Shown here: in pieces, positions 1-64,000 of the stretch
Position numbering within the stretch: the first letter of the stretch is position 1
How the letters are laid out: each line of letters starts with the position of its first letter
Source of the DNA: Nitrospirota bacterium
Lineage (GTDB): Bacteria; Nitrospirota; Nitrospiria; SBBL01; JAADHI01
Direction of reading: 5' to 3'
Assembly (NCBI GenBank): GCA_029261215.1
Contig: JAJDBT010000081.1
Coordinates: 1-64,000 of the forward strand
DNA length: 64,000 nucleotides
Program-made: the position numbers and the translations under genes
Notes under the pieces: model-generated
Seen by the model: the letters and a program-made list of their open reading frames with translations, nothing else
Database searches by the model: none
What the model was told of the DNA's origin: nothing

Positions 1-119
1 TGCCTCCCGTTGCAAAATTATCCCGGGAGCATGGCAGAAAAAATGACCGTGGTTCAAGTCGGTAACAGACAAAATGATAATATTTCCCTTTAATTACATG
101 ATGTTGTATAGCTTAGGGC

Positions 120-689
120 TCATTTAACCGGACAGTAGTGGAGCGGCATATTGTTTTTGCCTTCGATGAAAAAATCGACTGGATAATTCCCGGCGTTGTC
201 CAGACCAGATACGATATAGTCCTGTTGAATCTTATCTTCGCCAACGATGCGATTGAGTTGTTCTTGCAAGTCGTCGTAAAAGGTTGAAGCCACGCGAGAG
301 CGGTTGAGGAAGGTGAGATCATAAACGCGCGTCAGGGCTTGCCCGAAACGAAAAAGGGTCTGAGCGGCCTCGTCCACGCTTGTTTCCATGAAGAACTGAC
401 CTTCCTTGTATTCTAGTCCATGTTCCGAAATGATTTGCTCCAGTAGCAAACCTCGTGTGTCCTTTAAAAATTTATCAACCTCATTTTCATAGCTGAGATG
501 TAACAAGGTATGTCCGCCGTCGCTGATGAGTAGACCGCCTGTCCGGGTTTCGGAAAGGTAAATGGGATAATGATCTCCATCCGGAAAGGTGAAGGGTGTC
601 TCCAGCATCATCAGGCCGTTTTGTCGGCGATGAAGGTGCACTTCCGCACATAGATGTTCACATAAGCGTTTTTCCAGTAGTTCAAGCAT
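120..689 (-). pseudogene. DUF1828 protein, C-terminally truncated
   Basis: The predicted protein has 189 residues. Residues 1-100 match the DUF1828 pattern I recall (a TPFxFPDGDHYPIYL block and an SDGGHTLLHLSYE block). The following FGQALTRVYDLTFLNRxRVASTFYxDL segment is the usual link into a DUF1829 domain. Family members are normally about 250 residues; this one stops after the motif PVDFFIEGKN, roughly 60 residues early. I see no continuation of the family sequence in any frame in the 119 bases before the window edge, so the 3' end appears lost. It lies 12 bp downstream of the DUF6978-like gene and is probably co-transcribed with it. The function of these paired families is not established; they are often seen in accessory regions. 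A short functional variant cannot be excluded. Confidence 0.6.
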
Positions 690-701
690 TTTTTGACCTT
701 C

Positions 702-1157
702 TTAAATAAACGAGGTTTGATCAGGGTTCGCACCGCTGATTCCTGAAATATTGTAATCCTCCAGCAAGTGGTAAAGCGCGCCATTAAGTGTATCATCTCG
801 GTTCGTCGCTTCGGCGTGGTGTTCGGGTTTTTTGCCTTGTTCGATTGCAGTCTGTGTTGTTTTGTGAATATGGCATTGGTAGGTAATATCGCCGTGTTTG
901 TGGCTAGGGCCGTTGTAACGCGCCAAGGTTAGGGGCGTGCCGTCCGGCTTAATGACTGAAAGACCGCAGGAAAAGTCTTCGAGATCAAACGTATTTTGTC
1001 TCAAATAGAGACGAAAAATATAGTCATCCGATACGACCTTGTGATTCCTTTGCCGATGTCCCGGCTTGTCTTTCCACTTAGTTGTGGGGTTTGTGACTTT
1101 CTTTTGTACCTCGCGTAGTTGGGCTAATGTTGCCTCGGTGATTACGTCAAAGTTCAT
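702..1157 (-). CDS. DUF6978-like protein, partner of the DUF1828 gene
   Basis: This encodes a protein of 151 residues. A Met codon five codons upstream (position 1172) is possible, but the start at 1157 is preferred because GGAG lies 9 bases before it, whereas the upstream Met has no Shine-Dalgarno sequence. Visible features are a beta-rich N-terminal half with an RNHKVVSDDYIFRLYLRQ segment, then a His-rich stretch around residues 85-110 (GPSHKHGD, CHIHK) and an acidic C-terminus. This layout resembles DUF6978 proteins, which commonly sit next to DUF1828 genes. The function is unknown. The pairing, small size and accessory context would fit a toxin-antitoxin or defence module, but nothing in the sequence proves this. 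Confidence 0.6.
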   Translation of the reverse strand: MNFDVITEATLAQLREVQKKVTNPTTKWKDKPGHRQRNHKVVSDDYIFRLYLRQNTFDLEDFSCGLSVIKPDGTPLTLARYNGPSHKHGDITYQCHIHKTTQTAIEQGKKPEHHAEATNRDDTLNGALYHLLEDYNISGISGANPDQTSFI

Positions 1158-1437
1158 GTTGTTAGTCTCCATATCAAAAAGATATCATCATGTTTCTTTG
1201 AAGAAAAGCCTTGTATTAGAGGCTTCAGTTTTGAAGCAATTTCTTCGATACCCGTCGAGGAGACATTAGCTGGCATCGTGCTCAAAATCGGTACCAGCGG
1301 ATCGAAAACGAACGAACGGTCTCTTTTTTTTTGGCATTCTGAATGTCATGAGGTTAAGAAGTGTGCCCTTTCAAACAGATCATGAATAGGATCTTTTTTG
1401 ATTTTTCGGCTGAGTATACTGCTTTGAAAAACGAAGA

Positions 1438-2808
1438 TCAATCACCTTCCACCCATGCATCATATCCCCCTAAAAGATCCTGCACATTTTTTCGCCCGGC
1501 TTGTTCGAGCAGGCTGGCGGCGATCATTGAGCGATACCCGCCTTGGCAATGCACAATCACATCGCCGGAGTCTGGCACTTCTTTTAATCGCGTGGGCAGA
1601 AGATTAAGCGGAATATTGAGGCTGCCTTCGATGTGTCCGGCTTCCCATTCACTGGTCGTGCGGATATCAAGTATGGTGGGTTTGTTGTTTGACTGTCTCA
1701 GTCCCGCCGCAGTCACTTGGAAGGTATTCGTCAACAGTTCAGGGCGGTCTTGAATGGCGTCCATGCCGCCCTGAAGGTAGCCGATGACGCTGTGAAAACC
1801 GATACGTGCGAGGCGGATGAGGGCTTCTTTAATCCGAGTGGGTTCGGCAATCAAAAGCAATGGCGCATCGGGTTTTAATAGGGTGCCGACCCAGGTTTCA
1901 AAGCGGCCTTCGATGCCGATATTGACCGCGCCGCGAAGATGCGCCGCTGCAAAATCCGAGGCGGGGCGAAGGTCAAGCACGCGCGCGCCGGACGCTTGAT
2001 GGGCAAGGATGTCTTCGATTGGAAGGCGTTTCAATGATTTGCGGATGGCAGTCTCCAGACTGGGCCGCTCTTGCTGATTAAGTTTTGCGTCGTATGAAAA
2101 ATAGGCGGGTGCGGTGGGCAGGTCGGTTTGCACAAACTGGATAAAGACAGCTTTGTCCATATTTTGAAGCGCCTTGTTTTCTCGATGTTCTTCGGCGAGG
2201 GTCGAGACCGCTTTGTCGCTCAGGGATTTGCCGCACATCGACCCGGCCCCATGCGCGGGATAAACACGCGTATCGCCGGGTAAAGTGAGCAATTTATTGT
2301 GAAGAGAATCGTAGAGCATGCCGCCCAGGTCGTCGGCGCTGAGGCCAACCGAGGCCATCAAGTCGGGGCGGCCCACGTCCCCGATAAAGAGGGTGTCGCC
2401 CGTGAAGACCGCGTAAGGATGTTGGGGATCGGTCGCATCGTCAAAAACCAATATGGAAATGCCTTCCGGCGTGTGGCCGGGCGTTTCCAGAGTTTTGAGC
2501 CGAACCGCGCCCAAAACGACTTCATCGCCCTCATGCAGGGCTTTAAAATCAAAAGTGGCGCTGGCTTTTGCACCCAGATAAATCTGTGCCCCGACGGCAT
2601 CGCGTAACTCAATGTGTCCCGCGATAAAGTCGGCGTGATTGTGGGTTAAAAGGACATGTTGAATGCTGAAGTCGTGTGCTTTGGCTTCGTCGAGATATAG
2701 ATCGATATCCCGTCGAGGATCAATAATAGCCGCGACCTTTGTTTTTTCGTCGGCGACCATGTACGAGGCCTGTGACAAACTCTCCAGATAATAACGTTGA
2801 AAAAACAT
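1438..2808 (-). CDS. CstB-like persulfide dioxygenase-rhodanese fusion
   Basis: The protein has 456 residues. Residues 1-245 form an ETHE1-type metallo-beta-lactamase domain. Its metal ligands are visible: THNHAD at 55-60, GH at 111-112, the TGDTLFIGDVGR block from 136 and PAHG at 184-187. Two rhodanese domains follow. The first (about 255-350) has no catalytic cysteine in its loop. The second (about 360-456) has Cys421 in a CQGGYR loop. This order, dioxygenase, inactive rhodanese, active rhodanese, is that of CstB, which oxidises persulfides and releases thiosulfate during sulfide detoxification. A strong ribosome-binding site (AGGAGGT) precedes the start. No CstR-type regulator or sulfide:quinone reductase is adjacent, so the physiological role is inferred from architecture alone. 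Confidence 0.88.
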   Translation of the reverse strand: MFFQRYYLESLSQASYMVADEKTKVAAIIDPRRDIDLYLDEAKAHDFSIQHVLLTHNHADFIAGHIELRDAVGAQIYLGAKASATFDFKALHEGDEVVLGAVRLKTLETPGHTPEGISILVFDDATDPQHPYAVFTGDTLFIGDVGRPDLMASVGLSADDLGGMLYDSLHNKLLTLPGDTRVYPAHGAGSMCGKSLSDKAVSTLAEEHRENKALQNMDKAVFIQFVQTDLPTAPAYFSYDAKLNQQERPSLETAIRKSLKRLPIEDILAHQASGARVLDLRPASDFAAAHLRGAVNIGIEGRFETWVGTLLKPDAPLLLIAEPTRIKEALIRLARIGFHSVIGYLQGGMDAIQDRPELLTNTFQVTAAGLRQSNNKPTILDIRTTSEWEAGHIEGSLNIPLNLLPTRLKEVPDSGDVIVHCQGGYRSMIAASLLEQAGRKNVQDLLGGYDAWVEGD

Positions 2809-3029
2809 GAGGCACCTCCTTTTTTAAGAGGCATAACAGAAAGTACCTCAGGATGGCAAGTCCGGGAAGCCCCTGTCCTTCATAAATAAGTGGGCGGGAT
2901 TAAAAAACAGGAAAAAGGCATGAGGCATCGGGGGGTTAAATGCTCAAGATTTTTGAGAAAAAGACCCATTGAATCTTGAATAAGAGACTGCTAGAATGCC
3001 TTCGTTATTGTCTCGTGGGTTTGTGTGTG

Positions 3030-3446
3030 ATGAAAACAGGCTTCCATCGTCAAACCGTTTTGTGGCTGGTGCTGCTGTTGTTTGGTTTTTCCCTGACCGG
3101 AAAAGCCTTTGCTTGCAGTGACCCTTCCGCAATGGAAATGGGTCAGGGCCGCGAGGCCGACTGTTGTGCGGAACGCTGTCGCATGGAGACGACGCACGAG
3201 GATGCAAAAAAGGCCTGCGAGTCGAGCCGGACCGCCTTTAGCACGCGGGATTCCCTTTTTAGCCCCAAGAGCGACTGTGCGCAAAGCCCGGCATGGATGC
3301 TTTCAGTCCCCGATACACGGTCCTTGTTTTATCCCCCGCTTGTTGAGCCCGATGAGGGCGCCTTTCGACTGTCATCCGATCCGCCGCTTTTTCGTCATCA
3401 CGCCACAGTTCCGATTTATACCGCTAACAGCGTTTTTCTGATTTAA
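3030..3446 (+). CDS. Small Cys-rich secreted protein ahead of the Cu/Ag efflux genes
   Basis: This is a protein of 138 residues from the ATG at 3030. An in-frame TTG at 2976 would add 18 residues but would bury the signal peptide. Residues 1-28 look like a signal peptide (basic start, Leu/Val/Phe-rich core, cleavage near KAFA). The mature part has Cys clusters (CCAERCRME, later CESS and CAQS) and a Met-rich MEMGQG motif, which suggest metal binding. It lies about 100 bp upstream of the TolC-like gene, on the same strand. I do not recognise a family. The position suggests a periplasmic copper or silver binding or sensing role, which is inference. The start codon is uncertain because no clear ribosome-binding site precedes either candidate. 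Confidence 0.5.
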   Translation: MKTGFHRQTVLWLVLLLFGFSLTGKAFACSDPSAMEMGQGREADCCAERCRMETTHEDAKKACESSRTAFSTRDSLFSPKSDCAQSPAWMLSVPDTRSLFYPPLVEPDEGAFRLSSDPPLFRHHATVPIYTANSVFLI

Positions 3447-3548
3447 TCCACCCCTCTGTTTTACCTGATTTTTGCCCTGTTTGATCGACAAGATGAACGC
3501 GGGCAAGCCATCTCAATAGGTTCATTTTTAAGGAAAGGAAGGTCATCC

Positions 3549-4835
3549 ATGAAGGAATTCTGGTGGTGTGTCCTGTTCTCTCTCGTGCTGTGTTTGATGC
3601 CGCAGGCCGTGAGTGCAGAGCAGGATCCAGGGCTTCAAGTTTCGGCGCTGATCGAGGAGGCGCTTCAAAACAATCCTCGCATTGCGGCCGCGCAGTTTGA
3701 ATGGGCGGCAAGCAAGGCCCATGTCGGTCAAATGAATGTTTTGGACGATCCCATCGTGGGTTTTGATACCTGGAATATTCCGAACGATCTTGATCTGGAT
3801 AAAACGCAGACCTGGATTGTCTTTGCCGAACAGCGTTTTCCGGCGCCAGGCACGCTGGCTCTGCGGGAAGCCGTGGCGGAAGCAGAGGCCCTGCAAGCCA
3901 AGGCGAAGATGGATGTGACTAAACAGGTCATCACACGCGAGGTTAAACTCGCTTATGCTGCGCTCTTTTTGGCGCATAAAACGATTGAAGTTACAAACAA
4001 CCATATCGCGGTTTTAAAGCGTTTTGAAGAAGCCGCTGCGATGAAGTTTTCGACGGGGACGGTTTCACGGCAGGATTTGCTCAAGGCCCAGGTTGCCCTG
4101 GCCCGATTAAATAATGACCGGATTCTGCAAGAGCAGGCCCTGGAGACCGCCTCAGCCGCCTTGAACACCTTGCTGAACCGCCCGGTACGCGCGCCCTTTG
4201 AAAAGGTAGCGCGCCTGAAATCTCCAGTGTTGCTTGAAACACCTGAGCAACTTGAATCGACGGCGTTTGACCAACAGGCCACACTCAAGCTTTCAGCGGT
4301 TTCAATCAAGCGTCATGAACAATCCGTGGCTCTGGCGAAAAAAAAACTGTCGCCCGATTTTCAAGTCGGGGTCAAACGTTTTGAAAACAAGGGCAGTTCT
4401 CAGGCGAATGGTTGGGGCGTTTCCGCGAGCATGAATCTGCCCTGGTTTTTCCGTGAAAAACACGATCAGGGAATTGCGGAAGGACATCATCAAGCGGCAC
4501 GAGAGGCGGCTTATTATGAATATCTTAAAAACCAAACGCGCTTTGCGATTCAGAATTTGAGCGTAAAAATTCAAACAGCGGCGCGTCTGGTGCGTCTTTT
4601 TGAAGAGGAAGTCATTCCCAGGGCCGAGCAATCTGTGGCTTCGGCCGATGCCGGATATCAATCCGATCAGGTGGACTTTCTCGATCTTCTGGAAAGTGAA
4701 AGTCAGTTGCTGAGTTTCCGGCTTGAATACTATCAGGCCATGACCGATCAATATCAGCAGTCCGCGCGTTTGGAACAGGTACTAGGGGTCAGTCTGGACG
4801 ATCTTCAACAAAACAGGGATGGAGGTAAAAAATGA
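3549..4835 (+). CDS. TolC-family outer-membrane channel, CusC/CzcC-like
   Basis: The protein has 428 residues with a clear signal peptide (about 1-23, ending AVSA). The rest is a duplicated outer-membrane efflux protein domain with long amphipathic helices rich in Ala, Gln and Glu, and the typical AEQSVASADAGYQSDQ type segment near residues 355-370. The length is normal for heavy-metal CusC/CzcC channels. AAGGAAAGGAAGG sits a few bases before the start. The stop overlaps the start of the adaptor gene (ATGA), so the three efflux genes form one operon. It should form the outer-membrane exit duct of the tripartite pump. No N-terminal lipobox is seen, unlike E. coli CusC. Confidence 0.87.
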   Translation: MKEFWWCVLFSLVLCLMPQAVSAEQDPGLQVSALIEEALQNNPRIAAAQFEWAASKAHVGQMNVLDDPIVGFDTWNIPNDLDLDKTQTWIVFAEQRFPAPGTLALREAVAEAEALQAKAKMDVTKQVITREVKLAYAALFLAHKTIEVTNNHIAVLKRFEEAAAMKFSTGTVSRQDLLKAQVALARLNNDRILQEQALETASAALNTLLNRPVRAPFEKVARLKSPVLLETPEQLESTAFDQQATLKLSAVSIKRHEQSVALAKKKLSPDFQVGVKRFENKGSSQANGWGVSASMNLPWFFREKHDQGIAEGHHQAAREAAYYEYLKNQTRFAIQNLSVKIQTAARLVRLFEEEVIPRAEQSVASADAGYQSDQVDFLDLLESESQLLSFRLEYYQAMTDQYQQSARLEQVLGVSLDDLQQNRDGGKK

Positions 4836-6451
4836 AACAATTCAAAAAAATAAAGACCCGCGCTGTGTTTGTGGCAGGTTTGTTTGTATTGAGCCTTGCA
4901 GGTGGGTTTTATTCTGCCTCGGCTGAAATGGAAGACATGGCGGGCATGGACATGCCCATGAAAAATGAAACGGACAAAGCTGGGAAAGGTCAGGTGCCGA
5001 TCACCTTAAGCCCGCACAAACAGCGGCTTATTGGCGTGAAAACGACCGAAGTCACAATGAAAGCCTTACACAAACAGATTCGAACGATTGGCCGGGTGGA
5101 CTATAACGAGCGAAAACTGAGGACGATTACGACCAAAATTGAAGGCTGGATTGAGGAGTTGGGCATAGACGCGACGGGAATGCCTGTAAAAAAAGGAGAG
5201 ATGCTTTTTTCGGTGTACAGCCCAAAACTGGTTCAGGCGCAGGATGAATATTTAATGGCCCGGCGAAGCGCCCAAAACGGCGGACGGGCCATGACCGAGG
5301 CGAGCCGACGGCGGCTTTTGTTGTGGGATGTGAGCCCTGCGCAGATACGTGACTTGGAAAAACGCGGTGAAACCCTGCGGGCCTTGCCCATGCTTTCTCC
5401 CGCAAGCGGCGTGGTCATCGAAAAAATGGCCCTTGCGGGCATGTACGTCAATCCGGGTATGCCGCTTTATCAAATTGCGGATCTTTCAACGGTATGGGTG
5501 TATGCGGATATTTATGAAAGTGATCTGCCGCTGGTTAGCGCCGGACAGGCAGCGCGGCTGAGCTTTTCCGCTTTACCCGGAGTGTTTCGGGAAGCCACGG
5601 TGACCAGGGTTTATCCCTATCTGAATAAAGCCACACGCACCGCGACAGTGCGTCTGGAGTTGGAGAACCCGGATGGAATGCTTGCGCCGGGCATGTATGC
5701 CGATGTCCTCTTTGATGTGCCGATCACAGAAGCCCTGGTTGTGCCGGACAGCGCCGTGCTGGATTCGGGGCTGCGTCAAATGGTTTTTGTCTCGCAGGCT
5801 GGCGGCCGATTTGAGCCCAGAGCGGTCATGATGGGGCAACGTGTGCGTGGTGAGGTGACCATACTCAAAGGCTTGAATGCGGGCGAGCAGGTGGTGACGC
5901 AGGGGACTTTTTTGATTGATTCCGAAAGCAAGATGATGGCCTCAATGGAAGGCATGATGGGCCTGATCGGCATGGGCGATTGGAAAATGGAAGGCTCTAA
6001 AATGGGCGAAATGGACATGGGCGACATGAAAATGGACGACATGGACATGGATGGGATGGACATGGGTGTGGGCAAGATGGAAGGTATGGGCGACATGAAT
6101 ATGTCTGCAAGTGGTTCCGCCTCTTCTCCTGAAAATGAGGTGAGCCTCGAGGGTTTGAAGCTTCACTTTTCAACCGAGCCTGCGATGCCCAAAAAGGGCG
6201 ACACGATGCTGCGTTTGAAGGTCAGTGATCAGGCAGGTAAAGCCGTTTCGGATGTCACAGTCACTTTTGACTATACGATGGCTATGCCCGGCATGGAAAT
6301 CGAAACCCTTTCGGCAAAAGCCGAAAAAGGCGGCCTATACACGGCCACGGCATTTTTGGGCATGAAGGGCGTTTGGGAAGTGGAGATAAGGATCACAGGT
6401 CCTGATCGCGCCCCGGTGAAAGCAACATTCAATGTTCGGGTGGGAGGATAA
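4832..6451 (+). CDS. CusB-like periplasmic adaptor with Met-rich linker and YtkA-like tail
   Basis: The protein has 539 residues. It starts with a signal peptide (about 1-31), then a short Met-rich stretch (33-43, typical of Cu(I)/Ag(I) sites). Residues about 60-365 form the membrane-fusion adaptor with barrel-sandwich and beta-barrel domains. Residues 369-424 are a Met/Asp/Gly-rich linker in which roughly every third residue is Met. Residues 441-539 form a separate immunoglobulin-like domain resembling YtkA/FixH-type copper-associated domains (AMPKKGDTMLRLKV, MAMPGME). Canonical CusB lacks this tail. It is translationally coupled to the channel gene (ATGA overlap) with GGAGG before the start. 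Substrate specificity for Cu(I)/Ag(I) is inferred from the Met content and the CusA-like partner. Confidence 0.88.
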   Translation: MKQFKKIKTRAVFVAGLFVLSLAGGFYSASAEMEDMAGMDMPMKNETDKAGKGQVPITLSPHKQRLIGVKTTEVTMKALHKQIRTIGRVDYNERKLRTITTKIEGWIEELGIDATGMPVKKGEMLFSVYSPKLVQAQDEYLMARRSAQNGGRAMTEASRRRLLLWDVSPAQIRDLEKRGETLRALPMLSPASGVVIEKMALAGMYVNPGMPLYQIADLSTVWVYADIYESDLPLVSAGQAARLSFSALPGVFREATVTRVYPYLNKATRTATVRLELENPDGMLAPGMYADVLFDVPITEALVVPDSAVLDSGLRQMVFVSQAGGRFEPRAVMMGQRVRGEVTILKGLNAGEQVVTQGTFLIDSESKMMASMEGMMGLIGMGDWKMEGSKMGEMDMGDMKMDDMDMDGMDMGVGKMEGMGDMNMSASGSASSPENEVSLEGLKLHFSTEPAMPKKGDTMLRLKVSDQAGKAVSDVTVTFDYTMAMPGMEIETLSAKAEKGGLYTATAFLGMKGVWEVEIRITGPDRAPVKATFNVRVGG

Positions 6452-6452
6452 A

Positions 6453-9400
6453 ATGATTGAAAGGATCATCGAAGTTTGTGGCCGCAATCGTTTTATGGTG
6501 TTGATCACCGCCTTGTTTTTAAGCGGCCTGGGTATTTGGGCGATGGGTCGTACGCCTCTGGATGCGATTCCCGATTTATCGGATGTGCAGGTCATTATCT
6601 TTACAGACTGGCCGGGCCGCAGCCCCACATTGGTGGAGGATCAAATTACCTATCCCATTGTCACGGCCATGACCGCCGCGCCCAAGGTGAAACATGCGCG
6701 TGGACAATCTTTTCTGGGCCTCTCTTTTGTGAACGTTGTATTTGAAGACGGCACGGACATGTATTGGGCCAGAAGCCGGGTGTTGGAATACATGCAGGGC
6801 GTGACGGGCAAGCTGCCGGAGGGCGTGACGCCAACCCTGGGGCCGGATGCCACGGGTGTTGGCTGGGTTTTTGAGTATGCGCTGCTGGATGAATCGGGGG
6901 AACATGATCTCTGGGAATTGACTTCCTTTCAAAATTGGACGCTCCGATACTGGCTGCAGAGTGTGCCGGGTGTCGCTGAAGTTGCGACGATTGGCGGCAT
7001 CGTCAAGCAGTATCAGGTCGAAGTCGATCCAAACAAGCTCCTGGCCTACAATATCCCCTTACAAAAAGTGATCACCGCGATTCAGGAAAACAACAACGAT
7101 GTGGGCGGCCGGGTCGTTGAAATTTCAGAGCGGGAATACATGGTGCGGGGGCTTGGTTATATCAAAACCCTGGATGACCTGCGAGATATTTCACTCGACT
7201 TGCGCGGGGACGGCACCCCGGTTTTTCTGGGGGATGTGGCGCGTATTCAGCTGGGGCCTGAAATGCGGCGTGGACTCGCTGACCTGGACGGCGAGCGGGA
7301 AGTCGTGGGCGGCGTGGTGGTCATGCGTTTTGGCGAAAATGCCCTAAACGTCATCAAGGGGGTGAAAGCAAAACTCAAGGAAGTGGAAGCTTCATTGCCC
7401 AAAGGGGTCAAGATCGTGACGACCTACGACCGCTCCGATTTGATTTATGGGGCAATCGAAACCCTCCGGGAACAACTGCTTGAAATTACGATTGTCGTCA
7501 GTCTGATTTCACTCTTGTTTCTTTTTCATCTGTGCTCGGCTTTGGTTGTGATCCTCACGCTGCCGGTGGCGATCCTCATCTCTTTTATCGCGATGTATGC
7601 CTGGAATGTGCCTTTCAATGTGATGTCTCTCGGCGGCATTGCGATTGCGGTGGGTGAAATGGTGGATGCCGCGATTGTCATGATTGAAAACGCCCACAGC
7701 CGTCTGGAATCTCAGCCTGAAGCCGACCGCATGACCGTTGTGATTGACGCGGCCAAAGAATTGGGCCGACCGCTCTTCTTTTCGCTGATCGTCATTACTA
7801 TTTCCTTCCTGCCCATTTTTGCGCTTGAATCACAGGAGGGCCGTTTGTTCAAACCCCTGGCCTATACCAAAACCTTTGCCATGTTTTTTTCTGCCCTGGT
7901 GTCCATCACCCTCGTTCCTGCGCTCATGACCCTGCTGATTCGCGGAAAAATTACCCCTGCGCACAAAAACCCGGCAAACCGATTTTTGGTGTGGTGTTAC
8001 CTCCCTTTTTTAAATGGCGTGCTGCGGTTTCGTAAAACGACGGTGTTGTTGGCCCTCATCGCGCTGTTTGTGACGGTGCCTGTTTTCAAGAACCTGGGTT
8101 CCGAATTCATGCCGCCCTTAAACGAGGGCACTATGCTCTACATGCCGACTTCACTACCGGGCATGGGCATTACGCAGGCCAAGGCGATTCTCAAAAAACA
8201 GGATGAAATGCTGAAAAGCTTTCCGGAAGTGGCCCATGTTTTTGGAAAAATCGGTCGGGCCGAAACACCGACGGACCCCGCGCCGATGAACATGGTTGAA
8301 ACCGTGGTGACCTTCAAACCACGTGATCAATGGCGGCCCGGACTCACCTGGGATGGACTCATCGAGGAAATGGACAAAAAACTGCAATTTCCGGGTATGC
8401 CCAATATCTGGTGGATGCCGATTCAAACCCGAAACGAAATGCTGGCGACCGGCATTCGCAGTACGCTGGGCATTAAAATTCTGGGCGCAAATTTGTCCGA
8501 AATCGAAAAGATCGGTTTTCAGATTGAAGGCATTTTGAAACAGCACAAAGATGTGCGTTCTGTCTTTGCTGAACGTGTGACCGGCGGATATTACATCGAC
8601 TTTACCACAAATCGCCGGGAAGCCGCGCGTTATGGTTTGAACGTGAATGACGTCAATGCCATGATTGAGTCCGCTATTGGCGGGAAACACGTTTCTCAGA
8701 CTGTCGAAGGCCGGGAGCGTTATTCCATCAACGTGCGGTATGCCCGTGAATTTCGGGAGGACTTTGACGCTTTGCAGCGCATGCTGATTAGCACCCCCAG
8801 TGGTTTACAAATTCCTCTGGGACAAGTCGCCGACATTCGTTTGGCGGAGGGGCCGTCGATGGTTCGGGATGAAAACGGGTCCCTCGCAGGTTTTGTGTTT
8901 GTGGATGGGGGTGCGGACGACCTGGGCGGTTTTGTGAAAAATGCCAAGACCCTCGTGCAACAAAACCTGAAACTGCCGCCCGGCTATTCTCTCGTGTGGG
9001 CAGGACAATACCAATACATGCTGCGCGCACAAGAAAAGCTCAAGCTTGTTGTGCCCGTAACCTTGCTCTTGATCTTTATCGTACTGTATTTCAATTTCCA
9101 GTCGTTTGCCCAAACGCTGATCGCATTACTGACGGTGCCGGTGGCCCTGATTGGCGGTATCTGGACGCTCAGTTTATTGCATTACAATATGAGCATCGCG
9201 GTTTGGGTGGGTCTGATTGCGCTGGCCGGCGTTGCCGCCGAAATGGGCGTGGTGATGGTGACTTTTCTAGATGAGTCTATCGCTTCAAATCAAAGTGATT
9301 TGACTCAGGAAACCCTGAAAAGAACGATGATCGATGGCGCCGTCAAACGCGTGAGGCCGGTGATGATGACGGCCGCAACGACCTTTATCGGACTGGGCCC

Positions 9401-9557
9401 TCTTTTGTTGAGTTCAGGCGAAGGTGCGGACGTGATGAAACGGATTGCCGCCCCCATGATCGGCGGGATGATCACGGCCACAGCGCTGACGCTTTTGCTG
9501 GTCCCCGCGATTTATTCACTGCATCAAAGCTGGGTGTTGCGGGAAAAGAGGAATTAA
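6453..9557 (+). CDS. cusA: CusA-like heavy-metal RND efflux transporter
   Basis: The protein has 1034 residues, a normal length for the HME-RND family. The ATG at 6453 is chosen over one 21 bases upstream because GGAGG lies just before it and the upstream one overlaps the adaptor stop region. Twelve membrane segments in two sets of six and two large periplasmic loops are visible. Family motifs include DAIPDLSDVQV near the N-terminus, the helix-4 segment GGIAIAVGEMVDAAIVMIEN with the proton-relay Asp, and TPTDPAPMNMVETVV. Met residues in the pore region fit monovalent copper or silver. It is the inner-membrane pump of the tripartite complex encoded with the two preceding genes. CusA is preferred over CzcA because of the Met-rich adaptor. 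Confidence 0.93.
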   Translation: MIERIIEVCGRNRFMVLITALFLSGLGIWAMGRTPLDAIPDLSDVQVIIFTDWPGRSPTLVEDQITYPIVTAMTAAPKVKHARGQSFLGLSFVNVVFEDGTDMYWARSRVLEYMQGVTGKLPEGVTPTLGPDATGVGWVFEYALLDESGEHDLWELTSFQNWTLRYWLQSVPGVAEVATIGGIVKQYQVEVDPNKLLAYNIPLQKVITAIQENNNDVGGRVVEISEREYMVRGLGYIKTLDDLRDISLDLRGDGTPVFLGDVARIQLGPEMRRGLADLDGEREVVGGVVVMRFGENALNVIKGVKAKLKEVEASLPKGVKIVTTYDRSDLIYGAIETLREQLLEITIVVSLISLLFLFHLCSALVVILTLPVAILISFIAMYAWNVPFNVMSLGGIAIAVGEMVDAAIVMIENAHSRLESQPEADRMTVVIDAAKELGRPLFFSLIVITISFLPIFALESQEGRLFKPLAYTKTFAMFFSALVSITLVPALMTLLIRGKITPAHKNPANRFLVWCYLPFLNGVLRFRKTTVLLALIALFVTVPVFKNLGSEFMPPLNEGTMLYMPTSLPGMGITQAKAILKKQDEMLKSFPEVAHVFGKIGRAETPTDPAPMNMVETVVTFKPRDQWRPGLTWDGLIEEMDKKLQFPGMPNIWWMPIQTRNEMLATGIRSTLGIKILGANLSEIEKIGFQIEGILKQHKDVRSVFAERVTGGYYIDFTTNRREAARYGLNVNDVNAMIESAIGGKHVSQTVEGRERYSINVRYAREFREDFDALQRMLISTPSGLQIPLGQVADIRLAEGPSMVRDENGSLAGFVFVDGGADDLGGFVKNAKTLVQQNLKLPPGYSLVWAGQYQYMLRAQEKLKLVVPVTLLLIFIVLYFNFQSFAQTLIALLTVPVALIGGIWTLSLLHYNMSIAVWVGLIALAGVAAEMGVVMVTFLDESIASNQSDLTQETLKRTMIDGAVKRVRPVMMTAATTFIGLGPLLLSSGEGADVMKRIAAPMIGGMITATALTLLLVPAIYSLHQSWVLREKRN

Positions 9558-9565
9558 AAAGGGCA

Positions 9566-9610
9566 TTTGTACTGGAGACATGACGTGAAGGGTGATGTCT
9601 CCAGTACGAA
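9566..9610. repeat. Long perfect stem after cusA
   Basis: Arms at 9569-9581 and 9595-9607 are exact inverted repeats of 13 bases separated by 13 bases. One wobble pair and two more pairs extend the stem outward. It lies 12 bp after the cusA stop and 120 bp before the next gene. There is no T-run, so it is not a standard intrinsic terminator. It may stabilise the 3' end of the efflux mRNA or slow the polymerase. Confidence 0.6.
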
Positions 9611-9726
9611 GTGTTGTAGTGCCTGATTGAAAGTACGTCAGGGTAGGAAGCTTCTTGCAAGCAGCGCTTTGATTGACAATGCTCCAGAATCGATATAGAT
9701 ATTGTCCAGCGCATCTGGAAGATAAT

Positions 9727-11484
9727 ATGACATTAGCAATAACAATCACTGTTTCGCACGCGATGAAAGCCTGTAAGGGCTTTCGGTTCTATCCGGGGAT
9801 GATGCTTGTCCTTCTCAGCCTCTCTAACCCCGGCGTATTGTTCGCAAGGACGATCGAGGTTCCTACAGAATTTAGTACGATACAGCGGGCTGTTGATGCG
9901 GCATTGCCGGGCGATGTCATCCAGGTGATGCCCAGGGATGAAAGTTACAAGGAAAAGATTGTTTTGACGAATGGGATCACTCTGGAGGGGGTCGAGCCTG
10001 ACCGAACGATTATTGATGGACTGGGCGGTGTCGTCATATCAGCTGGTAACAGTACGAGCATTCGAAAGCTAACGATTCGAGGCGGGTCAACGGGGATTGC
10101 AGTGACGGGGGCTTCCAACGTCACGATTTCAAACAATATTATTGTTGAGAATACGACCGGCATCAATTGTGTGAATTCCAGTGTCGTGATTAACCAGAAT
10201 ACAATCCATAGGAATCCAGAAAGTGGTATTTCCTGTGCCACGACTCAGTCCATTTCGATCACGAATAATCTCCTTACCAATAATGGGACGGCCGTCAACC
10301 TGGGGAATATTAATGCGATCACAGTAGGGAATAACGGATTTAATGCAAATGCCAGCAATGGTGAAGAGGGGAGTAACCCTGTCAAGGCGGGCGACCCGCT
10401 TTTTGTGAACCCTGTTCAAAACGACTACCATGTGAAAACCGGCTCCCCTTTTCTTGGAGATGATCTTGTGAACCCCGGAGATGACCTGGGTGCATATGGG
10501 GGAAGTGGTGCCAATCTTATCCCTGCGAGGGTTCGGGGCTTAAGTGTCGTCCCTGGGGCGGACAACATCGAAGTTCGCTGGAGTCCGAACCTGGCCTACA
10601 ATGTCTCAGGCTATAGACTCTATGTGGATAAAAACAAGGCCATTTCTGAAACAGCGAGTGAAACAGACCTTACGATTTGTGATAATACTCAATGCGCGTT
10701 TATCAAAACAGGTCTTGAGGCGACGGTGACAGAACCGGGACGGCCTATCTTGAATCCGGCGGTTCCCGGAGATCAAAAGCTTTTTCTAACCTGGGTGCCA
10801 CCGACAAATGAAGGCAGTACTTCAAGTTACAGGGTGTTTTGGGGGACGGCCTCCGGTGATTACACTGCTCCAGGCTCACCGAGGTCTGTCGGAGACGTTA
10901 CTGGCCATACCCTCCTCGGACTTGGCAATGACACGACCTACTTTATTGCGCTTCAGGCGGTCGCGGAACCGCGTTTTTTTGTTTCTGTGACGGCCATCGT
11001 CAATCTTCCTTCAGTCAATGAAAGCACCTTTCTTGAACAGAAGGAAGTCACTCTCACAGGGATTGAACCGCGACTAAGCCCGCTCTCAAATGAGGTGAGT
11101 GAATTTCCAGAGGCCGTGGTGGGTTTTCCTAAGCTCCCCGATGAAGGTGGCTGTTTTATCGCCACAGCGGCCTTCGGGTCTGCTTTGGCGCCTCAGGTGC
11201 AAATTCTGAGAGACTTTCGGGATCAGTACCTGCTTCCCACAGCAGCGGGGAGAGGTTTTGTCGCCCTGTATTACCAGTACAGCCCGCCATTTGCTGATTT
11301 TATCCAGGAACACGATTTTGCCAAGTCGATGGTGCGTCTCTTGCTTTTGCCCTTGCTGGGACTGTCCTATTTTCTTCTAAAAACCACCCTTATTCAAAAG
11401 GCAGGGGTGTTTCTGGTTTTATCAGTGGTATGGGTATTTATGATGAGGGTTCGGGAAAAACATAGAAGGCAGGCCGTACTTTGA
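9727..11484 (+). CDS. Beta-helix and Fn3 surface protein with CFI-box C-terminal anchor
   Basis: The protein has 585 residues from the ATG at 9727, chosen because GGAAG lies 7 bases upstream. An ATG at 9673 would add 18 residues without a ribosome-binding site. A signal peptide ends near residue 40 (VLFA). Residues about 45-270 are Asn/Ile/Thr-rich repeats of a right-handed parallel beta-helix (pectate lyase-like; [21 protein letters not shown]). Two fibronectin type III-like domains follow (about 275-465). Cys476 begins a [10 protein letters not shown] motif, the CFI-box, followed by two hydrophobic helices and a basic tail. This is the layout of CFI-box-CTERM proteins, proposed to be processed and displayed at the surface. 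No catalytic residues are evident. The ligand is unknown. Confidence 0.8.
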
Positions 11485-11486
11485 AA

Positions 11487-12131
11487 ATGCGCATTTCCAC
11501 AATGGGCCTCTGCCTGCTCTCGTTTATCGTTTATTTTACTGAGCTGCCTTCTGCTCAGGCGACCGCTCCCGCACGGTGGGCCGTCGCAATTAAAGGAGGT
11601 CTTTTTGCCCCCGGTCTTTCGGATTGGGAGCGTCAATACGGTGCCGAAGGAGAGACCATCCTGGGTGTGAACCTTGGCTTTAAATTAAGTCCTCGTCTGG
11701 AGATCGGAGTTGAAGGTAGTTCTTTTTCTGCGGATGGTCAGGCCACGACGACTTCAGGGCGGCCCAGCGGGACAAATCAGCATTTCAAACTTTGCCCGGT
11801 GCAGGTTTACCTGTCCTATCAGTTCGCTTTCTATGAAGATCAAATGTTCGTTCCCTATATTGGGGGTGGTTACAGCCACTTTACGTATCGAACATCTCTT
11901 GAGGGCGGTGAGACGATAAGCGGGGCTCAGGAGGGCTATCACTTTCGAGGCGGGCTTGCGCTACTTCTCGATGCTTTAGACCCGGATGCGGCGGATCGTG
12001 CCAAGGAATGGGGTCTCCTCAATAGTTACCTCCTGCTTGAAGCGCAATACGCAAAAATCAATGATTTTGGATCGGCCACTGTTGATCTGGGGGGATGGAC
12101 CTATTGGGGCGGACTGATGTATGCGTTTTAG
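11487..12131 (+). CDS. Small outer-membrane beta-barrel protein
   Basis: The protein has 214 residues. It has a signal peptide (about 1-25) and alternating hydrophobic/polar strands with aromatic girdles (WAVAIKGGLFAPG, LGVNLGFKLSPRLEIGVEG, YIGGGYSHFTYR). It ends in Phe, the usual BAM signal of outer-membrane barrels, and an 8-stranded OmpA/OmpW-like fold is likely. A TTG at 11481 overlaps the stop of the CFI-box gene; the ATG at 11487 is an equally plausible start. Neither has a strong ribosome-binding site, which suggests translational coupling to the gene before it. The function is unknown. Pairing with the CFI-box protein hints at a shared envelope role, which is inference. Confidence 0.72.
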   Translation: MRISTMGLCLLSFIVYFTELPSAQATAPARWAVAIKGGLFAPGLSDWERQYGAEGETILGVNLGFKLSPRLEIGVEGSSFSADGQATTTSGRPSGTNQHFKLCPVQVYLSYQFAFYEDQMFVPYIGGGYSHFTYRTSLEGGETISGAQEGYHFRGGLALLLDALDPDAADRAKEWGLLNSYLLLEAQYAKINDFGSATVDLGGWTYWGGLMYAF

Positions 12132-12338
12132 GGTCTGCGTCCTGCCAACTTATCCGGAGAACACTTTCTGATTTTTAGCCAAAAAACAGGTCTTTTTTCA
12201 GATTCACTTTACAAGTGATGCCGCTTCAATGTCAGATCTGCGCCCGAGTTTTTTTACGAGCGTTCTTTTTCTTCCAATAAAGCCCGCTTGGGCTGCTTGA
12301 AAATCCCCGATCATCCGAAACACTTTATCCCGGATTAA

Positions 12339-12522
12339 ATGGTACTAAATACGGTAAAGAGCCTGCCTGTCCAAATCGGTCAGGCTCTGCATTTCTATCC
12401 CCTCCCGCTGCACCATGAAGATCCCTTTGAGCGGACTGCTGGTTGAACAGGCGGTATTGGAAGGCGTGACGCTTTTAAGTGAGGATCAACAGATGGGAAA
12501 GTCTGAGGTGGTGGTTTGGTAG
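12339..12522 (+). pseudogene. Decayed VapC (PIN-domain) toxin remnant
   Basis: Two adjacent reading frames encode the C-terminal third of a VapC/PIN toxin. The first, ending near 12432, reads PLPLHHEDPFER. After one extra base the second reads LLVEQAVLEGVTLLSEDQQ and ends with the stop at 12520-12522. VapC proteins typically carry LPLHHRDPFDRLLIAQALxEGLTLV at this place, including the conserved Asp. The N-terminal catalytic half is absent and an in-frame stop lies just upstream of 12339. No VapB gene is recognised beside it. The remaining 12132-12338 segment contains no gene I can support. Confidence 0.75.
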
Positions 12523-12584
12523 GTTAGACGATTTCAAGAAGAGTCGAATTATTTTAATTTGAAATTGATAGTGCCTAGAAAGAT

Positions 12585-13226
12585 TTAAGCAATATGGCTT
12601 GAGTCTGAAAGCATACCCATTTTTTCAAGTTTTGTTTTGACCTCCTTAAGTAAGGGGTAAGGACGATACCCCATACCGACGATAATGCCACCGAAAATCG
12701 ACAGAGCAAAAATTAACAAACCAATCAGAAGCCCAATACCTGGCAGTCCGAAGAAAAAAAGAAAACCCAAGATAATGCCTGAGGTGAAAAAATAGCACAT
12801 CAGTACGAAGGAACTGAGAAAACGTACTTTGCTGGAAAAAGTGACTCTAACCAAAATCTTCTCGCTATCCGGTTTTACATAGGGCTGTATTATCTTTAGT
12901 TCTGAGGGTGTGATAAAACCAAGCATGAATAACCGCATCAACATTTCGCTTTCTTCAAGTGATGATTCAATCCCAGATGCCAGTCGAAATATTTCGTTTT
13001 CCTTCATCTTTGTTAGATATTGTAATGATATTGTGTCAGCTTGAGCCTCAGCGCAAAGTCTTAAAATTTCTTTAAATCTCCGGCTTCTAATATGGTCTTC
13101 ATAGAACTCCCATAGGTTTCGTAGAAGCTTAATCGTGGCTGCTCCTAATGTAAGTGCTGTGATAAAAAAAATGACTATCGCATTTTTTTCTAAAAGCGCA
13201 GGGATTTCTGGGATGTTAAAAGGCAT
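12585..13226 (-). CDS. Unknown three-helix membrane protein
   Basis: The protein has 213 residues. One hydrophobic helix lies at about 15-37. A charged, probably cytoplasmic or periplasmic, helical region of about 100 residues follows (SRRFKEILRLCAEAQAD...SSLEESEMLMRLFMLGFI). Two more hydrophobic helices, rich in Phe and Gly, lie at about 137-160 and 163-188, and the C-terminus is basic. I do not recognise a family. The middle segment ends with a short region that resembles a winged or EF-like helix pair, but no motif is firm. It stands alone between the VapC remnant and the aldehyde dehydrogenase. Base composition seems slightly more AT-rich than its neighbours, which would fit acquired DNA but is not proof. 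Confidence 0.6.
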   Translation of the reverse strand: MPFNIPEIPALLEKNAIVIFFITALTLGAATIKLLRNLWEFYEDHIRSRRFKEILRLCAEAQADTISLQYLTKMKENEIFRLASGIESSLEESEMLMRLFMLGFITPSELKIIQPYVKPDSEKILVRVTFSSKVRFLSSFVLMCYFFTSGIILGFLFFFGLPGIGLLIGLLIFALSIFGGIIVGMGYRPYPLLKEVKTKLEKMGMLSDSSHIA

Positions 13227-13324
13227 ATTACAAGACCTCTCAGGTTAGTTCATGCATTAAGACCATAATGGGGGCAATCATCGGGCCGTGATAGATTTTT
13301 ACGTATTTTTTTCGTGAGCTTATT

Positions 13325-14818
13325 TCACGTCTCATCCATCTGAGCTTTTTGCAGTTTCCCGCTGAAATCGCGGTAGATGATTTTCCACTTGGTGTACAGG
13401 TCGAGCGCGCCCCCGCGCCCGCCAGCTTCGCGCGGGCCTGCGCCGGTGTGTTTTGTGCCGCCGAAGGGGAGCTGTATTTCCGCGCCGATGGTCGAGGCGT
13501 TGATGTACACGAGCCCCGCATCCAGATCCCGCTCTGCGATGGCGGTTTTATTGACGTCCTGCGAATAAATGGCGGCGGAAAGTCCATATCGAATGTCGTT
13601 TGCGATGTCAATTGCCTCTGCCAAATCCGAAACCCGTATAATGGAGACAACAGGCCCGAAAATTTCTTCCTGAGCGATGCGCATTTTGGGGGTTACGTCG
13701 GTAAAAATGCTGGGTTCGATAAAAGTACCGTGGGCGCACTCGCCCTTTGTGTAAGCCTTGCCGCCCAGGTGCAGTGTTGCACCGTCTTGTTGCCCGATGT
13801 CGATATAACTTAATACCTTGTCGTATTGGGCCTTGCTGATGATTGGCCCCATTTGATGGGCCGGATTCAGTCCGTTTCCAATCGTGATGTGCCTGGCTTT
13901 TTCAGTAAAGGAATCCAAAAAGGCATCGTAAATGTTGTCGTGCACGATGAGGCGGCTGGCGGCGGTACAGCGTTGGCCGGTGGTGCCAAATGCCCCCCAC
14001 AGCGCCCCTTCGACGGCCAAGTCCAGATTAGCATCATCCATGATGATGATGGGGTTTTTTCCGCCGGTTTCCATCATGAATGCCTTGTGCTGTTCGGCGC
14101 AGATCACGGCCAAATGTTCGCCGACGGCGTTGGAGCCGGTGAAGGACACGCCGTCTACATCCGCATGGCGGACGAGCGGTTCCCCCGCTTTTTCTCCAAA
14201 TCCGTGCACAAGATTGAGTACGCCGGGCGGTAGTCCGGCTTCCTCAAAAATTTCGACGAGACGGGTGGCGCAGACAGGCGTTTCTTCTGCCGGTTTAAAA
14301 ACGACGGTATTGCCCGCAACGAGCGCGGGCGCGAGTTTCCAGATCGGGATGGCCGTCGGGAAATTCCAGGGGGTGATTTGCGCGAATACGCCGACCGGCA
14401 CGCGGATGGATTTGGCATCTTTCAAGGGCAGTTCGGAAGGAATGGTTTCCCCCTGTAATCGTCGCCCTTCGCCGGCCATAAAATAGGCCATATCAATCGC
14501 TTCCTGTACATCTCCGAGTGATTCCGCGATGACTTTCCCCATTTCCCGGCAGCAGAGTTCGCCCAATGCCTGTTTGCGTTTAACCAGGATCTCAGCCACG
14601 CGGTAAAGGACTTCGCCGCGTTTCGGCGCAGGCGTCAGCGACCAGCTTCGAAACGCCGCGCGCGCGGCGTTGACGGCGTGGTCCACATCGACGTGATCCG
14701 AATCGGGGATCGTTCCCAGGATTTCCCGGTTGTCCGCCGGGTTTCGGCTTTCAAAGGTGTTGCCCTGAACCGCGTTTACCCATTCCCCGTTGATATAATT
14801 TTTAATTGTTTCCGGCAT
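13325..14818 (-). CDS. NAD(P)-dependent aldehyde dehydrogenase
   Basis: The protein has 497 residues. The start at 14818 is preferred over 14875 because GGAGGG lies about 7 bases before it and the protein then begins with the family-typical NYINGEWV. The Rossmann domain and catalytic domain motifs are present: TPWNFP near residue 145, the catalytic Glu in METGGKNP, the catalytic Cys in GQRCTAASR and the late EEIFGPVVSI block. It should oxidise an aldehyde to the carboxylic acid with NAD+ or NADP+ in the cytoplasm. The C-terminal block GPREAGGRGGALDLYTKWK is typical of a broad ALDH group, and I cannot assign the substrate. No pathway partner is adjacent; it is divergent from radA. Confidence 0.9.
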   Translation of the reverse strand: MPETIKNYINGEWVNAVQGNTFESRNPADNREILGTIPDSDHVDVDHAVNAARAAFRSWSLTPAPKRGEVLYRVAEILVKRKQALGELCCREMGKVIAESLGDVQEAIDMAYFMAGEGRRLQGETIPSELPLKDAKSIRVPVGVFAQITPWNFPTAIPIWKLAPALVAGNTVVFKPAEETPVCATRLVEIFEEAGLPPGVLNLVHGFGEKAGEPLVRHADVDGVSFTGSNAVGEHLAVICAEQHKAFMMETGGKNPIIIMDDANLDLAVEGALWGAFGTTGQRCTAASRLIVHDNIYDAFLDSFTEKARHITIGNGLNPAHQMGPIISKAQYDKVLSYIDIGQQDGATLHLGGKAYTKGECAHGTFIEPSIFTDVTPKMRIAQEEIFGPVVSIIRVSDLAEAIDIANDIRYGLSAAIYSQDVNKTAIAERDLDAGLVYINASTIGAEIQLPFGGTKHTGAGPREAGGRGGALDLYTKWKIIYRDFSGKLQKAQMDET

Positions 14819-14955
14819 GGCCAGCCCTCCAGTAGGTATTGGTTTTATTGTATCGGCCGAACTATTGAAAAACAAGGGAAGGTCGTGGGATGTGATTCGG
14901 GAAAGCCTTGTATTTAAAGGGATGATTCCATATCATGGCCCGATAAGGAGTTCGG

Positions 14956-16344
14956 ATGGCCAAAAACAAGACCGCATTTTTTTGTCAGGATTGTGGGTAC
15001 CGCTCGCCGAAGTGGCTGGGGAAGTGTCCCGGCTGTGGGGAGTGGAGCACGCTCGCTGAAGAGCCGCTCGCGCCTGCCGGAGCCGATTCCGCCGCCGCGC
15101 GCTGGGTGGCGGGCGGCGGGCAAAGTGTCGCGAGCCAGCCGACGCCGCTCTCCAAAATTGATGTGTCCAATGAACCGCGTACCCAAACGGGTTCCAGCGA
15201 ATTCGACCGCGTATTGGGCGGCGGCGTTGTTGCGGGCTCTGTCATTTTAATCGGGGGCGATCCGGGCATCGGGAAATCCACGCTCATTTTGCAATCCCTT
15301 CACAATATCGGAAAAGGTCGCGGCAAGGTCTTGTATGTTTCCGGTGAGGAATCTGCGGGGCAGATCCGTTTGCGCGCCGACCGCCTTAAAATCGAGTCGG
15401 ACGATCTTTATATCTTGGCGGAAACCGCCTTTGAAGAGATCATTGCCCATGCCGAAACCCTGAAACCCATTGCAATCGTGGTGGATTCAATTCAAACGAC
15501 CTATACCCGACGCCTGACCGCCGCACCCGGCAGCGTAAGCCAAATTCGCGAAGTGGCCGCACAGCTCATGTTTTACGCCAAAAAGTCCGGCGTGGCCGTC
15601 TTCATTATCGGGCATGTGACCAAAGAAGGCGCGATTGCCGGGCCGCGCGTTTTGGAACACATCGTCGATACCGTACTCTATTTTGAAGGCGGAAAAGACC
15701 ATGCCTACCGCATCTTGCGCGGCGTGAAAAACCGTTTTGGCCCGGTCAACGAGCTGGGCATTTTCGAGATGAAAGGCGTGGGCTTGGTCGAGGTGTCAAA
15801 CCCCTCCGGCCTGTTTTTGTCGGAGCGGCCGAAGGACGCGGCGGGTTCCGTCGTTGTCGCGACGCAGGAAGGCACGCGGCCGATGCTGGTCGAGCTTCAG
15901 GCGCTTGTGAGTCAATCCTACGCGGGGTCTGCGCGGCGCATGGCTTTGGGCGTTGATCCTAACCGCGTCTCCCTGTTGTTGGCGATATTGGAAAAACGGG
16001 CAGGGCTGCACCTGGCTGATCAGGATGTGTTTGTGAACGTGGTCAGCGGCATTCAAATGAACGAACCGGCGATTGATTTGGGCATCGTCGCCGCCGTGGC
16101 CTCGTCTTTTCGGGACCGGCCCATTGATCCAGAGACGATTGTTTTTGGGGAGGTTGGACTGGCGGGTGAGATTCGTGGCGTGCAACGCGCGGAACAGCGC
16201 ATCCGCGAAGCGGAAAAACTCGGCTTCAAACGCTGTGTCCTGCCGCTGAGAAATGAAGAAATGCTTCGTAAAGAAAATCCCAAAAAACTCAAAATGGAAT
16301 TGATTGGAGTGTCACAAATTGGGGACGTGCTGGGGGTGTTATAG
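14956..16344 (+). CDS. radA: DNA repair protein RadA (Sms)
   Basis: The protein has 462 residues, the usual length. A four-Cys zinc finger lies at residues 10-27 (CxxC and CxxC). The RecA-like ATPase domain has Walker A GGDPGIGKST at 100-109, a VVDSIQT Walker B region, and the RadA-specific KNRFG motif near residue 255. The C-terminal third is the Lon-protease-like domain with the GEVGLAGEIRGV stretch. RadA is a branch-migration helicase in recombinational repair, loading on D-loops with RecA. It is divergently transcribed from the aldehyde dehydrogenase and followed by the hicB remnant. The ATG at 14956 follows AAGGAG. Confidence 0.96.
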   Translation: MAKNKTAFFCQDCGYRSPKWLGKCPGCGEWSTLAEEPLAPAGADSAAARWVAGGGQSVASQPTPLSKIDVSNEPRTQTGSSEFDRVLGGGVVAGSVILIGGDPGIGKSTLILQSLHNIGKGRGKVLYVSGEESAGQIRLRADRLKIESDDLYILAETAFEEIIAHAETLKPIAIVVDSIQTTYTRRLTAAPGSVSQIREVAAQLMFYAKKSGVAVFIIGHVTKEGAIAGPRVLEHIVDTVLYFEGGKDHAYRILRGVKNRFGPVNELGIFEMKGVGLVEVSNPSGLFLSERPKDAAGSVVVATQEGTRPMLVELQALVSQSYAGSARRMALGVDPNRVSLLLAILEKRAGLHLADQDVFVNVVSGIQMNEPAIDLGIVAAVASSFRDRPIDPETIVFGEVGLAGEIRGVQRAEQRIREAEKLGFKRCVLPLRNEEMLRKENPKKLKMELIGVSQIGDVLGVL

Positions 16345-16397
16345 GTTAATGTCCGAATCTCTATTTTTCACAGGGGAATTTTATAAAGGCACTGAAA

Positions 16398-16579
16398 ATG
16401 AATAAAACACTGACAGCGATTCTACATAAAGAAGGACATCTGTATGTTGCGGAATGTCCTGAGTAGGCACGGCCAGTCAAGGGCCTTCCGTTGAGAAAGC
16501 CGTGAAAAACTTGCGCGAAGCGACGGAACTTTATCTCGAAGAATTTCCGGTGAAGAGGGTAAGAAAATCTCTGAAATGA
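16398..16579 (+). pseudogene. HicB-family antitoxin gene with a one-base deletion
   Basis: The ATG at 16398 opens MNKTLTAILHKEGHLYVAECPE, a typical HicB N-terminus, and then hits a TAG. In the next frame the protein continues as GTASQGPSVEKAVKNLREAT... and ends in EEFPVK, up to the stop at 16577-16579. HicB antitoxins read AECPEVGTASQG here. One missing base after the Glu codon (before TAGGCACG) explains both the stop and the shift. No HicA toxin gene is adjacent. This is the remnant of a type II antitoxin, lying directly before the MntA gene. Confidence 0.85.
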
Positions 16580-16593
16580 TGAGGCTCAACACC

Positions 16594-17019
16594 ATGAAGG
16601 CAGTTGTTTTAGATAAAAAATCGATCATCAAGGTTGTTAAAAAACACTTTCCAAATATCCAAGCCGTCTATCTCTTCGGTTCATACGGCACGGGTGAACA
16701 AATGCCGGAGAGTGATGTGGATATTGCCCTGCTTCTGTCGAATGATGAAGCGAAAGAACACGAAAATCTATATGGTACGGAACTGCATTCAGAGCTTGAA
16801 CATCTGCTCAACGCAAAAGTTGATTTGCTCAACTTGAGGCAGGTAAATGTTGTCTTTCAAAAAGAAATTATAATGGCGGAGCGTAGACTCTTTTGCGGCG
16901 ATGCATTTGCTGCCGATGAATTCGAAATGCTGACGATTTCCTTGTATCAAAAACTGAATGAAGAACGGGCGGAAATTGTGGAAAGTGCCATCAAAACGGG
17001 ACGGTTTCACGACGTATGA
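16594..17019 (+). CDS. mntA: MntA-type nucleotidyltransferase antitoxin
   Basis: The protein has 141 residues from the ATG at 16594, chosen because GAGG lies 8-9 bases upstream. Two earlier in-frame ATGs (16576, 16579) overlap the hicB remnant. It has the minimal nucleotidyltransferase signature GSYGTGE (29-35) followed by SDVD (40-43), which supplies the metal-binding aspartates. MntA antitoxins transfer AMP groups to a Tyr of the HepT toxin and so silence it. The stop overlaps the start of hepT (ATGA), the usual arrangement. Family length and motifs are intact, so the gene should be functional. Confidence 0.9.
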   Translation: MKAVVLDKKSIIKVVKKHFPNIQAVYLFGSYGTGEQMPESDVDIALLLSNDEAKEHENLYGTELHSELEHLLNAKVDLLNLRQVNVVFQKEIIMAERRLFCGDAFAADEFEMLTISLYQKLNEERAEIVESAIKTGRFHDV

Positions 17020-17432
17020 ATCAAGACTTGATCCTCAATAAAAAAGAGAGTGTTGAACGCTGTATTAAACAGGTTCGACAGTATTATAAAATACCAAGCG
17101 ACGAACCCTTTGAGGAGAACCACTTGAAGCAAGACGCCATTGCAATCAACTTGCAACGCGCTTGTGAACTTTGCATTGATCTTGCCAATCACACGATTAA
17201 ATCCAAAAAGCTGGGATTGCCGAAAGAGAGTAAAGAAAGTTTTCGTTTACTGGCGGAAAATAAAATTATCACCAAAGCCCTTTCAAAAAAACTAGAAGGC
17301 ATGGTTGGCTTTCGCAATATCCTGGTGCATGGGTATCAACAATTGAACATCGAAATCATGGTCGATATCATCGAAAACCGTCTGGATGATTTGCTTACGT
17401 TTACGAATGCAATTCTAAAAATTACCCCTTAA
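17016..17432 (+). CDS. hepT: HepT-type HEPN RNase toxin
   Basis: The protein has 138 residues and is all-helical (DUF86). The HEPN ribonuclease motif R-x4-H-x-Y is intact as Arg100, His105 and Tyr107 (RNILVHGY). The Tyr is the residue AMPylated by MntA in characterised pairs. An upstream helix carries the family-typical AIAINLQRACELCIDLANH segment. The toxin would cleave tRNA or other RNA when unmodified. The gene is translationally coupled to mntA. The pair sits among decayed antitoxin genes and looks like the only intact toxin-antitoxin module in the window. Confidence 0.92.
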   Translation: MNQDLILNKKESVERCIKQVRQYYKIPSDEPFEENHLKQDAIAINLQRACELCIDLANHTIKSKKLGLPKESKESFRLLAENKIITKALSKKLEGMVGFRNILVHGYQQLNIEIMVDIIENRLDDLLTFTNAILKITP

Positions 17433-17448
17433 TCTTATAAGGACGCAT

Positions 17449-17640
17449 ATGAAAAAAATGAAGTATGTGTATTGGCAGGATGAAGACATCTGGATTGGGT
17501 ATTTGATCGAATTCCCGGATGACTTGACGCAGGCCGAGACACGCGAAGAACTCGAAGCGAACCTCATTGAAATGTTCCGCGCGCTGGATGATGGTAAGTC
17601 TCATTTGAATCGTCATGTGGGAGAAATCGAACTTTCATGA
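17449..17640 (+). CDS. HicB-like small protein without a HicA partner
   Basis: The protein has 63 residues. The fold is the HicB/UPF0150 type: a beta hairpin (KYVYWQDEDIWIGYLIEFPDD), then a helix (REELEANLIEMFRALDDG). AAGGA precedes the start. HicB proteins act as antitoxins for HicA, a small mRNA interferase with a conserved His, but no HicA-like gene is found nearby. Its stop overlaps the start of the lipoprotein gene, so it may now serve another role or be an orphan. It lacks a DNA-binding C-terminal domain. Confidence 0.75.
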   Translation: MKKMKYVYWQDEDIWIGYLIEFPDDLTQAETREELEANLIEMFRALDDGKSHLNRHVGEIELS

Positions 17641-18404
17641 ATGACATGTTTTCACGATATCGACCATTATTCATGAGCATGGCGCTCTTCTTTTTTTTAG
17701 CGGCTTGTACAAAACAGATCAAAGCGACACCCGTGGTGAAACAAGACGCCACGCTGCAAGAACTGCTTTCTCTTTATAAACAGCGTTTGAGCCGAAATAC
17801 GCCGATGAAGGCGCTTTTAAAGGTTGATGCGGATTTGGGTGCACGCGGACGTCACAGTTTTCAGTCTGCCGTGCACAGTTCTATCAGAGATATTCATCTG
17901 CGTGGTTTTAATTTGTTTGGTGGCACCCTCTTTGACCTTACAGTGAATGACCGATCTTTTTCTTTAAAAACGGCATCCGATCCAAAACCCTTTGAGGCTG
18001 ATCTGGATTTTTATGAAGAAATGGCGGGCCGTCAAGTCCCCTTCGGTTCGCTGGATTTGTTGCGTTGGGTACAGCGTATGGGTGTGCCGGAGACGGCCTT
18101 TCCGAAAATCCCCATGCTCGAAAAAGGAGAAGCTTTTTTTACCTTGTATCTCTTTCTGGTGTATCAGGGCCAGGCACATTTGGAGGAGAAAGTTTTTATC
18201 GAACGCGGTGCATTTCGGGTCACGCGGGTCGAACTCTTTGATCCTTCGGGGCTTCGCCGAGGCACGATTGAACTTGGCAACTATCAAAACGTCTCCGGTC
18301 GTGATGTGCCTTTTTCAATCAAAGGGCAAGGCGGCGGCGAAGTGATTGATTTAAGTTTTAAAGAAGTGTCGTTTCCTCAAAATTCATCAGGAAAAACCCC
18401 ATGA
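17637..18404 (+). CDS. Outer-membrane lipoprotein, LolB/DUF4292-like
   Basis: The protein has 255 residues. A signal peptide with lipobox LAAC (Cys24) marks it as a lipoprotein. The mature part is beta-rich with the sequence style of LolB/LppX-like half-barrels (FQSAVHSSIRDIHLRGFNLFGGTLFDLTV, then RVTRVELFDPSGLRRGTIELGNY). Such proteins carry lipids or lipoproteins across the periplasm. The gene overlaps both the preceding HicB-like gene and the following tsaB by ATGA, so it is translationally coupled. The assignment to a specific family is tentative. In several diderm phyla a lipoprotein of this type sits in housekeeping operons, but I cannot claim direct orthology. Confidence 0.65.
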   Translation: MNDMFSRYRPLFMSMALFFFLAACTKQIKATPVVKQDATLQELLSLYKQRLSRNTPMKALLKVDADLGARGRHSFQSAVHSSIRDIHLRGFNLFGGTLFDLTVNDRSFSLKTASDPKPFEADLDFYEEMAGRQVPFGSLDLLRWVQRMGVPETAFPKIPMLEKGEAFFTLYLFLVYQGQAHLEEKVFIERGAFRVTRVELFDPSGLRRGTIELGNYQNVSGRDVPFSIKGQGGGEVIDLSFKEVSFPQNSSGKTP

Positions 18405-19123
18405 AGATATTGGCGATGGATACCTCTTCTCTTTCAGGCGGCATTGCCTTAATGGATGAAACGCGGCTGATCGGGGAATTTCGGCTTAATTCAACCGTCC
18501 GACACGCCGAACGGCTGATGGTTTCCATTGATTATCTTTTAAAACAGAGTCAAACGACGGTTTTAGAGCTGGACGCCATTGCGGTTTCTGCCGGGCCCGG
18601 TTCTTTTACGGGTCTGCGGGTGGGACTGGCGACGGCCAAGGGTTTGGCGGTCGGGGCGGGGAAGCCCTTGGTCCTGGTGCCGACTCTGGAAGCGATGGCG
18701 GCCGCCTTTCCATTTTCAAAACCCTTGATTGTTTCTTTTGTCGATGCCAAAAAGTCAGAGGTCTACTGGGGCGTGTTTGATGTCGAAGAGGGCCCGCCGA
18801 TGCGTCTGCTGAAAGACGCAGCGGATTCGCCGGAGACGGCGCTTGAAACCCTCTCTGTCTTTGAAGGACTTGGAACCCGCCGCCTGCTTTTTGTGGGGGA
18901 CGGCGTATCCAGGTATCAGGAGATGATTTTAGACAAATTCCCGAAACAGGCCTGTTTTCCGCCCCGGGCCCTGCAATTCCCCTCCGCCGCCTGTGTCGCG
19001 GAATTGGGGCTGGAAATGCTCAATAAAGGCGAAACCACAGCCCCCGAATTGGCGGCCCCGATCTATCTGCGCGCCTCAACCGCAGAATTGAAAAAAGCGG
19101 AAGAGACGGCGCGAAAGACGTAA
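18401..19123 (+). CDS. tsaB: tRNA t6A synthesis protein TsaB (YeaZ)
   Basis: The protein has 240 residues with the ASKHA fold. It starts with MKILAMDTSSLSGGIAL and has the TsaB signature VSAGPGSFTGLRVGLATAKGLA near residue 65. TsaB is the non-catalytic scaffold partner of TsaD in forming N6-threonylcarbamoyladenosine at position 37 of ANN-decoding tRNAs. The stop of the lipoprotein overlaps its start. RimI, which often neighbours tsaB, is 12 kb away in this window. It is convergent with ureG, the stops only 12 bp apart. Confidence 0.93.
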   Translation: MKILAMDTSSLSGGIALMDETRLIGEFRLNSTVRHAERLMVSIDYLLKQSQTTVLELDAIAVSAGPGSFTGLRVGLATAKGLAVGAGKPLVLVPTLEAMAAAFPFSKPLIVSFVDAKKSEVYWGVFDVEEGPPMRLLKDAADSPETALETLSVFEGLGTRRLLFVGDGVSRYQEMILDKFPKQACFPPRALQFPSAACVAELGLEMLNKGETTAPELAAPIYLRASTAELKKAEETARKT

Positions 19124-19135
19124 TGCAAAGTAGCC

Positions 19136-19765
19136 TTAACCCGCTTTTCCTGAAACCTTCATTTCCTGTTCAACCCAGCGTGCCACTTGCGCCAGTCCGA
19201 TGCCCGTTTTCAGGTTTGTGAAAATCGTCGGATGGTTTTCCGGCTGATCGTGACGCATGCGCGCGGCATCCCGTTTCATCACGTTTAAATCGGCTCCGAC
19301 GTGAGGCGCGAGATCGATTTTGTTGATGACGAGCAGGTCGGATCGGGTAATGCCTGGCCCGCCTTTTCGGGGGATTTTGTCTCCCGCTGCAACATCAATG
19401 ACGTAAATGCTGCGATCCACGAGTTCCGGGCTGAAGGTCGCCGCAAGATTATCACCGCCGCTCTCGATAAAAAGCAGGGCCAAATGTGGAAAGGTCTGGG
19501 TCAGTTGATCAATCGCATGAAAATTACCGGAGGCGTCTTCCCGAATGGCGGTGTGCGGACAGCCGCCGGTTTCGACCCCGATGATACGGCTTTTTTCAAG
19601 TGCGCCTGCATTGATCAAAAATTCCGCGTCTTCCTGTGTGAAAATGTCGTTGGTCACGACCGCAAGATCGATGTGGTTTCTAAGTTCGAGGCACAGTTTT
19701 TCGATCAAGGCCGTTTTGCCGGAGCCGACCGGCCCGCCGACGCCAAAACGAATTGCTCTGTTCAT
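19136..19765 (-). CDS. ureG: Urease accessory GTPase UreG
   Basis: The protein has 209 residues. The start at 19765 follows GAGGAG by 5 bases and gives the canonical [18 protein letters not shown]; longer versions are not supported. P-loop GPVGSGKT is at 11-18, and the nickel-binding CPHT motif ([13 protein letters not shown]) and NKIDLAP G4 motif are present. UreG hydrolyses GTP to drive nickel insertion into apo-urease with UreD and UreF. It is the last gene of the leftward urea operon, 114 bp after ureF. UreE, which usually supplies nickel to UreG, is absent from the window. Confidence 0.96.
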
Positions 19766-19879
19766 ATTTTTCTCCTCATACGTTCCTCTTTGAAAATGGG
19801 AGCGTTCAATTGAAGGGTGCAAAGGATTTTTCTCTTCCACCCATATCCGTAAACCGTGAACTGTCAACATGCTTGTACC

Positions 19880-20590
19880 TTATGATTGAAACAAGCGAAC
19901 CGGCAAGCTTTCGTGCCGCATCGCCCCAATTTCGGCGGCAGGCATGAACGACATTGGCGCGCGGTCGGGATCCGTTGTTTTTATATGCGCTGCCCAGTGT
20001 TCATCTGTCCAGTTCAGCAGTCTGTGGATGATGTGTTGTCCCGCTTGCTGGCCCATTGGCAGCAAACGCAGCGCAGCCGAAACCTGTCCTGAAATCAATA
20101 TATAACAATAAGCGAAAATGGCGGCCTCGAATGGAATGCCCGCACCGAAGCCAACAAGGCCGAAGGCCACTGCGGCATCTCCTTTGAGTTGCCCGGACTT
20201 GAGTGCGGTTTGGCATCCTTGTGTCCAGGGGTTTGGATAAAGCTCTGAGGCGGTTTGAATCAGGCGGGAGGCGATCATTTTTCCGCCTTCTCGGGTTTCG
20301 CGCGGCAGACGCATGGCATAGGCCGACGCATCTATTTTTTGAAGCAGGTCGAGATCTTCCAATTGTCCGGCCTGATACGCCTGGCGAATTAACACTGTAT
20401 CGCAGGGAAAGACCTGATGCGTGATTTTTGCCTGAACCCAGTCGATGAGTGTGGCGTCATTGTGGACGTGGCGAGACTGTACGGCCGACTCCAGGCCAAA
20501 AGAATGGGAAAAGGCCCCGCTGGGAAAGAGGGTGTCGCACCACTGAAAAAGGGCAAGCAGTGCGCGCGTGGAAAGATGCAGTGCCGTCAT
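19880..20590 (-). CDS. ureF: Urease accessory protein UreF
   Basis: The protein has 236 residues and is all-helical. The UreF signature is visible (LFQWCDTLFPSGAFSHSFGLES near the start). It acts in the UreD-UreF-UreG complex as the activator of the UreG GTPase during nickel delivery. It begins 6 bp after the ureC stop. No strong ribosome-binding site precedes the ATG, so translation is probably coupled to ureC. The direct step from ureC to ureF skips the usual ureE position. Confidence 0.93.
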   Translation of the reverse strand: MTALHLSTRALLALFQWCDTLFPSGAFSHSFGLESAVQSRHVHNDATLIDWVQAKITHQVFPCDTVLIRQAYQAGQLEDLDLLQKIDASAYAMRLPRETREGGKMIASRLIQTASELYPNPWTQGCQTALKSGQLKGDAAVAFGLVGFGAGIPFEAAIFAYCYILISGQVSAALRLLPMGQQAGQHIIHRLLNWTDEHWAAHIKTTDPDRAPMSFMPAAEIGAMRHESLPVRLFQS

Positions 20591-20596
20591 GATGGT

Positions 20597-22315
20597 TTAA
20601 AACAAAAAATAGCGTTGCGCCATCGCTAAAATTTCAGCCGGTTCACATTTTAAAATCACCCCGTCGGCCTTGACTTCATAGGTGTCCGGGTTGACTTCCA
20701 TTCGGGGCAGTGCGGCGTTTAAGACCATGTTGCTTTTGCCGATGTTGCGGCAGTTTTTGACGGCGGCCAGTTTCTTGCGTAGGTGAAATGTTTCCCGGAT
20801 GTTCGCGTCGAGGGCGGCCTGTGAAACAAAGGTGAGCGCGTTTTCAAAGGGCACCCCGCCAAAGGCCCCAAACATGGGTCGATAACGCACGGGCTGGGGC
20901 GTCGGGATCGAGGCATTGGGGTCGCCCATCGCCGCGCTGAGAATCATGCCGCCTTTGATCACCAGTTCGGGTTTTACGCCAAAAAAGGCGGGTTTCCACA
21001 ATACGAGATCCGCGAGTTTTCCGACTTCGATCGACCCGACTTCGTGCGAAATCCCGTGGGCGATGGCCGGATTGATCGTATATTTTGCGATATAACGCCG
21101 GGCGCGCAGATTGTCATTTTCACCACTTTCGTCCGAAAGCCGCCCGCGCTGTTTCAGCATCTTGTCTGCCGTTTGCCAGGTTCGGATGATGACTTCCCCC
21201 ACCCGGCCCATCGCCTGTGAATCGGAAGCCATAATCGAAAAGGCGCCGATGTCGTGCAGGATGTCTTCCGCAGCAATCGTCTCCGGCCGAATCCGGGAAT
21301 CCGCAAAGGCCACGTCTTCCGGGAGCGAAGGATTTAAGTGATGGCAGACCATGAGCATGTCGAGATGTTCATCAATGGTGTTGATGGTGAAAGGCCGTGT
21401 CGGGTTGGTGGAGCCTGGCAGTACATTTGCTTCGCCGCAGAGCTTGATGATGTCGGGCGCATGGCCGCCGCCCGCGCCTTCGGTGTGATAGGTGTGGATG
21501 GTGCGGCCTTTAAAGGCCTCAATTGTGGATTCGACAAAACCGGCTTCATTGAGCGTGTCCGTGTGAATGGCGACTTGCACATCAAAGCGGTCGGCGACGG
21601 TGAGCGCGGTGTCGATGGTCGCCGGTGTGCTGCCCCAATCCTCATGCAGTTTCAGCCCCAGCGCGCCCGCGAGGATTTGTTCATCCAGCGCCGCCTCACT
21701 TGCACTGTTGCCCTTGCCTAAAAAACCGAGGTTGATCGGAAAACCGTCGGCGGCCTGTAACATTTTCCCGATATTCCAGACGCCGGGTGTACAGGTGGTG
21801 GCGTTGGTGCCCGTGGCCGGGCCGGTGCCGCCGCCGATCATGGTCGTGATGCCGGAAGTAATGGCCTCCTCGATTTGCTGAGGACAGATAAAATGAATGT
21901 GGTTGTCGATGCCGCCTGCGGTGAGAATCAAGCCTTCCCCGGCAATCGCTTCCGTGCCTGCGCCGACGATCATGCCTTCGGTGATGCCATTCATAATGTC
22001 GGGATTGCCTGATTTCCCGATGCCGCTGATGCGGCCATTGCGTATGCCGATGTCCGCTTTAAACACGCCGCTGTGATCGAGTACGAGGGCATTGGTGATG
22101 AGGAGGTCGAGAATGCCGTCGGCTGATGTGCCGTGTGTGGCTTGTCCCATGCCATCGCGTAAAACCTTGCCGCCGCCGAATTTGCTTTCGTCTCCGTAGT
22201 GGGTGAAATCTTTTTCGACTTCAATGATGAGATCGGTATCGGCGAGGCGCACGCGGTCGCCGGTGGTGGGGCCGAACATGTCGGCATAGGCCCGGCGTGT
22301 TATTTTTAAACTCAT
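20597..22315 (-). CDS. ureC: Urease alpha subunit UreC
   Basis: The protein has 572 residues, a normal length. Active-site residues are all present: His139 and His141 (DNHIHF), Lys222 that becomes carbamylated (LKLHEDWG), His251, His277, Asp365 (MASDSQAMG), and the mobile-flap Cys324/His325 (VCHHLNPS). It hydrolyses urea to ammonia and carbamate at a di-nickel centre in the cytoplasm. The start overlaps the ureB stop (ATGA) with GGAGG before it. The enzyme should be active, given nickel. Confidence 0.98.
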
Positions 22316-22683
22316 GGTGCCTCCGTTTTAAAAGAGCGTTCCGCCGCACGATTTAAAGCGGACTTCCGTTCAAAGCTCGAAGTCTCTCCATTGGTGAGTG
22401 CATTGAGGCCAAAGACCTTTTTCGCCCCGCCGAGCGTGACCAGTGTCACCCGTTTCAGTTCGCCCGGTTCAAAACGCACGGCGGTGCCGGAAGGGATATT
22501 CAGCCGCATTCCGAAAGACGCCTTGCGGTCGAAGGACAAAGCGCGGTTTGCCTCAAAAAAATGAAAATGTGAACCAACCTGCACCGGCCGGTCTCCCGTG
22601 TTTGTGACCTTCATTTCCAGGGTCTCCCGACCCACGTTAGCGGTAATGTCGCCTTCCGCTAAAAAATATTCACCAGGGATCAT
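22312..22683 (-). CDS. ureB: Urease beta subunit UreB
   Basis: The protein has 123 residues from the ATG at 22683, which follows GGAGG and begins [11 protein letters not shown] as in other UreB proteins. A longer frame reading back into the repeat element is not supported. The family block [13 protein letters not shown] is present as [16 protein letters not shown], followed by [17 protein letters not shown]. It is a structural subunit that supports the UreC active-site flap. It is separated from ureA by the inverted-repeat element at 22711-22832, an unusual gap because ureA and ureB normally sit only a few bases apart. Confidence 0.96.
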
Positions 22684-22710
22684 CTTAACCTCCAATTGGT
22701 GGTTTCTAAC

Positions 22711-22832
22711 TTCCCCCTTAAAAAAAGGGGGATTGAGGGGGATTTCGTGGAGTGGCAATAAATAATCACAAGTCGTGATCGAAAACCTTTAAAAGCAAAT
22801 CCCCCCTAGCCCCCCTTTAACAAAGTGGGGAA
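22711..22832. mobile_element. MITE-like element with ~35-bp terminal inverted repeats
   Basis: A 122-bp element has left arm 22711-22745 and right arm 22797-22832 that are imperfect inverted copies, both G-run/C-run rich (TTCCCC... at the ends and GGGGGATTT at the inner ends). The 51-bp centre has no coding capacity. The left arm is itself a hairpin. Elements of this look are common in some cyanobacterial and Nitrospirota-type genomes. It lies inside the urease operon between ureB and ureA. A related single arm occurs at 26253-26280. No clear target duplication is seen. Confidence 0.7.
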
Positions 22833-22838
22833 TAAAAA

Positions 22839-23141
22839 TTATTTAATCGGATCGTGAATGGTTACAAGTTTCGTGCCGTCCGGAAAGGTGCCCTCGACCT
22901 GTACGTCCTGAATCATCTCCGGAATGCCTTCCATGACATCATCGCGTTTTAAAATGGTTGCGCCGTAGCTCATCAGGTCCGAAACCGTCATGCCTTCGCG
23001 AATTTTTTCAAGGACTTCTGATGTGATGAGTGCAATGGCTTCGGGATGATTGAGTTTCAGTCCGCGCCCTTTGCGGTCGCGTGCGAGCTGCCCGGCCAAA
23101 TAGATCATGAGTTTGTCTTGTTCACGCGGGGTTAAGTGCAT
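22839..23141 (-). CDS. ureA: Urease gamma subunit UreA
   Basis: The protein has 100 residues, the normal length for bacterial UreA. It starts [20 protein letters not shown] and contains the conserved [21 protein letters not shown] and [20 protein letters not shown] blocks. It is the small structural subunit of the (UreABC)3 trimer. It is followed by the inverted-repeat element and then ureB, and preceded, 92 bp away, by a small unknown gene. Confidence 0.97.
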
Positions 23142-23233
23142 TGAGTGCTCCTTGATCGCTTCTCGTCGTTTTTATGTAAAAACATTTTAATGAAATCACC
23201 TTGTTTTATTTCAAATACGCAAGCATTCAGGGC

Positions 23234-23587
23234 CTAATAAAGAAAGGTATTTGCAACCCGATAGTGTCCATCCTGTTCAATGAGGGTGAGTTCGTTCATA
23301 AATTCGTCCTCTGTTTTGCTCAGGCTTTGTTTCCAAATAATGCTGACCTTCTCTTTTTTTCGAAAAATCTCGACAAACTTTTTTTCTGAAAAATGTCCCA
23401 GCTCGTTTTGAAGCAGGGCGACCTGTTCCTCAAAGGCATCTTTTGTGACATAACCTTTAAGGTCTTCTGTAAAGTCACGGGTGTGTTTTTCGTAGTCGAT
23501 TTCGACAGTGCCCGCGATCATGTTCTGTATTAATGGTTCTGCAATGGCTAATATTTCTTCGTTGGATAGTGCTGAAAGCGGCGGCAT
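23234..23587 (-). CDS. Small unknown protein inside the urea operon
   Basis: The protein has 117 residues with no signal peptide. The N-terminal half is helical and acidic; the C-terminal half ends in a beta strand pair (ELTLIEQDGHYRVANTFLY), which recalls NTF2-like or DUF4019-type domains, though I cannot confirm a family. A purine-rich AAGGA lies 6 bases before the start, with GGAGG a little further up. It lies between urtE (53 bp) and ureA (92 bp), on the same strand, so it is almost certainly co-transcribed. The constant setting suggests a role in urea use, but nothing shows what it does. Confidence 0.65.
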   Translation of the reverse strand: MPPLSALSNEEILAIAEPLIQNMIAGTVEIDYEKHTRDFTEDLKGYVTKDAFEEQVALLQNELGHFSEKKFVEIFRKKEKVSIIWKQSLSKTEDEFMNELTLIEQDGHYRVANTFLY

Positions 23588-23640
23588 TGTTGTTCCTTGT
23601 CCTCCTTATGATGTGAATTTTTGGATATCAAGCAAAAACG

Positions 23641-24345
23641 TTACACCGTTAAATGCTCTTGCACCGCTTCTTCGCTGAGGTCTTTTGTTGAGCCTTTCGA
23701 GATGATGGTGCCTTTTTCCATGACATAATAATTATCTGAGAGCCGCCATGCAAACTGTAAATATTGTTCGACCAATAAAATCGCCACGCCGGTGGCTTTT
23801 ATCTTATGAATGGCATCCTCGATTTCGTCAATAATCGAGGGTTGAATGCCTTCCGTCGGCTCATCCAAAAGCAGCAGTTTGGGTTTGGTGAGCAGGATGC
23901 GGGCAATGGCGAGCTGTTGTTGCTGCCCGCCGCTTAAATCCCCGCCTTTGCGGTGGAGCAGGTCTTTCAGGGCAGGGAAAAGCGCGTAGACTTCTTCCGG
24001 GACGGTATCAAGGTTTTTGCCCCGGGCGGCAAGGCCGAGGATCAAATTGTCCCGAACGGACAGCTGCGGAAAAATTTCCCGACCCTGCGGCACATAACCG
24101 ATGCCGCTTTGCGCGCGTTCGTCGGGCCGTCGATGGGTAAAATCATCCTGACCAAAAAGAATTTTGCCGGATTTTGGCTTGAGCAGTCCCACGATGCTTT
24201 TCAAAAGCGTGGTTTTCCCTACGCCGTTTCGACCCAAAAGACAGACGGCTTCGCCTTCCGCGACATTTAAATCGACATCCCGCAATATGAGGCTTTCGCC
24301 ATAGGCCACATTCAGTTTTTCGACCTTGAGCAGCGAACCTTTCAA
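23641..24345 (-). CDS. urtE: Urea ABC transporter ATP-binding protein UrtE
   Basis: The protein has 234 residues. Walker A is GRNGVGKTTLL, the ABC signature is LSGGQQQQLAIAR, and Walker B is KLLLLDEPTEG. The family is the LivF-like branch of hydrophobic amino acid/amide transporters. With UrtD it energises urea uptake through UrtB and UrtC. Its start overlaps the urtD stop (ATGA). The assignment to urea rests on the five-gene urt order and the flanking urease genes. Confidence 0.95.
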   Translation of the reverse strand: MKGSLLKVEKLNVAYGESLILRDVDLNVAEGEAVCLLGRNGVGKTTLLKSIVGLLKPKSGKILFGQDDFTHRRPDERAQSGIGYVPQGREIFPQLSVRDNLILGLAARGKNLDTVPEEVYALFPALKDLLHRKGGDLSGGQQQQLAIARILLTKPKLLLLDEPTEGIQPSIIDEIEDAIHKIKATGVAILLVEQYLQFAWRLSDNYYVMEKGTIISKGSTKDLSEEAVQEHLTV

Positions 24346-25091
24346 TGATCCCCCCGGCCGAGATACACTTCTTTGACTTTGTCGTGATTTTGTACCTCGT
24401 CCACCGTGCCTTCAAACAGTACCGTCCCTTCGTGCAATACGGTGACTTTTTCCGCAATTTGACGGACAAAGGCCATGTCGTGTTCGATGACCAGTACAGA
24501 CCGCTCTTTCGAAATTTTTTGAAGGAGGGCCCCTGTTTTTTCGGTTTCGTGATCTGTCATGCCAGCGACGGGTTCATCCACAAGCATGACCTTGGGCTCC
24601 TGCATCATGACCATGCCAATTTCCAGCCACTGTTTTTCGCCGTGTGAAAGCAGGCCCGCGATGTCCCCCTGTTTTTCTTGCAGGCCGATGGTTGCCAGCG
24701 TCTCGTGAATCTTGTCCCGTTGTACGGAAGTCAGCCCTTTGAAGAGGGTATTGAACACGCCTTTTTTGCGATTGAGCGAGAGTTCAAGGTTTTCAAACAC
24801 CGTGAGGCTGGTGTACACCGTTGGGGCCTGAAATTTCCGGCCGATACCGAGATTGGAGATCTCATCTTCATGCAGATGAAGCAGGTCGGTGTATTGCTCA
24901 AACACGACGCGGCCGAGCGTCGGTTTCACTTTGCCGCAAATCACGTCAAGCAGGGTGGTTTTGCCTGCGCCGTTCGGCCCGATGACAACGCGCAGCTCGC
25001 CGGGCGCCATCACAAAATTCAGGTCATGCAGAGCTTTGAATCCGTCAAAACTAACGGTCACCCCTTCCACATATAAAATTGACTGATCCAT
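24342..25091 (-). CDS. urtD: Urea ABC transporter ATP-binding protein UrtD
   Basis: The protein has 249 residues and is LivG-like. Walker A is GPNGAGKTTLLD, the signature is the UrtD-typical variant LSHGEKQWLEIGM, and Walker B is KVMLVDEPVAGM. The LSHGEKQ form is characteristic of UrtD as opposed to LivG. It pairs with UrtE. It is followed by urtE with a four-base overlap and preceded by urtC with an 11-bp gap. Confidence 0.95.
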   Translation of the reverse strand: MDQSILYVEGVTVSFDGFKALHDLNFVMAPGELRVVIGPNGAGKTTLLDVICGKVKPTLGRVVFEQYTDLLHLHEDEISNLGIGRKFQAPTVYTSLTVFENLELSLNRKKGVFNTLFKGLTSVQRDKIHETLATIGLQEKQGDIAGLLSHGEKQWLEIGMVMMQEPKVMLVDEPVAGMTDHETEKTGALLQKISKERSVLVIEHDMAFVRQIAEKVTVLHEGTVLFEGTVDEVQNHDKVKEVYLGRGDH

Positions 25092-25102
25092 TCAAATCCT
25101 GA

Positions 25103-26236
25103 CTAAGTGAGTTGTTTTCCTATTACAGGTTGTTTTTTCTTTCGCGATTTCAAAAGCGTCTTGAGTCTGCCAGAAACCTCCCACATTCCTTTGGGGAAAT
25201 ACAAGACGACTCCGATGAAGAGCAGACCTAAAAAGTACAGCCATAAATCAGGATAGTTACTCGTGAGAAAGCTGCGCGCCCAGTTGACGCCGATTGCGCC
25301 CAGAAGTGCGCCCACGAGTGTGCCGCGCCCGCCGACGGCGACCCATACGATCATTTCTATCGAGGGCAAAACGCCGATTTGTCCTGGCGTAATGATGCCG
25401 ACCTGTGGCACATACAAGGCCCCGGCGAGTCCCGCCAATGCGGCGGAAACCACAAAAACAAAGAGCTTGTAGCGCGAGGCCGAATACCCCGAAAAACGGA
25501 TGCGCCCTTCGTTGTCCCGAATGGCGATCAAGACTTTTCCCAGTCGGGAGCCGGTGATCCAGCGGCAAAGGAGAAAGGCCAGAATCAGGCAGATGCCGGT
25601 GGCGATGAACAGCACACGCTGGGTAGCGGCGTCGCTGAGCGGAAAGTCCAGGATTTTTTTAAAATCCGTCAGGCCGTTCGTGCCGCCGAGATTCATCGAA
25701 TTTTGATTGAACAAGAGCCAAACAGTCAGGGCGAGCGCCTGTGTGATGATCGAAAAATAGACCCCTTTGATCCGGCTGCGAAAGGTTAAAAACCCGAAGA
25801 CCAGCGCAAAGAGGGCGGGCACGGCCATGACCCCGACCATCGAAAAGAAAAAGCTTTTAAAGGGCTGCCAAAAGAGAGGCAGGCTTTCCAGCTGGTTCCA
25901 CACCATAAAATCGGGCAGGTCGCTTTGATAGGCGCCTTCCCCGCCAATGGAGAGCATGAGGTGCATGCCCATGCAATATGCGCCCAGTCCGAAAAAAATA
26001 CCCTGCCCCAAACTCAGGATGCCGGTGTATCCCCAGAGCAGGTCAATCCCCAAAGCGAGGATGGCGTAGGCCATGTATTTCCCTGCCGTATTCAGGTTGA
26101 AACTGCTCAAATAAAAGATGGAGTCTTTCGACGGAAGAAGGTTCATCATCAGCAAAGCCAGCCAGCAGCCTGTGATGATCAAGACCCATTTGAGGGTGTC
26201 CGTATTTCCTTTTTTTGAGTGTGTCAGAGAATTCAT
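25103..26236 (-). CDS. urtC: Urea ABC transporter permease UrtC
   Basis: The protein has 377 residues, LivM-like, with about 9-10 hydrophobic helices. The permease region DLLWGYTGILSLGQGIFFGLGAY near residue 65 and the coupling-helix region AIRDNEGRIRFSGYSASRYK are typical of UrtC. The C-terminus is very basic (RKKKQPV). It forms the inner-membrane channel with UrtB. A short repeat-like hairpin lies between it and urtB. Confidence 0.94.
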   Translation of the reverse strand: MNSLTHSKKGNTDTLKWVLIITGCWLALLMMNLLPSKDSIFYLSSFNLNTAGKYMAYAILALGIDLLWGYTGILSLGQGIFFGLGAYCMGMHLMLSIGGEGAYQSDLPDFMVWNQLESLPLFWQPFKSFFFSMVGVMAVPALFALVFGFLTFRSRIKGVYFSIITQALALTVWLLFNQNSMNLGGTNGLTDFKKILDFPLSDAATQRVLFIATGICLILAFLLCRWITGSRLGKVLIAIRDNEGRIRFSGYSASRYKLFVFVVSAALAGLAGALYVPQVGIITPGQIGVLPSIEMIVWVAVGGRGTLVGALLGAIGVNWARSFLTSNYPDLWLYFLGLLFIGVVLYFPKGMWEVSGRLKTLLKSRKKKQPVIGKQLT

Positions 26237-26252
26237 TTTTTATTTTTTTTCA

Positions 26253-26280
26253 CCTCCCCCTTTAAAAAAGGGAGGAATTT
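26253..26280. repeat. Solo arm related to the MITE-like element
   Basis: The segment contains CCTCCCCCTTTAAAAAAGGGAGG, a hairpin with the same C-run/T-A/G-run layout as the arms of the element at 22711-22832. It lies in the 57-bp gap between urtB and urtC. A single short match could be coincidence, so confidence is limited. Confidence 0.45.
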
Positions 26281-26293
26281 AGAAAACGGTTTC

Positions 26294-28024
26294 TTAGGAA
26301 TCAATGTGGCGTCCTTTCGCAGGGAAAAGCCCGGAGGGCCTTTTTTGAAGAAAAAGAATCACAAGTAATAAAATCGCCACTTTGGCGTAAATCGCCCCAA
26401 GTCCGGGTTCAAAGAGTTTGTTGAGACCGCCGATGCCAAAGGCCGCGCCGACCGTCCCAGCCAGTTTGCCTACACCGCCGGTGACAACGACCAAAAAGGA
26501 ATCCACAATATAGTTTTGTCCAAGGTCGGGTCCGACGTTTCCGATGAGGGTGAGGGCCGCGCCCGCCATGCCCGCGAGTCCTGCTCCGAGGGCAAAAGTC
26601 CAGGCATCGACACGTTCTGTGGCAATGCCCATGCAGGCGCTCATCTCTCTGTTTTGGGTGACGGCTCGAATTTTAAGCCCGATTGGGGAACGTAAAACCA
26701 ATAGATAAACGGAAGCGACTGCGATGACGCTGAGTAAAATAATAAAAAGACGGTTGTAGGGGAGTTGAATGCCAACGGCCAACCGCAGTCCGCCGCTGAG
26801 CCAGCTGGGGCTGGCGACATCGACATTGGCTGCGCCGAAAATCTGACGTACGCCTTGTTGTAAAATCAAACTGATCCCCCAGGTGGCGAGCAGGGTTTCC
26901 ATCGGTCGGCCATAAAGTTTGCGAATAATCGATTTTTCAAGCACCAGACCAAAGAGGGCCGCAATACAAAATGCAAGCGGAATGGCCAAAAAGAAATACA
27001 GTTCCTTTAGGCCGGGAGGCAGATAGGCCACAAAGAATTCCTGCATGATATAGGTGGTGTAGGCGCCCAGCATCATGAGTTCCCCATGCGCCATGTTGAT
27101 GACCCCCATGAGCCCGAAGGTGATGGCGAGCCCTAATGCCACGAGCAGTAAAATAGAACTGAGGCTGATGCCGCTAAAAATGGTTTCGACGGTGCGTGCC
27201 CAGACTTGCCATGCGGATATTTTTTGAATCGTATCCTGAATGGCGGCTTTTACCGCGATATCGTTTTCTTCTGCCTCGCCGCCATCGGGTGTTTTGATTC
27301 GGGCTTCCAGCGTCGGGATGGCGTCCATCGCGTGGATTTTGCCCAGGGTTTCAGCCGCTTGTTTTCGGATGGCGGGATCGGGATCGGTGAGCTGAATCAG
27401 ACCGATCGCCTCGGTCAGGGAAAAACGAACCCAGCGGTCTTTTTCCTGATTTAGCGCTTTGTCCAACATGGGCAGGGCTTCCGGATCGCCGGAGAGGCCG
27501 ACCTTGGTGGCGGCGGATTCCCGGATCGCGGCGTCGGCGCTAAAAAGTCGAAGCCGGTCGAGCATCGGCGTGATTTTGATGCGGAGTCGTCGGCTTAAGC
27601 GAATGGATTCAAGCTGGGCTTCCGGCAGAAAAAGAGGCTGTCCCTCTTTATTTTTCATGGGCGCGCCGCCATAAGGTTCCTGAACCCGATAGCCTGAAAT
27701 ATCGCCCTGATTGATCAATTCCCGTCCGATGACTACAGTGCGGACGCCATCGGGTTTCAGCCAAAGATAAAGGCTGCGTTCACGCAGGGTTTCGAGTATC
27801 GGCAAGACCGCTGGATCGCCGGATTCTCCCAGGGCAAATACAGCCGTTTCGACGACCTCCCCATCGGGATCGGCCAGGTTTAGGATGGCCTGTGCAAGCC
27901 TCTCCGGCACTGTGTTTTGTGCATCGGCACGGTCTGCGCAGAAAAAAACACCGGGAATGATCAGGCAAAGTGTCAGCACGGCAAAAGCCGTGCTGACACT
28001 GTTTTTGATTTGGAATCCGTTCAT
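26294..28024 (-). CDS. urtB: Urea ABC transporter permease UrtB
   Basis: The protein has 576 residues. A signal peptide (about 1-36) is followed by a periplasmic HEAT-like region to about residue 275 (repeated units such as VVETAVFALGESGDPAVLPIL and AIRKQAAETLGKIHAMDAIPTLEARI). A LivH-like permease with about 8 helices completes the protein. The extra N-terminal domain is the normal UrtB layout. GVINMAHGELMMLGAY and the LLATWGISLILQQGVRQIFG blocks are typical. It lies 9 bp downstream of urtA. Confidence 0.95.
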   Translation of the reverse strand: MNGFQIKNSVSTAFAVLTLCLIIPGVFFCADRADAQNTVPERLAQAILNLADPDGEVVETAVFALGESGDPAVLPILETLRERSLYLWLKPDGVRTVVIGRELINQGDISGYRVQEPYGGAPMKNKEGQPLFLPEAQLESIRLSRRLRIKITPMLDRLRLFSADAAIRESAATKVGLSGDPEALPMLDKALNQEKDRWVRFSLTEAIGLIQLTDPDPAIRKQAAETLGKIHAMDAIPTLEARIKTPDGGEAEENDIAVKAAIQDTIQKISAWQVWARTVETIFSGISLSSILLLVALGLAITFGLMGVINMAHGELMMLGAYTTYIMQEFFVAYLPPGLKELYFFLAIPLAFCIAALFGLVLEKSIIRKLYGRPMETLLATWGISLILQQGVRQIFGAANVDVASPSWLSGGLRLAVGIQLPYNRLFIILLSVIAVASVYLLVLRSPIGLKIRAVTQNREMSACMGIATERVDAWTFALGAGLAGMAGAALTLIGNVGPDLGQNYIVDSFLVVVTGGVGKLAGTVGAAFGIGGLNKLFEPGLGAIYAKVAILLLVILFLQKRPSGLFPAKGRHIDS

Positions 28025-28033
28025 GAAAATGAC

Positions 28034-29398
28034 TTATGCCTTTTTAAAGGTACCCTGATGATCGACCCAGTCACACCCTTTGTCGGGGCTGGTGTATTCG
28101 CTCCAGGGTTCCGGTTTGACGAGTCCTTTGGACTTCCAGATCACATCAAACTGGCCATTTTTGAGAATCTCCCCAATCAGGACGGGTTTGTGGGTGTGGT
28201 GGTTGCGCTCATCCAGTTTCACTTTCCCGCCCGGCGCGAGAAATTCCTGGCCGTAGGCGGCTTTACGCACGGCATCGACATCGGTGGTTTTGGCTTTTTC
28301 CACAGCCTGTTTCCAGAGATACACGCCAAAATAGGCGGCTTCGATGGGATCATCCGTCACCCGGTCTTTCCCGCCCGGCAATTTGTTTTTTTCGCAGTAG
28401 GCCTTGAAGTTGGCTACGAATTTTGTATTCTGCGGGGTTTTGACGGACTGATAATAATTCCATGCCGCCAAATGTCCGACGAGTGCCGAAGTGTCCATGC
28501 CGCGCAATTCATCTTCCGCGACGCTGAAGGCCATGATGGGCACGTCACCCGAGGTGAGACCCTGATTGGAAAACTCTTTGTAGAAAGGCACGTTGCTGTC
28601 ACCGTTAATGGTACTAATGACACAGGCCCCGCCGCCGCGTGAAAAGGCTTTGACTTTCTGGACGATGGTTTGATAATCCTGATGATGAAAGGGCGTGTAT
28701 TCTTCCTGAATGTCCTTTTCCGGTACGCCTTTGGCCAATAACATGGCGCGCAGGATTTTATTTGTCGTGCGCGGGTAAACGTAGTCTGTCCCCAGCAGGT
28801 AGAATTTTTTGTAACTGCCGCCGTCCTTACTCATCAGGTATTCCACGGCGGGGACGGCCTGCTGGTTGACCGCTGCGCCCGTATAAAAAACATTGCGAGA
28901 GCATTCTTCTCCTTCGTATTGCACGGGGTAAAAAAGCAGACCGTTGTTTTTTTCGTACACCGGCAAAACCGATTTTCGGCTAACTGAAGTCCAGCAGCCG
29001 AAGGTGACGGCGACCTTTTCCTTCAATAAAAGCTCTTTGGCTTTTTCAGCAAAGAGATCCCAGTTGGACGCAGGATCGACGACGACGGGTTCGAGTTTTC
29101 GGCCCATGACGCCGCCTTTTGCATTGATTTCCTCTACGGCCATTAAAACGACATCGCGCAGCGAGACTTCACTGATGGCCATCGTGCCGCTCAAGGAATG
29201 CAGGATGCCGATTTTAATCGGCCCTTTGCCTGTGTCCCCCCGTCCGATGCCGGGAAAACCCAGTCCACCGACCAGTCCGCTTGCGGCCAAGCCGAAAGCG
29301 GCGGTGGCGGAGCCTTTTAGAAAACTTCGCCGCCCGATCCCTTTGGGCTGTTTTTCTTCAATTTTCTGACTCATATCGTCCTTTTTTTTATCTGACAT
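28034..29398 (-). CDS. urtA: Urea-binding protein UrtA with twin-arginine signal
   Basis: The protein has 454 residues. The start at 29398 is preferred because AGGAG lies before it and a longer frame (to 29620) would run into ureD. The N-terminus is charged, then carries GRRSFLKG (Arg23, Arg24) and a hydrophobic stretch, a canonical Tat signal. The remainder is a type I periplasmic binding domain with UrtA hallmarks (GILHSLSGTMAISEVSLRD, EEINAKGGVMGR, FGCWTSVSRKSVLPVYE, LFYPVQYEGEE). It captures urea in the periplasm for UrtBCDE. Export in folded form via Tat is inferred from the signal; tatA and tatC lie 3.3 kb away. Confidence 0.95.
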   Translation of the reverse strand: MSDKKKDDMSQKIEEKQPKGIGRRSFLKGSATAAFGLAASGLVGGLGFPGIGRGDTGKGPIKIGILHSLSGTMAISEVSLRDVVLMAVEEINAKGGVMGRKLEPVVVDPASNWDLFAEKAKELLLKEKVAVTFGCWTSVSRKSVLPVYEKNNGLLFYPVQYEGEECSRNVFYTGAAVNQQAVPAVEYLMSKDGGSYKKFYLLGTDYVYPRTTNKILRAMLLAKGVPEKDIQEEYTPFHHQDYQTIVQKVKAFSRGGGACVISTINGDSNVPFYKEFSNQGLTSGDVPIMAFSVAEDELRGMDTSALVGHLAAWNYYQSVKTPQNTKFVANFKAYCEKNKLPGGKDRVTDDPIEAAYFGVYLWKQAVEKAKTTDVDAVRKAAYGQEFLAPGGKVKLDERNHHTHKPVLIGEILKNGQFDVIWKSKGLVKPEPWSEYTSPDKGCDWVDHQGTFKKA

Positions 29399-29435
29399 AG
29401 TTCTGCTCCTTTTTCTAAGTGGAATATAAGGTTGT

Positions 29436-30245
29436 TTAATACCTTCTGACTGGCGGAAGCATGCGTCCCAAAACAATTTTTCGAAACAAGGCCCAGAGTG
29501 TGGTGAAAAAATCCTGGATCTGTGGTGTGTTGTTTCCCAAAACACGGACAAATAATCCCCGTCGGGGAAGCAGGGAAACGCCCCATTCAAGGTTTTCCAT
29601 GACTGTTGACCGGAAGGCATGAAACAATTCTTTCAGTGGATCGGCGCCGCAACACACATAGAGTGATCCGAGATGCGTGTAACCCGCCATCACGCCGGGC
29701 GCGTTCACGGGCGTGATGGCGGGTTCGATTCGAAAACACTCTTTGGAGATCAACCCTTTGCCATCCCGGATTTGCATCCGGTTTTCATAAAAACGATATG
29801 AAAAGGATTCCCCGGCGGCAAGCCGACCCGGCCCCAGAATATCGCCCCAAAAGAGGGTCGCGTCATCTTCAAGAAATATGTCTGTTTCCTGATGAAATGC
29901 GGCTCCGGAAAACGGCAACAGCGGCTCCGTGAGGTATTCCAGCACAGATCCCTGAGAAAGCCTGAATTCAATTTTCTGTCTTGCTTCTCCGGTTTTTGCG
30001 GGATGTACCTTGGTTGCTGCAGGCATCATGACCAGCACTGCGGTTTCTTTTTTTAATTGGAGGCGGATATTCAGTTGGTCTCCTTCAAGTATCCCTCCCG
30101 TGGTGTTGAGCACATAGAGATGTGCGGGGGAATTGCCTTCGGGATACAAAGGCCTGAGTACTTTGAGCGGCGCCCGCTCGCGCAATGCGGTTGCGACCGT
30201 TTTTCCTTCACGCTGTTCAAAGTCAATTTCAAGCAATCCGTGCAT
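29436..30245 (-). CDS. ureD: Urease accessory protein UreD (UreH)
   Basis: The protein has 269 residues, the usual length. UreD hallmarks are the LNTTGGILEGDQLNIRLQL segment, MMPAATKVHPAKTG (family: TQAATKVYRS) and LPFSGAAFHQETDIFLEDDATLFWGDILGPGRLAAGE. It is the scaffold that binds apo-urease and channels nickel from UreG. Here it is the second gene of the operon, upstream of the transporter genes and far from ureF and ureG, so the accessory genes are split. The gap to urtA is 37 bp and to the porin gene 33 bp. Confidence 0.94.
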   Translation of the reverse strand: MHGLLEIDFEQREGKTVATALRERAPLKVLRPLYPEGNSPAHLYVLNTTGGILEGDQLNIRLQLKKETAVLVMMPAATKVHPAKTGEARQKIEFRLSQGSVLEYLTEPLLPFSGAAFHQETDIFLEDDATLFWGDILGPGRLAAGESFSYRFYENRMQIRDGKGLISKECFRIEPAITPVNAPGVMAGYTHLGSLYVCCGADPLKELFHAFRSTVMENLEWGVSLLPRRGLFVRVLGNNTPQIQDFFTTLWALFRKIVLGRMLPPVRRY

Positions 30246-30278
30246 GTCTTTGTCTGAGCCTTTCCTTGTTTTTTTGTG

Positions 30279-31424
30279 TTAAATCTGAAACTGGAAGCCG
30301 AGTTTGACGATGTCGGCATCAGGGCCCGTTGCCGGATCATCCATGCTGTAGGTCAAGCTAATCCGCGCGTTATGACCATTGATGATGTGGCTGAGGGCAA
30401 TATCTGTACGTTTATGTTTGCCCGTAACCGCACCTTCATTTTTAAATTCCTGATAACGCACCATGGGTTGAAGCTGACCCGAAAGTGCGCCAGACCCAAG
30501 CTTGTTAGGAAACAGAAAACTGCCCAAGGCAAAATATCCATTGCCTTCAGACCCGTCGCCGGTCGTAGGGGCAAGGGCTTTCCCATCTCCGTCATAATCG
30601 TAATAGGCGCCTTCCAATGTTGCCGTCCCTGCTCCGCCGAGATTCTTTTCCAGAAGCAGATCTGCGTTCCAACCATTAAAGTCCCCAGGTGCGGCAGTTG
30701 TTCCGACTGCATTTTCCTGGGACATGGCAACAAGTCCGATGGCAAAAACGTCTTTTCCTCCGTAATAGGTGCTGCTGTTGTAGTATCCCGGTTCCGGGTC
30801 AAGTAAGTTGAGTGTTAAGCGACCCGCATAGAGCAGGCTGTCACTCTGGTTCGGTCCTGTCACAGAAGTCCCTGTGCCGTCAAATACACCGAATTGATAT
30901 TTAAACATGCCGCCGCCGACCTGTCCCCAAATGGCCAGTCCGTCGTCTCGTCCCGCAAAAATGGCTGGATATTTTTGAACAAAGGGAAAATCCCAGGCAT
31001 TCAGATAATAAGGGCCATCCAGGTTGGAGCGGTCACTTGGCGGCAGAAAACGTCCGACCCAGACATTGAACAGGTCGTTGAATGCGATTTTAATCACGGC
31101 ATCCAGTACGCGAATATGCTCTGAGCCTCCGGATTCGTAATCGGTGTTGAATTCAAAGGCCACATCTTCAAGGAGTTGTCCACTCATGTAGAGACGCATA
31201 TTTTCAAGCGAAAAATCTTTTCCGTAACTTGAGGAATTAGGTGCGCCGTCTTCGGTGAGGCTGATGCTGCTTTTGATGCCCATGCCGATACTGACGGATT
31301 GGTGTTCCCCGATTTTAATTGTGCCGCCCGCTTGGGCATTTGAAGGTAAAACAGCGAATACAATAAATGAACTGATCAGAAAGGTAGACAAAGTGAAAAG
31401 GAAGTTGTTTTTGTTTATTCCCAT
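30279..31424 (-). CDS. Outer-membrane porin, first gene of the urea operon
   Basis: The protein has 381 residues. An ATG at 31436 is directly abutted by AGGAG, too close to be used well; the ATG at 31424 lies 12 bases after it. A signal peptide ends near AQAGG. The mature part is a beta-barrel of the OprO/OprP/FmdC type (MRLYMSGQLLEDVAFEFNTDYES, IKIAFNDLFNVWVGRFLPPSDRSNL, final strand IVKLGFQFQI). Porins of this group accompany urea and short-chain amide use in other bacteria. Location at the head of the urea operon makes urea or short amides the likely substrate, which is inference. Confidence 0.82.
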   Translation of the reverse strand: MGINKNNFLFTLSTFLISSFIVFAVLPSNAQAGGTIKIGEHQSVSIGMGIKSSISLTEDGAPNSSSYGKDFSLENMRLYMSGQLLEDVAFEFNTDYESGGSEHIRVLDAVIKIAFNDLFNVWVGRFLPPSDRSNLDGPYYLNAWDFPFVQKYPAIFAGRDDGLAIWGQVGGGMFKYQFGVFDGTGTSVTGPNQSDSLLYAGRLTLNLLDPEPGYYNSSTYYGGKDVFAIGLVAMSQENAVGTTAAPGDFNGWNADLLLEKNLGGAGTATLEGAYYDYDGDGKALAPTTGDGSEGNGYFALGSFLFPNKLGSGALSGQLQPMVRYQEFKNEGAVTGKHKRTDIALSHIINGHNARISLTYSMDDPATGPDADIVKLGFQFQI

Positions 31425-31462
31425 TTTGATGATCATCTCCTTATTATTAAAAGCATTTGAGC

Positions 31463-31504
31463 AAAAAAAAATGCCATATCCCCAAAATAGAAGGGTTATG
31501 GCAT
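31463..31504 (-). terminator. Intrinsic terminator in the leader of the urea operon
   Basis: Read on the minus strand, ATGCCATA and TATGGCAT form an 8-bp stem, extended after an A-A mismatch by CCC/GGG, with a 9-base loop and a run of nine T. It lies between the promoter and the porin start, 39 bp before the start codon. There is no gene upstream on this strand close by, so it can only act on the operon itself, which suggests transcription attenuation. Confidence 0.75.
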
Positions 31505-31513
31505 CCTCGCCTG

Positions 31514-31584
31514 TTTACGGGGTCTACTGCACTGTAAACGACCGTAAATAAATTGTGTATTCTGTGTGTTTTTTGAACACAGAA
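31514..31584 (-). promoter_or_regulatory. Two-hairpin leader RNA preceding the attenuator
   Basis: Two stems precede the terminator on the minus strand. The first, 31560-31584, pairs TTCTGTGT with ACACAGAA and begins about at the predicted transcription start. The second, 31514-31548, pairs TTTACGG with CCGTAAA and continues inward as GTTTAC/GTAGAC around the loop AGTGCA. I do not recognise a known riboswitch class; the ACGR loops of guanidine-II RNAs are absent. A GGC/GCC helix between stem two and the terminator could compete with the terminator arm. Confidence 0.5.
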
Positions 31585-31591
31585 CGGGCGA

Positions 31592-31620
31592 ATCATAAAT
31601 GACCGATGCAGAGCTGTCAA
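31592..31620 (-). promoter_or_regulatory. Consensus sigma-70 promoter of the urea operon
   Basis: On the minus strand TTGACA (31615-31620) and TATGAT (31592-31597) are separated by exactly 17 bases. The -35 is perfect and the -10 has five of six consensus bases. The predicted start is near 31585, giving a leader of about 160 nt before the porin. No sigma-54 (GG-N10-GC) element is seen here. Confidence 0.8.
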
Positions 31621-31758
31621 GGTTTTTATGATGTTCAATTAGAATACTCCCCAAGCCCGGAAAGATGTTTGTCTGGAATCAATGAATGAGGTATTTTGTG
31701 TTGAAGTCGAAGTGGTTTTACGGAATCGCAGTTGAAAAGGTTTGTCTCTGAGGGTAAA

Positions 31759-32337
31759 ATGAATCCAGAACAAACCGGGTTGTTAATGCGGGTGGATATG
31801 ACGAAATCCTTTATTCAAAATATATGTTTCGCCCCAGGCTTGCTGACTGATTTAGACGAAATCATGGCCATTGAACGCGCATCATTTTCACATCCCTGGA
31901 CAGAAGGGATGGTGCTTTCCGAGCTTTTTGATAACCCCTTTGCCTATTCGACGGTGGTGCGAGAGCGGGATGAGAGTGAAATAATCGCATACCTTTTTGT
32001 GAGGGTGGTTCTGGATGAACTGCATCTTATGGATTTGGCCGTTCATTCCGCATGGCGAAAAAAGGGCATCGCAGAGACCCTGATTCAGCACGTATTCGCC
32101 ACGCTGGACAAACAAGGTTTGGAGAAGGTTATTTTAGAGGTACGTGCTTCCAATCTTCCTGCGCAGGGTCTTTATCGTAAACTAGGGTTTTATCAGGTCG
32201 GTGAACGACGTAAATATTATAGCCATCCGACTGAAAATGCACTTTTATTTCAAATGGATATTGGCGCAAACTCCGCTTTTTCAATGCAGGTGCTGATGCC
32301 CGAACATCAACAAACGCAGCTGTCCGAATATCCATGA
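31759..32337 (+). CDS. rimI: Ribosomal protein alanine N-acetyltransferase RimI
   Basis: The protein has 192 residues from the ATG at 31759, which follows GAGGG; a TTG at 31732 is less likely. It is a GNAT acetyltransferase with the RimI features IERASFSHPWTEGMVLSEL, an acetyl-CoA loop of R/Q-x-x-G-x-A type (WRKKGIAETLI) and EVRASNLPAQGLYRKLGFYQVGERRKYY. It acetylates the N-terminal Ala of ribosomal protein S18. It has about 40 extra residues at the two ends compared with E. coli RimI. Confidence 0.9.
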   Translation: MNPEQTGLLMRVDMTKSFIQNICFAPGLLTDLDEIMAIERASFSHPWTEGMVLSELFDNPFAYSTVVRERDESEIIAYLFVRVVLDELHLMDLAVHSAWRKKGIAETLIQHVFATLDKQGLEKVILEVRASNLPAQGLYRKLGFYQVGERRKYYSHPTENALLFQMDIGANSAFSMQVLMPEHQQTQLSEYP

Positions 32338-32413
32338 TTGTGTTTGTTCGGGAAGGATCATCTCTAAATTTGGACCTCAAGTATTTTAATCGTATCTCAA
32401 AAAGGGAGGGGAA

Positions 32414-32662
32414 ATGGTAGAGGAAGATTTAGAAACGGCCAAGGTATTACGTGAAAAAAGTTATCGTTTTCGTACTTTAGAAGAATCACACCATCGACTT
32501 GAAGCCTCACTCGAAAGTTTGAACCGAAGAAAAATTTTGTCACCAGAAGAAGAGTTTAAGAAAAAAACCTTTCAGAAGGAAAAACTGGCAGCCAAAGATA
32601 CGATGATGAAGATCATGCAGCATTTTCGTAAAACGGGGAAGGCCGACTTCGGGACTGTTTGA
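32414..32662 (+). CDS. YdcH/DUF465-like small coiled-coil protein
   Basis: The protein has 82 residues and is highly charged and helical. The block YRFRTLEESHHRLEASLESLNRRKILSPEEEFKKKTFQKEKLAAKDTM matches the DUF465 pattern (YdcH, SlyX-like: H-x-L-D...L..LK+.KL.LKD). The preceding AAAGGGAGGGGAA is a strong ribosome-binding site. The function is unknown in the family. It precedes tatA by 46 bp. Confidence 0.8.
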   Translation: MVEEDLETAKVLREKSYRFRTLEESHHRLEASLESLNRRKILSPEEEFKKKTFQKEKLAAKDTMMKIMQHFRKTGKADFGTV

Positions 32663-32708
32663 TCAGGTCATGAATTGATCGGAAGTTTCTTTAAAAAAAG
32701 GTACACAG

Positions 32709-32954
32709 ATGTTTGGTATTGGTATTCCGGAGTTACTTATTATTTTGATCATCGCTTTTGTGGTGGTCGGCCCTGAAAAATTACCCAAACTTGCGCGATC
32801 TTTGGGTAAAGGGTTCTATGAATTAAAGCGCGCGACGGAAGGCGTTCGGGAAGAATTTGAGAAAGAGAGTGGATTTCTGGAAGAATCCGTAGAGGAAAAC
32901 GCCGAAGAAAAACCCGTGAAGGACAAAAAGAGTGACGGAGAAGTCCCGGAGTAA
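32709..32954 (+). CDS. tatA: Twin-arginine translocase subunit TatA
   Basis: The protein has 81 residues. A short N-terminal membrane helix ([34 protein letters not shown]) is followed by an amphipathic helix and an acidic tail. The FGIG...PELL start and GPEKLPxLAR hinge define TatA/TatB. Only one such gene is present in the window, so it may do both TatA and TatB jobs. It overlaps tatC by 23 bp. Confidence 0.93.
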
Positions 32955-33693
32955 AGATACGGCAGATATGCCGATGTCCGGGCACTTGCAGGAAGTTAGA
33001 TCGCGGTTGGTTCAGTCGCTTTTTATTCTGGTGATTGCGTCGGGGACGGCCTTCTATTTTTCAGAGACGCTGATTGTCTGGATTAAACGTCCGATTGATG
33101 TCGACCTGGTCTTTCTTGCTCCCGCAGAGGCGTTTTGGGCCGATCTGAAAATTTCGCTCTTTTTCGGATTTCTCATTGCCTTTCCATTTATTTTATATCA
33201 AGCTTGGCTTTTTGTGGCCCCAGGTCTGCTCCCAAAAGAGCGGGGAATTCTGTGGCCTTTTTTTGTTTTTGGGGTCTTCTTTTTTTTCTGTGGTATTTCT
33301 TTTAGTTATTTCCTCGCTTTGCCCTTTGCGATTCGATTCCTGGTGAATTATGGCCGTGATGCAGGCATCAAGCCGATGCTTTCTGTGTCGAGTTATATCG
33401 ATTTTAACCTGAAGATTTTATTGGCCTTTGGGTTTGTTTTTGAGCTGCCGCTGGTCATGGTTCTGCTTTCAAAGCTGGGGCTGCTGACCCCTGATTTTTT
33501 GGTTAAAAACCGGAAGTTTGCGATTTTGGGGGCTTTTGTGGTGGCCGCCATTGCGACACCGACACCGGATATTTTTAATCAGTTTGTCATGGCGATTCCC
33601 TTGATTCTGCTTTATGAAATTGGCATTGTTACGATTCGCATGTTTGGCGGAAAGGCAAAAACTGTTGAAGAAGACTCGGAAAGGACGTCGTAG
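32932..33693 (+). CDS. tatC: Twin-arginine translocase subunit TatC
   Basis: The protein has 253 residues with six membrane helices. TatC hallmarks are HLQEVRSRL near the N-terminus, [15 protein letters not shown] after the first helix, and the late [11 protein letters not shown] segment. The GTG start at 32932 follows AAGGA by 8 bases; an ATG at 32968 is an alternative. TatC recognises the twin-arginine signal. A client, UrtA, is encoded nearby. The stop is directly followed by the next gene's ATG. Confidence 0.95.
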
Positions 33694-35640
33694 ATGTCTG
33701 TAAAAAAAGCTTTTATTGCACTCATAGTTGTAGCTATTTTTGTCGGAGTGGGTACGTTTTTTAATCAACCCCGGGAACAGCCTTTCCCCTTTTCAGGCGC
33801 ACTTGAGGTGCTTCCTGATTATCAGACTCCCGGAGAGGGCGTGACGCTTTATCCGACGGGCGGTCCTTTTGGGTTTGATGTAATAGAGACGATTGCGACG
33901 GGAAAAGACGGTGCGATTTATGTCGGCACTTTTGGCGGCGGTCTTTTTAAATCAAAAGACAAGGGCGAGAGTTGGCGGCCCACGAATCGCGGGCTGCACG
34001 ACAAATTTATCTCGACGCTCTTTTTTCTGGAGGATGGGAAACTTTTTGTCGGAACGATTCGTGCAGGTCTCTTTATGAGTGAAGACCAGGGAGAACATTG
34101 GGTTTCTGTCAATACAGGTCTTGAAAACACGGATGTCAAAACCCTGATCGTGCTGCCATCGGGAGATCTTCTGGCAGGGACAGGTAAAGGCGTGTATATC
34201 AGTCGAGATAAGGGGGCGCTTTGGAAGCCTTTTAATACCGGACTGGATCACACTCAAGTTCGCAGCCTCGTTTCAACAAAAGACCAGACTCTTTATGCCG
34301 GAACGCAGGGCATCGGTATTTTTAAACGGGACCCGAATGGAAAAGAATGGTATTCCATCGTCAACGGATTTGCCTATAGAGGACTTGAGGAACGGGTTGT
34401 TCGCACGCTGCTTTTAGTCAGGGATGAAGTGCTTTTTGCCGGGACGATGACTGCGGGAATCTTTCGCAGCGCCGATGGCGGGGAAACATGGCAGAGTGCC
34501 AGTGCAGGGATTAATAACCTTTCGATCCGCACGCTGGATATGGATGGCGCGGGAATCTTGTATGCCGGAACGGGTGAAGGGGTTTATTTTAGTGATAATG
34601 AAGGCAAGCGCTGGACGCTGCTTTCTGAAGGCATGGAAAACGTTCAGGTCCATTCGTTGAATGCGCTTCGCTCAGGCGACCTGTATGTGGGCTCTTCAAG
34701 CGGTTTGTATTTTGGAACAATCAAAACAGCCTGGCAGAGTCTCCATGATCAGCTTCTGATTTCTCCCGTACTGTCCCTTGTTTATGAACAAGACCGAATT
34801 ACCGTCGGCACCGAAGGCAAGGGAACCTATGTGAATCAGGATGATAACTGGATGTCGGACAACCTCGGCTTGGTCAACCTGACGATTCGGGCCATGGCGC
34901 GCGGAAAGGTTTTTTTGTATGCCCTGAGTAATGACGGTGTTTATCGAAGACAGCTGGGACGGCATCAATGGAAATTATTGAATGATCCGCTCGAAAGCGG
35001 CGAAGCGTTTTCCGTTGTCGTGGATCATGCGGATCGGGTCTATCTGGGGCTTTCAAATGGATTGTTTGTTTCAGAAGATCATGGAGAAAACTGGGCCCGT
35101 GTTCCAGCGCTTGCCTCGGAAGTCATCAGGTCTTTCAGCGTTTCTGGAACACAGCTTTTTGCGGCTTCCAACAATCAAATCTGGACAAAATCAGACGAAA
35201 CGCCCTGGGAAAAACTCATGACAAAAGAAGGAAGCCCCTTTCAATTGATTTTGTGGCGACCCCAAAAAGGGCTGCTGGCTGTATCTGATCAAAAAGTTTG
35301 GGAGCGTGACCTTCAAGGAATTTGGCGTGAATTGAAAGGCGCGATCCCAGAAGGAATTCAAATTTTATCGATTGCCACTGACCCGCACAATAGCGAGATC
35401 CTTTACCTGGGCACGGATCAAGGCTTGTTCTGGAGTCGGGATAACGGGAATTCATGGGCGCATGCACATTTTTATCAAGGCGGCCCTTTTAAAGGAAAAA
35501 TCCATCAGGTGCTTCCGACCGATTCCAGCGCCATTTGGCTTGCGACCGATGCCGATGGTGTTTTCCTGGGAATTTCAAAAGCGGCCCGCAGAAATGTGCT
35601 GGATAAATCTATCGATGCTTTGAAGCAGATCAAATTTTGA
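33694..35640 (+). CDS. Beta-propeller protein with Asp-box (BNR) repeats, tatC-coupled
   Basis: The protein has 648 residues. A hydrophobic N-terminal anchor or signal (about 5-22) is followed by at least seven Asp-box units of the S-x-D-x-G-x-x-W type (SKDKGESW, SEDQGEHW, SRDKGALW, SADGGETW, SDNEGKRW, SEDHGENW, SRDNGNSW), each with a nearby LYAGT-like strand. These repeats form beta-propellers as in sialidases, Ycf48 and sortilins, but no sialidase Arg triad or catalytic Tyr is clear. It begins on the base after the tatC stop, so it is co-translated with the Tat genes. A role as scaffold or assembly factor at the membrane is possible. Confidence 0.8.
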   Translation: MSVKKAFIALIVVAIFVGVGTFFNQPREQPFPFSGALEVLPDYQTPGEGVTLYPTGGPFGFDVIETIATGKDGAIYVGTFGGGLFKSKDKGESWRPTNRGLHDKFISTLFFLEDGKLFVGTIRAGLFMSEDQGEHWVSVNTGLENTDVKTLIVLPSGDLLAGTGKGVYISRDKGALWKPFNTGLDHTQVRSLVSTKDQTLYAGTQGIGIFKRDPNGKEWYSIVNGFAYRGLEERVVRTLLLVRDEVLFAGTMTAGIFRSADGGETWQSASAGINNLSIRTLDMDGAGILYAGTGEGVYFSDNEGKRWTLLSEGMENVQVHSLNALRSGDLYVGSSSGLYFGTIKTAWQSLHDQLLISPVLSLVYEQDRITVGTEGKGTYVNQDDNWMSDNLGLVNLTIRAMARGKVFLYALSNDGVYRRQLGRHQWKLLNDPLESGEAFSVVVDHADRVYLGLSNGLFVSEDHGENWARVPALASEVIRSFSVSGTQLFAASNNQIWTKSDETPWEKLMTKEGSPFQLILWRPQKGLLAVSDQKVWERDLQGIWRELKGAIPEGIQILSIATDPHNSEILYLGTDQGLFWSRDNGNSWAHAHFYQGGPFKGKIHQVLPTDSSAIWLATDADGVFLGISKAARRNVLDKSIDALKQIKF

Positions 35641-35732
35641 AGAGATTTAATCTGAAGCCACGCAGTCGTCTGACTTGCCCGACGAGATTTTTTTGTCGGT
35701 TAATGGGGCATTGATCGCGTCTTGTCATGATT

Positions 35733-37511
35733 TCAGTTCGCGTTTTTTGGAAGGGTAAAGCAGAAACACGCGCCTTCTCCCGGCTGTGATTCGAGCCAGA
35801 TTTTGCCGCCATATTGATTGATCACCTTTTTGCAGATGGCGAGCCCTGCGCCTGTGCCTTTAAATTTTTCATCAGGATGGAGCCGTTCAAAGAGACGAAA
35901 GATGCGTTCCGCATAACGCGGGTCGATTCCGATTCCGTTGTCTTTCACAGAAAAAAGATAAGCGTGGTCCTCTTCTTTTACGGAAATTTCTATTTTGGGG
36001 GGTGTGGCCGTATTGAATTTGATCGCATTGGAAAGGAGGTCTTTGAAAACCATGGCGATCTGTGTGGGGTCACACCGCAGTGTCGGCAGCGGGGATGGAC
36101 ACCGAATCTCGGCCTGTTTTTCATGGATCGAAAATGAAAGCGCTTCCTGCACGTCTGTGAGGACTTGGTTGAGATCGACCCTGATCAGGGTGTGTTCCTT
36201 CCGGGAAATGCTGGCGAGCGTCAACAGCGCTTCGATGAGGGAATCCATGCGCTCTGCGGATGCGTTGATGAGCTGGGTATACTCCAGCCCTTCCTCGTCC
36301 AGTTTTGAGCCATACTCCTTCTTAAGAAGATTTGAAAACGCCGAAATCCCGCGCAGCGGTTCTTTGAGGTCATGCGAAACCACATGGGCAAAATCCTCAA
36401 GTTCCAGAATCTTCTCTTCGAGCTGGAGCGCCTGCGTCCGAAGGGATTCTTCGATCCGTCTTCGGTAGCTGACATCGCGGATGATGCAGGTGACTACGAG
36501 TCCTTGTCCCGTCTTCAAAGGGCTGAGGCTGATTTCTACCGGAATCTCGCGGCCGTCCTTACGAAGCGCAACGAGATTTAATCCTTCGCCCATGGGCCGC
36601 GTCTCTGGGGCTTCGACATAACTTTGATGATGGCTGGCGTGAGCCGTTCGAAAGCGCTCGGGAAGCAGCGTCTTGATGGACTGGCCAATCAAAGCGCCTT
36701 TTTCGTAAGCAAACATGATGTCTGCCTGTTCGTTGGCATAGCGGATTTGTCCGTAGCGGTCGGTCGTGAGGATGGCGTCTGGCGCGGCTTCGAGCAAACT
36801 GCGCAATCGCTCTTCAGCCTCCCGTCGGATTTCATTTTCTTTGAGTAAGGCCCCATTTGCCTGATTCAGGGCTTCGGTCCGCTCCGCGACTTGTATTTCC
36901 AGGGTGTCGTGCATTTTTTGCAGCGCTTCTCCGGCCTGTTTGCGTTCGGTAATGTCCGTGATCGTAGTTCGATAAACAATGGCTTGATCGCTTTCATCCT
37001 GAACCACGATACTGGACATATGAACCGAGACGGAGCGATTTCTTTTTGGCACGAGTGACAGATCCGTGCTGATTTTTATGCCGCCTTCCCAGCATTTTTT
37101 GAGGTGTTTTAAAAATAGGGGTGCATCTTCCTTGGTTATATAAGCAATGAGCGGTGTGCCAATCAATCGGGCCCGCTCTTCCCCGAACATGGCTGCACCG
37201 GTGAGATTGATATTCAAAAGACAACCGCTATGATCTAAAGTGAGATAGCCGAAGGGCGCGAAATCGTAGAGCTCGACGTAGTGGTTCCGGGAAACTTCCA
37301 GAGCCTGCTGGTTCTCTCGCAGCTCGCGGTTCTGCATTTCCAGCTCGACCTGATGCACTTGTAACTCGTGTAGCACTCGCTGCAATTCATCCTTGTCCAC
37401 GTCGGTCGGGTCAAGCGTCGGATCTTTTGAGCGGTTTGATGCTTTTTGTTCGTTCAGGGCGAGCAAGGCGGCAATCAACTCGGTTTTACTCATCTTGTTA
37501 TATCGATTCAT
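35733..37511 (-). CDS. PAS-PAS sensor histidine kinase
   Basis: The protein has 592 residues and no membrane helix. An N-terminal coiled coil (about 40-75) leads to PAS1 (about 75-190), a second coiled coil (195-235), PAS2 (235-350), HisKA with His380 (VSHDLKEPLRG) and an HATPase_c domain (N box LLSNAIKFN, DNGIGIDP, GTGAGLAICKK). The last part is bacteriophytochrome-kinase like. It overlaps the CheB-CheR gene by four bases (ATGA). Soluble PAS domains suggest an internal redox or metabolic signal, which I cannot identify. Confidence 0.9.
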   Translation of the reverse strand: MNRYNKMSKTELIAALLALNEQKASNRSKDPTLDPTDVDKDELQRVLHELQVHQVELEMQNRELRENQQALEVSRNHYVELYDFAPFGYLTLDHSGCLLNINLTGAAMFGEERARLIGTPLIAYITKEDAPLFLKHLKKCWEGGIKISTDLSLVPKRNRSVSVHMSSIVVQDESDQAIVYRTTITDITERKQAGEALQKMHDTLEIQVAERTEALNQANGALLKENEIRREAEERLRSLLEAAPDAILTTDRYGQIRYANEQADIMFAYEKGALIGQSIKTLLPERFRTAHASHHQSYVEAPETRPMGEGLNLVALRKDGREIPVEISLSPLKTGQGLVVTCIIRDVSYRRRIEESLRTQALQLEEKILELEDFAHVVSHDLKEPLRGISAFSNLLKKEYGSKLDEEGLEYTQLINASAERMDSLIEALLTLASISRKEHTLIRVDLNQVLTDVQEALSFSIHEKQAEIRCPSPLPTLRCDPTQIAMVFKDLLSNAIKFNTATPPKIEISVKEEDHAYLFSVKDNGIGIDPRYAERIFRLFERLHPDEKFKGTGAGLAICKKVINQYGGKIWLESQPGEGACFCFTLPKNAN

Positions 37512-40500
37512 GAGCGGCCTGTCTCTCCGTTTTGGGAGGCGTCTCTGATCGCGAGGAGAATCATTGCTTGTTTTTTTTCTTTCATCTCAATGCGCCGCGC
37601 ATTGAGCCGCATTTTTTTGTGCCCGATTTTTTCGAAGGTGTGTTCGACGATAAAATCGTTAAAGACGGTGTTTTTCGGAAGAATGTCTTCAAGGAGTTTT
37701 CTCAGATCGGGGATGTCCCACTGATGATTCCCCAGGTTGTAGATATGCTGTTTCACTGTTTCTTCAGGACTGACCTGGAAGGTTTTATAAAACGCGCGAT
37801 TGGCCATTTTGACGGAAAGCCCCCCATCAAGAACCAGCAAGGGCTCAGAGATTGTTTCGAAGATGGCCTCCGAGAAAATATGGGCTTCTTCTGTCTTTTC
37901 AAGCGCCTCCTTCAGGGTGTTGATATCGATCAAAGAGAGCACGGCGCCGTCAATCTTGTTGTCCAGGGTTTTATAGGGCCGAATGTGTAAAGAAAACCAT
38001 CGGCCTGCTTCGTCTTGCACCTGGCTTTCTTTGACCGACAGTTTTTCAATGGCCTCCAGCACCTCATTCTTAAGATTTGGGATGGGGAGTTTGGCCCTCA
38101 GGTCTGTCAGCGGACGGCCGACATCGCCAGGAATCAGGTTGAAGATTTCCTGTGCCCGAGGGGTGAAACGGCGAATACGCAGATCGTTGCCCACCATAAT
38201 AATTGGAATCTGGACGCTGTTCAGCAGATTGCTGAGATCGTCGTTGAGCTGACTCAATTCCAGATTACGATGTTCAAGTTCTTCATTGACGGTAATGAGT
38301 TCTTCATTGGTTGATTGCAGTTCTTCCTTGGCGGTTTCCAATTCCTCGTTGGTGCTTTGTAATTCTTCGTTGCTGGAAAGAATCTCTTCATGGGCCGATT
38401 GAATCGTTTCATGGTCCGCTTCACGTTCCTGGATAATGGATTGCAGATATTCTTTTGCGGCGGCCAGGTCGTGTTGCAGTTGAAGGAGTCGCGGGTCTTC
38501 TCCCTGCGGCGCTCTTTTCCCTTTTTTTTGCCCGCTTGTCCCGTCTATTTTTTGAGAAGGCGGCTTCTCGCGATCGACTTTTTCAAAGGAGATCAGAAAA
38601 TAGCGTTCCCTCGAAACAAGCGGCAGGGGGGTGACTTCGAGATTAACTTCGCTCTCTTCCCCATTCGAGATAAGGCGCAGCCCCTCTTTTCTGCTGGGCA
38701 GATTGTCTTTTTGTACCTTTTTCAGCAGGTCGCGCAGGGGATAGACCAGTTCCCCGCGCGCCATTCTGAGCAGGTTGAAACTGGCGGCGCCGGGCGCCGG
38801 TTCGAGATAGGGGCCGCAATGACCGCGAAATTGGAAAATGTCCATAGCGGTATTGACGACGACGCCTGCAGGTGCATATTTTCCCAGGATCAGGCGATCC
38901 GCCGCTTTTTGAAGATCAAGGTCACTCACGATGCCCTGGTGCAATTCTTTTTTCTCGATCACTTCCTTTTCATTTCCTTGAAGGCTGTAGGGAAAATTCT
39001 GATGGAGCCGCATCGGGATCGATTTTTTTGAATAGAGTTTGTGTTTTTTGTTCACCAGAGCAAAGAGATCCGAGGAGGGGCCAATGGATTCGGAGCCGCC
39101 GGTGACGAGAAAACCGGAAGCTTTGAGGGCGTAGTGGAAAATGGTCAAAACGCGTTTTTGTAACACGGGTTGCAAATAAATCAGGAGATTTTGACAGGTA
39201 ATCAAATCCATATTGGAAAATGGAGGGTCTTTTGTGACATCTTGTTGGGCAAAGACGCAGAGGTCACGCACCTCTTGCCCAATACGGTAACGCCCATCAA
39301 CTTGAACAAAGAATCGTCGCAGGCGCCCAGGAGAGACCTGCGATTCGATGCCCTCGAAGATGCCTGAGCGGGCCTTTGAGATACTTTCTTCATTCATATC
39401 GGTCCCGAAGATCTGGATGGGGAAGCTGACTTTTTCCTTTGTGAACAATTCCAGCAAGGATATTCCGAAAGAATAGGCTTCTTCTCCTGTCGAGCAGGCT
39501 GGCACCCAAATCCGGATGGGGTCATCTTTTTTCCTGTCCTCCAGTAAACGCGGGAAAATATCCTTTTCGATGGCCTCAAACGTTGCGGGTTCCCGAAAGA
39601 AGCGCGTCACGCTAATCAGAATGTCCCGATATAAGGCCTCTACTTCGGGTTCGTGGCTCTGGAGGTATTTAAAATAGATCTTCAGCCCCTCGATTTGATG
39701 CAGCATCATCCGGCGCATAATCCGGCGATGAATGGTGTCGTATTTATAATAGGTAAAGTCGGCCCCGGTTTTTTTTCGGAGCAGCGTGAAAATCCTTTCG
39801 AGGGTGTCCATGTCTTCAGGGATGACAATGGCCTCTTTTGCGAGGGGAACGGGCATTAAAAAAGTATGACGGCTGATTTCATTGAGCTTTTGAGCGATGC
39901 CGTCGGGAGGCAAGATGATATCAACGTCCCCAAGCGCAGTCGCGGCATGTGGCATGCCGGAAAATTTTGCTGAGGCTTCATCCTGGACGAAGGTCAGGCC
40001 TCCTGCTGCTTTGATCGCCCTCAATCCGAGTGCGCCATCGGATGCGGAGCCTGAGAGGATGACCCCGATGGCCCGTCTTCCCTGATCCTGTGCCAGGGAA
40101 TCAAAAAAAAGGTCGATCGGCATAAAGTGGCTGTTTGCATCATTGCGTTGTTTCAGTCTGAGCCTGCCCTGCTTGAGTTCCATTTCCGCATCGGGGGGAA
40201 TAACATACACCTGGTTAGGCAAAATGGCCATGTGGTCTTCCACCTCACTGACCGGCATCTTGGTCTCTTTGGAGAGAATGTCCGACAACATGCTTTCATG
40301 TTTGGGCGCAAGATGCTGCACCAGAATGAAGGCCATTCCGGTTTTGTCCTCCAGGCCTCGCAAGAGTTGGGTCATGGCTTCCAGGCCACCAGCGGAGGCC
40401 CCGATGCCAACGACCAGTAGTGATTCAGTCCGCTTTTGTTTTGAAGCTTTGCTAGAGGCTAACGCGGCATGCGCTAGACGGGAGATTTTGTCATCTTTTT

Positions 40501-40513
40501 TTTGTTTTTTCAT
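37508..40513 (-). CDS. CheB-CheR-PAS fusion signalling protein
   Basis: The protein has 1001 residues. Residues about 33-220 are a CheB methylesterase (catalytic Ser40 in GIGASAGG, His67 in VQHLAP, Asp in GSASDGALG). Residues about 240-515 are a CheR methyltransferase (VTRFFREPATFE, PACSTGEEAYS, QNLLIYL). A long coiled coil follows (about 680-770, with repeated SNEELQSTNEELETAKEELQ units), then two PAS domains to the end. No chemoreceptor or CheA is in the window, so targets may be non-chemotactic. It is translationally coupled to the PAS kinase. Confidence 0.92.
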   Translation of the reverse strand: MKKQKKDDKISRLAHAALASSKASKQKRTESLLVVGIGASAGGLEAMTQLLRGLEDKTGMAFILVQHLAPKHESMLSDILSKETKMPVSEVEDHMAILPNQVYVIPPDAEMELKQGRLRLKQRNDANSHFMPIDLFFDSLAQDQGRRAIGVILSGSASDGALGLRAIKAAGGLTFVQDEASAKFSGMPHAATALGDVDIILPPDGIAQKLNEISRHTFLMPVPLAKEAIVIPEDMDTLERIFTLLRKKTGADFTYYKYDTIHRRIMRRMMLHQIEGLKIYFKYLQSHEPEVEALYRDILISVTRFFREPATFEAIEKDIFPRLLEDRKKDDPIRIWVPACSTGEEAYSFGISLLELFTKEKVSFPIQIFGTDMNEESISKARSGIFEGIESQVSPGRLRRFFVQVDGRYRIGQEVRDLCVFAQQDVTKDPPFSNMDLITCQNLLIYLQPVLQKRVLTIFHYALKASGFLVTGGSESIGPSSDLFALVNKKHKLYSKKSIPMRLHQNFPYSLQGNEKEVIEKKELHQGIVSDLDLQKAADRLILGKYAPAGVVVNTAMDIFQFRGHCGPYLEPAPGAASFNLLRMARGELVYPLRDLLKKVQKDNLPSRKEGLRLISNGEESEVNLEVTPLPLVSRERYFLISFEKVDREKPPSQKIDGTSGQKKGKRAPQGEDPRLLQLQHDLAAAKEYLQSIIQEREADHETIQSAHEEILSSNEELQSTNEELETAKEELQSTNEELITVNEELEHRNLELSQLNDDLSNLLNSVQIPIIMVGNDLRIRRFTPRAQEIFNLIPGDVGRPLTDLRAKLPIPNLKNEVLEAIEKLSVKESQVQDEAGRWFSLHIRPYKTLDNKIDGAVLSLIDINTLKEALEKTEEAHIFSEAIFETISEPLLVLDGGLSVKMANRAFYKTFQVSPEETVKQHIYNLGNHQWDIPDLRKLLEDILPKNTVFNDFIVEHTFEKIGHKKMRLNARRIEMKEKKQAMILLAIRDASQNGETGRS

Positions 40514-40661
40514 TGATGCCCTTGAGGGCTTCGGTGAAGAACCACCGAGACGGCCACTCGGAAAAAGGCTTGCTCAGCAACCACGACAGGAAAGCCATCA
40601 TAACAAAGGCTTCAATCAAAGGCAATTTTGTGGGAGGCTGGGTGGGGTTATCGCGTGATCG

Positions 40662-40820
40662 TTATGGAGGCAGTTCGGCAAGCCTGACCCAGTATTCCTG
40701 AATAATGTTGACCATATGAACAAAATGTTCAAAATCGACCGGCGTTCGATCCTAGGTGTCTGCTCCGAGCGCATCAGGTTGAATAATCTCTTTTCCCGCT
40801 GAGAGGTGTTCATGATCACA
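40662..40820 (-). pseudogene. Decayed single-domain response regulator
   Basis: On the minus strand one frame reads the end of an Rcp1-type CheY-like regulator. It has an ALGAD segment, then an in-frame TAG at 40752-40754 where family members have Tyr, then RTPVDFEHFVHMVNIIQEYW and a short tail, with the normal stop at 40662-40664. Family members read LGANSYIRKPVDFEQF followed by a W and ELPP-like ending. The phosphoacceptor half is not recognisable upstream. It lies just before, and on the same strand as, the CheB-CheR and kinase genes, as expected for their original partner. Confidence 0.75.
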
Positions 40821-40955
40821 GAACATTTTTTTGTGCATTGGGCCTGTTGTGAGGCTTTTCTCTCTTGAGGACTTGAGCGTTCCCAAAAACGGTTTCATCG
40901 GTTATTTTTTTTACAAAAATGCTATAAGTGGCCTGAAGCGAGGCGGGCCTTACCA

Positions 40956-41630
40956 GTGAAAAAAGAATCCATTCCTATTCTCTATGTCGAAGACAGCCGG
41001 ACGGATGTCAAAATTCTTCAAAAAGCATTTCAAGAGGCCTCTATTCTGAATCCCCTGCATATTGCCACAGACGGACAGGAAGCCCTGGACTACTTGCAAA
41101 ACCCCAAAAACAGGCCGGGCGTTTTGATTCTGGATCTTCACCTGCCCAAGGTGGACGGCATAGAGGTTTTGCACGCGGCCGTGCAGATCGACCCCGATGT
41201 CGTGGTCGTGATGCTGACTGCGCGGCCTTCCCTGAAGACGGCGGTTCAGTCGCTTCGTCGGGGAGGCGCTTTTGACTATCTCGAAAAATCAAAAAATGAT
41301 CTCCCGGCATTAATCAAAACCGTCCACCTGGCTCTGGAAAAACGCGCCATCCAGCTTCAGACCCACTCGCGTGTTCAATCCGGGGCCCGTGAACGCGTTG
41401 TCGATATGAAGCAGGTTCAGGAAGCCTTCGATCTGACCCAAAGAGAGATCGACGTGCTCAAATGCCTTTGCCAAGGGAGTAGTAATAAAGAGATCGGAGA
41501 GCGGCTTTTTATCAGTGAACTGACTGTTAAAGGACATTTAAAACACCTTTATTACAAACTAAAGGTTCAGAACCGGACGATGCTTATTTCCAAAGTGTTG
41601 TCTTTTGTGTTTGTTCGGGACGATTCATGA
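40956..41630 (+). CDS. REC-LuxR response regulator
   Basis: The protein has 224 residues with a GTG start. The receiver domain (about 6-125) has the acidic pocket Glu12/Asp13, phosphoacceptor Asp60 (LILDLHLP) and Lys near 112 (LEKSKND). The receiver resembles the single-domain Rcp1 type (YVEDSRTDVKILQKAF). A LuxR-type helix-turn-helix occupies the C-terminus (LTQREIDVLKCLCQGSSNKEIGERLFISELTVKGHLKHLYYKL). It is divergent from the CheB-CheR/kinase pair and is a plausible output partner. Confidence 0.92.
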   Translation: MKKESIPILYVEDSRTDVKILQKAFQEASILNPLHIATDGQEALDYLQNPKNRPGVLILDLHLPKVDGIEVLHAAVQIDPDVVVVMLTARPSLKTAVQSLRRGGAFDYLEKSKNDLPALIKTVHLALEKRAIQLQTHSRVQSGARERVVDMKQVQEAFDLTQREIDVLKCLCQGSSNKEIGERLFISELTVKGHLKHLYYKLKVQNRTMLISKVLSFVFVRDDS

Positions 41631-41658
41631 CCCTTGTCATGAATCGTCCGATTTTATT
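41618..41658 (+). terminator. Intrinsic terminator of the REC-LuxR gene
   Basis: GGACGATTCATGA and its exact inverted copy TCATGAATCGTCC form a 13-bp stem around a 6-base loop, followed by GATTTTATT. The 5' arm overlaps the last codons and the stop of the gene. Confidence 0.85.
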
Positions 41659-41671
41659 CCGCTGGATGTGC

Positions 41672-41869
41672 TTACCCTTTCTGCAATAGTCGTGGCAGGT
41701 TTGCGCAGGGGTAGGAGGGTCTTGTGTATCTCTGAGATAAAGACCTGTGAATGAGGATCACGTTGTCAATCAGATCCCCGCAGTGAAGACAACGGAACAA
41801 AAGGATGTTTCCCTGTCTGGTGAAGGTCCGCTCTTCCATCATGATTCCTGTGCATCGTTGACATCTCAT
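41672..41869 (-). CDS. Small CxxC...CxxC zinc-ribbon protein
   Basis: The protein has 65 residues from the ATG at 41869, which follows GGAGG; a longer frame to 41938 lacks a ribosome-binding site. Two CxxC knuckles (RCQRC and RCLHC) separated by about 24 residues should bind one zinc. The pattern MxCxRCxGxMxEE...FRCLHCGxxID is common in Nitrospirota-like and deltaproteobacterial genomes as small single-domain proteins of unknown function. The basic C-terminal tail could contact nucleic acid. Confidence 0.75.
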   Translation of the reverse strand: MRCQRCTGIMMEERTFTRQGNILLFRCLHCGDLIDNVILIHRSLSQRYTRPSYPCANLPRLLQKG

Positions 41870-41983
41870 TGTGTCCTCCTTCGCCAATACAATTTTCACA
41901 AAAAAAATCAAAAAGCCACCGCACGCTTCATCCTTCATTCCGAAGCATTCGGCTGGCGGAGTGGCCTCCTCGTTCGCTTCATT

Positions 41984-42979
41984 TCAGGCACTCACGTTAG
42001 ACCTCATATCGTACTTTAACGCGGTTTCTTTTGAGTAAGATTCAATGGATCCCAGGTGCCCCGTTTTTCGCAGGTCGGACACAATGCGCTGCTCGGAACC
42101 CCAATCACTCCAAAACACCTCTTTGACAGGCAGGACGTCCAGGCATGAGGGAAACTGGCTCGGAAGCGCTTCAAGAAGTCCGCTTGAAAAATTCAAGGGC
42201 TGCAAGTTTTGATAAACCGCTTCGAGAACATTCATTTCTTGGGGGCTTCCAATGACCTCCAAGACTTCTTGAAAGGTTTGGTAAAGAGCGGGCTGGGTCT
42301 TTTTGGCAAGCTCCAGCAAGGTTTTGGCTTTGGAAACCATGACCATCGTATTCCACAAACTTCCGCCCTGGAGCAGTTTGTGCGCTAAATCCAGCGGCGG
42401 TTTTTCGATGAAGCCCAAAACATTGCGTATCGAGGCGAGTGCGCCGTGATTGTTGCGTTCTCCAGGTACAATATAGCCGTACTCAGGCTCCGGCCCATAC
42501 GGGTCTATTCCGAGTAGAAGCAGTCGGGACAGGTTTCGCTCAACCATGCGGCAGGCCAACTCCACATAGCCCATAAAAAGATCTTCCTCAATGACAAAAT
42601 GGTCTGACGGTAAAATCACAACCACTGCTTCAGGGTAACGTTTATATAAGTGCATTAAGGGCAAAAGCAGGCCGGGCGCTGTATCTTTGTTGGAAGGCTG
42701 AATCACCACAGTCCCTTTGGGGCGGCCCGAAAGCTGCCGTCCGACTTCTGGGTGTTGCAGATGTTTCTGACTCACAACGGTAAAGAGATGGTCCGGGAGA
42801 ATCAGTTTCTCGGACCGGTGGAAGGTTTGTTCCAGCAAGGAGCGTGATCCGAGAAACTGAACGTATTGTTTGGGCATATGCTCTCCCCATACGCGATGAA
42901 TAAAAGACTTGACCCGCTGGCCATCTCCGGCGGCCAATACGATGCCACATCGGACGGGAGCATTGGATGATTTGAGCAT
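41984..42979 (-). CDS. Mannose-1-phosphate guanylyltransferase-like protein
   Basis: The protein has 331 residues from the ATG at 42979 (AGGAG upstream; an ATG at 43015 has none). It is a nucleotidyltransferase with the GxGxR-like LAAGDGQRVKSF loop, PKQYVQFLGSRSLLEQTF, the VIQPSNKDTAPGLLLPL block and ILPSDHFV, all of the GDP-mannose pyrophosphorylase type. FIEKPP supplies the sugar-binding motif. It lacks the C-terminal isomerase domain of bifunctional enzymes. It would make GDP-mannose for polysaccharide or glycan synthesis. The canonical GGxGTRLWPLS loop is altered here, so the exact sugar is not certain. Confidence 0.78.
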   Translation of the reverse strand: MLKSSNAPVRCGIVLAAGDGQRVKSFIHRVWGEHMPKQYVQFLGSRSLLEQTFHRSEKLILPDHLFTVVSQKHLQHPEVGRQLSGRPKGTVVIQPSNKDTAPGLLLPLMHLYKRYPEAVVVILPSDHFVIEEDLFMGYVELACRMVERNLSRLLLLGIDPYGPEPEYGYIVPGERNNHGALASIRNVLGFIEKPPLDLAHKLLQGGSLWNTMVMVSKAKTLLELAKKTQPALYQTFQEVLEVIGSPQEMNVLEAVYQNLQPLNFSSGLLEALPSQFPSCLDVLPVKEVFWSDWGSEQRIVSDLRKTGHLGSIESYSKETALKYDMRSNVSA

Positions 42980-43035
42980 GGTTTCTCCTTTTCTTAGGGT
43001 AGAAAGTATCCCCATTTTGAATCAAGCCCGGAAAT

Positions 43036-43064
43036 GAGACAACCCCCCAAAGGGAGCGTTTTAA
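43036..43064. repeat. 29-bp dispersed hairpin repeat, copy A
   Basis: The segment starts GAGACAACCCC and ends GTTTTAA and matches the one at 48020-48048 at 26 of 29 positions. Two of the three differences are at paired positions of a small hairpin (T-A in one copy, C-G in the other). It lies in the gap between the glucan phosphorylase stop and the guanylyltransferase start. Confidence 0.6.
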
Positions 43065-43148
43065 TGGAATAACATGATGTGTTTAAACTATGGGGAAACG
43101 CGGGGAGAAAGGCATTGCGTGAAAGAAGTTTACAAAATGAGGTGGGTT

Positions 43149-45695
43149 TTATCGATACCAAAGCACCCAGTTCGCTTCCAGAGGAATATTGGCTTGGGGA
43201 TGTCTTGCGATGATGCGGGGTGTGTAGTCGGATACAGGTCGCTCGGCAGACACTGATCCGCCGTACAGATAGGCATTTGTGGTGGCGGCAAGAGCTGCCC
43301 CACGGCTCAGGCGCTGGCACAGAGGCCCCTCATCTGCGATCGCATCGGCATAAAGCTCCACGCTCACTGCTTCTACTGGCAGATCATAAAGATAGACTTG
43401 CACCTCGAAATGATGACCGTGTTCATCCTGTTTTGAGCTGACCTTACCAAAGTGAATCCATTGCCAATGCTGCTTAAGTCGTGTATGCCATGCCTCCAGC
43501 GCAGCGGCAATCTCAGGATTGGCACTGCGTTGGAGGTACGCTTTGGCCAGTGGCAGGTAATAATCCTCGGTGTATTCCCGCAACATGCGGTTGGAAGAAT
43601 ATTGCGAGGTCAGCGTGCCCATGCTTTTGCGCATCCGATTGACCCAGTCGATGGGCAAACCCTGTTCGTTGCGCTGATAAAAACACGGAATGACCTCTTC
43701 TTTCAGGAGCCGGTACAGTTGGTGCGATTCCGCCGCATCCCAAGCGGCGATATCGTCGTGTTCCAGCCCGTCACCCAGGGCCCAACCCAGTTCGGGCGCA
43801 TAGGCCTCGGCCCACCAGCCGTCGAGTTCGGAGAGGTTCAGGCCGCCATTTACCAAAACTTTCATCCCGCTGGTGCCACTGGCCTCCCAGGGCCGTCGCG
43901 GGGTGTTGATCCAGACATCCACCCCTTGAGTCAATTGTTCTGCAATGCCTAGGTCATAATCCTCAACAAATACCACTCGATCGTGTATCCCATTCCTTTG
44001 CAGAAAATCCTGCCATTGACGCAGCATCTGTTTCCCCTCAGCATCTTTTGGATGCGCTTTTCCCGCAAAAACCAGCTGAACAGGCCGGTCCCGGTCAGTG
44101 AGCAAACGCACCAAAGCCTCTGGATCGTGTAACAAGAGGTTGGGGCGTTTGTACTCGGCAAATCGCCGGGCAAAACCCAGGGTCAGTGCATCCGGATCGA
44201 ATATTTCACTGTATTTTATGATCTTCCCCCGGTCCAGGCCACGCCCGCGATACTGACGCACCAGGCGCTTTCGCAGATATTGGATCAACTGTCGGCGGCC
44301 TTCAGCACGGAAACGCCACAATTTTTCGTCAGACAGCTGATTCAAATCCTTCGCCACGGCGTTCAGTGTACCGCGCCAGCGCGATTTACCGCAGACATCG
44401 GTCCAGAGAGCATCAGCGGCTGCCGAATCCCAGCTCGGCACATGAATGCCATTGGTCACATAACTCACGGGTACCTCGGCTTGGGGCCAGCGGGGAAACA
44501 GAGGTTGGAATATGCGCCGGCTCACCTCGCCGTGCAGCCGACTGACCCCGTTGACGGCCCCGGCGCCGCGCATGGCCAGATAAGCCATATTGAAGGGCTC
44601 GCTTTGATCATCGGGGTTTAAGCGCCCCAGCGCCAGAAGGTCATCCACTTGCACCCCAGACGCCATCGCTGTTTCTTGAAAATACAGTCGAAACAACTCC
44701 GGTGTAAAACGGTCAAAACCCGCCGCCACCGGCGTATGAGTGGTGAACAGATTGCCCGCCCGCGTGGCCCTCAAGGCGATATGAAACGTCTGGCCGCTGC
44801 GCTGCATGAAATAACGTGTACGCTCGAAAATCGCAAAGGCCGCATGGCCTTCGTTCAGATGGCATACAGGGCAATCGATCCCGAGCATCTCCAGTAGCCG
44901 CCAGCCGCCGATGCCCAGCACCATCTCCTGTTGCAGGCGCATCTCCTCTCCACCGCCGTAGAGCTCGCTGGTTATTGCGCGGTCACCCGGATTATTAAGC
45001 GGGTCATTACTGTCCAGCAGCAATAAGGTTCGGCGGCCCACCTGTCCACGCCAGGTGCGTAGATGCAGTGAACGGCCGGGCAGGTCAAGCGTGACGCGCA
45101 TCCATTCACCGGTATCATCACGTAAGGGAACCACTGGCAGCATGGTGGGATCGTTATAGGGATAAAACTCAATCTGCTCTCCCTCTGTATTTAATGTCTG
45201 ACGGAAATAACCTTGCTGATAGAGCAGTCCGACTCCAATTAACGGGACGTTTAGATCGCAGGCGGTCTTCAGGTAATCGCCCGCGAGTACCCCCAGGCCG
45301 CCGGAGTAAATGGGCAGTGACTCGCAGATCCCAAACTCCATGCTGAAATAGGCGATATGACCGGAAAAAGCGCCCCCAATCGTCTCGGAGAACCAGGACT
45401 CTCCCTGAAAATGGGCCTCGCGTACATCAAGTTGTTGTTGCAGTTGTTTGAGAAATTCGGCATCACTTGCCAGTGTGGTCATGCGTTGATGAGAGACGGT
45501 TTCGAGAATCAACCAGGGATTGGCTGTTGCCTCCCACAACTCGGGAGCGACTTGTCGCCATAAAACATCGGCTCCGTGGTTCCAGCTCCAGCGCAGATCA
45601 AGCGCCAGTGTCGCTAATCCTTGTAAGGCCTTAGGTAAGGCGCGAGGAAGGTAGTGCCTGCTTAGGCTGTTGGGCTCTTTAATGGGGTGCTCCAC
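43149..45695 (-). CDS. glgP: Alpha-glucan phosphorylase (GT35) with DUF3417 domain
   Basis: The protein has 848 residues. The N-terminal DUF3417 domain (LALDLRWSWNHGADVLWRQV) marks the actinobacterial/archaeal-type branch of glycogen/maltodextrin phosphorylases. The PLP site is intact in GTSGMKVLVNGGLNLSELDGWW. HLNEGHAAF and THTPVAAGFDRF are typical active-site blocks. It releases glucose-1-phosphate from alpha-1,4-glucan. It stands alone without glycogen synthase or branching genes. A strong ribosome-binding site is not visible before the ATG. Confidence 0.94.
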   Translation of the reverse strand: MEHPIKEPNSLSRHYLPRALPKALQGLATLALDLRWSWNHGADVLWRQVAPELWEATANPWLILETVSHQRMTTLASDAEFLKQLQQQLDVREAHFQGESWFSETIGGAFSGHIAYFSMEFGICESLPIYSGGLGVLAGDYLKTACDLNVPLIGVGLLYQQGYFRQTLNTEGEQIEFYPYNDPTMLPVVPLRDDTGEWMRVTLDLPGRSLHLRTWRGQVGRRTLLLLDSNDPLNNPGDRAITSELYGGGEEMRLQQEMVLGIGGWRLLEMLGIDCPVCHLNEGHAAFAIFERTRYFMQRSGQTFHIALRATRAGNLFTTHTPVAAGFDRFTPELFRLYFQETAMASGVQVDDLLALGRLNPDDQSEPFNMAYLAMRGAGAVNGVSRLHGEVSRRIFQPLFPRWPQAEVPVSYVTNGIHVPSWDSAAADALWTDVCGKSRWRGTLNAVAKDLNQLSDEKLWRFRAEGRRQLIQYLRKRLVRQYRGRGLDRGKIIKYSEIFDPDALTLGFARRFAEYKRPNLLLHDPEALVRLLTDRDRPVQLVFAGKAHPKDAEGKQMLRQWQDFLQRNGIHDRVVFVEDYDLGIAEQLTQGVDVWINTPRRPWEASGTSGMKVLVNGGLNLSELDGWWAEAYAPELGWALGDGLEHDDIAAWDAAESHQLYRLLKEEVIPCFYQRNEQGLPIDWVNRMRKSMGTLTSQYSSNRMLREYTEDYYLPLAKAYLQRSANPEIAAALEAWHTRLKQHWQWIHFGKVSSKQDEHGHHFEVQVYLYDLPVEAVSVELYADAIADEGPLCQRLSRGAALAATTNAYLYGGSVSAERPVSDYTPRIIARHPQANIPLEANWVLWYR

Positions 45696-45717
45696 TTAAA
45701 GCGATTCAAATGCCTGT

Positions 45718-46359
45718 CTAAGCCAGCGCAGGGAAAAGACCCTTGATCCCATAGGCGATAAATTCGACTGCAATTGCAGCCAGAATCAAGCCCATGATCC
45801 GTGTGAAAACGTTAATCCCTGTGGCCCCGATGCGCTCTGCGATCCAGGGCGACAACCGTAGTACGACCCAGATGACCAGACTCAATAAAAGAATGCCCAG
45901 TGAGATGATGGCATAATGTACGATCCCGCTTGATTTGTGAACTGCCAGAATCACGGTGCTGATCGCGCCCGGCCCCGCCAGTAAGGGCATGGCCAGTGGC
46001 ACGATGGCGACGGATTTTTTTTCGATTGACTCATCCGCTTCTTCATCCGTCTGCCGGATCGGGCTCGTTTTGGCGTGCAGCATCGCGATGGCCATCAGCA
46101 ACACCAGAATGCCGCTGCCGACTCTGAAGGAATCGATGGTAATCCCAAAAAACTTCAAGATCAATTCACCAAAAAATAAGGAGACCAAGAGAATGACGCT
46201 TACCCCGACGGCCACCCGATTGATTGTCTTGTGGTGTTGACTGCGATTCTCGTCTACAGTCATGGTAATAAAAATGGGGATTGCCCCAAAAGGATTGACG
46301 ATTGCCAGCAAGCCGATAAACATTTTGATGTATTCTGCGTAATTCAACATGTGCTTCAT
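45718..46359 (-). CDS. MarC/YchE-family inner-membrane protein
   Basis: The protein has 213 residues with six membrane helices. MarC family hallmarks are FIGLLAIVNPFGAIPIFITMT and the VPLAMPLLAGPGAISTVI segment. The family's function is unresolved; some members are annotated as NAAT-type transporters. The gene is followed by the phosphorylase gene on the same strand, which starts 22 bp beyond its stop. Confidence 0.9.
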   Translation of the reverse strand: MKHMLNYAEYIKMFIGLLAIVNPFGAIPIFITMTVDENRSQHHKTINRVAVGVSVILLVSLFFGELILKFFGITIDSFRVGSGILVLLMAIAMLHAKTSPIRQTDEEADESIEKKSVAIVPLAMPLLAGPGAISTVILAVHKSSGIVHYAIISLGILLLSLVIWVVLRLSPWIAERIGATGINVFTRIMGLILAAIAVEFIAYGIKGLFPALA

Positions 46360-46531
46360 GATCTTGTCGTGAATGGGATCGAGGCTGGCAGCGATGCTTT
46401 AATCTCTGTCAGGCCCGGTGTTTAAATTTGAAATTGTTGGGTCTTTTTCTCGAATCCCTTAAGAGGGCCATCTTCTTATGTTTGTCTCATAAAGGCAACC
46501 TTATCTTTTGAAAAGGGAACCCGCAACCTTG

Positions 46532-46571
46532 CCCCGCAAGCCTCCCAATGTAGATGAGGAGGTTTGCGGGG
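46532..46571. repeat. 14-bp stem in the marC-DUF2934 gap
   Basis: Arms 46532-46545 (CCCCGCAAGCCTCC) and 46558-46571 pair with one G-U in 14 positions around a 12-base loop. No T-run follows on either strand. It could be a terminator-like stem for the leftward DUF2934 gene. The rest of 46360-46724 has no gene I can support. Confidence 0.6.
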
Positions 46572-46724
46572 TGGTTTCCATGTTCCGGTTGTTGTCGGGT
46601 TTTAGTGATTTCAGTTCAAACAACGACACGATGAGTCACGCTGAAATTGCACATATCAAGGTCATGGCAAGACCGTCGTGGTTTTCACCGTTTCTAAAAA
46701 TTCGAAAGCAATCTTCCGGGGCGA

Positions 46725-46961
46725 TTATTTTCCCCGCATTTGCGCCTCAATTGTTTTTTCTGCCTGCAACCAGTCGTCCTGTGGCGATCCACCTTGAAAA
46801 CCCCGCTGTTCCGCCATGTAATAAGCGGCCTCTGCAATCATGTGAGATCGCTCCGCAGGCGTAGGAGAGCCTACTGTTTTTCGGCCTGATCCCGCTCTGG
46901 TTTTTTCTATAGTGATCAATGGAGTCACCTTTTTTTCGTTGGTTTGTTTTTGAGCTTTCAT
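46725..46961 (-). CDS. DUF2934-family small protein
   Basis: The protein has 78 residues. After a Lys/Thr-rich N-terminus it contains RSHMIAEAAYYMAEQRGFQGGSPQDDWLQAEKTIEAQM, the DUF2934 motif (I-A-x-x-A-Y-x-x-A-E-x-R-G-F-x-x-G-x-x-x-x-D-W-x-x-A-E). The function is unknown; members are often found next to stress genes, which fits the DUF2892 and Hsp20 genes here. AGAGG lies about 8 bases before the start. Confidence 0.85.
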   Translation of the reverse strand: MKAQKQTNEKKVTPLITIEKTRAGSGRKTVGSPTPAERSHMIAEAAYYMAEQRGFQGGSPQDDWLQAEKTIEAQMRGK

Positions 46962-47056
46962 TCAAATACCTCTCGTTTGATTGTTTCCTGTACTCTTTGA
47001 TTTATAAATACGCTATTGTCTTATATCCTAGGCAGTCTTTTGGCACAATCGACTGC

Positions 47057-47266
47057 TCACCACGTCTTTTTTACACAAGTGTTGATTCCCAATCCCTTCC
47101 AAAGCGGACAAAATCGGGTCAGGCCGGTGATGAGGGCGACTGTACCGATGACATAGGCAGTGCCTGAACCCCAAGGCGACAGACCGGCCATTGCGCCGAT
47201 CAGAAAAAAGATGACTCCGGTGACGATTCGGATGACTTGTTCAGTCTTTCCCACGTTACAGGTCAT
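47057..47266 (-). CDS. DUF2892 (YgaP-like) inner-membrane protein
   Basis: The protein has 69 residues from the ATG at 47266, which follows AGGAG by 6 bases. The pattern MTCNVGKTEQVIRIVTGVIFFLIGAM...GTVALITGLTRFCPLWKGLGINTC is typical of DUF2892: two membrane helices ending in the CPLxxxLGxxTC motif. Conserved cysteines may bind metal or sulfur. A small palindrome (CAAGTT/AACTTG, 47294-47310) lies upstream. Confidence 0.85.
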   Translation of the reverse strand: MTCNVGKTEQVIRIVTGVIFFLIGAMAGLSPWGSGTAYVIGTVALITGLTRFCPLWKGLGINTCVKKTW

Positions 47267-47332
47267 GAGGTACTCCTTTTCTTGTCTGCGTCCCAAGTTG
47301 TTTTAACTTGAGACTCAGTTACCGATGTTATA

Positions 47333-47833
47333 TTACTGAACCTTAATCTTTGCCTCTCTGCGTTTTGTTTCTTCCGTTTTTGGCAGACGGACTTCGAGAA
47401 CCCCTTTTTTGAAGTGGGCGCTGATCTTGTCAATCACAACGTCGCGGGGAATTTCGATGGATCGTGAGAAAGACCCAAAGGTCCGTTCCGAACAATAATA
47501 ACCTTCTTCTTTCACTGCCTCTTCTTTCTTTTTTTCGCCCTTAATGGTCAGGATATTATCCGCAAGATGGATATCAAGATCCTCTTTTTCGATGCCGGGG
47601 ATTTCTGCTTTCACTACGACATCTCCCTTTTCTTCATAGATGTCGATCACCGGTTCGATGAATCCGGGCAAATCCACTATCTGTGATCGCCTTGGCCTGC
47701 CAAAACCGAAACGTCCCCAGGGGCCGTCTTCAAAAAATCGTTCCATTTCTTTTTCCATCCGTCTTAAATCCGAAAAAGGTCTTCTTGTCAGTGAACCCTG
47801 TTCTGCTCCTTTTTTGACTTCGACTTTGCTCAT
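47333..47833 (-). CDS. Hsp20-family small heat-shock protein
   Basis: The protein has 166 residues from the ATG at 47833, which follows GGAGGG; a longer frame to 47887 has no such site. The alpha-crystallin domain spans about 65-160 (VDIYEEKGDVVVKAEIPGIEKEDLDIHL, the GVLEVRLPK motif, then IKVQ). It is an ATP-independent holdase for unfolding proteins. A perfect palindrome lies 46-59 bp upstream. Confidence 0.94.
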   Translation of the reverse strand: MSKVEVKKGAEQGSLTRRPFSDLRRMEKEMERFFEDGPWGRFGFGRPRRSQIVDLPGFIEPVIDIYEEKGDVVVKAEIPGIEKEDLDIHLADNILTIKGEKKKEEAVKEEGYYCSERTFGSFSRSIEIPRDVVIDKISAHFKKGVLEVRLPKTEETKRREAKIKVQ

Positions 47834-47878
47834 GGATCCCCCTCCTTCTTTAATGTGTATTTCTGTATTTTTGTCGTG

Positions 47879-47892
47879 GTGATTCAAATCAC
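47879..47892. promoter_or_regulatory. Palindrome upstream of Hsp20, possible operator
   Basis: GTGATT and AATCAC are exact inverted halves around two bases. It lies 46-59 bp upstream of the Hsp20 start, a normal place for an operator. It is not the CIRCE (HrcA) sequence. A regulator is not known. Confidence 0.4.
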
Positions 47893-48019
47893 TCTCATTA
47901 AAAAAACGACCCTTTTTTAGAGGCGCAAATGCCGAATCCCTCTGCTTGTTTTCTGGTCGGACACGGGCCGCCCCATTCGGGTGAACGGAGTCATATTATC
48001 TTGAGACAAAACAAAAAAA

Positions 48020-48048
48020 GAGACAACCCCTCAAAAGGAGTGTTTTAA
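48020..48048. repeat. 29-bp dispersed hairpin repeat, copy B
   Basis: This is the same orientation and length as 43036-43064, with three differences. It lies in the 532-bp region between the Hsp20 start and the acidic protein gene, which otherwise holds only the palindromes listed. Confidence 0.6.
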
Positions 48049-48226
48049 GGGTGGCAATGAGGGGATACGGTGCGCATATGGGGCATGGGTCTCCCTTGAA
48101 AACTTCGGATTCAGATGTCACTGTGAATAAGATCGTATGAGGTTTTGGCTAGATGAACTCACTGTTGCAATTCATTCAAGGCAAGCTGAATGTTTTAGTG
48201 GAAAATCAGTCAAAAACCGGATCGAT

Positions 48227-48297
48227 TCCGCCAATAAAATAGCGCAGGAGGCGATAGGTAAAGCGACCTATTCCTCCTGCGCGACTTTATTGGCGGA
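48227..48297. repeat. 71-bp REP-like palindrome
   Basis: TCCGCCAATAAA at the left end and its exact inverse at the right form a 12-bp stem. After a 3x3 internal loop a 10-bp stem GCGCAGGAGG follows, then a bulge and 6 bp, closed by a 6-base loop. There is no T-run. It lies 69 bp downstream of the stop of the acidic protein gene. It resembles an extragenic palindromic (REP/BIME) element. Confidence 0.7.
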
Positions 48298-48365
48298 TAA
48301 TCAGTGTGTTCACGCCTGTGTTTTCATTCTCCATCCGGCGCAATCCCAACATAACGATTTTGATC

Positions 48366-48656
48366 TTAATGGTCTTTATGCTTCTCATCCGCATTCTCTG
48401 TTTCGAAGTGATCGTTATGCTTGTTTTTTGATCGATGGTCTTCGTGCTCTTCTTCCATCGCCCCATTTTGCTCGTCTTCTTCCTCCCGATTGAACCGATT
48501 CGCAGGTTCATCCCTTTCCGGGTTGTCACCCTTGTTGGAAATTTGGGATGCTTCTTCCGTTGAAAACCCTTGAACGAAATTCGACTTCTGAGCCAACGCC
48601 ATAGACGATGCAAAGAGTACAGCCAAAACCGGTAAGGATATTTTTTTGATATTCAT
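48366..48656 (-). CDS. Small secreted acidic His-rich protein
   Basis: The protein has 96 residues. Residues 1-22 form a clear signal peptide ending ALA. The remainder is disordered, rich in Glu, Asp, Asn, Lys and His (RSKNKHNDHFETENADEKHKDH). GGAGG precedes the start. I do not recognise a family. A His- and acid-rich periplasmic peptide could bind metal, but this is inference. Confidence 0.65.
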   Translation of the reverse strand: MNIKKISLPVLAVLFASSMALAQKSNFVQGFSTEEASQISNKGDNPERDEPANRFNREEEDEQNGAMEEEHEDHRSKNKHNDHFETENADEKHKDH

Positions 48657-48954
48657 GATGATCCTCCTTCTTTATGTTCGATTCACGTTGTGGGTGATGT
48701 TTACGCAAGCTACCTTTTTCTCAAAAATACAGATGTGAATGACCTTCTGTATTTTAAGAACAAGTTCATACTATCGCAGCCTGCTGAATTGAAGCTGAAT
48801 GTAAAAAATCTGATAAAGCGCTTGATAATCAGGAAGAAGCGAGACGGCTTTGAAACATTCTGAATCAAGCGGGCACGGGGCGGATTCAAAAAGTAAGTGC
48901 GACACATTTCTATATTTAAAGAAGTGAGGTGAATTGAGAGAAATGAGTGACCAA

Positions 48955-48984
48955 TTGACATCAATTCAGAGATTTGTATATAGT
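48955..48984 (+). promoter_or_regulatory. Sigma-70-like promoter ahead of the tRNA fragment
   Basis: TTGACA (48955-48960) and TATAGT (48979-48984) are separated by 18 bases. It is in an AT-rich stretch, about 75 bp before the tRNA fragment and about 175 bp before the cupin gene. It could drive the cupin or be what remains of a promoter near the tRNA. The rest of 48657-49056 shows no gene. Confidence 0.45.
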
Positions 48985-49056
48985 GCCATACAAATTAAAA
49001 GTCAATATATATAGGTAGTTAGATGTTATGGAAGTAGGAGAGAGCAATATCGTCTT

Positions 49057-49105
49057 CTGATTCGTAATCAGCAGGTCGGTGGTTCAATTCCACTCGTCGG
49101 CTCCA
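49057..49105 (+). other. 3' fragment of tRNA-Thr(CGU)
   Basis: The anticodon stem-loop CTGATTCGTAATCAG, variable loop, T-arm (GGTGGTTCAATTCCAC) and acceptor 3' strand with encoded CCA (CGTCGGCTCCA) are exact tRNA-Thr features. The 5' half is missing: the bases where GCCGACG and the D-arm should lie do not pair with the 3' half. This is typical of an integration (att) scar, where a mobile element carried the tRNA 3' end, or of tRNA decay. No integrase is nearby. Confidence 0.85.
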
Positions 49106-49160
49106 ATAAAATTTTTTCTGCCCCGGGCCCTCTGTCACATGACTCATCTGGAGAAAATGA

Positions 49161-49508
49161 ATGTCTCACCCCTCATATCATGAAAAGAGCTCGGACGGGA
49201 TCGATTTAATCCGCTGGCCACATCTCAATGTTGCTTTACCCGAAGCCGAAGTGATTAGCTTTTTTACCAGTCGCGGGATTCAGCCATTACGATGGATGAA
49301 TGCCCCTGAATCCGCTCATTCCGCCCATGTGCACGATTATCGAAAAATTCTTTTTTGTATTGAGGGCGGGATTACTTTTTCATTTCCCGATTCTGACACT
49401 GAATACACTTTATGCCCCGGTGATCGTCTCATTATTCCCAGAGGTCTCAAACACAGTGCTTTTGTGGGGCCGAAGGGGGTGACTTGCGTTGAAGGCAAAG
49501 GGGTGTGA
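49161..49508 (+). CDS. Small cupin-domain protein
   Basis: The protein has 115 residues. The cupin fold is visible as HVHDYRKILFCIEGGITFSFPD (motif 1, HxH...E) and PGDRLIIPRGLKHSAFVG (motif 2, PGDxxxIPxxxxH). The metal ligands His, His, Glu and His are present. Function is unassigned; small cupins of this type bind metal and a small ligand or act in detoxification. Confidence 0.85.
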   Translation: MSHPSYHEKSSDGIDLIRWPHLNVALPEAEVISFFTSRGIQPLRWMNAPESAHSAHVHDYRKILFCIEGGITFSFPDSDTEYTLCPGDRLIIPRGLKHSAFVGPKGVTCVEGKGV

Positions 49509-49616
49509 TGACAATGCTTTTTCCTCGCAGGCACGTGTGAGTGTTTTTCTGAATCTCTCGTTTATCTAAGTCTTATCGCCTAAAACAGATTGAGGCACAG
49601 GGGAAGTTTCTTGATT

Positions 49617-50684
49617 ATGCGATATCGTAATATGGAGAAATACCTCTTTTTAGCAGGGGCCTTGTTTTTGTTTGTTGTTTTTTTGCCTGGGTGTGCCTCT
49701 GCAACAAAAAAAGAGAAAATTCAATTTGGAGCGTGGGTGACCTATTGGGATTTTGAGGGGGGGATGTCCTTTGCCCAAAAAGAGGAACCGCTTTTGCGAG
49801 ATATTTATTTTTTTGCGGTCGCCTTGAATCCGGAAGGAAGGCCCTTCCTGGTGAAGACTGATCGGCCCTCTAAAAAAAGTATTGCTCAAATCCGTTCATT
49901 GAATCGTAAGCCATGGATGACGGTGGTGAATGATGTCCATTCTCAGGATGGGTCGTACCTGCTTAAAGATGCTGATGTCATTCATATTATGCTTAAAGAT
50001 CCTGAAAAACGGAACACTCATCGTAAAGAGATTGTTCGCTTGGCAGTGAGTGAAGGATTTCTGGGTGTGGACATTGATTATGAAAATCTACTGGCTGAGG
50101 ATAAGGACCTCTTTACGTTGTTTATCCGGGAGCTTTCTGAAGATTTAAAAAAGGAAGCCATTCAACTATCAGTGACGGTGCAGCCGAAAAAAGGCCCTTC
50201 CCGCGCGGTAGGCCCCGGCGCGGCGGATTGGGCTGAGCTGTGTAGAACGGTCGATCGACTCCAAATCATGCTCTACAACCTGCATAACGGAAAAACAGAC
50301 CCTGGTCCGATGGCAACCTTAACCTGGATTGAGCAGGTTTGGCGTTATGCACAAAAAGAATGTGGGGCGGAGAAGCTTGTCCCTATTTTAAAGGTGAGTG
50401 GCATGTTGTGGGGGCCTGAGGGAGTGAAGGGGATTCATTTTGAGGAGGCGATGCTTCTGGCACAGGAACATCGTTCCGGGATTCAGAGAAATCCGGATGG
50501 GCTGTCTCCTTATTTTCAGCACTCATCAGGGGAGAAGCAGCATACGGTTTATTTTGAGGATGCTAGAAGTTTGGGAGAAAAAGTCTCCCTATTGGAAAGC
50601 CTTGGCTGCCGTCGGCTTCTTTTCTGGAGTCTGGGCAAACAAGACCCCGCTTTATTTTCCGAGTTACAATCACTTCAGTTTTAG
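49617..50684 (+). CDS. GH18-like lipoprotein
   Basis: The protein has 355 residues from the ATG at 49617. A TTG at 49590 is possible and an ATG at 49632 also. A signal with lipobox LPGC (Cys26) makes it a lipoprotein. The body is a TIM barrel of the GH18 type with the catalytic DxDxE motif as DIDYE (152-156, Glu156), preceded by FLGV. VTYWDFEGG and LQIMLYNLHN are the typical strands. GH18-fold enzymes cleave beta-1,4-N-acetylglucosamine polymers. It converges on the exopolysaccharide operon with overlapping stop codons (50681-50684), suggesting a trimming hydrolase for that polymer, which is inference. Confidence 0.82.
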   Translation: MRYRNMEKYLFLAGALFLFVVFLPGCASATKKEKIQFGAWVTYWDFEGGMSFAQKEEPLLRDIYFFAVALNPEGRPFLVKTDRPSKKSIAQIRSLNRKPWMTVVNDVHSQDGSYLLKDADVIHIMLKDPEKRNTHRKEIVRLAVSEGFLGVDIDYENLLAEDKDLFTLFIRELSEDLKKEAIQLSVTVQPKKGPSRAVGPGAADWAELCRTVDRLQIMLYNLHNGKTDPGPMATLTWIEQVWRYAQKECGAEKLVPILKVSGMLWGPEGVKGIHFEEAMLLAQEHRSGIQRNPDGLSPYFQHSSGEKQHTVYFEDARSLGEKVSLLESLGCRRLLFWSLGKQDPALFSELQSLQF

Positions 50685-53600
50685 AAACGGTATTGCAATA
50701 AAGCTTCGAGCATTTCACGTGAATACCCTGGGGAACGAGAGAAACTGGCTTGTAGATGGGTGTTGAAGTGGTCAGCCCAGGTTTTTTTGAGCAAGATTCT
50801 CCCCTGGCTGATCCATCGTGAACCATGTATTCGGTCACTGGCCCATCCCAGACCACTTTCCGCCTCCATCTCCCAGCGTGGGTTCCACGAGTGTCGATAA
50901 TGGAGGGTTCCTTCCGTTTCGTAGAGTCCTTCAGGGGTGTAATAACGGTTTGATTGAAATTGTGTATCTCGAAATGCGAGGCGCGCGCCCATTTGCCAGT
51001 TCGGCCAGCGTGACAGACGGTGTTTGATTCGGAGACCGAAGTCGGTGCGTGTGTTGTGATCGTCGTAATCGAGATAGGCGAAGGAAAGCTGCCCATTCCA
51101 CTGGGGGGGCAGCTGAAAGGAAGCAGAGCTTCTGAAGTGGTGTGCCTGTAAATCGGCTTCATGGGCTTGCAGGGTTTCGATGTCTTCATAGGACCAGTTC
51201 AGTCTGAGGGTATGCAGTCCCGTTCCATAACGTGCGCCGAGCCAGATGTTTTGGCTGCCAGACCCTCTTTCCCTTTGGCGCTGTCGAAACTGACTGTCTA
51301 AAACAAGTCCTTTTTGCGCAAACCACTGAGCGCCGACACTCAGCTCCTGAACCCCTAAATTTTCAAAACCTCTTTCACGAAAATGAGTGTGGCCTGCCTC
51401 ACCCCAAAGATGAATGTTGTTTTCCAGGGGGTACAAAAAACGCATGGCTTGCCAGTGGCGGAGGCGTTCACCAGACTCCGGGGAAAATCCGGCACGCGCC
51501 TGAAGTTGAGGCTGCGTTTTCCAAGCCATTTTTTCCATGAGCTGCTTTGTTTTTTTGTCAGGAATGGTCTCATTGTTCAAAACGAACTGGAGGTGTTTTC
51601 TGGCTTCGGGGTATTGAAATTGATGATAAGCAATTGCAGCGAGATAGTACTGGGTATCTTCTTCTAATAAAGGGGCTTGTCTGCCTAATTCCGAGAACAC
51701 TTCACCTGCTGCCGCATATTCTCCACTCCAGAAGTAGGACTGTCCCAGTCGAATACGGGACAGGTTTTGTGGATGTTGTCGGACAAGACGCTGGACAAGT
51801 TGCTCTCCACTCCAGTCTGAAGCAACACTGTTACGACGAAGGGTTAACGGGGCGTTTAGCCCTGTCTTTAAAATGTTGAAGCCACTTTGATCCTGAATAA
51901 ATCCAAAACGATAATAACGTTTTAAAAGCACGTCGTTTAAACGTATCGCCTCAGGCATGTTTCCCAAGCTGCCTTGGCCGGCATCCGAAAAAGGAAAGGC
52001 GTACCCGATAATCTTGTGATTTAATCCTTCCTTGCCCAAAATCGATCTGCTTTGAAGATAATCCTGTTCGAGCCGAATGCGATACTCTTCATCTGTTTCC
52101 AGTCGGTTTTTCTCTGCGAGCCATTTTTTGTTTGTTAGAAAAGTCCCTTGTTGTCCATCTGCATCGATTTGAATCGGGTCATGTGCAAGATGACCGTGAC
52201 TTTGCATTTCCCAACGACCTGTTTTCTCATAGAAACGAATCGTCGGCCAATCTGAGAAAAAAGGGCCGTTCTTCACCATTTTAAAGGTGGGAACAAACAT
52301 TGTGGCTTTCATCTGATGGTTTTTTAAGACAGGATCACCCAATTTCATCGCATCAAGGCGTGCATCATCAAAGGTAATAAGAATAGGTTTTTTTGGAAAA
52401 GGTTTTTTATTGTCGATCATGTCAGCCAATTCATTGACTGTAATACTCTGGTAGCCTTGATTTTTGAGGGCGGTTAATTGTTCGTCAAATCGTGTGACAG
52501 AAAGAAGGGTACTTCGAGGGTTTTCACTTAAACCATGATAGAGGAGAATGGGTAAATAAATGGATTCTTCTTTCGGGAAAGCAATCTCCTTGATGTCGGT
52601 TTGAGAGGCCTGAAGCTGCCCCATCGTGGCCTGTATTTGTCCACGTTGCAGTCGCATTTCGTAGTCATTAAAAAAGTCAGATCCTCGTTTTTCAAGCAGA
52701 TGGATTGCTTCAGGAAATATTTTTTCGGAGACGAGGGTTTCATATAACCCAATAAAAGCGTCTTTGTGATGCGGGTAGGTTTTTAAAAGGCCTTGATAGA
52801 TTGGATGGGCTTTTTCGTAATGCCTGTCGAAGCGATAGGCATTTGCCAGATTCAGGAGTATATCCTGATTGTTTGGGTGATGTTTTTGGGCCTCTGTCAT
52901 GAGCGTGATATTTTGAGAGAAGTCTTCAGTTTTTCGATAGATTTTACTAACTTCAAGCCAGTAAGACGGCTCTTCCGGGAAATATTGAATTAAGACCCGG
53001 TACCATCGAAGCGCTTCTTTATGATCCTCCTGTATTGTGGCATCTTGTGCCAGAAAGAGAATCAGGTCTTTTTGGGGGCCGTGGAGCGAGAGCATCCGCT
53101 TTGCCTCAAGCAGTGAGTGTGTGTGTTCTCCTGTTTCGTGCAGAGCGCGAACATAATAATATCGTGCTCTGGGGACATTTGAGCCAAGCGCCAGCACCTT
53201 TTTCCACTGTATTTTTGCCTGCTTAAAATCCCCATATTGAATTAAAATCTCTCCCCAAAAAGACTGAATGGGAAGGTGGTCGGGGTAAGTCTGGGCAAGA
53301 TGCTTAGCTTCCTGTTTTGACTTGAGGTATTGCTGGTCCCAAAATCGTGCTTTTGCCAGGGTCAGCTGTAAATCGGGCTGCTCGGGGGAAAGCCGAAGAC
53401 CTTCTTCCGAGGTTTGTATGGCTTTAGAATAATGCTTGGTCTTGAGATAGAGCCTCGTAAGCAGTTGATAAGGTGCAGGATGTTCGGGATGAAAATTTCG
53501 GTAGGCCAGCCACAGTTGTTCTGTTTGATTCCAGGCCGCTTTGCGCCAATAGATCCATCCGAGGTCTCTTAATGCCAGTTCATTTTCAGGTTCAAGTAAG

Positions 53601-54859
53601 AGGATTTCATTGTAGGCTGTGATGGCTTCATCCGTTTTTTCTGCTTGTGTCGCTTCTCTGGCCTGAACGGAATAGATTTTGATCAGGGCCTGGGTGATCC
53701 CTTTTGGCTTCCTGCCTGTTTCGAGTCTTTTTTTTAAAAAATGAAGTCCTTCATCGACATGATCGTATTGGACGAAGAGTGTGTGAAGGCGAGCTGCCCA
53801 GAGGTCTTCCTGATCTGTTTTTTCAAGAAGCGATGAAAGGAAAGCAAGAGCTTTGTCTGGATTGTTCTGTCGAAAGGCGAGTTCTCCCAGGCGGTAAAGG
53901 ATGATGCCTTGATCTTGTCCCTGCGCCCAGGCGCTTTGGTAATGATTCCGGGCCTTTTCATCGTTTCCCAGATCAAAATAGGCCTCGGCGAGATAGTGGT
54001 GAATGACTTCGGGATTGGCGGACAGGGGGAGCGCGATTTTCCAATGTTCGAGTGCGAGCCGGATTTCCCCTGCTTTGCGGAGAGCCCATCCCAGATTGAC
54101 ATGGTACTGCCCCTGCGTCGGGTGCCAGAAAATTGCATCAACATAGAAGGCCTGGGCGGCTGGATAGTCTTCTCTTTTGTAGGCCTGGTCGCCTTGCTGC
54201 GCGAATAACCTTGCGATCTGGGGACGCAGAACGGGTGCTGTTTTTTTTGAAACAGAGATTCTTTTTTTTAGGAAGGCGATGGCTTTCTCTGTTTGATTTT
54301 GTTTTTCGTAATGCGTCATCAGGCGAAGTGTCGCTTGAGTCTCATCCGGCGTATCTCTGAAGACCACGTCGTAGAGCAATGCCGCATCCTTCCATTGCCC
54401 CAATGCTTCATAGGCCGCAGCCAGCGGGAAGGAGATATCGGGTTGTTTTGGATTTATGCGAAGACTTTTTTTAAATTGTTGTACCGCTTTTTCCCAGGAT
54501 TTCGAGTCAAGATGAATCATGCCAATCTGATTGAAGAGGGCAGGTTGTTTGGGGTCTATTTTTAAAAGGGTCTCCCAAATCGCAATCGCTTCTTGGTTTT
54601 GCCCCAATTTGTAATGTGCCCATCCCAGGTTTTCCCAGGCTTTGAGAAGGGCAGGGTCGGCTTGCGTGGCCTTTTTAAATGCCTCCAAAGCTTGTGTGTA
54701 GTTTTCCCGTTTGTAGAGGCTTGCGCCTAGGTCCAGTGCGTCTTGTCCCGGTGATTTTGCCCATGTAAAAGTGGAGGGAAGGAGGACTAAGAGCAGGATA
54801 AGGATCAGCCAGCAAACCAGGAAACTTCTTTTTTTATCTAAATATGAGAGTGCTGTCAT
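50681..54859 (-). CDS. TPR-deacetylase-beta-barrel fusion exporter (PgaA/PgaB-like)
   Basis: The protein has 1392 residues. A signal anchor (about 12-34) is followed by a long TPR superhelix (about 36-760). Residues 769-1010 are a NodB-type polysaccharide deacetylase with both metal motifs intact: TFDD (829-832) and SHGHLAH (His888, His893). A short TPR-like stretch (1035-1095) then leads into an outer-membrane barrel (about 1115-1392) with amphipathic strands and terminal Phe. PgaA of E. coli is TPR plus a 16-strand barrel; PgaB is a separate deacetylase. Here the two functions are in one chain. It overlaps the upstream gene by four bases. It should deacetylate and export the polymer made by the GT2 protein. 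Confidence 0.85.
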   Translation of the reverse strand: MTALSYLDKKRSFLVCWLILILLLVLLPSTFTWAKSPGQDALDLGASLYKRENYTQALEAFKKATQADPALLKAWENLGWAHYKLGQNQEAIAIWETLLKIDPKQPALFNQIGMIHLDSKSWEKAVQQFKKSLRINPKQPDISFPLAAAYEALGQWKDAALLYDVVFRDTPDETQATLRLMTHYEKQNQTEKAIAFLKKRISVSKKTAPVLRPQIARLFAQQGDQAYKREDYPAAQAFYVDAIFWHPTQGQYHVNLGWALRKAGEIRLALEHWKIALPLSANPEVIHHYLAEAYFDLGNDEKARNHYQSAWAQGQDQGIILYRLGELAFRQNNPDKALAFLSSLLEKTDQEDLWAARLHTLFVQYDHVDEGLHFLKKRLETGRKPKGITQALIKIYSVQAREATQAEKTDEAITAYNEILLLEPENELALRDLGWIYWRKAAWNQTEQLWLAYRNFHPEHPAPYQLLTRLYLKTKHYSKAIQTSEEGLRLSPEQPDLQLTLAKARFWDQQYLKSKQEAKHLAQTYPDHLPIQSFWGEILIQYGDFKQAKIQWKKVLALGSNVPRARYYYVRALHETGEHTHSLLEAKRMLSLHGPQKDLILFLAQDATIQEDHKEALRWYRVLIQYFPEEPSYWLEVSKIYRKTEDFSQNITLMTEAQKHHPNNQDILLNLANAYRFDRHYEKAHPIYQGLLKTYPHHKDAFIGLYETLVSEKIFPEAIHLLEKRGSDFFNDYEMRLQRGQIQATMGQLQASQTDIKEIAFPKEESIYLPILLYHGLSENPRSTLLSVTRFDEQLTALKNQGYQSITVNELADMIDNKKPFPKKPILITFDDARLDAMKLGDPVLKNHQMKATMFVPTFKMVKNGPFFSDWPTIRFYEKTGRWEMQSHGHLAHDPIQIDADGQQGTFLTNKKWLAEKNRLETDEEYRIRLEQDYLQSRSILGKEGLNHKIIGYAFPFSDAGQGSLGNMPEAIRLNDVLLKRYYRFGFIQDQSGFNILKTGLNAPLTLRRNSVASDWSGEQLVQRLVRQHPQNLSRIRLGQSYFWSGEYAAAGEVFSELGRQAPLLEEDTQYYLAAIAYHQFQYPEARKHLQFVLNNETIPDKKTKQLMEKMAWKTQPQLQARAGFSPESGERLRHWQAMRFLYPLENNIHLWGEAGHTHFRERGFENLGVQELSVGAQWFAQKGLVLDSQFRQRQRERGSGSQNIWLGARYGTGLHTLRLNWSYEDIETLQAHEADLQAHHFRSSASFQLPPQWNGQLSFAYLDYDDHNTRTDFGLRIKHRLSRWPNWQMGARLAFRDTQFQSNRYYTPEGLYETEGTLHYRHSWNPRWEMEAESGLGWASDRIHGSRWISQGRILLKKTWADHFNTHLQASFSRSPGYSREMLEALLQYRF

Positions 54860-56736
54860 TGATGTGTCAAAGTCAGGATAACTGACGTGCTTGAAGGAGT
54901 AATCTGAAATTGTGGACTGATGTCTTTCCGGTGCGCTTGCAGTGTTTCCAGGGCTTCAACCCATTGTCTTTGTTGCAGCGTATCGAGAAGGCTGAAATCA
55001 AAATAAAGTCCTTTCCAGGGCGTTTTTTCGAAGGCGTTTAAAATATCGTTCAGAAGGGAGGGCATGGAGCTTATCTGACTGTGAGGGGCAGGTGCGTTTA
55101 CTTGACGGATATCGGGTGTCGACTTAATGCGGACAAGGGGCAGGATTTCCCATGCCTGTCGCCGGGAAAGAATCAAAAACAGGTCGTGATCCATCGGGAG
55201 CGTATTGAGTGTGTCCCCATTAATCTCAATCCAAAAAGGAAGTACAGTCCCGATATCTCTGGAATCTTTGACCAGGCTTTGCACGGTTTCAGGGCTCGGA
55301 TAAGCTTGGACCACTTGCGTATTGGCCCGGAAAGCGGCAAAGGTTTGATTGGCGAGATGCAGGCGAGCGGGTTGTTCTGTATTCCAGGCCACCCACTGGA
55401 GTGCGCCACGCCACGGAATGGCGAGATAGTAGGGGTGCTCTCCGAGGGGCTTATGATCCCATTCGACCGAAAGGCCCTGTCCACGTTTTATAATCCGAAG
55501 GTGGTGCCAGGCTTCGTGATCCATTTTCTCTGGAAAAGGGATGCGGGCCAGCGTTTCCATGAGTCCCTCTTCCGAAAAATGCTGAAGGTAGAGGGCGCTT
55601 AGATCACCCCCTATGCGCCATTTTTTAAGCGTGTCCGGAGCGGTTTGCATGAGCCAGAATTGCCCACTGTGCATTTTTAAGTCGGTTTCCAAGACCCAAT
55701 CCTGTGTCCAATGACTTTGAGTTAATATGATCTGGGCACTGGGTGACCCTTCAAGAATGGTTGTATTTGCTTCAGTGCGAACTGCGCCTCCAAGCGGAAG
55801 CCATTGTGCCGCTTCGGCTTTTTCGATGTTTCCCGCATGTACTTCGGAAGGAGGATTCATCGCGGCATGCAGGTGTTGAATCAGTTGTTCTCCTGTAATA
55901 GAAGGGGATACGCGCAAACGCCGGAGATGGTAAGGGTCTGAAGAAGATGGATTGCTCCCAATCGGATCATCAACAAAACCGAGAAGATACGAGGATTTTA
56001 ATGTTTTTCTCGTGAGACGACTCTCTTCTGTGGCTTCTTCTATTTTTGAGTGGATGGGGGTGGAAAGCGCGTAGGCAGTGACACGATGGTTTTTTAGGTG
56101 CTGGTCAATCAATAATCTGCTTTTTTCATAGTCACTGCCAATGCTAAATAAGAGAGAATCTTTTTGGTCTGTTTCGAGAGAGAGCAGGTCAGTCCCTTGG
56201 TGGCCGTATGAAGCGATTTCCCAGATCCCGCTGTTGACCATGCGTTGTAAGCGATCCCAATAGAGAAAGTGTGTGTCGCGGTTTTCCTGACGGATGGTTT
56301 TGAGAAACAATGCGGCCCGCCATTTTTCTTGCCGCAATACTGGATCTACCACTGAAAAGGTGTCCAGATAACCGGTATCGAAGGTAATCAGAACCGGTTT
56401 GGAGGGCAGGGCTTTGCCATTGTATAAAAAATCGGAAAGAGCGCTGAGGTTGATTGAATGAAAACCATCGTTACGCAAGGCTTGCAGATGTTCCCGAAAT
56501 CGGGCCCGATCCACGTGTGTGCCATCGGGACTTTTTTCAACGACATGTTCATAGCTCAGCACTGCGATTGCTGTGGTTTGGGTTTCTGTGTTTGCCGCAT
56601 AGAGGCCTTCCGGGATGATTGTCCTGTTCATCCAAAGCGACCCGCCCGATATTGAAACAAGAAGGAAGAGCACAAAGAAAAGCCATGCCAGTCGATCCCT
56701 TCGAAAAGACCGAACCACTGTAGAGGGTTGTTCCAT
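54856..56736 (-). CDS. Deacetylase-like protein with lost active site (PgaB position)
   Basis: The protein has 626 residues. One membrane anchor (about 16-36) is followed by a NodB-like domain (about 55-290) whose motifs are degenerate. TFDDA/G is TFDTG (118-122, the second Asp is Thr121), and SHxHxxH is SYGHQGT (Tyr177, Thr182), so the metal ligands are gone. A LamG/concanavalin-like beta-sandwich follows (about 325-470; WVLETDLKMHSGQFWLM). A TIM-barrel-like C-terminal part ends the protein (FWIEINGD, KGLYFDFSLLDTL), resembling the hydrolase-like domain of PgaB. It probably binds polymer rather than cleaving it. The start abuts the GT2 stop. Confidence 0.8.
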   Translation of the reverse strand: MEQPSTVVRSFRRDRLAWLFFVLFLLVSISGGSLWMNRTIIPEGLYAANTETQTTAIAVLSYEHVVEKSPDGTHVDRARFREHLQALRNDGFHSINLSALSDFLYNGKALPSKPVLITFDTGYLDTFSVVDPVLRQEKWRAALFLKTIRQENRDTHFLYWDRLQRMVNSGIWEIASYGHQGTDLLSLETDQKDSLLFSIGSDYEKSRLLIDQHLKNHRVTAYALSTPIHSKIEEATEESRLTRKTLKSSYLLGFVDDPIGSNPSSSDPYHLRRLRVSPSITGEQLIQHLHAAMNPPSEVHAGNIEKAEAAQWLPLGGAVRTEANTTILEGSPSAQIILTQSHWTQDWVLETDLKMHSGQFWLMQTAPDTLKKWRIGGDLSALYLQHFSEEGLMETLARIPFPEKMDHEAWHHLRIIKRGQGLSVEWDHKPLGEHPYYLAIPWRGALQWVAWNTEQPARLHLANQTFAAFRANTQVVQAYPSPETVQSLVKDSRDIGTVLPFWIEINGDTLNTLPMDHDLFLILSRRQAWEILPLVRIKSTPDIRQVNAPAPHSQISSMPSLLNDILNAFEKTPWKGLYFDFSLLDTLQQRQWVEALETLQAHRKDISPQFQITPSSTSVILTLTHQ

Positions 56737-58419
56737 TTATCGTGTTCCCCAATGGTTTTTATTGACTGTTAGAAGGGCGTAGTATGTTTGCCAAACAAGG
56801 ATAAACATATAGAAAAAAGCGAAGAGGACGCCGTAGATCCAGAATCGATTGGCATACTGGATGAGATAGAACAAGCCGTACAGCAAGGCCATGAGAAATA
56901 CGCCATAAACATAAAGAAAGGAGAGATCCCCATAGCCAAATACGGGAAAGATCAGTGCGTTCAGAAGAATGATCGGGGAAAAAATGGGGAAAACAACCCC
57001 AAGGTAAAAGAAAATCGCCGCAATCGGGTTTCGCATCCACATAAATTTACTTGCAATATAACTTTCCCGAATCCAGGACTTTTTCCATCGGACCTGTTGT
57101 TTGAAAAATTGCCGGAATTTTTCAGGAACCACCGTGGCACAGACTGCCTCGGTGTCATAAATTACCCGAAAGCGTTTGAGCATGTAATTTGTCAGGCTTC
57201 GGTCATCTCCAAAGGTCGCATCGCTTCCAAGAAAACGCTGGCCCAGCCAGGTATCGAGCACTTCCATGACATAGCTTCTTCGGTAGGCTGCAAGGCACCC
57301 CGAGCAGCAGGAAACCACAGAAAAGACTGATTCTGCTGCCTTCACAATACGAAAGGCAATAAAATATCGAACCTCCTGCATTTTTGTGAGCAGGTTTTTG
57401 TGTGCATTTTCAACAACAGCATGACCACAAACGGCTCCGACGGAAGGATCAGAAAACCCTCGAACCAATTTACGAACGGCATCCTTGCGGAGAAAACTGT
57501 CAGAATCAACGTAGATGAGAATCTCTCCACTGGCCTGTCGTGCACCTGCGGCCATCCCATGACGTTTTCCCAGGTTTTTCTCAAAGCGAATCAATTTCAG
57601 TGTGGGGTAGCGTTTCTGGGCGCGTTCCATTTCCTGATAGGTTCTGTCTGTGGAGCCATCGTCTACTGAAATGACTTCCATGAGATCGCTGGGGTAATCG
57701 GACTTGTAGATACAGTCAAGGGTTTGCCGGATAGAGGCTTCTTCATTTTTACAAGCGATTACAATGGTGACGAGAGGGCGATATCCCTTCTCTTTAGGGG
57801 GTTTATAAAAGTAAGCAAGAATAAACCGTGAGAGGATGTAGGCCGAAATCGTGAAGCTGTAGATATTGATCAGAGGTTGGTACCAAAAGTAGTAGATATT
57901 ATTACTTTTAAGATAGAGCACATTGATTATGACCAAGATAAAAGAGAGCAAGGCCACCCATGAGATCGATTTATTCACAAGGTGGCGGTAGGTTTGTTCT
58001 CTGTCATCTGAAAAAGAAAATGCATAATCATAAGAGGTGTTTGCTTGTCTTTCCGAACTGGCAAGTTTCCTGAGCACGCTTCCCCACACCCATTGCCCGA
58101 ATCGCATTTTTTTGGGAAGAGACTTGTCGTCCTGCGAAGAAGGGGTCAGTTTGATTCTAATTTTCATGCCAATTTTTAAAGGTTCTTGTACCTGAAGAAT
58201 CCCTCCACCCAGGCTCAAGTCGGTTAATGTGCCTTCCAGCGGATCTGCGTTTGGGTCGGTCTTTTCTGGGCGATACAGGCAGGATAATGTCTTTGAAGAA
58301 CGTGCATGGATTCTTTGTGTCCGTAAGGTCCCTTGTGTCGCTACTTTATGGTTTTGTCCTAAACCCTGGGTTTTTATTGATCCCAGGTTTTTTTTTCGTA
58401 ATGATTGAGCATTGATCAT
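56737..58419 (-). CDS. PilZ-GT2 processive exopolysaccharide synthase
   Basis: The protein has 560 residues. An N-terminal PilZ domain (about 30-145) has the c-di-GMP motifs RxxxR (Arg36-Arg40) and DxSxxG (Asp67-Gly72). Two membrane helices (151-170, 183-203) precede a GT2 domain with DDGS (253-256), DSD (305-307), GDDR (404-407) and QQVRW (441-445), the pattern of NodC, PgaC and hyaluronan synthase. Four further helices follow. It should polymerise an N-acetylglucosamine-type or related polymer across the inner membrane, activated by c-di-GMP. The CCSGCLAAYRR block is nearer to chitin/hyaluronan synthases than to cellulose synthase. Confidence 0.92.
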   Translation of the reverse strand: MINAQSLRKKNLGSIKTQGLGQNHKVATQGTLRTQRIHARSSKTLSCLYRPEKTDPNADPLEGTLTDLSLGGGILQVQEPLKIGMKIRIKLTPSSQDDKSLPKKMRFGQWVWGSVLRKLASSERQANTSYDYAFSFSDDREQTYRHLVNKSISWVALLSFILVIINVLYLKSNNIYYFWYQPLINIYSFTISAYILSRFILAYFYKPPKEKGYRPLVTIVIACKNEEASIRQTLDCIYKSDYPSDLMEVISVDDGSTDRTYQEMERAQKRYPTLKLIRFEKNLGKRHGMAAGARQASGEILIYVDSDSFLRKDAVRKLVRGFSDPSVGAVCGHAVVENAHKNLLTKMQEVRYFIAFRIVKAAESVFSVVSCCSGCLAAYRRSYVMEVLDTWLGQRFLGSDATFGDDRSLTNYMLKRFRVIYDTEAVCATVVPEKFRQFFKQQVRWKKSWIRESYIASKFMWMRNPIAAIFFYLGVVFPIFSPIILLNALIFPVFGYGDLSFLYVYGVFLMALLYGLFYLIQYANRFWIYGVLFAFFYMFILVWQTYYALLTVNKNHWGTR

Positions 58420-58817
58420 GATTTTTTATAATCCGGTTTAATCCTGAATGATATTGTAAGACACCGATTTTTTTATGATGATTTGTATTGAAGGTCTGAA
58501 AAAAGTGCCGCTAAAAAATCGGGAATCTAATACTCCATTGGGCCTTCAAGGGGTCTTATGGAACTACAAGGATGCAGGTTTGATCTGTCTGCAGGTGCGG
58601 TTACAATATTTGTACACTGACCATTTTTACGCGATGACCTATTTCGAAGTCAAGAGTGATATTCTTTTTATGCATTTAATCTCGTAAGGCATTTCAGAGT
58701 GAATTGTATCGTATGAATGTCTTATTTTGAGATATATGACTTTAATTTTCACTTAATTTAAGGTCTATTCTGCAATAAGCGAAAACCAGAGAAGGTTTCT
58801 TCCTGTAGCGTGAGAGG
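58420..58817. other. 398-bp gap between cstA and the exopolysaccharide operon
   Basis: I see no gene, tRNA or strong terminator here. The promoter of the leftward exopolysaccharide operon must lie here; a TATAAA-like -10 is at 58434-58439 on the minus strand, but no matching -35 is convincing. A rightward frame at 58475-58687 has no family similarity and no ribosome-binding site. Confidence 0.5.
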
Positions 58818-60512
58818 CTAAGGGGTGATTGTGGCTGCCAGCCGCTCCTGCCTTAGTTTTTTTAGGATGAGGGCGGCTTCGATAATCATCCAGATTTCAA
58901 GGAGTAATATGGCTATCCCGATCAAAATAGTCATCCAGTTGGCTGAAGCCTCTGTCGTGCCAAGGGCGCTGATCCAGGTGATGATGCTGTAGATCATCGC
59001 CCCTGTGGTCATTGTAATGAGGAAAAGCATGGGAATGGCCACATGCAGAAGCGGTCTGCCATTTCGGTAAAGATAGACAAAGAGAATGAGCAGGGTCATC
59101 CCGCCAATAAGCTGATTGGTTGTCCCGAATAATAACCACAGCGGAAGCCAGACTTTTGGGCCTGCCATGACGAGGGGGATGGCGGGGCCTACCGCAATGA
59201 GTGTCGCGATATACCGGTTCCGGAGTGGTGCGATATTCAGTGCGATGCCGATTTCTGTCACGACGATCCTTTGTATCCGGGCCCCTGTATCCATCGATGT
59301 GGCGGCAAATGAGATCGCAAGGATGGCGACGACGGCCTGAGCCCATTCTGTCGGTAAAAGCAGCGCTTCTAAAAAATGCCCCGATCCCACGACAAAGTTT
59401 GAGATGGCATTGATGCCGGATTCATTCCATTCCGCATATTCTGTTCCCCAATTGGGAAGCCCTGCGGCGACGGCAAGCGTTGCAAGCATAGCGAGGACCC
59501 CTTCACCGAGCATCCCGCCATATCCGATAAATCGCGCATCGCCCATTTTATCCAATTGTTTTGATGTCGTACCGCTTGAAACGAGTCCATGAAATCCAGA
59601 AATCGCACCGCAGGCGATGGTGACAAAAATAATAGGGAACAGGGGTGGTGCTCCCTTGGGGTGAAGGTTGATGATGGGCGCATTCATTTCTGGATTAAGG
59701 ACGAGGAGTCCGATAAGCAAGGCAATCAGCCCAACGATCAGTTGATGGCTATTGATATAGTCTCGCGGCTGCAGTAGCAGCCAAACCGGCATGAGGCTGG
59801 CGATGGCCGAATAGACCAAGAGGAAGATCGCCCAAATAATGACGGGATTCCCATTTGGGCCAATCAGAGGTGTAAGTGAAATGGGAAAGAATACACCAAC
59901 GGCCACCATGGCATAAAGTGAGATCAGGGCGAGAATTGAAGGGATGAGTATGCCGCCCTTTTTTTTGCGAAAAGTGATGCCGATGAGAATGGCGACGATG
60001 ATTTCAAAATTGACCGGAATGACCGAGGCGGGATAGCGGTCAAACAAGATCCCGATTGCAAAGGCAAAAACCGCCAGGACGACCCAAACTAAAAAATAGA
60101 CGATGATTTGAAAAAGGATGTGAACCCGCTGGTTTACAACGGATGCCGCCAGTCCGCCCATGGTTTGTCCGTCTTTTCGAGCCGAAAGGACGAGTGCGCC
60201 AAAATCGTGTACGGCTCCGATAAAGATGGTTCCAAAAACAATCCAGAAGAGGGCCGGCCCCCAGCCCCAGATGACGGCTACGGTCGGCCCGATGATGGGG
60301 GCCGCCCCCGCGACAGAGGTGTAATGATGTCCCCAAAGAATGTGGCGCTCTGTCGGGATATAGTCGTAATCATCACGTAAGTTGGGGTTGTGTGCGGGTG
60401 TGACTTCTTCGTTAGAAAGTCCGAAAACTTTTTCGCTAATGACCCGGGAATATCTGCGGTATCCCAGAAAATAAAAAAGGGCCAGGACGGTAAATGCGAT
60501 AGTAACAGCCAT
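58818..60512 (-). CDS. cstA: Carbon starvation protein CstA-like transporter
   Basis: The protein has 564 residues with about 16 hydrophobic segments. The CstA signature NPNLRDDYDYIPTERHILWGHHYTSVAGAAPIIGPTVAVIWGWGP is near the N-terminus, with HDFGALVLSARKDGQT following. E. coli CstA is longer (701 residues) and its family carries peptides or pyruvate across the inner membrane. This shorter form is common outside enterics. It is divergent from the HEAT gene; a TTGACA lies upstream on its strand at 60588-60593. Confidence 0.92.
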   Translation of the reverse strand: MAVTIAFTVLALFYFLGYRRYSRVISEKVFGLSNEEVTPAHNPNLRDDYDYIPTERHILWGHHYTSVAGAAPIIGPTVAVIWGWGPALFWIVFGTIFIGAVHDFGALVLSARKDGQTMGGLAASVVNQRVHILFQIIVYFLVWVVLAVFAFAIGILFDRYPASVIPVNFEIIVAILIGITFRKKKGGILIPSILALISLYAMVAVGVFFPISLTPLIGPNGNPVIIWAIFLLVYSAIASLMPVWLLLQPRDYINSHQLIVGLIALLIGLLVLNPEMNAPIINLHPKGAPPLFPIIFVTIACGAISGFHGLVSSGTTSKQLDKMGDARFIGYGGMLGEGVLAMLATLAVAAGLPNWGTEYAEWNESGINAISNFVVGSGHFLEALLLPTEWAQAVVAILAISFAATSMDTGARIQRIVVTEIGIALNIAPLRNRYIATLIAVGPAIPLVMAGPKVWLPLWLLFGTTNQLIGGMTLLILFVYLYRNGRPLLHVAIPMLFLITMTTGAMIYSIITWISALGTTEASANWMTILIGIAILLLEIWMIIEAALILKKLRQERLAATITP

Positions 60513-60761
60513 TGTAGATTGATTAACAAGCGATCATGAAGACATGTCTCATTTCAGAAAAAGCATCTTTCCATAGAACGATCACTGTGTCAACTCAGAA
60601 AAGGCGGTATAGTAGATGAAGCAGGGGCGTTATTTCCCTTTTTCAGAAGCTCTGATAAACTAAATTTGTCATCTTTTTTGGGTTCATCTTAAAGGGACGA
60701 ATGTGCTTGTCACATAACAAGGGTTTCCCTAACTTCTAACGAGCTTTAAGGGTAAGTATCA

Positions 60762-62501
60762 ATGCTTGACTCAGGTCGTGATGCAATTGAGAAAGAGGCT
60801 GACTATGATAAGGCCGAGGTCCTCTCGGCAAAAGAGGTTGTTCAGCTTCTGACCAAGACGGCAAAAACCCTTAAAATTTACCTCCCCAATAATCCCATTC
60901 ACCAAAAATTCATTAACAATCTCTTTGAAAAACTTGAGACCCACCTTCAAGACTTTGGTCCCCTTCGGTTTCGAGTGAGGCAGTTCGAGTTGCATTGTTC
61001 CGGCCAGCCTGTATATGAAAATATGAACCGTCTTGAAAGTATTGCTTTCAGGCTTTTTGTGGATGGTTTGCGTGAGCTTTCATTTCACCCGGGCCTTGAG
61101 AAGGATGAACTCATCACTTTTTTGAAAATTTTAGGACGTGAAAGCAGTGAAGAAGAGGGGGAGGAGGTCTCGGAATCCGCTGCCGTTGATGACGATATAG
61201 TGACATTGCTTTGGGAAAAGCATTTAACTCATATTGAATATATCGTTCTGGATGATTTAAGAGGAGACCAGGATGCGATTGATCAAAGTAAGGAGATGAA
61301 TCCGCCGCCACCTAAACCGCAGCAACTGAACGCTGTGTACCAGCAAGAGGCAATGTCTGACCCCGCAAAACTATTAAAAAAAGGGGTTGAAATGCCGTCC
61401 CTGCATACCTTCAAGTTGACTGAAGAAGAGGTCAGCTCCATCAAGCGTGAACTGAGATGGGAAGAGGAAATTGACATTGTTACCGAATTGGAAGGCATGC
61501 TTTTCGATATCCTCCGCATTGAAACCGAGCCGGGCCGCTTTGTCGAGGTCCTGGAAATTATTGATCATATTTTTGAAGAACTAATCTTCAAAGGGGATTT
61601 TGTTCATGCCCGAAAAGTCCTTGAATTTTATTGGGAAATGCTTAACCCCGAAAAAGGACATGCTGAGGATTTAATATCCCTGGTTAAAGAGGAATTAAGG
61701 CAAGCGGGAAACCCAAAACGCATTCTTGCGCTTCACGAGGTGCTCAATCGACTTTCGTCAGAGCAGCTGGACGAATTTTTGCCTTTTATGGTGCTTTTTC
61801 AAAAAGAGGTGATTCCTTCAGTGATCGAATTACTAACCGTTGTTGAAGGGATGAAAACCCGAAGAGTGCTCTGTGAGATTCTTGTGGAGCTGGGGCAGAT
61901 GGATATTGAGCCCATTATGAGTCGCTTGAATGATAAACGCTGGTTTGTTCTGAGAAATTTGATTTATGTGCTCGGAAAGATTGGCGATGTACGAGTGATC
62001 GCCTCGTTATCGAAATTTGTTCATCATGAAGAAATCAAGGTTCGAAAAGAGGTTCTCCATGTTTTGGACACGATGATGGAAGATGATGCGACGGAAATGC
62101 TGATGGAATTTATTTCAGATCCTGATCTTTCAAATCGTGTTTATGCCATTAAGAGTCTGGTGAAAAAGAAGGCTGTTAATGGATTACCGTTTCTCTTTAA
62201 TCTGATTGCCACCAATGCGTTTGAAGAAAAAGCGCTTTATGAAAAAAAAGAAATTTTCAGTGCGATTGCGAAGCTGGGTGGGGACGATGCCATCCCGGAA
62301 ATCAGTAAACACCTTGAAGTGCAATGGAGTCTTTTTAAAAATATTCAGGCTGATGAACGCGCCATCTGCGCGGTGATGGCCTTGCAGCGGATTGGATCGC
62401 CTTCTGCTGTTGATGCCTTGCGCAAAGGAAATCAATCCCGCAGTAAAACGGTGCGTGAAGCTTGCCGGAAATCCCTCGAATTACTCGGCCTTGATGTTTG
62501 A
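60762..62501 (+). CDS. HEAT-repeat protein preceding an HD-GYP gene
   Basis: The protein has 579 residues and no signal peptide or membrane helix. The N-terminal part (about 20-135) is helical, with LRFRVRQFELHCSGQPVYEN, a block also echoed in the N-terminus of the following protein (VTLSLEGDSLFLGETKLKI). The C-terminal part (about 380-579) has HEAT-like repeats (RWFVLRNLIYVLGKIGDVRVIASLSKFVHHEEIKVRKEVLHVLDTM). The gene pairs with the HD-GYP gene 25 bp downstream. A shared operon and similar N-termini suggest that they form a sensing unit, which is inference. Confidence 0.8.
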   Translation: MLDSGRDAIEKEADYDKAEVLSAKEVVQLLTKTAKTLKIYLPNNPIHQKFINNLFEKLETHLQDFGPLRFRVRQFELHCSGQPVYENMNRLESIAFRLFVDGLRELSFHPGLEKDELITFLKILGRESSEEEGEEVSESAAVDDDIVTLLWEKHLTHIEYIVLDDLRGDQDAIDQSKEMNPPPPKPQQLNAVYQQEAMSDPAKLLKKGVEMPSLHTFKLTEEEVSSIKRELRWEEEIDIVTELEGMLFDILRIETEPGRFVEVLEIIDHIFEELIFKGDFVHARKVLEFYWEMLNPEKGHAEDLISLVKEELRQAGNPKRILALHEVLNRLSSEQLDEFLPFMVLFQKEVIPSVIELLTVVEGMKTRRVLCEILVELGQMDIEPIMSRLNDKRWFVLRNLIYVLGKIGDVRVIASLSKFVHHEEIKVRKEVLHVLDTMMEDDATEMLMEFISDPDLSNRVYAIKSLVKKKAVNGLPFLFNLIATNAFEEKALYEKKEIFSAIAKLGGDDAIPEISKHLEVQWSLFKNIQADERAICAVMALQRIGSPSAVDALRKGNQSRSKTVREACRKSLELLGLDV

Positions 62502-62526
62502 TGAATGTAGCGTAGGAGTCTTTTAG

Positions 62527-63957
62527 ATGTATGGATATGATGAAGACCGCGCAGAACGCGGCAAAAAACTGGTCAACGAACTCGTTATTCTCTTGAAAAC
62601 GGCCCAAATCCATGACGTGGGAAATCTTGCTTTCGACCAGCCGATTGAAAAGTTCCACCATACACTGGGGCTCCTTTTTAAAAATGACCCAGAGGTGACC
62701 CTGAGCCTTGAAGGCGATTCCCTTTTTTTGGGCGAGACAAAGCTGAAAATTGATATCGATGGATTCACGAATTTGATGTTCATTATTGAAGAGATGAAAA
62801 AAAGAGAGATCGGCGCCATTGTTTTTTTACGGGGCATTAATAAACGTGAGGTCATTACATTTTGTGTGATTTTTTCAAAACTGGATACTAACTTGCCTGA
62901 TCCATTTGAGCGATCTCAACAGAAGATGATTCAGGCGCATCTTTCAAATCCCGAGATTGAACCTTACCAAGAGACCAAGGAAAAAGACTCAATTGATGAC
63001 ATCTTTAAAGATAAAAAAGAATTGGCCAAACAAACCTATTTTTCCACAGTGACCGCTGTTTCAGAGGTCATGGATAGTTTAAAACTCAAGCAGGCGGTGA
63101 GTTTAAAACGCTCAAAGCGGGTGGTGCAATCAATGGTCGATCAGATTTTGCAGGAAGACACAACGCTGTTGGGCTTGACCAACCTAAGAAGCCATGATGA
63201 GTACACCTACAATCACTCGGTTAACGTGTGCATTTTGGCCTTGGCGCTGGGTCAACGTTTGGGGTATCGGAAACGCAGTTTAAGTGAATTGGGGATGGCG
63301 GCCCTGTTTCATGATTTGGGGAAATACGATATTCCTCTGGAAATTTTAAACAAGGCGACAGACTTTACGCCAGATGAGTGGGAGGTGATGCGCGGTCATC
63401 CCATCATGTCGGTGAAGGAGTTGGTACGCTTGAAAGGAATTCATGAAATGGCGGTCAAGGTTGCCATCGGCGCGTTTGAGCATCATCTTAACTACGATCT
63501 TTCCGGTTATCCAAAATTGGCAACAAAGCGAAAATTGAGCTTGGTGGGCCGAATCGTGTGCATTGTGGATTGTTACGATGCCCTTACGGCTTCCCGCGTC
63601 TACAGCCGGATTCCTTTTGCGCCGGATAAAGCACTGCGTTTTATGTTGAGCCGATCTGGAAAGGCCTTTGACCCGATTCTCATGAAACTCTTTGTGAATG
63701 CCATCGGTGTGTTTCCAATTGGCACACTTGTTTTACTCAATACCAAAGAAATCGGAGTCGTGGCTGCTTCAAACCCGAATCCGGAAAAAGGGGATCGCCC
63801 CAAAATTCGCGTGATCCTGGATCCGTCTGGAAATGAATGTGATGAGAAATATATTGATCTTTCGGAGGAAGACTCGCACGGCGGGTTTTGTCATGACATT
63901 GTCAATGTGATTGATGCCACGAAGTATAAAATCGATGTCGGAAAGTATTTTTTGTAG
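62527..63957 (+). CDS. HD-GYP-domain protein with altered GYP motif
   Basis: The protein has 476 residues. The N-terminal 150 residues resemble the start of the preceding HEAT protein. An HD-GYP domain spans about 220-390: HD at 262-263 in FHDLGKYDIP, and HH at 319-320 with DLSGYP at 324-329. The canonical signature is HHExxDGxGYP, here HHLNYDLSGYP, so the third-metal Glu and one Gly are replaced by Leu. HD-GYP proteins hydrolyse c-di-GMP; these changes may weaken or alter activity. The C-terminus (about 395-476) carries an extra beta-rich region often found in this subgroup. It overlaps no gene and ends before the window edge. Confidence 0.9.
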   Translation: MYGYDEDRAERGKKLVNELVILLKTAQIHDVGNLAFDQPIEKFHHTLGLLFKNDPEVTLSLEGDSLFLGETKLKIDIDGFTNLMFIIEEMKKREIGAIVFLRGINKREVITFCVIFSKLDTNLPDPFERSQQKMIQAHLSNPEIEPYQETKEKDSIDDIFKDKKELAKQTYFSTVTAVSEVMDSLKLKQAVSLKRSKRVVQSMVDQILQEDTTLLGLTNLRSHDEYTYNHSVNVCILALALGQRLGYRKRSLSELGMAALFHDLGKYDIPLEILNKATDFTPDEWEVMRGHPIMSVKELVRLKGIHEMAVKVAIGAFEHHLNYDLSGYPKLATKRKLSLVGRIVCIVDCYDALTASRVYSRIPFAPDKALRFMLSRSGKAFDPILMKLFVNAIGVFPIGTLVLLNTKEIGVVAASNPNPEKGDRPKIRVILDPSGNECDEKYIDLSEEDSHGGFCHDIVNVIDATKYKIDVGKYFL

Positions 63958-64000
63958 ATCGTGTGTTAGCGATATGCCGTGTGAATGGCAACAATTCCGC

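Follow-up and report, generated by a model that had tools for sequence, protein, structure and literature searches.

A urea-operon leader of the Nitrospirota as a probable ANTAR-controlled transcription antiterminator

The leader of the urea operon in a Nitrospirota bacterium (genome G000; GenBank assembly GCA_029261215.1) is very likely a transcription antiterminator under the control of an ANTAR protein. The class can be named from the architecture of the leader, which has two small hairpins with six-nucleotide loops, AC/GU pairs closing the first loop, and an overlap of the second hairpin with an intrinsic terminator. The features of the leader in the window, by which is meant the whole 64,000-nucleotide stretch analysed (contig JAJDBT010000081.1, positions 1 to 64,000), are as follows.

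31620-31615, minus strand: -35 hexamer TTGACA (consensus scan)
31597-31592, minus strand: -10 hexamer TATGAT (consensus scan), spacer to the -35 hexamer 17
31585-31559, minus strand: hairpin 1, the 5' hairpin, arms UUCUGUGUU/AACACACAGAA (folds)
31548-31514, core 31539-31522, minus strand: P1, which is hairpin 2 (folds, element alignments)
31511-31500, minus strand: P2, putative antiterminator mini-hairpin GGC[GAGGAU]GCC (folds, alignment)
31504-31463, minus strand: intrinsic terminator, stem AUGCCAUA/UAUGGCAU with an inner stem (folds)

A sequence-only reading of this DNA had described a consensus promoter, a two-hairpin leader of about 160 nt and, 39 bp before the porin gene, an intrinsic terminator with a run of nine T, and all three were borne out. 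The promoter TTGACA-17-TATGAT (31620-31592) matches 11 of 12 consensus positions and is the best of four sites in a scan of 3 kb; since shuffled sequence yields 4.0 sites of any quality in the same scan, it is the quality of the match alone that is notable. In G001-G004 and G007, similar TTGACA boxes 5' of the element were picked out by eye. Transcription would start near 31585, and the resulting leader, about 160 nt on the minus strand, folds into the two hairpins (31585-31559 and 31548-31514) followed by the terminator. The predicted fold has an energy of -45.3 kcal/mol over 127 nt (z = -6.2), which was equalled by none of 200 dinucleotide shuffles. In the terminator an outer stem of 8 bp is separated by a mismatch from an inner stem of about 4 bp, and nine T follow at 31471-31463; this terminator was absent from the list given by a simple terminator scanner. 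The run of T ends 39 bp 5' of the porin ATG at 31424, a start that is kept in relatives (the ORF table places it at 31436). Two points had been missed: the competition between the terminator and a third small hairpin (31511-31500), and the lack of conservation of hairpin 1. No counterpart of hairpin 1 was seen by eye in the leaders of relatives, and it lies outside the conserved match in four of the five relatives found by nucleotide search, a search at E up to 10 that gave many chance matches and from which G001-G005 (G004 being of the same genus as G000) and a second copy in G000, on C77 (E 0.049), were kept. Hairpin 1 is specific to G000 and falls outside the conserved element.

The core of P1 in the window is GUUUAC[AGUGCA]GUAGAC, with the hexaloop at 31533-31528 carrying A at position 1 and G at position 4 and closed by A-U and C-G pairs. 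The hexaloop of P2 (31508-31503) has G at both positions, and the GCC of P2 doubles as the 5' arm of the terminator. When the growing transcript was folded, P2 was present in the best fold at lengths of 88-110 nt, and by 115 nt the terminator had taken its place. The cost of enforcing P2 in computed folds was 12.9 kcal/mol, suggesting that P2 would need a protein to persist.

The operon downstream lies on the minus strand in the order porin, ureD, urtA-E, a small gene and the urease genes.

31424-30279, minus strand: porin (Porin_O_P; ExtI-like), first gene of the operon, start conserved in relatives
29436..30245, minus strand: ureD, urease accessory protein (PF01774)
28034..29401, minus strand: urtA, urea ABC transporter binding protein (TIGR03407)
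23641..28024, minus strand: urtB, urtC, urtD and urtE (TIGR03409, TIGR03408, TIGR03411, TIGR03410)
19136..23141, minus strand: ureA, ureB, ureC, ureF and ureG (ureC by NCBIfam; ureA, ureB, ureF and ureG named from sequence and gene order)

The start of urtA is probably at 29401, ahead of a Tat-like signal (GRRSFLKG), where the ORF table gives 29620. The small gene between urtE and ureA (23234-23587, minus strand) encodes 117 aa and is unnamed. An Rfam match of 91 bits to the 5' ureB sRNA (RF02514) lies at 21865-22162 on the plus strand, antisense to the 5' part of ureC; this match may reflect conservation of urease coding sequence rather than an antisense RNA.

A search with the porin protein over 58 related genomes matched 26, of which 12 (G000 included) belong to the same order, and all 12 of these matches were strong. 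In each of these 12 genomes the element was found 5' of the orthologous porin. UreD follows the porin in 10 of the 11 relatives, the contig of G015 ending inside the porin gene, and UrtA comes next in nine of the 11, the contigs of G015 and G016 being cut. The earlier reading had taken the region for an attenuator of the urea operon, had asked whether the leader is conserved in related species and had seen no match of the hairpins to riboswitch classes, guanidine-II included; the first interpretation was right, the element is kept throughout these 12 genomes, and Rfam gave matches at chance level only. An association of the element simply with the porin is contradicted by a covariance-model search of 80 named porin loci (run together with 10 further loci), in which eight of the 80 matched at E <= 0.001 and all eight were from Nitrospirota. 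At proteobacterial and planctomycete porin loci no match was found in the porin leader, the best match there (L198, E 0.0057) lying downstream. Six Nitrospirales porin leaders matched the model weakly (E 0.045-0.91), yet P1 and P2 could be read in them by eye; the porin-urtA locus of G032 gave no covariance-model match.

Evidence that P1 is maintained as a structure came from an alignment of 13 elements. Its six core pairs show standard pairing in 97.4% of 78 cells and four of the six change on both sides, with a covariation score of 0.494 against 0.205 in shuffles (none of 500 as high), and sliding the pairing partner destroys this signal. When P1 and the terminator helix are taken together, 93.7% of 143 cells pair in nine elements. 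These alignments were built from pieces selected because they contain the element, a choice that favours pairing, and the controls answer this in part. The nitrogen-gene elements in G000 and its relatives were held out of the alignment. The A-U and C-G closing pairs of P1 are invariant (13/13), and G occupies loop position 4 of both P1 and P2 in all 13 elements. Position 1 is A or G across elements; G1 in P2, as in the window, is also found in several relatives, and the conserved form of P2 can be written GGC[RANGNN]GCC. The relatives of family f5 have G1 in P1 and a P2 loop of just 5 nt. It may be that any purine at position 1 suffices. The linker between P1 and P2 is 2 nt when the long P1 is formed and about 11-12 nt if the 6-bp core alone forms, and the loop-to-loop spacing is near constant across elements at about 18-20 nt. 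A plain leader terminator, or a remnant of one, that sets a constant basal level would need neither the compensatory changes in P1 nor the conserved loop G4. Ribosome-mediated attenuation through a leader peptide could draw on two short frames near the 5' end (GTG 31580, 18 codons, and CTG 31582), but neither frame has a ribosome site or a stretch of any regulatory amino acid. Taken as a pair, these explanations are extremely unlikely.

A conserved, structured leader with a terminator ahead of an operon is also what would be expected of a small-molecule riboswitch, in which a ligand such as urea, guanidine, glutamine or nickel would bind directly to the leader RNA and so gate the terminator. 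Rfam searched over the whole window at gathering scores gave no match at the leader, and over 31400-31760 at E up to 10 it gave only matches of chance quality (mir-96, 3.8; AbsR25, 6.6; Phe_leader, 8.2), so that no family, the guanidine, glutamine and metal classes included, rises above chance. P1 consists of one hairpin and lacks a multi-helix pocket, and little is conserved beyond the AC/GU pairs, the loop G4 and the arm shared by P2 and the terminator. The substrates of the genes behind the elements also differ (urea, ammonium, nitrate, nitrite, glutamine), which would suit a general nitrogen regulator. Tandem copies of the element, which occur in G007 and before amtB in the f5 family, do have parallels among some riboswitches, but overall a riboswitch is very unlikely. 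Assignment to the ANTAR class, in which a protein binds the RNA and there is no aptamer, means that urea, guanidine or nickel need not bind the leader.

The tandem copies bear in addition on a third alternative, that the terminated transcript of about 120 nt is itself the product, a trans-acting small RNA that regulates other messages. Two elements with terminators stand before the porin-urea operon of G007, about 25 nt apart behind one promoter (L058, G007:C74:14868-15069, minus strand), and the paired elements of the f5 amtB leaders are similarly spaced; in such an arrangement the second element is reached solely by read-through of the first. A small RNA would agree with the strong terminator and with a copy in G005 that lies between citrate synthase and ileS. 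The elements are nevertheless placed consistently 20-130 bp before operon starts, and what is conserved corresponds to an ANTAR target and not to a long unpaired seed. This explanation is accordingly highly unlikely, and the preferred reading remains that of an ANTAR antiterminator.

The motif was also scanned for by itself. A strict scan, which required four pairs and AC/GU in P1, three pairs in P2, an overlapping terminator and at least six T (criteria that were set post hoc), had its sole match in the window at 31539, with two matches in 60 Markov-shuffled windows. A looser scan gave six other matches elsewhere in the window, showing that the motif alone proves little; the case is carried by conservation, covariation and context. 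Across the 58 genomes the exact two-hexaloop pattern had 91 matches against 21 for the reversed pattern, and many single matches must be due to chance. One of the three pattern matches in G000 (C33:28718) was set aside as it lacks a terminator. Covariance-model matches in G113 and G093, and others on C19 and C3, were rejected because they resemble plain terminators or coding sequence.

A covariance model built from nine elements was run over 146 genomes of the class, and 35 of these had a match at E <= 1. In G000 it found the urea leader, the C77 copy and a copy on C49. The C77 copy (L052, G000:C77:1172-1090, minus strand) is a strong match and precedes an orphan gene of 146 aa with a receiver-like start and no Pfam match; a homologous arrangement is present in G002. 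The C49 element precedes nadE-glnA (E 0.007). A further element, on C22, was missed by the model and found with a looser scan; 102 bp separate it from a gene that reads as a sigma54 activator, behind which come a porin, amtB and PII. The amtB and glnA elements of G000 are irregular: the P1 loop has 7 nt or the P1 stem 3 bp, P2 is preferentially drawn by the program with a tetraloop, and the glnA element departs from the AC/GU closing pairs. In other genomes elements stand before amtB-PII (G019, G042, G045, G060, G134), sigma54 activator-porin-amtB (G006), nrtA-like genes (G042, G045), nadE-glnA (G011), a molybdopterin oxidoreductase-like gene with nirB (G024), and PII-like and narK-like genes (G005, G006). 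At two loci (L143 and L139, in G041 and G100) the element is followed by a sigma54 activator and then an nrtA-like gene, and here RNA antitermination is apparently stacked on sigma54 control. In the f5 family tandem elements precede porin-amtB-PII (G011 L244, G013 L242, G014 L243), and a pattern scan found the same tandem pairs in G015, G016 and G017. Some of these gene names were obtained by database search and the remainder were read from sequence. Exceptions include the G005 copy, which closely follows citrate synthase and has ileS 228 bp further on (L053, G005:C73:18362-18279, minus strand), an element with a cluster of circularly permuted ATP-grasp type 27 bp downstream (L134, G011:C7:287917-287829, minus strand), and elements before genes without an assigned role. 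The element is thus not specific to urea, being found also before ammonium, glutamine, nitrate and nitrite genes.

A candidate for the protein partner was found in 43 of the 58 genomes, each with one ANTAR match. The sole ANTAR gene found in G000 (G000:C76; PF03861, E 1e-23) encodes a GAF-GAF-ANTAR protein of 421 aa. Eleven RNA-contact residues have been named for EutV (PMC8934654), and alignment to that protein (6wsh, with a two-residue chain offset removed) showed that seven of them are kept in the G000 protein (R142, K143, K149, E160, M172, N173, R175), two are changed conservatively (K147R, Y164F) and two are otherwise changed (R168Q, R177T). The ANTAR domain of NasR can likewise be aligned to the G000 protein. 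The GAF region has a partial NifA-like score of 98 bits, far below the cut-off of 529 bits. The GAF domains of NifA can bind 2-oxoglutarate. In two other families than that of G000, the ANTAR gene lies close to nitrogen genes: it adjoins porin-urtABCDE in G057; in G034 the next gene after it is nadE, and nirB, narK and porin-amtB lie within 17 kb. The model matched at E <= 0.05 in 19 ANTAR-bearing genomes and in none of the 10 listed of the 15 ANTAR-less genomes (G008 had a match at 0.58), a distribution that again speaks against a riboswitch. If all 43 ANTAR genomes are assumed to have been searched, Fisher's p is 0.007, although the genomes are related and not independent and the co-occurrence should be taken as a trend rather than a test.

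A mechanism consistent with these data would begin with RNA polymerase starting at 31585, after which P1 with its AGUGCA loop would fold and then P2, GGC[GAGGAU]GCC. By default, when no active regulator is present, the terminator would take the 3' arm of P2 and stop transcription before the porin. When active, the GAF-GAF-ANTAR protein (G000:C76) would hold both hexaloops as a dimer, P2 would persist and the terminator would be blocked, and read-through would then allow the porin, UreD, the Urt transporter and urease to be made. The same protein would control the nitrogen regulon (glnA, amtB-PII and others). We infer both the binding of this protein to the urea leader and the sign of the response. 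The signal is probably nitrogen limitation, perhaps sensed as 2-oxoglutarate through a GAF domain. We give roughly equal weight, for and against, to a wider proposal for the class Nitrospiria (Nitrospira-like nitrifiers and Manganitrophaceae), under which one GAF-GAF-ANTAR protein would be a general nitrogen regulator that releases terminators before urea, ammonium, nitrate, nitrite and glutamine genes and does not act at promoters, tandem elements would be two gates in series at the most tightly held operons, and the hexaloops would accept G or A at position 1.

The choice between urea, ammonium and nitrate as nitrogen source is little known in nitrifying and manganese-oxidising Nitrospirota, of which few have been cultured. 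With an RNA element and a candidate protein partner both named, the control of nitrogen uptake becomes testable through one protein and a handful of leaders, open to study in a laboratory host or in vitro, and ANTAR control, if true, would account for the terminators in leaders of urea and ammonium operons across the class. The diversity of its members suffices for a covariance model where no Rfam family matches, and the natural tandem elements and G1 loops allow published rules of ANTAR recognition to be tested. ANTAR targets before urea transporters have already been predicted, in a covariance search that placed PII, ammonium and urea transporter, nitrate/nitrite and glutamine genes behind such elements (Ramesh et al., 2012). 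The main text of that paper does not contain the name Nitrospira, the terms ANTAR and antitermination are absent from the main text of a 2025 comparative paper on the Nitrospirales (PMC12342949), and literature searches on ANTAR with Nitrospira, Leptospirillum, urea and ammonium transporter, largely confined to papers outside subscription, found no paper on this regulon. A class-wide ANTAR nitrogen regulon in the Nitrospiria is therefore possibly undescribed.

The closest comparison is with the EutV-controlled eut leaders of Enterococcus faecalis. A EutV target has been described as two small hexaloop hairpins in which A1 and G4 are required and P2 overlaps the terminator, and the AC/GU closing pairs of P1 are sequence-specific in that system (eutP) (PMC3369931). 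The paired 6-nt loops, G4, AC/GU on P1 and a P2 3' arm inside the terminator are common to those leaders and to the window element, and most of the RNA-contact residues of EutV are kept in the G000 protein. The EutV rule of A1 in both loops is departed from in the window element, which has G1 in P2; in the crystal structure of EutV, G4 stacks on Tyr164 and A1 makes no specific contact (PMC8934654). The inter-hairpin linker is 5-12 nt in E. faecalis, longer than the 2 nt that follow the long P1 in the window, where the target is a urea operon. EutV is a REC-ANTAR response regulator, whereas the G000 regulator is GAF-GAF-ANTAR. The targets of NasR (nasF, nitrate) and AmiR (amiE, amides) share the EutV-type hairpin pair and likewise stand before nitrogen-acquisition operons (PMC3369931), although NasR employs a NIT domain with nitrate and AmiR a pseudo-receiver with AmiC in place of the GAF-GAF arrangement. 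The regulons predicted by Ramesh et al. (2012), for example in Desulfotomaculum, comprise several elements per organism before nitrogen genes, as is the case here, where the regulon is traced across a class of uncultured Nitrospirota in which each genome encodes one GAF-GAF-ANTAR protein.

What the first reader, a model, noticed from the sequence alone, without database searches (positions are those of the whole stretch)
49617..58419. Rearranged Pga-like exopolysaccharide system: export barrel fused to the active deacetylase, PgaB-position protein inactive
Seen: the 1392-residue gene (50681-54859) joins TPRs, a deacetylase with intact TFDD and HxxxxH motifs, and a terminal outer-membrane barrel. 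The adjacent 626-residue gene has the same kind of domain with the metal ligands lost (D to T, H to Y, H to T). The polymerase has PilZ. Known: in E. coli PgaA (TPR-barrel) and PgaB (deacetylase-hydrolase) are separate. Inference: catalysis moved into the exporter and the old enzyme became a polymer-binding subunit. I do not know of a described system with this split.
Basis: partly seen in the sequence, partly recalled or inferred. Interest (0 to 1): 0.88.

Follow-up and report, generated by a model that had tools for sequence, protein, structure and literature searches.

The report
Sugar-polymer exporter with built-in deacetylase
A bacterial gene set apparently makes and secretes a chitin-like sugar polymer; the enzyme that trims its acetyl groups is fused to the outer-membrane exporter, its catalytically dead twin is kept as a separate protein, and I found no description of this layout.

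Summary
The 1392-aa protein is one frame joining a long TPR array, a PgaB-type CE4 deacetylase domain with all five active-site residues, and a PgaA-type outer-membrane barrel. The fusion is not an assembly error: the same architecture recurs in three other genomes (41-45% identity), beside a protein like the 626-aa one whose CE4 metal site is lost in every copy. A GH18 gene, convergent on the operon, is conserved too. The 'rearranged Pga' reading is only partly right. The synthase groups with NodC and hyaluronan synthases, not PgaC; the dead subunit is not shown to be a decayed PgaB; and one relative carries both this system and a complete pgaABCD. A more distant relative keeps the layout, but both CE4 domains there are degenerate and a separate CE4 gene lies alongside. 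A Paenibacillus plasmid carries a barrel-less version (PilZ-synthase, degenerate CE4, GH18, separate intact CE4). Best explanation: a c-di-GMP-responsive, synthase-dependent exopolysaccharide system, probably for a partly deacetylated GlcNAc polymer, with the deacetylase covalently placed where PgaB docks on PgaA and a pseudo-deacetylase as polymer-handling subunit. Polymer identity and all activities are untested. New variant of a known kind.

The parts
50681..54859 (-). Exporter-deacetylase fusion, 1392 aa: signal sequence, TPR array, CE4 deacetylase, short TPR-like segment, outer-membrane barrel
52595..54742 (-). TPR superhelix (about residues 40-755)
   Evidence: Pfam TPR families
51815..52552 (-). 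CE4 (PgaB-type) deacetylase domain, residues about 770-1015; H775, D831, D832, H888, H893 all kept
50684..51547 (-). PgaA-type outer-membrane beta-barrel, residues 1105-1392, ending YRF
54856..56736 (-). 626-aa periplasmic subunit anchored by an N-terminal TM helix: pseudo-CE4 domain, probable LamG-like domain, unassigned C-terminus
55837..56574 (-). Degenerate CE4 domain (E63, D120, T121, Y177, T182 in place of H, D, D, H, H)
55327..55764 (-). Possible laminin-G/ConA-like domain (weak; Pfam E 0.12 in one orthologue, 0.068 in the Paenibacillus homologue)
56737..58419 (-). Membrane GT2 synthase of the hyaluronan synthase/NodC/chitin synthase type (GDDR, QQxRW, C-terminal WGTR) with N-terminal PilZ-like domain
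57985..58314 (-). PilZ-like domain (RIHAR and DLSLGG motifs; sub-threshold in Pfam)
49590..50684 (+). GH18 hydrolase with N-terminal signal/possible lipobox, convergent with the operon and conserved with it; catalytic DIDYE kept

Best explanation
A synthase-dependent exopolysaccharide secretion system. The GT2 synthase polymerises and translocates an aminosugar polymer (most likely poly-GlcNAc, with a beta-1,4 chitin-like backbone likelier than the beta-1,6 of PNAG), gated by c-di-GMP through the PilZ domain. The membrane-anchored 626-aa protein, whose CE4 domain has lost its metal site but probably keeps the fold, receives or holds the polymer in the periplasm. The TPR superhelix guides it to the outer membrane, where the fused CE4 domain partly deacetylates it just before the barrel exports it. 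The GH18 protein (probably a lipoprotein) trims or clears polymer. Shown by sequence: gene set, domain order, kept and lost active-site residues, conservation. Inferred: product, c-di-GMP control, polymer binding by the dead subunit, order of events.
For: All four genes are conserved together in G014, G015 and G028; with the window these are all the carriers found among 270 genomes of the class. Fused CE4 site kept 4/4; partner metal site lost 4/4, and degenerate in Paenibacillus and L060. Barrel homologous to PgaA barrels. Synthase nearest to HAS structures, NodC 195 bits versus PgaC 137, outside PgaC in the tree (100/100). GH18 nearest solved relatives are YdhD/YaaH-type glycosylases and a probable chitinase. 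In PNAG the outer-membrane-proximal TPRs of PgaA bind the PgaB deacetylase domain and raise its activity (PMC9384988); PelB TPRs 9-14 do the same for PelA (PMC12022489). The fusion puts the CE4 domain at that membrane-proximal end. A barrel-less counterpart in Paenibacillus supports the synthase, degenerate CE4 and GH18 as a module.
Against: No usable structural model. The distant homologue in G304 has degenerate CE4 domains in both proteins, so catalysis by the fused domain is not needed for the architecture to persist. HAS/NodC-type similarity does not fix sugar or linkage. PilZ is sub-threshold in the window copy and absent from the G028 ORF. Only four full carriers and two distant relatives are known.
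Confidence: 0.62

Rival explanations
1. A divergent PNAG (Pga) system in which PgaA and the PgaB deacetylase domain fused; product is beta-1,6 poly-GlcNAc.
For: Barrel resembles PgaA; both CE4 domains resemble PgaB; functional logic matches PgaA-PgaB coupling.
Against: Synthase outside the PgaC clade and nearest to HAS/NodC types; no PgaD; GH18 instead of the PgaB hydrolase domain; G014 carries a full pgaABCD as well.
Confidence: 0.2
2. Neither CE4 domain deacetylates; both are structural polymer-guiding domains, and any modification is done elsewhere.
For: In L060 both CE4 domains have lost active-site residues while the architecture persists.
Against: All five active-site residues and their neighbourhoods are invariant in the four full carriers, which a structural domain would not need; L060 has a separate CE4 gene with an intact FDDGY motif beside it.
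Confidence: 0.12
3. A hyaluronan- or heteropolymer-type polysaccharide (aminosugar alternating with another sugar).
For: Best structural matches of the synthase are hyaluronan synthases.
Against: Deacetylase and GH18 point to GlcNAc; a dedicated nucleotide-sugar dehydrogenase gene next to the synthase (as in the Lactococcus HAS-like locus) was not seen among the ORFs read around the operon, though this was not searched specifically.
Confidence: 0.1
4. The long ORF is an assembly or frameshift artefact joining separate genes.
For: None found; it was a reasonable prior for a 125-contig assembly.
Against: Same uninterrupted 1380-1446-aa architecture in three independent genomes and a 1300-aa homologue in a fourth.
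Confidence: 0.01

Closest known systems
PgaABCD, poly-beta-1,6-GlcNAc (PNAG) system
   Same: TPR-barrel exporter, CE4 deacetylase, GT2 synthase, deacetylation coupled to export
   Different: Deacetylase fused into the exporter; synthase not of the PgaC clade and carrying a PilZ-like domain; no PgaD; GH18 instead of the PgaB hydrolase domain; extra pseudo-CE4 subunit
Pel system (PelA-PelB)
   Same: Long TPR array (about 19) plus barrel; deacetylase acts at the TPRs (PMC12022489)
   Different: PelA is a separate protein of another esterase family (CE21) with its own hydrolase domain; here the enzyme is covalent
BcsZC fusion of Zymomonas cellulose operons (PMC7112194)
   Same: A periplasmic processing enzyme fused to the outer-membrane pore
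   Different: The fused enzyme there is a hydrolase; here a deacetylase, with a dead relative kept beside it
NodB-NodC (chitooligosaccharide deacetylase and synthase)
   Same: Synthase of the same broad GT2 type paired with a CE4 deacetylase
   Different: NodC makes short oligomers handled by NodIJ (from general knowledge); no TPR-barrel, no pseudo-CE4, no PilZ
Paenibacillus cellulositrophicus plasmid locus NZ_CP045296 (L097)
   Same: PilZ-GT2 (42% identity), TM-degenerate CE4-LamG-like protein, GH18; separate CE4 with intact motif nearby
   Different: Gram-positive; no TPR-barrel; function undescribed as far as I found

Membership tests
PNAG (Pga) system | PgaC-type synthase | tested here: not met
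   Separate from seven PgaC sequences with 100/100 support; NodC model scores higher than PgaC and both are far below cut-off
PNAG (Pga) system | PgaA TPR-barrel exporter | tested here: met
   Architecture matches; barrel similarity well above permuted controls, though below Pfam and TIGR03939 cut-offs
PNAG (Pga) system | PgaB: CE4 deacetylase plus C-terminal glycoside hydrolase domain | tested here: not met
   CE4 is in the exporter; the separate protein has a dead CE4 and no PgaB hydrolase match
PNAG (Pga) system | PgaD | tested here: not met
   No PgaD-like small membrane gene adjacent to the operon; present in canonical loci L040-L042 and L046
PNAG (Pga) system | Product is beta-1,6-GlcNAc | not testable with these tools
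   Needs chemical analysis
CE4 deacetylases (fused domain) | Catalytic Asp, metal-binding Asp and two His, plus His of the YH motif | tested here: met
   H775, D831, D832, H888, H893, invariant in the four full carriers
CE4 deacetylases (626-aa protein) | Same active-site residues | tested here: not met
   Four of five lost in the window copy; none of the three metal positions keeps its residue in any of the four full carriers
HAS/NodC/chitin synthase-type GT2 | (G)(D/E)DR and QQxRW motifs, membrane helices | tested here: met
   GDDR, QQVRW, several membrane segments, alignment to HAS structures through the C-terminal WGTR
HAS/NodC/chitin synthase-type GT2 | Sugar and linkage made | not testable with these tools
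   Needs enzymology
PilZ c-di-GMP receptors | RxxxR and (D/N)xSxxG in a PilZ fold | tested here: inconclusive
   Both motifs present; Pfam below cut-off in window copy, above it in L060 and Paenibacillus homologues; missing in G028
GH18 glycosidases | DxDxE catalytic motif | tested here: met
   Pfam 76.4 bits; DIDYE, conserved in orthologues

The most novel reading that the evidence does not exclude
An undescribed class of exopolysaccharide systems, in diderms and monoderms, that makes a chitosan-like (beta-1,4) polymer with a PilZ-gated HAS/NodC-type synthase, always keeps a dedicated pseudo-deacetylase subunit, and places the active deacetylase either in a separate gene or in the exporter itself.
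Probability: 0.35. Interest if true: 0.78.

Novelty: new variant of a known kind. Interest (0 to 1): 0.63.

Why it matters
In PNAG and Pel, deacetylation and export are coupled by a contact between separate proteins; here it is covalent and paired with a natural dead relative, which makes the coupling directly testable. If the product is beta-1,4, it would be a dedicated bacterial secretion route for a chitosan-like polymer. The Paenibacillus locus suggests that a monoderm module and a diderm exporter version share a core, as has been shown for Pel and argued for PNAG/Ica.

Tried and rejected
AlphaFold2 from single sequences for residues 755-1392 and for the 626-aa protein: pLDDT 32 and 36, so no fold search was run. 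PDB search with the barrel profile: nothing. Idea that the C-terminus of the 626-aa protein is a GH18 remnant: hhalign score 22.9 against a permutation maximum of 20.4, not convincing. GT2 relatives in G022, G248, G339, G387 and G018 have no such neighbours in the stretches read. Whether the fused CE4 and the partner CE4 arose by duplication within this system or before it: unresolved, deep forks weak. Plasmid searches with the 626-aa protein and with the CE4-barrel gave only general deacetylases/PgaB. Literature: eight searches; nothing describing a TPR-deacetylase-barrel fusion or this gene set; only open-access papers are held.

Full report
Observation. Three genes on the minus strand (50681-58419) are tightly packed: the first two overlap by 4 nt and the last two abut. 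The 1392-aa product has a TPR array, a CE4 domain and a C-terminal barrel; the 626-aa product has an N-terminal membrane helix and one CE4 domain; the 560-aa product is a GT2 synthase. Inside the reported span the plus strand carries a GH18 gene (49590-50684) that overlaps the end of the exporter gene by 4 nt.

Barrel. Pfam's PgaA_barrel hits below cut-off (E=0.0072 for the whole protein, 0.00039 for the barrel alone). A profile of five barrels against eight canonical PgaA barrels scores 44.8, against a mean of 14.9, s.d. 1.7 and maximum 21.1 for 40 column permutations and 22.6 for the reversed profile; the aligned stretches lie at equivalent positions (126-214 against 137-228). The window barrel has 18 predicted amphipathic strands, the same as the E. 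coli-plasmid PgaA (shuffles 11.7 +/- 2.1), and ends in YRF, as PgaA mostly ends in RF. Structure prediction without an alignment failed, so the barrel rests on sequence.

Active sites. Aligned with PgaB, the fused CE4 keeps His775, Asp831, Asp832, His888 and His893; all four full carriers keep the five. The 626-aa protein has Glu63, Asp120, Thr121, Tyr177, Thr182. In its orthologues the three metal positions are H/N/N, H/N/N and R/N/P, so none keeps its residue.

Recurrence. Among 270 genomes of the class only four carry the 626-aa family: the window, G014 and G015 (same order, another family) and G028 (another order). In all four the order is synthase, dead CE4, fusion, convergent GH18; the fusions are 41-45% identical to the window's over nearly full length. 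Closer relatives of the window's genus and family lack it, and G001, G005 and G006 carry canonical pga operons instead. G014 carries both systems. The window's own genome gave five CE4 matches, none in a canonical pga setting, though it is a 97%-complete draft.

A distant relative, G304 (another class, L060), has a synthase with an above-threshold PilZ, a homologue of the 626-aa protein and a 1300-aa TPR-CE4-barrel homologue, but both CE4 domains there are degenerate. A separate CE4 gene with an intact FDDGY motif and a GH18 homologue lie beside it. A Paenibacillus plasmid (L097) has, in order, a separate tandem CE4 protein, a PilZ-GT2 (42% identical to the window synthase), a membrane-anchored degenerate CE4-LamG-like protein and a GH18, with no barrel. 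The dead subunit therefore goes with the synthase whether or not an exporter fusion exists. The site that carries an intact CE4 motif differs between loci.

Is it Pga? The synthase falls outside seven PgaC sequences with full support, matches NodC better than PgaC (195 versus 137 bits), and its best solved relatives are hyaluronan synthases, aligned through the GDDR and QQxRW motifs to the terminal WGTR. No PgaD or PgaB hydrolase domain is present. The fused CE4 is closer to the window and G014 partner CE4 domains (115-139 bits) than to PgaB (at most 58 bits). The exporter is Pga-like; the system is not a Pga system by its defining synthase.

Mechanism. In PNAG the outer-membrane-proximal TPRs of PgaA bind the deacetylase domain of PgaB and raise its activity (PMC9384988). 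In Pel, PelB TPRs 9-14 bind PelA and raise deacetylation (PMC12022489). The fusion inserts the CE4 domain at the barrel-proximal end of the TPR array, with a short TPR-like segment between it and the barrel, so it makes that contact permanent. The dead CE4, tethered at the inner membrane, is best placed to take the polymer from the synthase; this is inference. The sugar is probably GlcNAc because of the synthase type, deacetylase and GH18 together; beta-1,4 is favoured over beta-1,6 by synthase and GH18 kinship only.

Known systems. The nearest precedent for an enzyme fused to the pore is BcsZC of Zymomonas (PMC7112194); the passages read there also mention PgaB fusions to glycosyltransferases, none to the porin. 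No paper found describes the present arrangement, within an open-access library.

Verdict. Observation confirmed; interpretation partly supported; new variant of synthase-dependent exopolysaccharide secretion.

Noticed in passing
window 21865-22162 (+): Rfam 5_ureB_sRNA (91 bits) lies antisense to the ORF at 20597-22315 (-), which I take to be the urease alpha subunit; probably reflects conserved urease coding sequence rather than a real antisense RNA, but untested.
   Followed up: no
L046 (G014:C2:205000-221000) and L037: One genome carries both a canonical pgaABCD operon and the new four-gene system, so the two are not simple replacements.
   Followed up: partly
L060 15592-16668 (-) and 5735-7531 (-): Distant relative has a stand-alone CE4 gene with intact FDDGY motif and a second, larger GH18-Fn3 protein flanking the operon whose own two CE4 domains are degenerate.
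   Followed up: partly
L097 4586-12216: Paenibacillus plasmid locus with tandem CE4, PilZ-GT2, degenerate CE4-LamG-like protein and GH18: a monoderm counterpart that seems undescribed.
   Followed up: partly
L098 7831-9180, L101 8879-10255, L099 9146-10519: Solitary GT2 synthases, mostly with a GEDR-type motif, related to HAS/NodC types and without obvious partner genes, occur in other genomes of the phylum.
   Followed up: no
L039 6400-7160: G028 synthase ORF lacks the N-terminal PilZ region and none is readable upstream in any frame, so PilZ control may be lost there.
   Followed up: partly
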